From positions 1 to 26,162 of IMG/VR virus record IMGVR_UViG_3300044293_000835: DNA of 26,162 bases. The stretch is one strand, 5' to 3'. Below are positions 1 through 26,162 of the stretch, in pieces. Every line of letters begins with the position of its first letter. Within the stretch, counting starts at the first letter, position 1. The DNA comes from a virus. The notes under the pieces were generated by a model. That model was not told the DNA's origin, did not search any database, and saw only the letters and a list, made by a program, of their open reading frames with translations. The translations under genes were made by a program, and so were the position numbers.

Positions 1-785
1 CTTTGTTTTTTATTAACTTTATTAATAAGTGTGTTTATAGCTTCACTTACATTAAAAATTAGATCATATATCCATGCTCGAATCTTATCTTTATCGTCAT
101 GAATCAGCGTTTTAAAAGTAATATTATATGCCTTAAGTCTATCATAATTAATTTCTGCTGAAAATTGTTTTACTAATTCATCTTCCAATTCAGATGCTTC
201 ATCGCAAATAATGAAATTTTTTCTTTTTACGTGATTAGGTAGAGCTAAAAACATTTTATAATTTAAAACAGCAAATCTAGATAGTACAGCATTGTTTCTA
301 GCATTATAATATGGGCACCTATTTTTTTCCCAACATTCATCTCTTATTTTTGAAACCAAGACACACGGCGCGGTTTCAACATCAAAGTTTTGATCGACAT
401 CACAAATATAATTTGTTTTACCTTTAAGAATATCAGTATCCGGAAACAATTTTAAATACTGGTCTTGTAATGATTTTGTTATTGTTAAAGCAAATGTGCC
501 GAACGGTGGCTCAGATAAGCAGTCCACTTCATTAATATAGTTTCCAAAATAATCTTGTTTATATGCCGAGTAAGTCAAAATATTTTCAGAAAATTTATTT
601 GAAGGCAGTGAACTAATACCGGATAAGGTTTTAGCTAAAAAACTTTTACCAGTACCGGTTGGTGCGCAACATATAACAAATTTCTTTCCAGAATTAAAAG
701 CCTTTTCAATATTTTTAATAAGTTTTGCCTGCTGAGGGCTAGGCTCATATTCTTTTGGAAAATGGTTTAAGTACCTACTAAACAC
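1..785 (-). CDS. XPD/DinG-type superfamily 2 helicase with Fe-S cysteines (C-terminus cut by window edge)
   Basis: About 261 residues are visible; the gene runs off the left edge, so the C-terminal helicase half is missing. Residues 41-48 hold the Walker A motif APTGTGKS, and residues 195-198 hold a DEAS box (Walker B) in FIICDEASELEDE. Between them four cysteines (C128, C141, C151, C157) sit where XPD/DinG/Rad3 helicases carry a 4Fe-4S cluster. The likely role is ATP-dependent 5'-3' unwinding in phage DNA replication or repair. The start is taken as GTG at 783-785, because an in-frame stop lies just upstream at 792-794 and no ATG intervenes. A TATAAT element lies five bases before the GTG. 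T4 itself has no close equivalent (Dda is a different helicase). The family call is firm; the exact role is not known. Confidence 0.8.
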   Translation of the reverse strand, partial: MFSRYLNHFPKEYEPSPQQAKLIKNIEKAFNSGKKFVICCAPTGTGKSFLAKTLSGISSLPSNKFSENILTYSAYKQDYFGNYINEVDCLSEPPFGTFALTITKSLQDQYLKLFPDTDILKGKTNYICDVDQNFDVETAPCVLVSKIRDECWEKNRCPYYNARNNAVLSRFAVLNYKMFLALPNHVKRKNFIICDEASELEDELVKQFSAEINYDRLKAYNITFKTLIHDDKDKIRAWIYDLIFNVSEAINTLINKVNKKQ

Positions 786-790
786 ACTAT

Positions 791-818
791 ATTATAGTAT
801 ACTACAATGGCTTTACAA
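791..818 (-). promoter_or_regulatory. Sigma70-like promoter for the Fe-S helicase gene
   Basis: On the minus strand TTGTAA (813-818) is followed after 16 bp by a perfect TATAAT (791-796). Only five bases then separate the -10 box from the GTG start at 785. The promoter overlaps the 3' end of the upstream gene. With a normal start point the mRNA would have almost no leader. Confidence 0.45.
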
Positions 819-1149
819 ACACTTTTTTATTAAAAAGTTTTGATGGCTTAGCAATAGGAATTTGCTTATATAGATTATAAAGGTCTTTATTATATCTGCA
901 AAATGAATCTATTGTATAATCAAAAACTAAATTACCATTTTCAGAAATAAACGAAAAAGGGTAAGGTAATTCAAAAATTATTTTTTTATTCTTTTTTTCT
1001 TCTATTAAAATGGTAAATGTACAAAAAAAGTCTTTTATACAAAATAAAATTAACTTACCTTTTTTAAGTGTTTTAGATTCTAGGTAAAATCCTAAATTTT
1101 TTTGCAGTAAATTATTTACTGAAGCTTCAATTTTTTCGGAAGATGTCAT
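802..1149 (-). CDS. Small hypothetical phage protein, 115 aa
   Basis: I do not recognise this protein. It is lysine-rich, with alternating hydrophobic strands in the middle (residues about 30-75), which suggests a small beta-rich fold; there is no signal peptide or clear membrane segment. Its ATG overlaps the stop of the WYL_2-like gene in an ATGA junction (1146-1149), so the two are probably translationally coupled. It is the last gene of the block that starts at DUF366 (2900). Real-gene status rests on length, the ATGA junction and tight packing. Confidence 0.6.
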   Translation of the reverse strand: MTSSEKIEASVNNLLQKNLGFYLESKTLKKGKLILFCIKDFFCTFTILIEEKKNKKIIFELPYPFSFISENGNLVFDYTIDSFCRYNKDLYNLYKQIPIAKPSKLFNKKVFVKPL

Positions 1150-1529
1150 GTATTCATAAATCTTATTTTATCGTTAGGTGAAAGAAGTGCTAAACGTTCA
1201 TTAAAAAATTTCCAAAACCCTTGATTTGCAGGTATGGCTTGAATTAAATCGCACGCTAACATGTTAATACATCTATAATCTTGCATAAAAATATCCCACG
1301 TTATCAAAAGATCTTTTGTTGATGGATTAAATTTTGGCCGGTTTATTGCTCTTCTATAATTTAGTGCTATCCTTCCTTCGGGGCTCATTAAAAGTTTAAG
1401 AGAATTTGTACAAAGCATTCTTCGTGTCAAAGGAGAACCAGCCTTAGGTCTGCGACGCACGAATTTTATTTCAGCTACGTTGCTTAGGAGAATGTTTTTT
1501 AATGTGGGTAGCGACACTTTCATTATCAT
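1146..1529 (-). CDS. WYL_2-like (Sm-like SH3 barrel) phage protein, 127 aa
   Basis: The pattern FVRRRPKAGSPLTRRMLCTN followed by ITWDIFMQDYR matches, from memory, a small protein widespread in marine T4-like phages and usually annotated as WYL_2/Sm-like SH3 beta-barrel. Its function is unknown; a regulatory or nucleic-acid-binding role is only inferred from the fold name. The gene overlaps the end of the GroES-like gene by 59 bases in another frame and ends in an ATGA overlap with the next small gene. The first ATG (1527-1529) and a second ATG two codons later (1521-1523) are both possible starts; neither has a strong ribosome binding site. Confidence 0.55.
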   Translation of the reverse strand: MIMKVSLPTLKNILLSNVAEIKFVRRRPKAGSPLTRRMLCTNSLKLLMSPEGRIALNYRRAINRPKFNPSTKDLLITWDIFMQDYRCINMLACDLIQAIPANQGFWKFFNERLALLSPNDKIRFMNT

Positions 1530-1926
1530 TTCTTACTGAGCAAATACCAAATATTCTTTGCTCATTTAAAAAAAGCCCTTTTTTTAAGTTACCATACCCA
1601 TCAATATCTAAATTAGCAACCGGAACTCCCAAATTATTTGGAAAGCAGACATAATCTCCTTTTTTTACATATTTAGCTGTAGGACCGCATAAGATTACTT
1701 CACCTATACGCCACGCCTTAGTATCAGCATTAATAGGTATTACTATACTATTGCGTATTATAGAAGAACCGTCTTCAGCTTCATCAACGTATTTTACTAA
1801 CAAAACATCATCTAATACTGCTTTCAGATTATAGCCATAAAATACAGAATTAAACGAATTTTTGGGCAACTCAGATAAATCAATTAAACTCTTATGAACA
1901 GGTAGTAAATCAATATCAGCGGGCAT
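1471..1926 (-). CDS. 31: GroES/gp31-like co-chaperonin
   Basis: Residues 37-130 read as a GroES-type beta barrel: LDDVLLVKYVDE, a loop near 50-60 that would be the mobile loop, then WRIGEVILCGP, KKGDYVCFPNN and finally LNEQRIFGICS. T4 gp31 replaces host GroES so that GroEL can fold the major capsid protein, and this protein is likely to do the same in the host cytoplasm. It carries about 35 extra residues before the barrel and a charged tail of about 20 residues after it, so at 151 aa it is longer than bacterial GroES (about 95 aa) and T4 gp31 (about 111 aa). It sits 15 bases downstream of the clamp-loader gene and overlaps the next gene by 59 bases. Confidence 0.8.
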   Translation of the reverse strand: MPADIDLLPVHKSLIDLSELPKNSFNSVFYGYNLKAVLDDVLLVKYVDEAEDGSSIIRNSIVIPINADTKAWRIGEVILCGPTAKYVKKGDYVCFPNNLGVPVANLDIDGYGNLKKGLFLNEQRIFGICSVRNDNESVATHIKKHSPKQRS

Positions 1927-1941
1927 AATAAATAGATTTAA

Positions 1942-2316
1942 TTACCTCTTCAAAGAGTTCAACTTAGATATATAATCGATGATTTCCCTTTGAGAAAGCT
2001 CTTTATTTTTTGCCAACAACGCAATTGTTTCCAGATCTTTATTGTCTTTAGGTTCCTTATTTTTTTTAATATAGCTTATTTTTTTATTTTGTACTTTAGG
2101 AAAAATTGCCATAAAAAATGTGTATAAATCTTTTTTATTTTCAAATATGCCTAAGTACTTGTTTATAATATTAGATATTTGTGCAACGCTAGGAGAATAC
2201 ATACTCAGCCAACGATTTACCAAAAATGGAGCAAATTCTCTCTCTTCATCTACCGTAATAAAGCATGTTTGCTTTTTTGTAAAAAGTATATCTTTAATAA
2301 TATCAAATATTGTCAT
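1942..2316 (-). CDS. 62: gp62-like clamp-loader small subunit
   Basis: The 124-aa protein has the signature of the small subunit of the T4-type sliding-clamp loader: a short N-terminal helix (MTIFDIIKDI), then FAPFLVNRWLSMY (28-40), a helical middle ending in FFMAIFPKV, then a basic KKISYIKKNK stretch and a C-terminal helical hairpin with SQREIIDYI. In T4, gp62 joins four gp44 ATPase subunits to load the gp45 clamp on DNA. The gp44 partner is not in this window. Its ATG overlaps the DUF366 stop in a TAATG junction (2314-2318), so the two are likely translationally coupled. Confidence 0.8.
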   Translation of the reverse strand: MTIFDIIKDILFTKKQTCFITVDEEREFAPFLVNRWLSMYSPSVAQISNIINKYLGIFENKKDLYTFFMAIFPKVQNKKISYIKKNKEPKDNKDLETIALLAKNKELSQREIIDYISKLNSLKR

Positions 2317-2900
2317 TAACTAATTACTTTTGATGTAGCAATAAAAATATCGTCGTTAAGCTCGTAAAATAGCTTTATAACATCGTTCATAAATAGCTTA
2401 GCCTGTTCATCCGCAAGGTTTGTAGAATATGCAAACGCTGGTGCTTTTTTTCCAGCAACTATATTAATACCTGTATGCCCAAGAGCTACATTATTTTTAG
2501 AATATGTAATACTAACGCTACACTTACCCTTAGGTTGTGCGACACCCCCTTGAGTATGTTCCTTATGAACAATTAAATCGTCCCCATCAACTTCAATAGG
2601 TGCTTTTAAATAGTGTATACTTAAAATGTTTGCGATTTGTGTATTAAAAAGTCGCTGCCAAGCCACAGCTCCGAAACAATCAAGCATAGGAATTTCCCAT
2701 AAAAAATTAATAGCATCATCACTATAAATAAAATCGTTATTTATTAAATCTTCGCTATCTATCATACCATCAAGCTCTACATGCATTGGTGCTCTAAAAG
2801 CAATAATATTTCCTATAGGAAGTGTTTTATCTCTAAAAAATTTATATGCAAATCTAGAATGAAGTAATTTACCGTCATAAACTTTTTGTTCTATAATCAT
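2316..2900 (-). CDS. DUF366 family protein
   Basis: The 194-aa protein matches the DUF366 pattern along its length. The N-terminus has IIEQKVYDGKLLHSRFAYK; the middle has GNIIAFRAPMHVE, then a MIDSEDL and IYSDDAINFLWE stretch; the C-terminal half has GDDLIVH, then CSVSITY and GHTGINI. The family is known from archaea and some bacteria and, to my knowledge, has no proven function. The gene heads the block with gp62 and gp31, so it is probably made with replication proteins. A TATAAT on the minus strand at 2914-2919 could be its -10 box, but no convincing -35 box is present. A link to the 7-deazaguanine genes elsewhere in the window is speculation. Confidence 0.7.
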   Translation of the reverse strand: MIIEQKVYDGKLLHSRFAYKFFRDKTLPIGNIIAFRAPMHVELDGMIDSEDLINNDFIYSDDAINFLWEIPMLDCFGAVAWQRLFNTQIANILSIHYLKAPIEVDGDDLIVHKEHTQGGVAQPKGKCSVSITYSKNNVALGHTGINIVAGKKAPAFAYSTNLADEQAKLFMNDVIKLFYELNDDIFIATSKVIS

Positions 2901-2914
2901 GGTTTAATTGTATA

Positions 2915-3787
2915 TTATATTTTGCGTTTTTCAAGCATTTTAAGGATTTGCGCGCAAGTTTTTTCTAATGTAAAATAATTGTTATATATTTCTTTACCTT
3001 TTAAAATCATTTTATTTTTTTGATTGTCAGAAATATCTTTAAGTATATTTTTTAAATTAATAAGATTATCAGGCTCAACTATTACACAAAAATCATTCCA
3101 ATTAATTTCATCCTCAAACGGTAGCCATTTTTTGTCAGATATGTATACAGGTATTGATCCAAGCTGCAGTGCTTCGTAAAGCCTAAAACTCGATGCCCCG
3201 TAACCTCTCGGACAAAGTGTAAATTCTGATTTTACAGTGGTTGTAATAAATTCATTAAATTGTTTATCAGTAACAGCAGCAGCCCATTCACCGCCATTGA
3301 GCTTAAAGTCTTTGTCCGATGAATATAAGTTAAATATTTCTTTCCTTAAGGGATGTGTATAACTACCAATAAAAGAACAAAAAAATTCTTTATTTAAATT
3401 TTTAGGTATATACTTTAGTGATGAGCAAATCAACGGAATAGGTATGCCGTCTCTGCGACCACCGGCCTCAAAGCTTAAAGTTTTTTTTGGTAAGTACTCC
3501 TTAACCGCATCATCATGCTGTGAAACACAAAAATAATTTCCAGAAGGTAAAGCGTCTAAATATTGCTGTAAAAATTGTTTTCTATCTAATTCTGATTTAA
3601 AGAATATATTTTCTCTATAAACCGCAGTCCAAAAAATAGGGATTAAAGTATATCCCGTGTTATCAAATAATAATTTATTTTTATTATAAAAATCAAAAAA
3701 ATATTCTTCTAAATAAAATCCAGTATGATATGGTGGATAAGGAGGACTGTCGTCTGTTATTCTAAAAATTTTAAAATCATAAGTCAT
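2915..3787 (-). CDS. Exostosin-like (GT47-type) glycosyltransferase
   Basis: The 290-aa protein has the C-terminal exostosin signature: FIGSYTHPLRKEIF (139-152), then SEFTLCPRGYGASSFRLYEA (187-206) and LGSIPVYISD (209-218), the usual nucleotide-sugar-binding half of GT-B retaining or inverting enzymes of this clan. It has no signal peptide or membrane anchor, unlike the eukaryotic enzymes, so it should act in the cytoplasm. It is the last of five consecutive glycosyltransferase-like genes on this strand and overlaps its upstream neighbour by 11 bases. Acceptor and sugar cannot be read; virion proteins, phage DNA or host glycans are all possible. Confidence 0.75.
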   Translation of the reverse strand: MTYDFKIFRITDDSPPYPPYHTGFYLEEYFFDFYNKNKLLFDNTGYTLIPIFWTAVYRENIFFKSELDRKQFLQQYLDALPSGNYFCVSQHDDAVKEYLPKKTLSFEAGGRRDGIPIPLICSSLKYIPKNLNKEFFCSFIGSYTHPLRKEIFNLYSSDKDFKLNGGEWAAAVTDKQFNEFITTTVKSEFTLCPRGYGASSFRLYEALQLGSIPVYISDKKWLPFEDEINWNDFCVIVEPDNLINLKNILKDISDNQKNKMILKGKEIYNNYFTLEKTCAQILKMLEKRKI

Positions 3788-4451
3788 ATTTTTTATTATT
3801 ATAATTATCGCGAATTAAATTAAGAAGCTTAAGCTTATCCTCAACCCCTCTAACAAAATTAGCATGGTGCATTATTATTTCTTTAGGAGGTAGAATATTT
3901 GTTTTTCCATCCCATTCGTGTGTATTGTTTTCTTTATTTAGAAAAAAGTTTCCGATAGTAAAATATTTTCTTTTATCGAGAGTCTTATGTTTAATAAGGT
4001 TTTTATAGTAATTAAATGCAACTTGATCATTAGGAAAGCTCCAGAAATTTTCTTTTATTTTTTTAATAAATTTAATAACCGTTTCATTGCTCTTGCAAGC
4101 AAAAAACCCGTTGCAAAGAGTATCAGTATCCGACTGACAAATAACATCATATTCTTTCAATTCATTTTCCAACTCCTTAAGAAAAGGTTTAAAAAATTGA
4201 ATATCGCAATCTGAAAAAATAAACCATCCGCCTTTATTTTCTTTTAAAGCTAATAAAAGAACATCTTGCTTAATACTTACACCGTTTCGCCATCCCTCAG
4301 TCATAAATTCTCCAGTGCCTGTATCCTGCTGTATTTCATATGAGCGAATAGGTAATTGCTCTTTTGTATAAATTTCTCTTAAAGTTTTTTTAAAAAAATT
4401 GTCGTAAAGATGCTTATGGCTTTTACTGTAAAAAGAATAAACTGAAGACAT
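3777..4451 (-). CDS. Nucleotide-diphospho-sugar transferase-like protein (GT-A fold, DxD)
   Basis: The 224-aa protein has a classical DxD metal/nucleotide-sugar motif, DCD at 81-83, inside WFIFSDCDIQFF, followed by a stretch (CNGFFACKSN) and a late HHANFVRG motif. This order fits the GT77/DUF273-like nucleotide-diphospho-sugar transferases. No membrane segment is visible. It overlaps the exostosin-like gene downstream by 11 bases. The ATG at 4449-4451 has AAGG close upstream and a sigma70-like promoter just before it, so it may also be transcribed separately from the upstream glycosyltransferase genes. Confidence 0.7.
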   Translation of the reverse strand: MSSVYSFYSKSHKHLYDNFFKKTLREIYTKEQLPIRSYEIQQDTGTGEFMTEGWRNGVSIKQDVLLLALKENKGGWFIFSDCDIQFFKPFLKELENELKEYDVICQSDTDTLCNGFFACKSNETVIKFIKKIKENFWSFPNDQVAFNYYKNLIKHKTLDKRKYFTIGNFFLNKENNTHEWDGKTNILPPKEIIMHHANFVRGVEDKLKLLNLIRDNYNNKKYDL

Positions 4452-4456
4452 GCCTT

Positions 4457-4484
4457 ATTATATCAAATGCTTTTTATGTTGCAA
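4457..4484 (-). promoter_or_regulatory. Sigma70-like promoter inside the glycosyltransferase block
   Basis: On the minus strand TTGCAA (4479-4484), a 16-bp spacer and TATAAT (4457-4462) lie over the 3' end of the 4458-5222 gene. The -10 box ends five bases before the ATG at 4451. It may add an internal start of transcription in the five-gene block. Confidence 0.4.
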
Positions 4485-5222
4485 CAATTTTCGCATTAAA
4501 TGAAGCTCTCTTCTTCTGACTATTTTATCTGGAGATGTATAATAAAAGCATCTTATTAATCTAAAGCTTAAACATAAAATTTTGAAGGGCGTTTTTAAGA
4601 ATTGACTTCTTAAATAGTAGTCACCTTCCTGTTTGGACAATAATTCAGAATAAGTTTTATCACATAGCTTTAAAAGATAATCAATATTTGCTAAAAATGG
4701 TTTATTAATTACATCTAATAAATTAATTTCTTTGAAGCTCTGAGGCTCAAAAAAAGATACTGTTAATTTTTTATTTAAATGTAAAGTTTTGTAAGATTTA
4801 ATATTTTTTTTAGTTAATTGTGTTGATTTTATTGCTAACGAGACAAACGAAATATCTTTTGTTTTTTTATAGAAATTAAGAACGTCATTTATTAAATTTG
4901 TATCTTTAGTTGTACATGCTGAGTCATCTGGTAAATAAAGCAAATCGGTGAACCCTTCTTTTTTAAGCGCGACTAAATGACTTGCAAAAGCTAAATTAAA
5001 TGACGGTGTTTTATAAAGTAAAAAACTAACATTTTTTAAATTATCTTTAATATTAAATGCTATTCTTCTACAATAATCTATATCTAAAACGTTGTGAAAA
5101 CAAAAATACACCTTATCTATGCTTTTAAGAAAAAAAGATAATGAGTTATCCTTATTAAAATATTTTGATACTTCCTCTCTAGAAGTTGTGTGCGAGGGTA
5201 TAAAGCTAGCTATTTTTTTCAA
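4458..5222 (-). CDS. Putative glycosyltransferase (GT-A-like), TTG start with strong Shine-Dalgarno
   Basis: The 254-aa protein begins KKIASFIPSH, has a region resembling a GT-A nucleotide-binding half, and carries LLYLPDDSA with an acidic pair at 99-100 where a DxD-type motif would be. The C-terminal third is basic (several RRR/KK stretches). Similarity is weaker than for its neighbours, so the function rests partly on context. The start is TTG at 5220-5222: it is preceded at five bases by GAGGAGG (5228-5234), the best ribosome binding site in the window. The gene overlaps the 3' end of the upstream glycosyltransferase by 17 bases. Confidence 0.6.
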   Translation of the reverse strand: MKKIASFIPSHTTSREEVSKYFNKDNSLSFFLKSIDKVYFCFHNVLDIDYCRRIAFNIKDNLKNVSFLLYKTPSFNLAFASHLVALKKEGFTDLLYLPDDSACTTKDTNLINDVLNFYKKTKDISFVSLAIKSTQLTKKNIKSYKTLHLNKKLTVSFFEPQSFKEINLLDVINKPFLANIDYLLKLCDKTYSELLSKQEGDYYLRSQFLKTPFKILCLSFRLIRCFYYTSPDKIVRRRELHLMRKLLQHKKHLI

Positions 5223-5973
5223 GTGTACCTCCTCTAGTATCGACCTTAGTCCAGTCAGGCTTCATATTTAAATATTTACTTAATCTGTTAACTGCATCTA
5301 TCCTGTCATTAACTAATTTATACCACAAGTTATCACTTATTTTGTCGTGATTATCAGATAACATTCTATCTGCTGTCTTGTCGCGCTGCCGCCCACCATA
5401 TACCCAATGATTATGTTGTATATGTATATCTTTACGGTACTTCACTCTACCAAATGCATTAAACGTTTGATACATCCATTGATCTGACCAATTAATCAAA
5501 AAGTCTTCTTTAGTAAAAAAGCCCAATGTCTCATAGTATTTTCTATGAACAAAAGCATTAATACATATCTCATCAACCTCTCTATGACCATCATAACAAT
5601 GAACAAGCTTTATTTTATCTGAAGGACAATTAGTATTATTAAATTCGCTAATAATAAATTCATCCCAGTTCGGCGTTTTAAAGATCATATCATCACCTAC
5701 GTAGCCAAATATATCTCCATCTGCGTTTGCAGCTAAAATATTCCATATACGATTAATTCCAATAAATTTACCATTATTTTTTATACTAACAATCTTTACA
5801 CACGGAATTGCGTTTGCTATTTTTTGAACAATTTCTCTAGTAGGGTCATCCTCATCAATTCCAAAAACAATCTCAACATTACTAATATCTTTTACCGAAG
5901 TAATAACAGAACTAATGAATGTTAGTTTGAGATTTAAACGCTCTCTGCTAGGTAATAAAAGACTTATTTTCAT
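5206..5973 (-). CDS. Glycosyltransferase, GT2-like (GT-A fold)
   Basis: The 255-aa protein starts MKISLLLPSRERL, the usual first strand of GT2-type enzymes, then has VEIVFGIDEDDP and an acidic pair (D94, D95) in FGYVGDDMIF that would bind metal and the sugar nucleotide. A later FFTKEDFLINWSDQWMYQ stretch is where GT2 enzymes carry their catalytic ED-like and substrate loop. No transmembrane segment is seen, so the enzyme should be soluble. It overlaps its upstream neighbour by 26 bases and its downstream neighbour by 17, which implies one transcription unit. Confidence 0.75.
   Translation of the reverse strand: MKISLLLPSRERLNLKLTFISSVITSVKDISNVEIVFGIDEDDPTREIVQKIANAIPCVKIVSIKNNGKFIGINRIWNILAANADGDIFGYVGDDMIFKTPNWDEFIISEFNNTNCPSDKIKLVHCYDGHREVDEICINAFVHRKYYETLGFFTKEDFLINWSDQWMYQTFNAFGRVKYRKDIHIQHNHWVYGGRQRDKTADRMLSDNHDKISDNLWYKLVNDRIDAVNRLSKYLNMKPDWTKVDTRGGTLEKNS
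5228..5234 (-). promoter_or_regulatory. Strong Shine-Dalgarno deciding a TTG start
   Basis: The minus strand reads GAGGAGG here, five bases before TTG at 5222. It lies inside the coding end of the 5206-5973 gene and is the only full AGGAGG ribosome binding site that I noticed in front of a gene in this window. Confidence 0.7.
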
Positions 5974-6784
5974 ATTTTCTTTTTATTTTTTTTAAAATTT
6001 CTTGTAGTTTTTTTTCCGAAGTATCTGGAACTGCGTTTTGCCAGGCAGGTTGATACCCGTGTTTAGATTGAAAGTGTTTTGCTCCATCAATAATATTTTG
6101 CTTCCAATCAGCTCTAGGCCTTATAGAGCTACTAAATTCTGAACATTCCACTTCATCTAGAAATTCATAGCTATTGTGTATATCAGGAAAATTCCAATAC
6201 GGTGTACCATAACCTTCTTTAAAAATTCTATAATCGTGATCTACATGTTCGAACGCATTTAAATATTTTTCATCAAGCAATCCTACCTTTTCTAAGACTT
6301 CTCTAGAGTAATAACAAAACGCTCCAACACTATGCATATTAATAGCAATTTTTATTTTATTATAATCAATAATGTATCGTGGAGAAGGTACGCCCTTCGA
6401 TATACCACCTCTATTTGCAGGGCCATGATAACCGAAATTAAAATGCTGTATACCAGTTACATTTTTAGCTTTAATATATTCATAAAAAATGTTTTTATTT
6501 TTAATAATAATATCATCTTCAATAATAAAAATATGATCGCAACTCGAACCGAGCAAATATTTAAAAAGAATATTTTTTGATTTACCAACACCCAAATTTA
6601 CAGAATTATGAAAATAAGCAAAAAGCTTTTCGTTTTCAAGTTTTTTTATGTCACCGAAATCATCACCATCATTAACTACCGCCAATTCTACATTATCAGG
6701 GATTGATCTAAAACACTTTAGAAAGAAACTTGGCCTATTACATGTGACTACGCCTACCCCTATTTTGTTATCAATATTACTCAT
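5948..6784 (-). CDS. Glycosyltransferase, GT2-like
   Basis: The 278-aa protein has the GT-A order: IGVGVVTCNRPSFF (8-21), LAVVNDGDDFG near 34-44, and IIEDDIII (87-94) as the metal-binding acidic motif, then GAFCYYSREVLEKVGLLDE followed by EHVDHDYR, which matches the catalytic and acceptor loops of GT2 enzymes. The C-terminus (residues about 240-278) is a charged helix. It is the first gene of the five-gene block and is divergent from the fibre-like gene, with 31 bases between the two start codons. Possible targets include the fibre protein next door; this is only inferred from position. Confidence 0.75.
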   Translation of the reverse strand: MSNIDNKIGVGVVTCNRPSFFLKCFRSIPDNVELAVVNDGDDFGDIKKLENEKLFAYFHNSVNLGVGKSKNILFKYLLGSSCDHIFIIEDDIIIKNKNIFYEYIKAKNVTGIQHFNFGYHGPANRGGISKGVPSPRYIIDYNKIKIAINMHSVGAFCYYSREVLEKVGLLDEKYLNAFEHVDHDYRIFKEGYGTPYWNFPDIHNSYEFLDEVECSEFSSSIRPRADWKQNIIDGAKHFQSKHGYQPAWQNAVPDTSEKKLQEILKKIKRKYENKSFIT

Positions 6785-6801
6785 TGATTTTTATATTTTA
6801 A

Positions 6802-6809
6802 TATAAATA
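6802..6809 (+). promoter_or_regulatory. T4-type late promoter (TATAAATA) for the fibre-like gene
   Basis: This is a perfect match to the T4 late octamer TATAAATA, six bases before the ATG at 6816. It predicts a leader of zero to one base. The phage encodes the matching late sigma factor, gp55, at 22019-22612. Confidence 0.65.
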
Positions 6810-6815
6810 TATTAG

Positions 6816-7544
6816 ATGGCAATAAATACAACAAACAGCAATTACGTCAATATAAGCAATTTACCACAAACACAAGAATTGTTAAATGGTGATTTACTTA
6901 TTATACAGACGGAAAACGGCACACAAACAATTGATTTTGAAAATTTAAATGTTGTGAAGTCTGATGCCGCTGGCAACGCTACAGTCACAGGTAATTTAAC
7001 AGGCACAAATGCCTTTTTAAACGAAATTACTGCTTTAACTCTAAGAGGCAATAATCTACAAATTAACGATAAGGATGGATATACGGCTGTAAAAGGATTT
7101 TATAATTATTTTACGATAGATTCAGGCTTAGTAACAAGCGCGGTACAGACTTCGCCTTCACCAGAGTATACAAGCCTTATTAGTTATATGAATACTCTTA
7201 CTACCTGGCAAAACACCATTTACAAAAGAATCGTCGACTTTAATGGTAATGCTACAATAACAGCAGGAAGTACTTTTACAAATGTAAATATACCTAATTT
7301 TTATGTTTCCTACCCCGAAGTGGGTAATACAGATTTAAAGATGTGGCATGTTTATCTAGTTACAAATTTTGGAGCAACAACTTTAGTAGGTTCTATGTCA
7401 AGTATGCCTTGGGCTTCCGCAGATGATAGCTCCATAAATACCACGCTTACTAAAGATGGAAGTAATTTAAAATTTAGAATTAATGCAGGTTACGTAGCGC
7501 CTCAAAACGTTACATTCTTTTATAGAATTTTATACACTTATTGA
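6816..7544 (+). CDS. Fibre-like virion structural protein
   Basis: The 242-aa protein begins with a stretch typical of marine T4-like structural proteins (ISNLPQTQELLNGDLLIIQT, then a Thr/Gly/Asn-rich DAAGNATVTGNLTGT), followed by an NGD/NLQI-type repeat region and a C-terminal half rich in Thr, Asn, Ser and aromatic residues. This composition suggests a beta-structured trimeric fibre or baseplate-associated protein. No enzymatic motif is visible. It has a perfect late promoter, as expected for a virion gene, and lies beside the glycosyltransferase block. Its end overlaps the convergent small gene by seven bases. Confidence 0.6.
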   Translation: MAINTTNSNYVNISNLPQTQELLNGDLLIIQTENGTQTIDFENLNVVKSDAAGNATVTGNLTGTNAFLNEITALTLRGNNLQINDKDGYTAVKGFYNYFTIDSGLVTSAVQTSPSPEYTSLISYMNTLTTWQNTIYKRIVDFNGNATITAGSTFTNVNIPNFYVSYPEVGNTDLKMWHVYLVTNFGATTLVGSMSSMPWASADDSSINTTLTKDGSNLKFRINAGYVAPQNVTFFYRILYTY

Positions 7545-7753
7545 GAATGAAACAGCAGCGCCTTGTTAATACGCGCTAAAGCTTTTCTAGGATGATGGCC
7601 TTCCCCAACTAAACGCTTGTATTCGTTTTTAAATGCTTTTACAAATTCTTCGGAAAGCTTAAAGTTTTTTGGGTAAAACTCTCTTCTTACTGTTCTAATA
7701 CTTTTAAAATTTTCTAGTAATGATTCATATTTACTATTAAAACTATTCTTCAT
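7538..7753 (-). CDS. Small hypothetical protein, 71 aa
   Basis: I do not recognise it. The product is basic and mostly helical, ending in HHPRKALARINKALLFHSQ. I take the ATG at 7751-7753: it follows the end of the ATPase gene by four bases and has AGAGGGA at a suitable distance upstream. A longer frame to 7834 exists but would run deep into the ATPase gene and starts with a poly-lysine stretch. It ends by overlapping the convergent fibre-like gene by seven bases. It is the last gene of the queE operon. Confidence 0.55.
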   Translation of the reverse strand: MKNSFNSKYESLLENFKSIRTVRREFYPKNFKLSEEFVKAFKNEYKRLVGEGHHPRKALARINKALLFHSQ

Positions 7754-7757
7754 GTAA

Positions 7758-8498
7758 TTATTTAATCCCTCTAATAATTTGATTTTTAAATTTTTCTTCT
7801 TCTTTTTCATCATATAAAGCACGCTTTTGAGCACATAATAATGTTTCCATTTGCTTAAGGCTTTCAGTGTTTAAAATACTAGAATCATTATCAATAATTT
7901 CACCTTCACTGTCTATATAAAGTTTTATAATTTCGATACGCTCTTCTGGCGTACCAAAAACCTCTATCATCGGGGGCCTATCGTCTTTAGCCATAAAAGG
8001 ACAAACACTTTTGCTCATTAAATTATATGAAATTCCTTTAAAAATATTATCTATCTCTTTAATAAAAGTTTTATCTATTTCACGATTTTCTTTTATTTCT
8101 AATTTAACTGGTGCAGCTTTAGTCATAGGTAAAAAAAAGATAATATCAATAGACCTCATACTTTCTTGTACTAAAGGAATACATTTAGTAATAAAATCTC
8201 TATCTATATCAGATGTTCCCTTATCTTCAGCCCATAATGAATAGATTAAATTATCTAAAGGACATCGATCAAATAGAATTTTATCTCCTTTCTCTGTTTT
8301 TTGAATATCATCAATTAAGCAATTTAATATTTTCCATTGACTTTCTTGATCTATAAGTTTGTTAATTTTAAGTTTTTCTTTTTTTAATAACTTTCTATAT
8401 GACTCACCAGAACGTTTATAGTTTGGCCAATTTTTAATAAAATCGTCTACTAAAGTAGATTTACCTTGACATGCAGCTCCGGAAATTGCAATTCTCAT
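7758..8498 (-). CDS. AAA_28-like P-loop ATPase/kinase
   Basis: The 246-aa protein opens with a P-loop, GAACQGKST (7-15), preceded by a hydrophobic strand (MRIAIS), and has a second strand with acidic residues (GDKILFDRCPLDNLIY) that fits the Walker B/lid region of NadR- or nucleotide-kinase-like AAA_28 proteins. The C-terminal 60 residues are charged and helical. Such proteins recur in marine T4-like phages; the substrate is unknown, with nucleoside or nicotinamide riboside phosphorylation being possibilities. Its ATG forms an ATGA overlap with the 54-aa gene (8495-8498), so it belongs to the queE operon. Confidence 0.7.
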   Translation of the reverse strand: MRIAISGAACQGKSTLVDDFIKNWPNYKRSGESYRKLLKKEKLKINKLIDQESQWKILNCLIDDIQKTEKGDKILFDRCPLDNLIYSLWAEDKGTSDIDRDFITKCIPLVQESMRSIDIIFFLPMTKAAPVKLEIKENREIDKTFIKEIDNIFKGISYNLMSKSVCPFMAKDDRPPMIEVFGTPEERIEIIKLYIDSEGEIIDNDSSILNTESLKQMETLLCAQKRALYDEKEEEKFKNQIIRGIK

Positions 8499-8659
8499 TT
8501 CTTTAATTTATTTATAAAGCTGCCTACAATAATATACACTTTGTCGTTATCTAGACCTCTACCGTCCGTAAGCTCATTAATCCATTGCTCTACAGATATT
8601 TTATCAACTTCTTCAAAGGGTTTCTCTTCAGGACCACTTACAAATTCTTTAAATTTCAT
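8495..8659 (-). CDS. Small 54-aa protein between queE and the ATPase
   Basis: An open frame of 54 codons starts at ATG 8657-8659 and stops with TGA at 8495-8497. Both ends form ATGA overlaps: the start overlaps the queE stop and the stop overlaps the ATPase start. This double coupling makes it very likely to be real despite its size. The product starts MKFKEFVSGPEEKPFEE, is acidic in the middle (VDKISVEQWINELTDG), and ends with a hydrophobic IIVGSFINKLKK helix. I recognise no family. It could be a partner of either neighbour. Confidence 0.65.
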   Translation of the reverse strand: MKFKEFVSGPEEKPFEEVDKISVEQWINELTDGRGLDNDKVYIIVGSFINKLKK

Positions 8660-9396
8660 ACCTTAAGAGCTTTATCCCAAATAATTAGCTGTAATCTTGG
8701 ACTAAATTTAAAATTATGTTTCTTACAAACATCTGCAACAAAAGATGCTTTTTCAACATGTTCAGCTCTACTACCGCAACACGGCATTAACCACACTCTT
8801 TCTTTAGGTACATTAATATTAGGATGATAAATATATTTTTCCAAAATCTCAGTTAAATCATTTTTACTATTTATAACAAACTTAAATCCTGAATTATTTT
8901 TTACATGCCATCTTAAAACTTCTGGCTTATATCTCTTCTCTTCCGGGTCACCGTTATTTGAAAGTTTCGGTGATGTGGTAAAAGTGGCTCTCCAGTCTAA
9001 CCATTGATGATCCGGTAAAATAGTAGCGTTTGTTTCAAAATCAATCTTGGGTAAAAATCCAAATCTATATATAAATTGATCAACAAGTTCAAGTAAATTT
9101 TTTTGCTGGATCATAGGTTCGCCGCCAGTTATTTTCCATATTGCACCGTCTTTAAGATAAGCATTATAACTATTTTGCGCCATGTATTCGAACACCTCAT
9201 CAAAAGTCATTCGATTTTTAACAGACCAACTAATAAAACTATCGCATCCGTGAGGAGAATCTGCTGAAGCAAAACCTCTGCATGTTAAGTTACACATCGA
9301 AAGCCGCATAAACACAGATGGGTGTCCTATATATTCACCCTCACCTTCTAGAGTATAAAATATTTTATCATCGCTTAAGAAGATAGTTTTATCCAT
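8656..9396 (-). CDS. queE: 7-carboxy-7-deazaguanine synthase (QueE), radical SAM
   Basis: QueE converts 6-carboxy-5,6,7,8-tetrahydropterin to 7-carboxy-7-deazaguanine with S-adenosylmethionine, an Fe-S cluster and Mg2+. The 246-aa protein has the expected order: YTLEGEGEYIGHPSVFMRL (14-32), cluster cysteines C35, C39 and C51, and the SAM-binding GGEP at 91-94, followed by a FETNAT stretch. The cluster cysteines are spaced C-x3-C-x11-C instead of the usual C-x3-C-x2-C, so an insertion separates the second and third ligand, as in several phage and some bacterial QueE proteins. FolE and QueD of the same pathway are also in the window. The gene lies in the middle of a coupled minus-strand operon. 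Confidence 0.88.
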   Translation of the reverse strand: MDKTIFLSDDKIFYTLEGEGEYIGHPSVFMRLSMCNLTCRGFASADSPHGCDSFISWSVKNRMTFDEVFEYMAQNSYNAYLKDGAIWKITGGEPMIQQKNLLELVDQFIYRFGFLPKIDFETNATILPDHQWLDWRATFTTSPKLSNNGDPEEKRYKPEVLRWHVKNNSGFKFVINSKNDLTEILEKYIYHPNINVPKERVWLMPCCGSRAEHVEKASFVADVCKKHNFKFSPRLQLIIWDKALKV

Positions 9397-9410
9397 ATTA
9401 ATAATATAAA

Positions 9411-9617
9411 TTATACTTTATTATCTTCAACTAGCTTTTTTAAAAGGCTTTGAGCTATTTCAAAGCGCTCTTTATTAATTCGACATTCTGAATAACAATA
9501 TTCTGCTTCTACAAATCTATAATATTGATCACGTGTAATTCTTCTTAACTCTCCAAGAATATAATTTAATGTATCAAATTCTTCATTAGTTAATTCTACA
9601 TTAATTTTTATACTCAT
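9411..9617 (-). CDS. Small hypothetical protein, 68 aa, first gene of the queE operon
   Basis: The 68-aa product is acidic and helical, starting MSIKINVELTNEEFDTLNYI and containing a YYRFVEAEYCYSECRI stretch with two cysteines close together. I recognise no family. It lies 14 bases upstream of queE on the same strand and has a sigma70-like promoter directly before its ATG, so it leads the five-gene operon 9617-7538. It is a credible gene because of the promoter and spacing, but its role is unknown. Confidence 0.55.
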   Translation of the reverse strand: MSIKINVELTNEEFDTLNYILGELRRITRDQYYRFVEAEYCYSECRINKERFEIAQSLLKKLVEDNKV

Positions 9618-9625
9618 TATTTTAT

Positions 9626-9652
9626 ATTATACCTTACAAATTGACTTATCAA
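9626..9652 (-). promoter_or_regulatory. Sigma70-like promoter for the queE operon
   Basis: On the minus strand TTGATA (9647-9652), a 15-bp spacer and a perfect TATAAT (9626-9631) precede the ATG at 9617 by eight bases. The spacer is short. It is placed for early transcription by host polymerase and predicts a very short leader. Confidence 0.5.
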
Positions 9653-9653
9653 G

Positions 9654-9661
9654 AATAAATA
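9654..9661 (+). promoter_or_regulatory. Possible late promoter (AATAAATA) for phoH
   Basis: The plus strand reads AATAAATA seven bases before the ATG of phoH at 9669. The spacing is one or two bases longer than at the other late promoters in this window, so this call is weaker. Confidence 0.4.
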
Positions 9662-9668
9662 TTTACAG

Positions 9669-10409
9669 ATGTCTAAAAAAGATAGACAGCCTAAAAAAGC
9701 TGCCAAAGATGATAATAAATTAATTAAATCAGATATTTTTTTAAATTTTCAAATTAATCAAAAATATCATTTTAATGATCATCACAAAGCTTTTGTTGAA
9801 ACTGCGTTTAGAGATGATTCACATATAATATTTTGTGATGGTCCTGCTGGCTCAGCCAAAACATATTGTGCAGCATATGTAGCGTTATCTCTTTTAAAAG
9901 AAAAGAAAATAGATGAAATAGTTTATATTAGAAGTATAGTTGAATCAGCTGCTAGAAAACTTGGAAGTTTGCCTGGAGAGGTGGATGATAAATTTAAACC
10001 GTGGAGTATTCCAATGGTGGAAAAATGTGATGAGTTGGTAGGTAAGCAAGTAACTAATATGCTATTTGAAAGCGAATATTTAAAATGTGTACCTGTTAAC
10101 TTTCTAAGAGGAACTACTTTTACTAACAGTATAGTTATAGTTGACGAAGCGCAAAACCTTGAGCATAGCGAATTAGTAACCATTATGACACGTTATGGTC
10201 GTAATTGTAAATTATTTGTAATTGGTGATTCTTTTCAATCTGATATTCATAAAGCTGATTTTAAAAATTTACTACACGCTTTTAATACAAATGAAAGTAA
10301 AGCTAACGGAATACATGTAAATCATTTTATAGAGGATGATATAGTAAGAAGTAAATTACTTAAGTTTATCGTAAAAGTTCTCACAGGAATTAAACCTAAT
10401 CAAATCTAA
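9669..10409 (+). CDS. phoH: PhoH-like P-loop ATPase
   Basis: The 246-aa protein has the PhoH order: Walker A GPAGSAKT (58-65), then YIRSIVESAARKLGSLPGE, FLRGTTFTNSIVIVDEAQN with the Walker B DEAQ box, and a sensor-like GDSFQSDI. This is close to the helicase-like core of PhoH, an ATPase found in many marine T4-like phages; its exact role is unsettled, with RNA metabolism or phosphate response suggested. The N-terminal 40 residues are charged and probably disordered. It stands alone on the plus strand between two minus-strand operons, and its last 54 bases overlap the convergent small gene. Confidence 0.88.
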   Translation: MSKKDRQPKKAAKDDNKLIKSDIFLNFQINQKYHFNDHHKAFVETAFRDDSHIIFCDGPAGSAKTYCAAYVALSLLKEKKIDEIVYIRSIVESAARKLGSLPGEVDDKFKPWSIPMVEKCDELVGKQVTNMLFESEYLKCVPVNFLRGTTFTNSIVIVDEAQNLEHSELVTIMTRYGRNCKLFVIGDSFQSDIHKADFKNLLHAFNTNESKANGIHVNHFIEDDIVRSKLLKFIVKVLTGIKPNQI

Positions 10410-10550
10410 ATGAGACTTTTTATTCTTGACGTAATATTCATATACATCAGCAATATTTTTATTTTCTTTATTTAAATCATATTGATTAGCTTTAGAAAAA
10501 TAGTCAGTTATTTCACCGCCGTATAACTGCTGCTTTGTTTCAGGGTGCAT
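10356..10550 (-). CDS. Small hypothetical protein downstream of queD, 64 aa
   Basis: I take ATG 10548-10550, which shares a TAATG junction with the queD stop; a longer frame to 10562 would add four residues. The product is charged, starts MHPETKQQLYGGEITDYF, and has a helical middle with several Tyr and Asn. I recognise no family. Its last 54 bases run antisense into the end of phoH, so it is less certain than its neighbours, but the coupling to queD supports it. Confidence 0.5.
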   Translation of the reverse strand: MHPETKQQLYGGEITDYFSKANQYDLNKENKNIADVYEYYVKNKKSHLDLIRFNSCENFYDKLK

Positions 10551-11239
10551 TAAGAGCCCCAACTAGTACCACTAAAAAGATTAGAAAACCCTGTTGTAAC
10601 CTGATTTCCAACCGGTGCAGGCCTTGGACCGGTCATTGGTGGGTTCTTTAAAACTTGCTGTAAATTTATTCCGGTTTCTTCTCTTACATCTTCTAAGAAA
10701 TCAAATACTTGTTTAGCTCTATTTATTTCCGGAACATTAGGAGGCGGCTGTACGGATGCTGCAACTGTATTGCCCGGCGCTTGTACTGTTACAGCTGTAG
10801 GCATTAATTCAACAATAGCTGAATTTTTATCATGCTCCCATACTTCAACTCTTTCAACCCAACATCTATTTTCTGTCATATCTCTAATATGTGCATCTGC
10901 AACTTTTAAACACCATTCAGCAGTTTTTTCGATACCTACACCACCTGGCATTATACGTAAATCGCACCCACGGGCAGCATGTAATGATTTAAATCCGGCT
11001 AATAACGGATCGTCATCCGCAATACATAATGTATGATCAAATTGGTTTTCTAATATTGTTTTTAAATTTTTTAAACCACCAAAATCTACTACCCAATCCT
11101 TTTCATCCAATCGATTACAACAAAACCAAAATTTAGCTACTAATCTATAACCGTGAATAAACTTACAATGACTATCTGCTCTCCACTGTCTAAAAGCACA
11201 ACTACCTAACTCAATAATCTTAGTATTGGTGTACTTCAT
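10550..11239 (-). CDS. queD: QueD-like 6-carboxytetrahydropterin synthase with C-terminal extension
   Basis: QueD turns dihydroneopterin triphosphate into 6-carboxy-5,6,7,8-tetrahydropterin. The core (residues 1-145) has the T-fold landmarks: SHCKFIHGY (23-31) with the catalytic-type C25 and zinc-type H29, WVVDFGGLK (49-57), FDHTLCI with D68/H69, and WEHDKNSA with E135/H136. The canonical HGH zinc pair reads HGY here, and the earlier zinc histidine is not at its usual place; H24 may substitute. About 80 residues rich in Pro, Ala and Gln follow (150-229), about doubling the usual 120-aa size. A perfect -10 with good -35 lies upstream. It is coupled to a small downstream gene. Confidence 0.82.
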   Translation of the reverse strand: MKYTNTKIIELGSCAFRQWRADSHCKFIHGYRLVAKFWFCCNRLDEKDWVVDFGGLKNLKTILENQFDHTLCIADDDPLLAGFKSLHAARGCDLRIMPGGVGIEKTAEWCLKVADAHIRDMTENRCWVERVEVWEHDKNSAIVELMPTAVTVQAPGNTVAASVQPPPNVPEINRAKQVFDFLEDVREETGINLQQVLKNPPMTGPRPAPVGNQVTTGFSNLFSGTSWGS

Positions 11240-11264
11240 AAAATTTCTTTTCTAATATCTATAT

Positions 11265-11293
11265 ATTATAATCAAATTGTATCAAAAAATCAA
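11265..11293 (-). promoter_or_regulatory. Sigma70-like promoter for queD
   Basis: On the minus strand TTGATT (11288-11293), an ideal 17-bp spacer and TATAAT (11265-11270) precede the ATG at 11239 by 25 bases. The leader contains AGAAAAGAAA as a weak ribosome binding site. This is the best sigma70 promoter in the window and points to early expression. Confidence 0.6.
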
Positions 11294-11297
11294 CTGA

Positions 11298-11489
11298 TTA
11301 TTTTACTATTCCGTTAATATTATTTTCTGATATATATTTTTCAGCTTCTTCTTTTAATTTAAAAACAGCTGGAACGCCGTTCGGTAAAATATAAACTTTT
11401 CTAGTTGTATTATCTAAAATATAATAACCTGGCTTTTGAAGCTTCTTTAACTGTTCAGGTATTTGATTGGTTTTGAACTGCTTTAACAT
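11298..11489 (-). CDS. Small hypothetical protein, 63 aa
   Basis: The product (63 aa) starts MLKQFKTNQIPEQLKKLQ and has a short beta-like middle (GYYILDNTTRKVYILPNGVP) before a charged helix. No family is recognised. Its ATG at 11487-11489 has GCGAGGT about seven bases upstream, which supports this start even though it overlaps the end of the DUF3008-like gene by 35 bases. It is likely co-transcribed from the late promoter at 11682-11689. Confidence 0.5.
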   Translation of the reverse strand: MLKQFKTNQIPEQLKKLQKPGYYILDNTTRKVYILPNGVPAVFKLKEEAEKYISENNINGIVK

Positions 11490-11676
11490 TGTATACCTCG
11501 CTAAGAATATTATTTACGATATCGTCAAAGCTTTCTTTCTTTAAAAACTTTTTAACTTCTTTTTTAGGCATTTCTTTAGCAACTTTTTTAGCTGCACCTT
11601 TTACATTTTTTTGACCCGTTTTAGCGCCCATTACTGCACCAAAAAATCTTTTTTGTTTTTCTGTTTTTGCCGGCAT
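11455..11676 (-). CDS. DUF3008-like small basic phage protein
   Basis: The 73-aa product begins MPAKTEKQKRFFGAVMGAK and continues through a lysine/alanine-rich helix to SFDDIVNNILSEVYN. The first half matches the pattern of the small DUF3008-type proteins found in many phages (PAK-x-x-x-QQRFFG, then a Lys-rich helix). Function is unknown; the charge suggests nucleic-acid or virion association. Near its C-terminus the peptide NNILSE resembles the N-terminal tags of the other late proteins. The ATG (11674-11676) is five bases downstream of a late promoter octamer, so the mRNA is predicted to be leaderless. Confidence 0.65.
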   Translation of the reverse strand: MPAKTEKQKRFFGAVMGAKTGQKNVKGAAKKVAKEMPKKEVKKFLKKESFDDIVNNILSEVYNVKAVQNQSNT

Positions 11677-11681
11677 ATAAC

Positions 11682-11689
11682 TATTTATT
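11682..11689 (-). promoter_or_regulatory. T4-type late promoter (AATAAATA), five bases from ATG
   Basis: The minus strand reads AATAAATA, then gttat, then ATG at 11676. The octamer overlaps the stop codon (TAA, 11688-11690) of the upstream gene. Confidence 0.65.
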
Positions 11690-12398
11690 ATTTTTTACCC
11701 ATATTTCTACGAGCTCTTTTAAGCCATTCTTGCCTTCGAAGTTCATAATATGGATCTTTTTGCCAATCCGGTCTAAGCTTATAGCCTTTACTCCATCTTA
11801 TAATAGGATCTAAAGCCCTTCCAACATTTCCGCCTATTACTACATTATGCGCAGCATCAACTGCACGAAACGGTGCTTCAACTGCTCCTTTAGCTAATGC
11901 TGCAGCACCCCCTATAGCTTTACGGGTACCCTTTGCAATACTCTTTAAAATCCCTTCATTGATAGGTTCATCATGCATAATAAAATTTTTATATAAATTA
12001 GCCAATTTATCATCTGTAAATCCTTTTTGCTTTAAAAATGTTTCAATATCACAAAGGTTATTTGCACTTGCAACATTACACAAAATAGGATCACCTTCTT
12101 GAGTACCTGATCTTAACATTTCGCTTAAAATATAGCTCTTTAATTCTTCAAACGTCTCCAACTTATCATCTTCAGCTATAGCTTCAATAAATTCTTCCGG
12201 TATATCATCAATAGTTAATTCCGGTGATAGTACTAGTATTTTTAATTTACCTACACCTTCTGCGAGGATATATCCCTCATAACCATTTATTTTTGATAGA
12301 TCTATTCCAGAATTTATTAATGCGGGATCTACCTTTATGCGAACCTTTTTTAAGGCAGTTTTATTAAGGGTTTCAAGAATTATATTACAATATCTCAC
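11688..12398 (-). CDS. Hypothetical late protein with capsid-tag-like N-terminus, 236 aa (GTG start)
   Basis: The start is taken as GTG at 12396-12398, because a perfect late octamer lies exactly five bases before it. A longer frame to 12713 is open but would run antisense through folE and is rejected. The product starts RYCNIILETLNK, in which I-L-E ends at residue 9. It has a beta-rich N-terminal part (VRIKVDPALI, then GYEGYILAEG, then LKILVLSPEL), a middle helix, and a C-terminal Gly/Ala-rich segment (KAIGGAAALAKGAVEAPFRA) followed by a basic tail. No family is recognised. By promoter and N-terminus it groups with the late, possibly virion-associated genes. Confidence 0.6.
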   Translation of the reverse strand: MRYCNIILETLNKTALKKVRIKVDPALINSGIDLSKINGYEGYILAEGVGKLKILVLSPELTIDDIPEEFIEAIAEDDKLETFEELKSYILSEMLRSGTQEGDPILCNVASANNLCDIETFLKQKGFTDDKLANLYKNFIMHDEPINEGILKSIAKGTRKAIGGAAALAKGAVEAPFRAVDAAHNVVIGGNVGRALDPIIRWSKGYKLRPDWQKDPYYELRRQEWLKRARRNMGKK

Positions 12399-12403
12399 AC
12401 TAT

Positions 12404-12411
12404 TATTTATG
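12404..12411 (-). promoter_or_regulatory. T4-type late promoter (CATAAATA), five bases from GTG
   Basis: The minus strand reads CATAAATA, then atagt, then GTG at 12398. It is divergent from the folE promoter (12412-12439), so early and late promoters lie back to back within 36 bases. Confidence 0.65.
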
Positions 12412-12439
12412 TTGATCTTGTTACATCTTATCATATAAT
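12412..12439 (+). promoter_or_regulatory. Sigma70-like promoter for folE
   Basis: TTGATC (12412-12417), a 16-bp spacer and TATAAT (12434-12439) lie seven bases before the ATG at 12447. With a usual start point the mRNA would begin at or next to the start codon. Confidence 0.5.
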
Positions 12440-12446
12440 AACTATT

Positions 12447-13100
12447 ATGTTTAAGAAGAAGCTGGCTTTTGCAAATCATAATAACCCTCATACAGAAGAA
12501 GAAAGAAAGCAAATTATACTTAAAGCTGCAGCAGCTTATGAAGCTTATATGGATGCATTGGGTTATGACTGGAGAAATGATCCTAATAGTGCTAATACAC
12601 CGCACCGAGTTGCTAAGGCATTTGTTGAAGATTTTGCATGGGGATGTTATAGTGAACCACCCAAGATTACTGCGTTTGATAATGTAGATAAATATGATGG
12701 TATAGTATCGCAAACGAATATTAAGGTTACCTCTCTTTGTTCACATCACCATGCTCCGTTTATGGGATTTGCGCATGTAGCTTACATACCCGCTAAAGAC
12801 GGTAAGGTAATTGGTCTCAGTAAGCTTAATCGTATTGTTGATTGGTTTTCGCGTCGTCCACAAGTTCAAGAAAACCTTACAATGCAGATTCACGAGTACA
12901 TTGATGAAGTCTGCGTAAAAAATAAAGGAGTAGCAGTTATGATTGAAGCTGCGCATACCTGTTGTTCTAACCGAGGGATAAGACATGACTCGACAATGCG
13001 TACTGCTAGAATGTCCGGAGCATTTTTAGATGATAAAGATAATTCCAGAAATGAATTTTATAAGTTTGTTGATTTTGCTCAAAATAGAAAACTTATTTAA
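12447..13100 (+). CDS. folE: GTP cyclohydrolase I (FolE)
   Basis: FolE makes 7,8-dihydroneopterin triphosphate from GTP, the first step towards folate and 7-deazaguanine. The 217-aa protein has the family landmarks in order: NTPHRVAKAFVED (50-62), SLCSHHHAPFMG (97-108) with a zinc-binding cysteine and histidines, IGLSKLNRIVDWFSRRPQVQE (122-142), and AHTCCSNRGIR (169-179) with the second zinc-side cysteine. Length matches the family (about 180-220 aa). In this phage it most likely feeds QueD and QueE rather than folate. It stands alone on the plus strand with its own sigma70-like promoter, directly opposite a late gene. Confidence 0.92.
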   Translation: MFKKKLAFANHNNPHTEEERKQIILKAAAAYEAYMDALGYDWRNDPNSANTPHRVAKAFVEDFAWGCYSEPPKITAFDNVDKYDGIVSQTNIKVTSLCSHHHAPFMGFAHVAYIPAKDGKVIGLSKLNRIVDWFSRRPQVQENLTMQIHEYIDEVCVKNKGVAVMIEAAHTCCSNRGIRHDSTMRTARMSGAFLDDKDNSRNEFYKFVDFAQNRKLI

Positions 13101-13105
13101 CAACG

Positions 13106-13113
13106 ACTAAATA
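13106..13113 (+). promoter_or_regulatory. T4-type late promoter (ACTAAATA), five bases from GTG
   Basis: The plus strand reads ACTAAATA, then attat, then GTG at 13119. The octamer is imperfect in its first two positions, but the spacing matches the other late genes and picks the GTG start. Confidence 0.55.
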
Positions 13114-13118
13114 ATTAT

Positions 13119-13442
13119 GTGAGTCGGTCGCTATTAATAAATGGCGATTTAATAAACCCTCCATCCAGCATTTCGTGTGTGAGGGATATAACTTTTATTG
13201 CTCATGAATATCTAGATTTGGATGTTATAATAGAATGTATAGTTGAAAAGGATTTTTATCATAGATATCTCAAGAATTTTGGTGCTATGGATTATGTAGA
13301 TGAACTAACATTATTTGGAGAAGAGGAAGGTATGAGAATTGATAACGACTTTCATTTTGACCCTACTATTTATGTGACAGACGTTATTAATGCAAAAAAC
13401 ATTCAGTTAATTTTGAGTAGTATCGGCTTCAGAGGCTTTTGA
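13119..13442 (+). CDS. Hypothetical late protein, 107 aa (GTG start)
   Basis: I do not recognise this acidic 107-aa protein. It begins SRSLLINGDLINPPSS and contains DLDVIIECIVEKDFYHRY and a C-terminal VINAKNIQLILSSIGFRGF. A GTG start at 13119-13121 is supported by the late octamer five bases upstream; an ATG overlapping it (13117) is followed at once by a stop. The last 36 bases overlap the convergent protease-like gene. Because the frame lies alone between two clear genes it is probably real. Confidence 0.5.
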   Translation: MSRSLLINGDLINPPSSISCVRDITFIAHEYLDLDVIIECIVEKDFYHRYLKNFGAMDYVDELTLFGEEEGMRIDNDFHFDPTIYVTDVINAKNIQLILSSIGFRGF

Positions 13443-14066
13443 TTTTTTCTTAAAAACTATAAAAGGTTTTTTTGTTTCTGGATTAAAAATTTTTAATATA
13501 TCGTTACCTTTAAATTTTGGACTACCTTGTTTATTAACAATTAAAGTTTTTTGTTTATTTGCTATTCTTCTTATAAGATTTTCTGAATAATTACCAAGCT
13601 TCCAATCATTAGCTAATTTATCATTTTTATTAATAGCAACAACTTTATATTTTACAGATTCATGAACCGGTTTATTAACATCAATTAAAGCGTTTAGCTT
13701 CTTTAAGAACGGCTCACCTACTAAAATAGGATCTTCATTTTCAGACCGGTCTGCAATACTAAAAGGAACACTCTTGTAGTTTTTTCCATTAATAGATATA
13801 TCCATTAAAACTATGGGTCTATCTTCTTTTACACCACTGCCTATATGGATTTTAATTTCACCTTTTCTAGGCTTAGTTAAACGCTTTCCGTCAACAGTAG
13901 TAAAAGAAACATTTTCCCCTTCTTCAGATACATCAACACCATGAATTACATTATAAGCTTCATTACCGCTATCTATCTTAGCCTTTATTTTTCCTAACCC
14001 ATCTATTTCAATAAGTTCATTTGCTCCAAATACAGGCTTTTCATAAAACTCTTTAAATGTCTGCAT
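13407..14066 (-). CDS. Retropepsin-like aspartic protease-fold protein
   Basis: The 219-aa protein has a retropepsin/RimB-like layout: GLGKIKAKIDSGNEAYNVIH with the active-site-type D32-S-G34, then PRKGEIKIHIG, then FSIADRSENEDPILVGEPFL (102-121), which resembles the second hallmark (hydrophobic-hydrophobic-G-x-x-F-L) of the ATP-dependent zinc protease/RimK-associated family. The C-terminal 90 residues (130-219) are basic and unlike the core; VNKQGSPKFKGND and a KKPFIVFKKK tail could bind nucleic acid. The N-terminus, MQTFKEFYEK, is close to the T4 internal-protein tag (MKTYQEFI). The ATG at 14066 is chosen over an upstream TTG; a late octamer lies six bases before it. Protease activity is not shown. 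Confidence 0.6.
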   Translation of the reverse strand: MQTFKEFYEKPVFGANELIEIDGLGKIKAKIDSGNEAYNVIHGVDVSEEGENVSFTTVDGKRLTKPRKGEIKIHIGSGVKEDRPIVLMDISINGKNYKSVPFSIADRSENEDPILVGEPFLKKLNALIDVNKPVHESVKYKVVAINKNDKLANDWKLGNYSENLIRRIANKQKTLIVNKQGSPKFKGNDILKIFNPETKKPFIVFKKKSKASEADTTQN

Positions 14067-14072
14067 CAAATA

Positions 14073-14080
14073 TATTTATG
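14073..14080 (-). promoter_or_regulatory. T4-type late promoter (CATAAATA), six bases from ATG
   Basis: The minus strand reads CATAAATA, then tatttg, then ATG at 14066. It lies in the 66-base divergent gap (14067-14132) before the deaminase-like gene. On the plus strand that gap has only a weak GATAAT. Confidence 0.6.
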
Positions 14081-14132
14081 GATATTTCTTTTGTTTATTT
14101 TATTATGTTTTGATGGATAATATCTTTAAAAG

Positions 14133-14516
14133 ATGCACAGAAATATCACACGCTTTAAAAAAAAGCATGGTGATTATCGTTGCAAGCATTTCTCATTTAT
14201 TTTTGACAAAAATAGATTAGTTTCTATTGGCTTTAATAACCCTAATAAAACTCATCCAAAAAATTTAAAAATAGGTTTTTTTAATAGAAGAGGAGAGGAT
14301 ATATCTCATACAATAGGCGTACATTCTGAATTATCTGCTATTCTTAAATTAGGCGAAGAGGATTGTACGGGATTAACTTTAGTCAATACTAGAATAAACC
14401 GTAATAATGAATTAGATTTATCAAAACCGTGTAAAGGCTGTAATTCTTTAATTAAACAACTCAATTTTAAGAAAGTCTTTTTTTCAGTCGACAATAAATC
14501 GTTTTCTCAGCTTTAA
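14133..14516 (+). CDS. Cytidine-deaminase-fold protein (HxE...PCxxC)
   Basis: The 127-aa protein has the zinc-deaminase signature: GVHSELSAI with H64-S-E66 as zinc ligand and proton shuttle, and PCKGC (C100, C103) as the second zinc site, joined by a strand (TLVNTRINR). This fits small CDA-like or MafB19/dCMP-deaminase-like proteins. It lacks the larger allosteric part of T4 dCMP deaminase, so the substrate (free cytidine nucleotide, nucleic acid, or a pterin/deazaguanine-type ring) is open. The start at 14133 is the only good ATG of this frame. It is followed after 17 bases by the late gene at 14534. Confidence 0.65.
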   Translation: MHRNITRFKKKHGDYRCKHFSFIFDKNRLVSIGFNNPNKTHPKNLKIGFFNRRGEDISHTIGVHSELSAILKLGEEDCTGLTLVNTRINRNNELDLSKPCKGCNSLIKQLNFKKVFFSVDNKSFSQL

Positions 14517-14520
14517 TTAG

Positions 14521-14528
14521 CATAAATA
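14521..14528 (+). promoter_or_regulatory. T4-type late promoter (CATAAATA), five bases from ATG
   Basis: The plus strand reads CATAAATA, then tttac, then ATG at 14534. Confidence 0.65.
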
Positions 14529-14533
14529 TTTAC

Positions 14534-15121
14534 ATGTTTGCTAAAGATTTTCACCTTTTAAACGAATTATATTCTCAAAAAATATCTAAAGAGAATGTCG
14601 GTATTGGTCCTCTAAGCGATAATGCAGGTGTAACACCGTCACCATCAAAAATTCAAAAAGTTCAGTTTTCTCCAAAACATTCTTTTGATAAGTACGGTGA
14701 AAATAAAGAAGCAGGTGATGAAGATTGTGAAGGCCATAACCCTGAAACTTATGATAGTAATAGTAAAATGTCCCGTCAGCTTTTATTTAGAATGGTTAAG
14801 CTTTCTGCCATGTTACATGATATTTTAAAAGATAAAGATAATGTTGAAGCATGGGTTTTAAGTAAAATTACTAATGCACATGATCAATTAGAGTCTGTTT
14901 TTGGTTATGAAGATTATGAAAATGCGATGAACCCTATGCAAGGTGCATGCGGTCAAATGCCAGGTAATTTAGAAGAAAACAATGAAGAAGATTTATATAC
15001 TGCAATTTCTAAAGGTGGTGATGATTTAATAAATCAAATTAAAACAGTTTTAAGACGCGAATCAAAAGATACTCTAGAAAAAGTGTTAATTGAGACCATA
15101 ACACTGCTAGAAAAGAAATAA
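14534..15121 (+). CDS. Putative virion-associated protein, 195 aa
   Basis: The protein starts MFAKDFHLLNELYSQK, a hydrophobic helix with L-N-E at 9-11. A low-complexity linker (about 25-80) follows, then a helical domain, SRQLLFRMVKLSAMLHDIL and VEAWVLSKITNAHDQLESVF followed by GYEDYE. That last domain recalls one shared by many marine T4-like structural or head-associated proteins, in which the pattern L-x-x-WV-x-x-KI-x-x-A-x-D-x-x-x-x-V is common. The C-terminus is a long charged helix. Its late promoter gives a predicted leaderless mRNA. It ends exactly where the convergent nucleotidylyltransferase gene ends, with no gap and no terminator. Confidence 0.55.
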   Translation: MFAKDFHLLNELYSQKISKENVGIGPLSDNAGVTPSPSKIQKVQFSPKHSFDKYGENKEAGDEDCEGHNPETYDSNSKMSRQLLFRMVKLSAMLHDILKDKDNVEAWVLSKITNAHDQLESVFGYEDYENAMNPMQGACGQMPGNLEENNEEDLYTAISKGGDDLINQIKTVLRRESKDTLEKVLIETITLLEKK

Positions 15122-15769
15122 TTAACCTAATCTATTATTAAATAGGTTGTAAATCTTAGGGTCAAATTTACCGAGAGCTGATTTTATTATTTGTTTGCGA
15201 AAAGCTTCATTTGATTGCCTGTATAGACTTCTTAACTCTGAAGCGCTAGTTATTCTCTTATCACCTACAGAAAAGTCAATTGTAATAGGTGCAAAAATAT
15301 AACCGTGACCACCATCTTCTCTAAACGGTTGCATTGAATTTAAATCAGTAAAAGGCTGAAAATAAGTAGGCGTACCTTTTTTTGTTACACCAAATTTAAA
15401 TCTGGGATCTGATTTCATATCTTTTTTACCCACTACATATACTACTTTTGCAACATTAGAATCATAATTTTTTAAAATTTCTAAAGGTTTGTAAGGCTGA
15501 TTTACTTGAACAACTTCATTTTCAGGTATTCCTGTAGCAGTTATAATTGCTTTTTTTTCAGTAAAACTAAAGGGATACCTTTCAGGGTCTTTAACTTTTT
15601 TAATTTCATCTGCTGTAGCTATAAAAAAATCTGCGCCCGGAAATTGTTTTTTAGCTAAATCATAAATTTTTTTATGACCCTCATGAAATGGTTGAAATCT
15701 TCCAGGAAATATAACTATAAGATTATTCTTTTGCTGCAAAATTTCATTTACTAGTTTATAAAATTTCAT
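15122..15769 (-). CDS. HxGH nucleotidylyltransferase (NMNAT/cytidylyltransferase-like)
   Basis: The 215-aa protein has GRFQPFHEGH (23-32) with the H29-E-G-H32 signature of HIGH-type nucleotidylyltransferases, closest in wording to NadM/NadR nicotinamide-nucleotide adenylyltransferases, then TADE (52-55), a conserved PFSFTEKKAII (66-76) and ITSASELR (173-180) in place of the ISSTxxR motif. The reaction would be transfer of a nucleotidyl group, for example NMN + ATP to NAD. The first nine residues MKFYKLVNE form a helix ending V-N-E, like other late proteins here. It is translationally coupled (ATGA, 15766-15769) to the ligase gene; an NAD or adenylate link between the two is possible. Confidence 0.75.
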   Translation of the reverse strand: MKFYKLVNEILQQKNNLIVIFPGRFQPFHEGHKKIYDLAKKQFPGADFFIATADEIKKVKDPERYPFSFTEKKAIITATGIPENEVVQVNQPYKPLEILKNYDSNVAKVVYVVGKKDMKSDPRFKFGVTKKGTPTYFQPFTDLNSMQPFREDGGHGYIFAPITIDFSVGDKRITSASELRSLYRQSNEAFRKQIIKSALGKFDPKIYNLFNNRLG

Positions 15770-16956
15770 AGCTGTGTCTCTGGAGTAAGAGTCAACCTTG
15801 CACCTTCTTTTCCAAATTCTGGATTTACTATATAATTTTGATTTGACATTTGTCTAGGATTTTCTTCTTCTTCTTGTCGTTTTGTTGCAAACTTACCTTG
15901 CTCTTTTCCTAAAATAAAATTACCTGTTATCTTAACAGGATTTGATGAAATAGTTTTATCTCTTACAACTATACCTTCTTGAGTGCTTAAAGGGCCTAGA
16001 TCTGAAGAAGCTGCATCCTTAATTGCCTGACCTAAGCTCATAGTAGCTTGATAAAAAACAGCGCCCGATATAGCTTTTTCGATAATCTTTTTATTTTTAC
16101 CTATGTAATAGTTTAAAGGCGTACCTGAAGTAATATTTTTATAATTTTCTAAACTCATAGCAGAAATTGTCTTGCCTGAGACTAATTTAATTTTATCCGC
16201 TCTTGGATTTTTGGCAGTAGCTAGCCAATCTTTAAGAGGTCTTGTAACAATATTTTTTGTATCAAAACTTACCGTAAAAGGAGAATTTAATGCGGTATTA
16301 AAATCAACATTACCTAGCTTAACTAAAAATTCATGCTCAATATCAAAACCTTTTTGCTTAGCTATAGGATTTACTTTAGCTATTAAATCTGTAAGCGCTT
16401 TTTTGTCATAATTAACTTCACGTGAAGCTCTTCTAATACTTCCTCTTACCGAGCTTTTAATTTCTATAATTTCATTTAAACTATGAATAGCTAAAAAGTT
16501 CTTCTCGTAACCTACAACATTTGTTGCACCCTGTACATATTCCATATTAAACAAAAGTTTATTGTTATTCCATATTTTTAATTTTTTAAGATCTTTTTCA
16601 ATAGTAGGAATAGCTGAATTAAAAATTTCTAATACAGTCTTACCTATGTTAAGCATACCATGACCTTGAGGAAAGCGGTTTCCGAGTGTAGCTATAGTAA
16701 CACCATGAACATCTTCTGGTTTATTTGATCCCCTATCCATAGCAAATTCTTTCTTACCCTCAGCATTTGTTATAAGCTTAATAGAAGCATTAGCGCCATC
16801 TATTTTAACTACAGATGGATTTGTAGCTAAACGTTTAGCAAGTTTTTGAAATACAGTAATTAAATTTTTACCTGTATTTGTGCTAGGTAAATCAAAGGGA
16901 TGTGCCATATGACCGGCTACTCCCCCTTCTAAAATAAATTGAGCAAAAGTAATCAT
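15766..16956 (-). CDS. ATP-dependent RNA/DNA ligase-family nucleotidyltransferase
   Basis: The 396-aa protein has the motifs of the covalent nucleotidyltransferase superfamily: motif I K51-I-D-G54 (adenylated lysine), DRGS (74-77), FNMEYV (136-141, motif III-like acid E139), EGIV (327-330, motif IV) and VKITG (341-345, motif V with K342). These fit RNA/DNA ligases joining nicked nucleic acid. The protein begins MITFAQFILEGGVAG, a T4 internal-protein-like tag with I-L-E at 8-10 followed by G. It is coupled by ATGA junctions to the nuclease-like gene upstream and the nucleotidylyltransferase downstream. Whether RNA or DNA is the substrate cannot be decided by eye; the long insert between motifs III and IV is unusual. 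Confidence 0.75.
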   Translation of the reverse strand: MITFAQFILEGGVAGHMAHPFDLPSTNTGKNLITVFQKLAKRLATNPSVVKIDGANASIKLITNAEGKKEFAMDRGSNKPEDVHGVTIATLGNRFPQGHGMLNIGKTVLEIFNSAIPTIEKDLKKLKIWNNNKLLFNMEYVQGATNVVGYEKNFLAIHSLNEIIEIKSSVRGSIRRASREVNYDKKALTDLIAKVNPIAKQKGFDIEHEFLVKLGNVDFNTALNSPFTVSFDTKNIVTRPLKDWLATAKNPRADKIKLVSGKTISAMSLENYKNITSGTPLNYYIGKNKKIIEKAISGAVFYQATMSLGQAIKDAASSDLGPLSTQEGIVVRDKTISSNPVKITGNFILGKEQGKFATKRQEEEENPRQMSNQNYIVNPEFGKEGARLTLTPETQL

Positions 16957-18464
16957 CCTAAAGCTACTCTTACAGTACCCCTTGTGTTATCTACACCTAA
17001 ACTTATAGACATATTAATATTTTTTCTATTAAAAAAACTAAATATATTTTTTACACTGTCTGTAAAAGAACCTGGTTCAACATACATTGCAACTATCTTT
17101 GTTGGCAATCGCCTTATGTCAGATGCCTTTTCAGCATCAGAATTAAAAAATATTATGTATTTAAAGGGCTTTTCGCGCTGATACTCTGCAACATGAACTG
17201 CTCCTATAAATCTATACAATGGTGAAGTAGATCTACCGGTAAAATCTAGCAAATCAGGATATGTCTTTAATAATTCTCTAGCTACTTCTGCTATTTCATT
17301 CTGATTGGTATCTGAGCTTGATCTTAAATATTTTGTACCTTCAATTTTTATTTCCGGATTTAAATTTTGACTAAAAAAAGCTGCAATTGCGGGAGCAAAT
17401 TTACTTTTTTTACCTCTTATAGAAGTTGCTTCTCCTTTTTCTATTTGCTGTAAAATACCAATTAAATTATTAAGATAAGTTTTACTATCATTATCTAGAT
17501 TAGATCTATTTACTGCTTCAATAAGTTTGTCAGTATTCTCTAAATTTAATAATATATTTTCTAGATCATTAATAATTTTTTGACGTGTTGTGGGATCAGT
17601 AGAAGTAAATTTATTTCTTCTAGTTGAAGAGTATCTAGACTTTAATTCTAATATATCTCTTTTAATTCTTTCTCTCTGACTAGCCACATTAGTAGATTGA
17701 ACGGAAATACCACTCGCGTGAGTAGCTAGTAGTTTATTTAACCCTTCATATGTTTCAGTATTTGCTACTTTACCGGAGCCCAGAGCTGCGTTATTACCCT
17801 TTACTTCAACTGCTCCGAAATCAAATTCTAAATCACCTTCAACACCTTTCTTTGCATCACTTATCATTGTTAATGCAAGCTCACCGGGACCTACATTAGC
17901 CTGACTTTTAGGCTCTATAGACCACAGAGCTTCTAAAACTTTAAACGCGTCTTCGGGAGCTTTAAATAACGCTTTAAACTTGTCTGAGAGCAAATCTTTA
18001 ATGTTATGAACCTCCAAATCTTTTAACAAAACGTTTCTTATAGGATTATCTTTATCCGTTTGTAAACTATATAATTTATTAAATTCCTTATAATTTAAAT
18101 CAACAGAATCAAATGCACGCGCTACATCATTAAATACAGCGCTTTTTTGACCCTTTCCTTCCGGTGCCCAGCGATCTACTTCTAGGCATTTAGCTATTAT
18201 ACTATCTACACTTAATGTCTGTTTGTCTTCTTCTTTTTCGGCTTCATAAACCTCTGCTCTTCTTATTCGTGCGAGAATCTCATTAGCTACTTCATTTGGA
18301 ACTTTGAACACAGGTAGTTGTTCTCCAGGATCTTTTTGTATTAAAATTTCAGCCATACCAGGCTGTTCCTTTAAAATAGTTTGTCTTGGTAGTAGGGGTA
18401 CTGGTTTAGCAAACGATTCAGATAGATAGACTTGATCTAAGCTCTTGTAAGGCTTTCTTTTCAT
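16953..18464 (-). CDS. Large late protein with PD-(D/E)XK nuclease-like core
   Basis: The 503-aa protein is mostly helical, but residues 191-230 hold a PD-(D/E)XK-type core: GPGELALTM with E195, GDLEFDFGAVEVKGNNAAL with D211 and E220-x-K222. The order E...D...ExK with the following G-x-x-A is typical for this nuclease fold in phage and restriction enzymes. The N-terminus has the tag-like SLDQVYLSESFAK with L-S-E at 14-16. Its remaining length (230-503) is unassigned and includes a charged helical region (250-340) and a final beta part. It belongs to the operon 18910-15122. The nuclease call rests on few residues, so a non-catalytic relative is possible. Confidence 0.55.
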   Translation of the reverse strand: MKRKPYKSLDQVYLSESFAKPVPLLPRQTILKEQPGMAEILIQKDPGEQLPVFKVPNEVANEILARIRRAEVYEAEKEEDKQTLSVDSIIAKCLEVDRWAPEGKGQKSAVFNDVARAFDSVDLNYKEFNKLYSLQTDKDNPIRNVLLKDLEVHNIKDLLSDKFKALFKAPEDAFKVLEALWSIEPKSQANVGPGELALTMISDAKKGVEGDLEFDFGAVEVKGNNAALGSGKVANTETYEGLNKLLATHASGISVQSTNVASQRERIKRDILELKSRYSSTRRNKFTSTDPTTRQKIINDLENILLNLENTDKLIEAVNRSNLDNDSKTYLNNLIGILQQIEKGEATSIRGKKSKFAPAIAAFFSQNLNPEIKIEGTKYLRSSSDTNQNEIAEVARELLKTYPDLLDFTGRSTSPLYRFIGAVHVAEYQREKPFKYIIFFNSDAEKASDIRRLPTKIVAMYVEPGSFTDSVKNIFSFFNRKNINMSISLGVDNTRGTVRVALG

Positions 18465-18466
18465 TT

Positions 18467-18910
18467 TTAAACTGCAATATCATTACTATAACGCTTCATT
18501 ATATTAAGAATTTCTTTATATTTTGCCATAAAATTATTTTCGTTTATAGAAGTTACAAATTTAAGAAAATGCGGATTTTGTATTTTTTGAGGATTATCTT
18601 GATAATTTTCATTAGTTGCTATTGCTGCTTGCAACCCCTCTCTTACTTGTGTAGCATTTTCTCTAGTAATAGGGATAGTAAAGAGATCATCAATAGCACC
18701 AGCAGGTATATTCATTATCAGCGCCTTAGCTAACATCCGTACAATATCTACATATCCTTCAGGGGGAACAGATTGCGGTGCTTCATTTTGAGAGGGCGCA
18801 GGCTGTTCTGCTGCAGGGGCAGGAGCTGCCGCATCTTCTGGAGGTAAAGCAGATTGATCTGCTTCAACATACAAATCCATATATTTTTTTAATGCTTCGG
18901 TAAAACTCAT
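18467..18910 (-). CDS. Hypothetical late protein with Pro/Ala linker, 147 aa
   Basis: The protein starts MSFTEALKKYMDLYVEADQS, an amphipathic helix with V-E followed by A at 15-17, then a Pro/Ala/Gln linker (23-48) and a helical domain (YVDIVRMLAKALIMNIP, then NENNFMAKYKEILNIMKR). No family is recognised. The linker separates the tag-like helix from the rest, as in proteins with a removable N-terminus. It is the first gene of the late operon 18910-15122 and sits three bases upstream of the nuclease-like gene. A late octamer lies exactly five bases before its ATG. Confidence 0.55.
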   Translation of the reverse strand: MSFTEALKKYMDLYVEADQSALPPEDAAAPAPAAEQPAPSQNEAPQSVPPEGYVDIVRMLAKALIMNIPAGAIDDLFTIPITRENATQVREGLQAAIATNENYQDNPQKIQNPHFLKFVTSINENNFMAKYKEILNIMKRYSNDIAV

Positions 18911-18915
18911 ACTAA

Positions 18916-18923
18916 TATTTATG
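18916..18923 (-). promoter_or_regulatory. T4-type late promoter (CATAAATA), five bases from ATG
   Basis: The minus strand reads CATAAATA, then ttagt, then ATG at 18910. It drives the four-gene operon 18910-15122. Confidence 0.65.
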
Positions 18924-18926
18924 TAA

Positions 18927-19490
18927 TTATACTATAAGAAGTTGTTTAGTCTTAAGGAGATTAAAATATTTTTTATTTAAAAAAACTAGATCATTTTTCT
19001 TTGTAAAAATCTTTACTTTATTAAATGTAAACTTCTCTATATTAACAGAGTTTATATAGTTTCTGATATTGTTTATAACTTCAATACCTCTACCATCGTT
19101 CTTTTCTAATAAATGAGATAAAAACTCAAATGAAATATTTGTTACAAAAACCTTAATAGGTAGTAATCTTTTGACTTTTAGTAAAATAGAATTAATAGTT
19201 TTTAGTACGTCTTCTTCTTTAAAATATTTTAAAAGTCTAAAATTGTCTAATTGAGTGTTATTAAAATATATTACATTTTTTTCTGTAGATTTATCATTAA
19301 GAAGAAATTCACAAATACCATGAATAATGTGATGGTAGATAAATTTTTTAGCATCTGAACGAATTTTAGGCTGTAAAAGATTAAAATTTTGTAAATCGTT
19401 AATTAAGTTAACTTCTATATTTTTATAAAACAAATAATTAAAATTTATTAATCTAAAATTGTATTGTTTAAAATCCATCTTACGCATCAT
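18927..19490 (-). CDS. Hypothetical protein, 187 aa
   Basis: I recognise no family. The protein is rich in Asn, Phe, Leu and Lys, begins MMRKMDFKQYNFRLINFNYL, and looks alpha/beta with repeated hydrophobic strands (IKVFVTNISFEFL). No signal peptide, membrane span or catalytic motif is seen. Its N-terminus lacks the tag found on neighbouring late proteins. Two ATG codons in tandem (19490, 19487) and a third at 19478 could be the start. It follows the GIY-YIG gene by 15 bases and probably shares its transcript. Confidence 0.5.
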   Translation of the reverse strand: MMRKMDFKQYNFRLINFNYLFYKNIEVNLINDLQNFNLLQPKIRSDAKKFIYHHIIHGICEFLLNDKSTEKNVIYFNNTQLDNFRLLKYFKEEDVLKTINSILLKVKRLLPIKVFVTNISFEFLSHLLEKNDGRGIEVINNIRNYINSVNIEKFTFNKVKIFTKKNDLVFLNKKYFNLLKTKQLLIV

Positions 19491-19505
19491 ATTAGTTGAT
19501 TTTTT

Positions 19506-19922
19506 CTAGTGTTCAAGAAATTTTTTCGGAGGCCTACCGATCCTTACATTTATAATACCATTATAATAATCATCTCTTAATAAAACACTTTTTTCAATTT
19601 GTTCAGAAATTTCAAAATAAGCTAATTCCCATTTTGACTCACACGTTTTTATAATTTTAAAAACAAATTTATCCTTTCCATATTTTTTAATATCTTCATT
19701 AAGCTCTGCAGATGAGCTTGTATAGCCTCTCCAGTCAGATTCCTTAATTAATATTCTTTTATTTTTTTTATCTTTAAGAGGCTTTCTTTTTAGTTTTGAT
19801 TTACATTGTTTTTTACCAATATATTTTTTTCCTGTTACAGTATTTGTTATTTCGTAAATAAATCCAAAAGTATTGTCATCTATACTAACAGATTCACTTA
19901 ATATCCAATGCCCTATATCCAC
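19506..19922 (-). CDS. GIY-YIG endonuclease-like protein (GTG start)
   Basis: The 138-aa protein has the GIY-YIG core: GFIYEITN (20-27), KKYIGKK (32-38), a basic stretch (KLKRKPLKDKKNKR), SDWRGY with R65, LNEDIKKYGKDKF (74-86) and an E-containing LAYFEISEQ. It resembles the small GIY-YIG (Seg-like) proteins common in T4-like phages, which cut DNA as homing or host-DNA nucleases. The start is GTG at 19920-19922, fixed by a late octamer five bases upstream. Its N-terminus HWILSESVS carries L-S-E at 8-10, like other late proteins here. Being late and tagged argues for a virion-linked role rather than a mere homing enzyme; that is inference. Confidence 0.7.
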   Translation of the reverse strand: MDIGHWILSESVSIDDNTFGFIYEITNTVTGKKYIGKKQCKSKLKRKPLKDKKNKRILIKESDWRGYTSSSAELNEDIKKYGKDKFVFKIIKTCESKWELAYFEISEQIEKSVLLRDDYYNGIINVRIGRPPKKFLEH

Positions 19923-19927
19923 TAAAC

Positions 19928-19935
19928 TATTTACT
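19928..19935 (-). promoter_or_regulatory. T4-type late promoter (AGTAAATA), five bases from GTG
   Basis: The minus strand reads AGTAAATA, then gttta, then GTG at 19922. It begins at the last base of the stop codon (19935-19937) of the upstream gene. Confidence 0.6.
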
Positions 19936-20192
19936 TACAATCCCAATCCAGGCAAAGGCCTTCTTTGTATTTTAATCTTTTCTTTTTTTCTCTTTTTACC
20001 CATTCCAAGAATTTTTGGAACACGCGCATCATTTGGAGCATACGCTTTATCATTTTGCGAAGGAAATTGATTTCCAAATTCTCCCTGTACACCACCGGTA
20101 CCAATACCAAATACACTATTTGCCCCACCGGCGACCATATCTTCATTTAAAGCTCTATAGAATGCTTGCTCAAATAAACCTATTGATTTCAT
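19935..20192 (-). CDS. Small late protein, 85 aa, with tag-like N-terminus
   Basis: The 85-aa protein starts KSIGLFEQAFYRALNED, a hydrophobic helix with L-N-E at 15-17, then a Gly/Asn-rich stretch (GGANSVFGIGTGGVQG), AYAPNDARVPKILG and a basic tail (KKRKKEKIKIQRRP). The AYAPxDARxPK and QRRP wording is, as I recall it, common to small proteins of marine T4-like phages, probably virion-linked. A different frame of 71 aa lies over it (19931-20146); this frame is chosen for its composition and because its stop abuts the next late promoter. The start codon is divergent from uvsY with only 26 bases between them; no clear octamer is seen for it. Confidence 0.55.
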   Translation of the reverse strand: MKSIGLFEQAFYRALNEDMVAGGANSVFGIGTGGVQGEFGNQFPSQNDKAYAPNDARVPKILGMGKKRKKEKIKIQRRPLPGLGL

Positions 20193-20218
20193 AAGAAGTT
20201 ATACTATTATTTAATTAA

Positions 20219-20611
20219 ATGCTACTAGAAGACTACATAAAAGAGCTAGAAAACGACTTAAAAATAGATGAGCTCAATTTAAAAGATTATCAATTAAGGC
20301 TTCCAGGTATAAAGCATAAATGGGCAGGCAGATGTATTAGACATAAATTAGAGCTTATAGACATTAAGCGAGAAAAAGAAATTCTAAAGAAAACACTTGC
20401 GAATAAACTTCAAGAACAAAGCCCTGTTAAAATAACAGCTCCTGTTGCAGAGAGAACGGCTGAAAAATACGCCGAGGTTTTAAAATTTGATGATAAGATT
20501 AAACAATTTGAACTAATAATCGAACTACTTGAGAAGGCGGAAAAAACGCTTAGTTCTACTTCTTTTGATATTAAAAATTTAGTAGACATTATCAAACTTG
20601 AAACTACATGA
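20219..20611 (+). CDS. uvsY: UvsY-like recombination mediator
   Basis: T4 UvsY loads the UvsX recombinase onto single-stranded DNA coated with gp32. The 130-aa protein matches it in size (T4 UvsY is 137 aa) and in layout: LEDYIKELENDLKIDELNLK (3-22), then KHKWAGRCIRHKLELIDIKREKE with the basic helical core, and a C-terminal helix pair. It lies directly upstream of uvsW with an ATGA overlap, the same neighbour as in T4. The similarity is in pattern rather than close identity, but the position makes the call strong. The 26-base gap to the divergent late gene must contain both promoters; none is clear. Confidence 0.75.
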   Translation: MLLEDYIKELENDLKIDELNLKDYQLRLPGIKHKWAGRCIRHKLELIDIKREKEILKKTLANKLQEQSPVKITAPVAERTAEKYAEVLKFDDKIKQFELIIELLEKAEKTLSSTSFDIKNLVDIIKLETT

Positions 20612-22068
20612 TAAGCTTTACGTACGACTCTAAAAAAAACACCGGTATTATTTCGGGTGAAATGCTTGAAGATATAAGAGAAGCGTTTTCTGTAAAAAAT
20701 GACGCAGCTTTTTTTGTAAGAAAAAGATATGGAAGATTTTTGCCAAATAGAATGTATGCTATAACACCTTCAGGCAGATTTGAACCCGGGCTATATTTTG
20801 AAATTAGAAAATTTCTAACAAGTAACAACTACACTGGCGAAGTTAAGACAGATGAATCTCTTTTTAATATTATTAAACCTTCTCGTAAATGGGATAGTAA
20901 TCCTCAATATAACTCTCAAATTATTCCTTTAGCTCTTTCCTTAAGAGATTACCAAGAGGAAATAGTTAAAAAAGCTCTTAATATAGGACGCGGTACTATC
21001 GTACTTGCAACAGCAGGCGGTAAAACATTAACTGCTGCGTCGTTACTTACAAAATTATTTTTATTTTACGGAGTAAACTTTAAATGCTTGTACATTGTAC
21101 CAGATCTTGGTCTAGTAGAGCAAACTAATAACGACTTTAAGACTTATAATGTTCCTTTCACAACTAAAAAATGGACAGGCAATTCACCTTTAGAGCATGA
21201 TAATACTAATGTTATAATTGCAAATTTAGGTATCTTACAAAGTAAAAATACAGATTTATCTTGGATTCAGGATATAGATACACTAATTGTAGACGAGGTT
21301 CATAAAATTAGAAAAGGAAATGAAGTTAATAAAATTATTAAAATAGTTAAAACACCAATTAGATTTGGATTTACGGGAACTATGCCTGAAAATTTAATGG
21401 ATCAATGGAATATTATAGGAAAAATTGGACCAATAATTTATGAAAAAAATAGTTACGAATTAAGATTAGAAAATTTTATTAGTAACGTACAAGTTCAAAT
21501 TCTAAAATTAAACCATAAAGAGGATCCTTTTAAAGACGTGGTTATATCTTCTTCTAATTTATACAGAGAAGAACAAAAATTTTTAATGCGTAGTACTTTT
21601 AGAAATAGCGTAATTGGTAAGCTTGCATGCAAACTTAACAATAATGCTCTTATTTTGGTTGATTTTATTGAGCATGGTGAAACTTTACACAAAACAATAA
21701 AGGAAATATGTCCGAATAAACAGTGTTATTTCATTCGCGGCGAAGTGGAAGTAGCTGAGAGAGAGAAAATTAGAAAATTAATGGAGGAGCATACTGATAT
21801 TATAGTTGTTGCTATTACAAAAATATTTTCTACAGGTATTAATATTAGAAACTTACACTATATTATTTTTGCTTGTGGCGGTAAAGCCAAAATTAAGATT
21901 GTTCAGTCAATCGGTAGAGGTCTCCGGTTGCATAAGAATAAGGATAAGCTTATAATATTCGATGTCGCTGACGACTTTAAATATAGTACATTGCATATGG
22001 AAAAGCGAATAGCACTTTATGAAAAAGAAAAAATTAAACATACAATTAAAGAAATTAACGAAGCTTAA
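20608..22068 (+). CDS. uvsW: UvsW-like superfamily 2 helicase
   Basis: UvsW unwinds branched DNA and R-loops, switching T4 from origin- to recombination-driven replication. The 486-aa protein (T4 UvsW about 500 aa) has an N-terminal domain (1-105), a Q-like RDYQEEIV, Walker A ATAGGKT (134-140), DEVH (229-232), a TGT motif (FGFTGTMPE), and the C-terminal SIGRGLRLHKNKD, motif VI. The order and spacing are complete, so it should be active. The ATG overlaps the uvsY stop. The last 50 bases overlap the start of gp55 in another frame. Confidence 0.88.
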   Translation: MISFTYDSKKNTGIISGEMLEDIREAFSVKNDAAFFVRKRYGRFLPNRMYAITPSGRFEPGLYFEIRKFLTSNNYTGEVKTDESLFNIIKPSRKWDSNPQYNSQIIPLALSLRDYQEEIVKKALNIGRGTIVLATAGGKTLTAASLLTKLFLFYGVNFKCLYIVPDLGLVEQTNNDFKTYNVPFTTKKWTGNSPLEHDNTNVIIANLGILQSKNTDLSWIQDIDTLIVDEVHKIRKGNEVNKIIKIVKTPIRFGFTGTMPENLMDQWNIIGKIGPIIYEKNSYELRLENFISNVQVQILKLNHKEDPFKDVVISSSNLYREEQKFLMRSTFRNSVIGKLACKLNNNALILVDFIEHGETLHKTIKEICPNKQCYFIRGEVEVAEREKIRKLMEEHTDIIVVAITKIFSTGINIRNLHYIIFACGGKAKIKIVQSIGRGLRLHKNKDKLIIFDVADDFKYSTLHMEKRIALYEKEKIKHTIKEINEA

Positions 22069-22612
22069 GCTCAAGAAGCAAAAGGCAGATCGCAAAGACA
22101 AGTCTTTTGAAAATGAAGATGATATTGTTCACATTTCACCCGTACTTACACCTACACTTAAAAAGCTAGCTGCTAAGGATAAGGTTCATTATGTTAATAG
22201 TAGAGAGTTTGAGGATGAAATTAGAATATATTACAAGTCTGGTAATATTTCTGAAAAGCTTGGAGAAAGCTTAACAAAAATAGCTAATGGTTTGTCGTAC
22301 GCTCCAAATTTTATTAATTATTCTTACAAAGATGACATGATAGGCGATGCTATAATAAAAATGTTTTCCGCATTACGTAACAAAAAGTTTAAGCTCGATT
22401 CTGGGTTTAGTCCTTTTTCATATTTTACTACTATTGCTTTTCACGCCTTTATTAATCGTATTAAGAAAGAAAATAAACATCACGCTGCTTTAGATGAATA
22501 TAGAGAAAAAGTTTACACCGAACATATGATAAACCCAGAATTAATGAGCGGGGCGCACATATACGTAGAGCCGGATAAAGAAGAGTCAGACAATTACAAT
22601 TCTACTGCATGA
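22019..22612 (+). CDS. 55: gp55-like late sigma factor
   Basis: gp55 directs host RNA polymerase to late promoters (TATAAATA) together with gp33 and the gp45 clamp. The 197-aa protein matches in its core: YVNSREFEDEIRIYYKSG, then a helical stretch, YKDDMIGDAIIKMFSALRNKKF and SGFSPFSYFTTIAFHAFINRIKKE, the region resembling sigma domain 2. The first 28 residues are extremely lysine-rich, and the start overlaps uvsW by 50 bases; no other in-frame start codon is available before the core. The tail (185-197) is acidic. The many late octamers in this window are its expected targets. Confidence 0.85.
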   Translation: MKKKKLNIQLKKLTKLKLKKQKADRKDKSFENEDDIVHISPVLTPTLKKLAAKDKVHYVNSREFEDEIRIYYKSGNISEKLGESLTKIANGLSYAPNFINYSYKDDMIGDAIIKMFSALRNKKFKLDSGFSPFSYFTTIAFHAFINRIKKENKHHAALDEYREKVYTEHMINPELMSGAHIYVEPDKEESDNYNSTA

Positions 22613-23664
22613 GCAAAGAATTAATAACTAAATCTAGCAAAATATGTTGTATAGCTGATTTACATATAGGCGTACATCAGAATAGTATTATCTGGCACGA
22701 GACAGCTCTTTCATGGGCCAAATGGTTAAAAGCTGAACTAGAAAAAGCTAAAATAAAAGATATTTTTATACTAGGCGATCTATACCATTACCGCGATGAA
22801 ATTGCAGTTAATACTATACATGTCGTTAATCAGATTTTAAAGCTATGGTCTGATTTTAATATTGTTATTTTAGTTGGTAATCACGATGCATACTATAAAG
22901 ACAGGACTGATGTCAACTCTCTTTCTATACTAGACGGTTGGAAGAATATTCATGTTATAACCCAGGCTTCAACATATACAATATATGGCAAAACCTGTAC
23001 GTTCTTACCTTGGGGTGCTGATTTAAATAGTGTTAAAAAATCGGATATTATTTTTGGTCACTTAGAGATTGAAAGCTTTAAGATGAATGCTCATAAATTA
23101 TGCGATCATGGCATAACAGCCAAAGATTTACTAAACAAAGCTAATCTTATTCTTACAGGTCATTTTCATTTAAGAGATGAGAGAAGGTACGATAATAAAA
23201 CAATTGTATATGTAGGTAATCCTTTCGAAATGGATTTTGGTGATACTGGGTCAATTAAAGGGTATTATTTGCTAGATTTTAATAACTTACAATATAATTT
23301 TTTTGAAAATAAGCTTTCACCTAAACATAAAAAACTATCGATATCAGAATTATTAGATAGTAAAGTAGATATAAAACGCCTTACAAAGAATAATATTGTT
23401 AAGTTGCTTATAGACAAAAAAATATCTAGTGATAATATTGATTTACTAATTCAAAAAATGTCTAGTTATAAACCGTTTAGTTTATCTGCTGATTACTCAT
23501 TATATGATAATTCTATCGGCGTTAATGATGACCAACAAGTTGATTTTTCAGGCGTTGATATGAGCAAGGCAATAGAAGAGTTTATCAATCTTTTAGACAT
23601 AGATAAAAAAGTTGAAGTTTCGCGTTATTGTTTAGAATTATATAAAAAGGCTTGTAATGTATGA
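22609..23664 (+). CDS. 47: gp47-like SbcD/Mre11-type nuclease subunit
   Basis: gp47 with gp46 forms the Mre11-Rad50-type complex that resects DNA ends for recombination. The 351-aa protein (T4 gp47 is 339 aa) has the phosphoesterase motifs in order: IADLHIG (16-22), ILGDLYHYRDE, VGNHDAYY, and TGHFHLRDE, all metal-binding residues present. The C-terminal third (about 245-351) is the helical gp46-binding part. The ATG forms an ATGA junction with the gp55 gene, and the stop overlaps the start of gp46 (ATGA at 23661-23664), so the pair is co-translated. Confidence 0.9.
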   Translation: MSKELITKSSKICCIADLHIGVHQNSIIWHETALSWAKWLKAELEKAKIKDIFILGDLYHYRDEIAVNTIHVVNQILKLWSDFNIVILVGNHDAYYKDRTDVNSLSILDGWKNIHVITQASTYTIYGKTCTFLPWGADLNSVKKSDIIFGHLEIESFKMNAHKLCDHGITAKDLLNKANLILTGHFHLRDERRYDNKTIVYVGNPFEMDFGDTGSIKGYYLLDFNNLQYNFFENKLSPKHKKLSISELLDSKVDIKRLTKNNIVKLLIDKKISSDNIDLLIQKMSSYKPFSLSADYSLYDNSIGVNDDQQVDFSGVDMSKAIEEFINLLDIDKKVEVSRYCLELYKKACNV

Positions 23665-25472
23665 AAACAATAATATTTAACAAAATTAGTATTAAAAACT
23701 TTTTATCTGTAGGTAATCAGTCAGTTGTAGTCGATTTTAAAAAGGGGTTGCACATTATAACTGGTATTAATCGCGATAAAGAAGACAGAAGAAACGGGGT
23801 TGGTAAGTCCACTATTGCTGATGCAGTATATTTTGCAATTTTTGGTGAGACGCTAAGAGATCTTAAAAAAGAAAATATTATTAATAATATTAATAGAAAA
23901 AATTGTGAAGTTATTCTCGATGTTATTATTCAATCTTTAGATAAAAAAGAAGAAATACAAATTATACGAACACTAGAACCATCTAAATGCTACCTGTACA
24001 TCAACGGTGAAGATAAGACCAGAGATAGTATTACTAATACAACTGATTTTATAAAAAATATGTTTAACTGTACCCCAGAAATATTTCAAAACTGTGTTAT
24101 TATGACCATTAATAATACGATACCGTTCATGGCTAAAAAAAAGCAAGAAAAAAGAAAGTTTATAGAAGACATTTTCAATTTAGTTGTTTTTGGCAATATG
24201 CTTAATTTGCTTAAAATAAATATTAATGAGAAGAAAAAATCTTTTGATATTGAAACAACTAAACATGATGAAATACAAAAAACGATTTTATCACAAGAAA
24301 AGCAAAAAGAAAATCTCGTATTAGAAAGACAGCGCAAAAAAGAAAAATACGAACTGCGCAAAAAAAACAATTCTTTAGAGATTAATAATATTAATTCTAA
24401 ATTAACAGTATTTGAGCTTCCTGACATAAACGACCTAAATTCAAAGATTGAAGAACAAGAGGCTAATTTAACAAAAATAGATAGAAAACTAAAAGAAATT
24501 CGTCATTCTATTTCTGAAAAAACAACACTTATTAATCAAATTAATAAAAAGATAAGCGCAGTGGGTACAGATAAAGATGTTTGCCCAACATGCCTTAGAT
24601 CTATACAAGACGTAGACCGTAATCATATAACTAGTGAGAAGAAAAAGTTTAAAAAAGAAATTGAAGATTATGAAGATGCTATTATTAATCTTAAAAAAGA
24701 AGAAAAGCAGTTCGATACTACACAGGATATTGTTAATGCTAAACTTCTTAATTTAAGGGAAGATAGTAATGCTTATAAGCATAAGCTAAAGGAAAAAGAA
24801 AATTTAGAGCAAAGATTAGCTCAACTTAATCAATGGCAAGTTGAATTAGATCAGGATTTAAGAGACCTTGAAAAAGATTCTGACTCACACGATATTCTTA
24901 TTAAAGAACAAACAGATAGATTAAATTTAATTAAGGATGAAATTAATAAGATCAAAGAAAATCTTAATACATTAGATGTAGTAAAATTTGTAGTCTCTGA
25001 AGAAGGTGTAAAATCTTTTATTGTCAAAAAGATATTACAACTGTTTAACAGTAAGCTAGCATATTATCTTAAAAAAATGGATGCAAATTGTATATGCACA
25101 TTTAACGAGTATTTTGAGGAAGAAATTATAGATAATAAAGGAAAAACATGCTCATATTTTAACTTTAGTGGAGCCGAAAGAAAAAATATTGATTTAGCTT
25201 GCTTATTTACATTTATGGATATTAGACGCTTACAGGGCGATGTAGCTTTTAATTTTAGCATATATGATGAATTATTTGATTCAAGCTTAGACGAAAGAGG
25301 TGTAGAGTTAGTCATTGGCATTCTTAAGGAGAGGGTTGAAAAATATGATGAGTCAATTATGGTAATTAGTCATAGAAAAGAGAGTATTAAAACTGCTACC
25401 GGTGATGTAATTTTCTTAGAGAAGAGTAACGGGATAACAAGAAGAGTTGATTATAAAGTATATGGAAGTTAA
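23661..25472 (+). CDS. 46: gp46-like SbcC/Rad50-type ATPase subunit
   Basis: The 603-aa protein (T4 gp46 is 560 aa) is a Rad50-like SMC ATPase: Walker A NGVGKST (45-51), a long coiled coil (about 185-440) interrupted by the zinc hook CPTC (308-311), the signature SGAERKNIDLA, and Walker B IYDELFDSSLDE followed by a VISHR switch. It dimerises through the hook and drives gp47 on DNA ends. All key residues are present. It follows gp47 with an ATGA overlap and is the last gene of the uvsY-46 transcription unit before the short gap to the glycosyltransferase gene. Confidence 0.92.
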   Translation: MKTIIFNKISIKNFLSVGNQSVVVDFKKGLHIITGINRDKEDRRNGVGKSTIADAVYFAIFGETLRDLKKENIINNINRKNCEVILDVIIQSLDKKEEIQIIRTLEPSKCYLYINGEDKTRDSITNTTDFIKNMFNCTPEIFQNCVIMTINNTIPFMAKKKQEKRKFIEDIFNLVVFGNMLNLLKININEKKKSFDIETTKHDEIQKTILSQEKQKENLVLERQRKKEKYELRKKNNSLEINNINSKLTVFELPDINDLNSKIEEQEANLTKIDRKLKEIRHSISEKTTLINQINKKISAVGTDKDVCPTCLRSIQDVDRNHITSEKKKFKKEIEDYEDAIINLKKEEKQFDTTQDIVNAKLLNLREDSNAYKHKLKEKENLEQRLAQLNQWQVELDQDLRDLEKDSDSHDILIKEQTDRLNLIKDEINKIKENLNTLDVVKFVVSEEGVKSFIVKKILQLFNSKLAYYLKKMDANCICTFNEYFEEEIIDNKGKTCSYFNFSGAERKNIDLACLFTFMDIRRLQGDVAFNFSIYDELFDSSLDERGVELVIGILKERVEKYDESIMVISHRKESIKTATGDVIFLEKSNGITRRVDYKVYGS

Positions 25473-25480
25473 TATAATCT

Positions 25481-26162
25481 ATGGTCGTTAATCCTTTTGT
25501 ATCACCTTTTGCTTCATCACCGTTTGCAGCACCATTCCCTTCAGTTTATGCACCAAATCAAATAGCAAACAACACAATACCAAAACCGCCGGAACTTGAT
25601 CTTAATAGAGCGCTTAATTATTACGCTGATTATAGCGGCTGCGGATTTTGGAGAATGATATGGCCTGAACATATGCTTAATGCTAATCAAAAAATGGTAA
25701 TTCATGGAAGCACTGTAATGTGTTTTGATGCAAACTATTTTAGGGGTATAAAAGCTGTCAGAATTCAGCGTCAAGCTACGGAAAATCAATTAAGATTTGT
25801 AAAGTTTTTAAAAGAAGTTAGTAAACAGCACGGTTTTAGATTAATTTACGAAATAGATGATATTTGCTTTTCCGAAGACATTCCTGATTATAATAAATTT
25901 AAACCTGCATTCACCGATCCCAAGATAAGAAAAACAGCTCAGGAAATTATGAGCTTATGTGACGAATTAACAGTTACTTGTAAGTTTATGAAAGATTATT
26001 ATAAAAATAAAACTGGCAATAACAATGTGACAGTTATACCTAACTATCCTCCAAAGTTTTGGATGGGCAGATTTTATAACGAAAAGCGAATTTCGGAAAA
26101 TTTTGATGCTCATGAAAAAAGACCTAGAATCCTTTATGCCGGCTCAGGAGCTCATTTTGATG
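25481..26162 (+). CDS. Glycosyltransferase (GT4-like), C-terminus cut by window edge
   Basis: The gene starts ATG 25481, eight bases after gp46, and runs off the right edge; 227 codons are visible. After a low-complexity N-terminus rich in Pro/Ser/Phe (1-30), it has ADYSGCGFWRMIWPEHML, where GxGFxR may bind the sugar nucleotide, then GFRLIYEIDDICF (with an acidic EIDD motif), a CDELTVTCKFMKDYY helix and NNVTVIPNYPP, followed by RPRILYAGSGAHFD. This order of DD, NVTVIPN and RPRILYAGS is the one usual for family 4 glycosyltransferases. The missing part should hold the C-terminal nucleotide-binding E-x7-E. It adds to the five glycosyltransferase genes at 2915-6784. Confidence 0.65.
   Translation, partial: MVVNPFVSPFASSPFAAPFPSVYAPNQIANNTIPKPPELDLNRALNYYADYSGCGFWRMIWPEHMLNANQKMVIHGSTVMCFDANYFRGIKAVRIQRQATENQLRFVKFLKEVSKQHGFRLIYEIDDICFSEDIPDYNKFKPAFTDPKIRKTAQEIMSLCDELTVTCKFMKDYYKNKTGNNNVTVIPNYPPKFWMGRFYNEKRISENFDAHEKRPRILYAGSGAHFD

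Follow-up and report, generated by a model that had tools for sequence, protein, structure and literature searches.

Proteins of unrelated families that begin with much the same short helix raise the question of whether they are sent to a common destination. The locus considered here lies in a 26,162-nt fragment of a T4-like phage (IMG/VR record IMGVR_UViG_3300044293_000835, positions 1 to 26,162; below, the window), whose source is an uncultured relative of T4. The initial annotation held that almost all proteins of a late module bear such a helix, ending in [LIV]-x-E in seven of them, and that the shared tag delivers them into the phage head. All of the quoted N-termini exist where that annotation placed them, the start of the 236-aa protein being fuller when read as MRYCNIILE from the GTG at 12398, and distinct Pfam or PHROG families stand behind the tags. 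"Almost all" was too strong a wording, as four block genes carry no tag: those of FolE, the 107-aa protein, the deaminase and the 187-aa protein (18927..19490, minus strand), which lies in the same operon. The label "late" also stays unproved, because the promoter motif TATAAATA is rarer in the window than expected by chance (4 sites vs 9) and none precedes the block genes. The genes of gp21 and gp23 are both outside the window, and the fragment stops short of the gp21 region; a gp21-type prohead protease (PF03420) is encoded in 14 of 16 related contigs, the closest included, and in all five of the contigs analysed whole.

The T4-style core was defined as hydrophobic residues at P7 and P4, an aliphatic residue at P3 and Glu at P1, with the register fixed beforehand from T4 and the regular-expression classes refined during inspection of the data. 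In T4, residues 4 and 7 of the tag direct targeting, and residues 8 and 10 direct processing (PMC9026906). Across the window and 80 related loci, the core is found at 7.8% of ORF starts and at 0.93% of internal methionines, and the exact T4 register at 1.0% and 0.02%, respectively; the tag signal in these loci is above chance. In five long related contigs, where the matches rest on a simple gene caller, 9 of the 12 strict matches fall in the gene block, a region of roughly 8% of their sequence (binomial P ~2e-8); reversing the motif leaves no match in the strict classes. The bare [LIV]-x-E was dropped as a marker: it is common outside the block, including the starts of queD and uvsW, and in the cyanophage S-CREM2 its 58 matches among 219 proteins have no predictive value for presence in the virion (P=0.09). 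UvsY, the product of a recombination gene outside the block, fits the looser core by chance. Claims on individual families rest on BLAST-anchored starts and not on the simple gene caller.

The 396-aa ligase-like nucleotidyltransferase (15766..16956, minus strand) begins MITFAQFILE/GG, in the exact register of T4 IPIII (MKTYQEFIAE). In 75 of 81 homologues [LIV]-x-E, in which P2 is free, directly adjoins the start of the conserved part (GG..GHMAHPF), and three untagged homologues begin M/GG; in some relatives, the ligase forms the C-terminal part of a fusion with the nucleotidylyltransferase, and the junction bears the same [LIV]-x-E site. Residues 1-14 are disordered in the structural model. 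The protein has the conserved motifs VKIDGANAS, FNMEY, EGIVIRD and PVKIT, including the KxDG adenylation motif and the later motifs III, IV and V, with invariant K51, D53, G54, E139, E327, G328 and K342. A search of BFVD matched a Solivirus DNA ligase (E=5e-4), while the PDB fold search gave weak matches only, none significant, some of them to ligases and capping enzymes; the profile search against sequences of solved structures yielded nothing useful, and the isolate collection contained zero matches.

The neighbouring 215-aa nucleotidylyltransferase (15122..15769, minus strand; PF01467, phrog_395) starts with MKFYKLVNE, and one of its orthologues with MKTFKQYISE. Its tag and that of the 236-aa protein (11688..12398, minus strand) are one residue shorter than the IPIII register, with the same spacing. 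In the 236-aa family, 13 distinct tags were found, all 13 fitting M-x-[YF]-x-x-[LIV]-[LIV]-x-E, and the window protein has an internal site, PINE/GILKS, at the place that corresponds to a separate tagged gene in relatives. The 503-aa protein (16953..18464, minus strand) combines a conserved leader, PYKSLDQVYLSE/SFAKPVPLLPRQ-TILKE, with a variable nuclease-like cargo. Leu or Ile occupies P3 of this leader in 18/18 sequences and Glu P1 in 16/18, with P2 free; one leader stands on at least four unrelated C-terminal groups, and the cargo is fast-changing. In the main group, the pattern GD..ExK is invariant (E195, G210-D211 and E220-x-K222 in 12 sequences). Pfam revealed no family for the 503-aa protein, its variable cargo included, or for the 1483-aa protein of L068; for the former, the PDB fold search gave no significant match, and the profile search against solved-structure sequences nothing useful. 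The 85-aa protein (19935..20192, minus strand) consists of a leader ending in ALNE, a copy of the gp23 N-terminal arm and a basic tail. The homology to the major capsid protein arm is seen in 25/25 homologues at E<=1e-3 (9e-16 for the window copy), P1 is Glu in 19/19 scored sequences, and this final Glu aligns with the probable maturation site of the major capsid protein.

Published virion proteomes bear on the same question. The cytidylyltransferases S-CREM2 gp154 and S-SCSM1 gp91 were detected in virions by mass spectrometry (PMC10665884, PMC9602691), and both share phrog_395 with the window enzyme. The virion cytidylyltransferases of three cyanophages, S-CREM2, S-SCSM1 and S-SZBM1, are all tagged (S-SCSM1 gp91 begins MKSFLQFLKEA and S-SZBM1_140 MRFRQFIIEA), and the two that were tested for family belong to that of the window enzyme. 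In S-CREM2, the strict T4-style tag marks five proteins out of 219, each of which was detected in the virion (Fisher 6.5e-4; 5e-5 among non-structural proteins); among 4729 start codons in six frames, these five are the only matches. As in the window, the cytidylyltransferase gene of S-CREM2 adjoins uvsW and gp55. The authors of the S-CREM2 study left room for the enzymes being contaminants carried along in purification (PMC10665884). In S-SCSM1, gp30 is not designated a virion protein despite its perfect tag. Our literature search found no paper linking such tags to enzymes in cyanophage virions, and the available parts of the S-CREM2, S-SCSM1 and S-SZBM1 papers report no packaging signal.

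Other members of the block carry less certain tags. The 147-aa protein (18467..18910, minus strand), noted earlier as a looser match, probably has one, a helix ending in [LVFY]-x-E followed by a Pro/Ala/Gln-rich stretch, with the strict core in 11 of 25 orthologues vs a 2% background. The second looser match, the 219-aa Zn_protease-like protein (13407..14066, minus strand; PF05618 with E=9e-5, under the curated cut-off), begins MQTFKEFYE and keeps the targeting half of the tag only: its family retains F4 and F7 and has mostly lost the cleavage positions, although the L064 member begins MKTFKQYIQE. Two of the seven proposed carriers are doubtful. In the family of the 195-aa protein (14534..15121, plus strand), LLNE is replaced by LND in many orthologues, and a downstream K-I-x-x-E before NVGLGP is better conserved. 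The 138-aa GIY-YIG SegE-type protein (19506..19922, minus strand; GHWILSE) was downgraded, since the starts of its homologues in Syn9, PhiM12 and Melnitz can be aligned with HWILSE, which is thus not clearly an added tag; its L-x-E is retained in 20 of 26 close relatives, and Glu is missing in some orthologues of this protein, as it is in some of the nucleotidylyltransferase. Just outside this range, the untagged 73-aa DUF3008-like protein (11455..11676, minus strand) is homologous to S-SCSM1 gp93, a virion protein.

Within the range of the initial annotation, it is thus well supported that five proteins are tagged, with four others doubtful and four untagged. The sites of the ligase, the 85-aa, the 236-aa and the 503-aa proteins proved to be conserved, and the predicted head delivery of these four and of the nucleotidylyltransferase has good support from the conserved site, the fusions and untagged homologues, the capsid-arm homology of the 85-aa protein, the gp21-type protease of the relatives and the published mass spectrometry of cyanophage virions; the case is weaker for the GIY-YIG, 147-aa and 195-aa proteins. 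It is highly probable that the products of the block are internal proteins of the head of a T4-like phage, packed under the guidance of their tags, cleaved by a gp21-type protease and ejected into the host. The tag of the core members, an N-terminal amphipathic helix of 9 to 16 residues with spaced aromatic or hydrophobic residues and the end [LIV]-x-E, would bind the prohead core and so carry the protein in ahead of shell closure. Cleavage after Glu by the prohead protease would next release the mature enzyme, to remain with the packaged DNA until its ejection at infection. The putative cargo comprises the ligase-like nucleotidyltransferase, the nucleotidylyltransferase, the variable nuclease-like protein and the small capsid-arm mimic. 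The tags, their conservation, their modular ends and the protease of the relatives are evident at the level of sequence, and tagged cytidylyltransferases in virions of related phages have been demonstrated by others. Packaging of the tagged proteins is strongly indicated; core binding and tag cleavage we infer, and injection of the enzymes with the DNA may be expected from the T4 precedent.

The proteins might be targeted to the head and cleaved there, and serve head assembly or DNA packaging and not the next host. This is unlikely, though the copy of the capsid protein arm in the 85-aa protein suggests a structural role and some core proteins of T4 serve assembly alone. We know of no head-assembly role for ligase, nucleotidylyltransferase or nuclease-like proteins, and T4 injects its tagged internal proteins, which then target host defence (PMC12373910).

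That the helices are ordinary protein starts, with [LIV]-x-E ends due to chance and shared ancestry, is very improbable; the non-predictive bare motif, the fit of UvsY and the family-wide start of the GIY-YIG protein speak for it, but the enrichment over internal methionines, the absence of reversed matches in the strict classes, the untagged M/GG ligase homologues and the agreement between strict tag and virion presence in S-CREM2 contradict it for the core five, so it is viable for individual members only. Short amphipathic helices can also bind membranes, and the shared helix could dock to the host membrane, a replication compartment or a host protease; the IPIII register, Glu at P1 with a free P2, as gp21 requires, the alignment to the site in the capsid protein itself and the tagged enzymes in virions make such docking most improbable.

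There is about an even chance that a large and mostly uncultured aquatic branch of T4-like phages possesses a dedicated injected-enzyme locus, with unrelated enzymes behind exchangeable cleavable leaders, a fast-changing nuclease-like slot, a capsid-arm mimic and, in some relatives, these enzymes joined in one polyprotein for the prohead protease to separate. In phages that have gp21, the strict tag would then allow virion cargo to be predicted from sequence only. It also offers a possible packaging mechanism for enzymes that were repeatedly detected by mass spectrometry in cyanophage virions and that their authors could not separate from contamination. Uncultured T4-like phages are among the most abundant aquatic viruses, and for them the strict tag would be a sequence rule for likely injected proteins. 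Since injected proteins are the first tools of a phage in the host, and those of T4 are anti-restriction factors, newly recognized tagged cargo makes up a small set of candidates for counter-defence or host take-over.

The closest known counterparts are T4 IPI, IPII, IPIII and Alt, which likewise have a 10-residue N-terminal amphipathic tag with aromatic residues at 4 and 7, an aliphatic residue at 8 and Glu at 10, and in which unrelated mature parts stand behind one leader cut by a gp21-type protease, found here in the relatives. Unlike the T4 internal proteins, the cargo of the window includes enzymes (ligase-like, nucleotidylyltransferase and nuclease-like) and a capsid-arm mimic, and some relatives of the window fuse members into polyproteins. 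The virion enzymes of S-CREM2, S-SCSM1 and S-SZBM1 include a cytidylyltransferase tagged in the same way as that of the window, whereas the window ligase has no match in the isolate collection. The ejection proteins of the giant phages phiKZ and SPN3US are head proteins that a T4-type prohead protease cleaves behind x-x-Glu before their ejection, as is proposed for those of the window; phiKZ and SPN3US show A/S-x-E cleavage and mostly long propeptides (PMC5694885), in contrast to the short [LIV]-x-E tags of the window.

The window, an IMG/VR virus record of 26,162 nt, is a fragment of a T4-like phage genome, its genes including UvsY, UvsW, late sigma factor gp55, gp47, gp46 and a PhoH-like protein. 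The initial annotation had proposed that nearly all late-module proteins at 11688–20192 begin with a short hydrophobic or amphipathic helix, which in seven ends in [LIV]-x-E in the manner of a capsid-targeting tag; the N-termini that it quoted are genuine and present in the window sequence, and [LIV]-x-E alone proved uninformative as a marker. Residues 4 and 7 of T4 IPIII serve targeting, and residues 8 and 10 serve processing (PMC9026906); the tag test was defined from these roles. Counted over the window together with 80 related loci, the T4-style core was found at 7.8% of ORF starts versus 0.93% of internal methionines, and, in exact register, at 1.0% versus 0.02%. In five long related contigs, 9/12 matches to a strict tag lay inside the homologous gene block, which occupies ~8% of the sequence (P ~2e-8), and the reversed motif gave zero matches. 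The N-terminal helix of UvsY (20219–20611) fits the loose core in 20/28 orthologues, which warns against loose motif searches.

The proposal holds for part of the module, where enzymes are named from motifs and families. Tags are well supported on five proteins, all encoded on the minus strand: ligase (15766–16956), nucleotidylyltransferase (15122–15769), and the 85-aa (19935–20192), 503-aa (16953–18464) and 236-aa (11688–12398) proteins. They are doubtful on the 147-aa, 195-aa, GIY-YIG and protease-like proteins, and FolE, the 107-aa protein, the deaminase and the 187-aa protein have none. The protease-like protein retains F4 and F7 and has lost the cut site, resembling T4 tags that target without being processed. 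The untagged 73-aa protein (11455–11676), related to S-SCSM1 gp93 (DUF3008), which is detected in virions, may reach the head by another route. Proteins elsewhere in the genomes of two contigs, G012 (80355) and G014 (41087), start with LIYEA or LIFEA (MNNDTKLIFEA), which may represent a second class of tag.

Ligase relatives were absent from the isolate phage collection and numbered >450 in viral contigs. In 75/81 homologues, [LIV]-x-E directly precedes GG..GHMAHPF; counting back from the putative cut, P3 is Leu, Ile or Val without exception, P4 is invariably hydrophobic, and nine different residues occur at P2. Tag length varies (MITFAQFILE, MKTFKQYYNTILNE, MKSFKQFIINE), the ending is constant, and three untagged homologues start exactly at the site (M/GG, the slash marking the putative cut). 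Many distant homologues join nucleotidylyltransferase and ligase in one open frame across [LI]-x-E/GG, and ligase residues 1–14 are disordered in the AlphaFold model. Sequence comparison thus presents the ligase tag as a removable module. A 1483-aa open frame (L068:8539–12987) links two HExxH-like segments to ligase and nucleotidylyltransferase; KELNE/Q and LLTE/R lie near its domain junctions, and it would represent the window's tagged enzymes as a single polyprotein. In three loci (L063, L065, L066), an HNH-endonuclease-like frame just before the ligase enters it exactly at the leader (LLLC/GG), which resembles insertion of a homing element at the tag. A small CW.GY..G..K.G..VPNCVPE segment, a possible second shared module, lies in the nucleotidylyltransferase–ligase linker of L048 and L061 and, in L046, behind the tag of a stand-alone protein (13036–13422).

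In the 503-aa family the leader PYKSLxxVYLxE/SFAKPVPLLPRQ is retained, in most cases with a second [IVL]-[LI]-x-E after it, and at least four unrelated types of C-termini lie behind it; the main group retains GD..ExK, as in PD-(D/E)xK nucleases, and a fold search with it found no match. The 236-aa gene starts with GTG at 12398 (MRYCNIILE), and 13/13 distinct starts of its family fit M-x-[YF]-x-x-[LIV]-[LIV]-x-E. The window's protein and that of the nearest relative extend beyond [IL]-N-E/G into a further part. Relatives, L064 among them, have a tagged gene of its own for this part (MINFEQYYNE/GLGSF), a correspondence drawn from position and motif, not BLAST.

A gp21-type prohead protease (PF03420) was found in 14/16 related contigs examined; wherever the surroundings of its gene were inspected, the genes for the scaffold and the major capsid protein lay beside it. 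All 25 homologues of the 85-aa protein match the N-terminal arm of the major capsid protein from related contigs (window E=9e-16), and the tag Glu falls within one or two residues of the capsid protein Glu at ..WCFE/ASN, presumably corresponding to the T4 gp23 maturation region. The 85-aa protein is, judging from this alignment, a capsid-arm mimic; the homology and Glu position connect the tag with the head on grounds other than the motif.

The isolated T4-like cyanophage S-CREM2 has 52 virion proteins detected by mass spectrometry, and its authors left open whether virion enzymes were contaminants (PMC10665884). The strict tag (^M.{1,3}[FL]..F[LIMF].E) occurs in 5/219 S-CREM2 proteins, a SAM hydrolase, a kinase, a cytidylyltransferase and two unknowns, and 5/5 are virion proteins (P=6.5e-4; 5e-5 among non-structural proteins); a six-frame scan found it at just those five of 4729 possible start codons. 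A tag common to these enzymes argues against contamination. A sixth case, LRFASFMAEAA, lies 17 residues from the start of virion protein gp12 (L132:7704–10313), whose 'Cas9' label looks wrong, its sole match being phrog_3561 (unknown function). S-SCSM1 matches are virion NMNAT gp91 and gp30, the latter not marked as virion, and the S-SZBM1 virion cytidylyltransferase starts MRFRQFIIEA. The window nucleotidylyltransferase, S-CREM2 gp154 and S-SCSM1 gp91 belong to one PHROG family, and gp154, like the window block, adjoins uvsW and gp55.

We infer that in this clade the tags are cleaved and the tagged proteins injected. No paper joining T4-type leader-tagged injection with cyanophage virion enzymes was found in literature mostly outside subscription journals. 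Leader-tagged injected proteins are already known in T4 (PMC12373910), as are enzymes in cyanophage virions; new beyond these systems are a cargo made up of enzymes, their occurrence as polyproteins, the mimicry of a capsid arm and a strict tag with predictive value.
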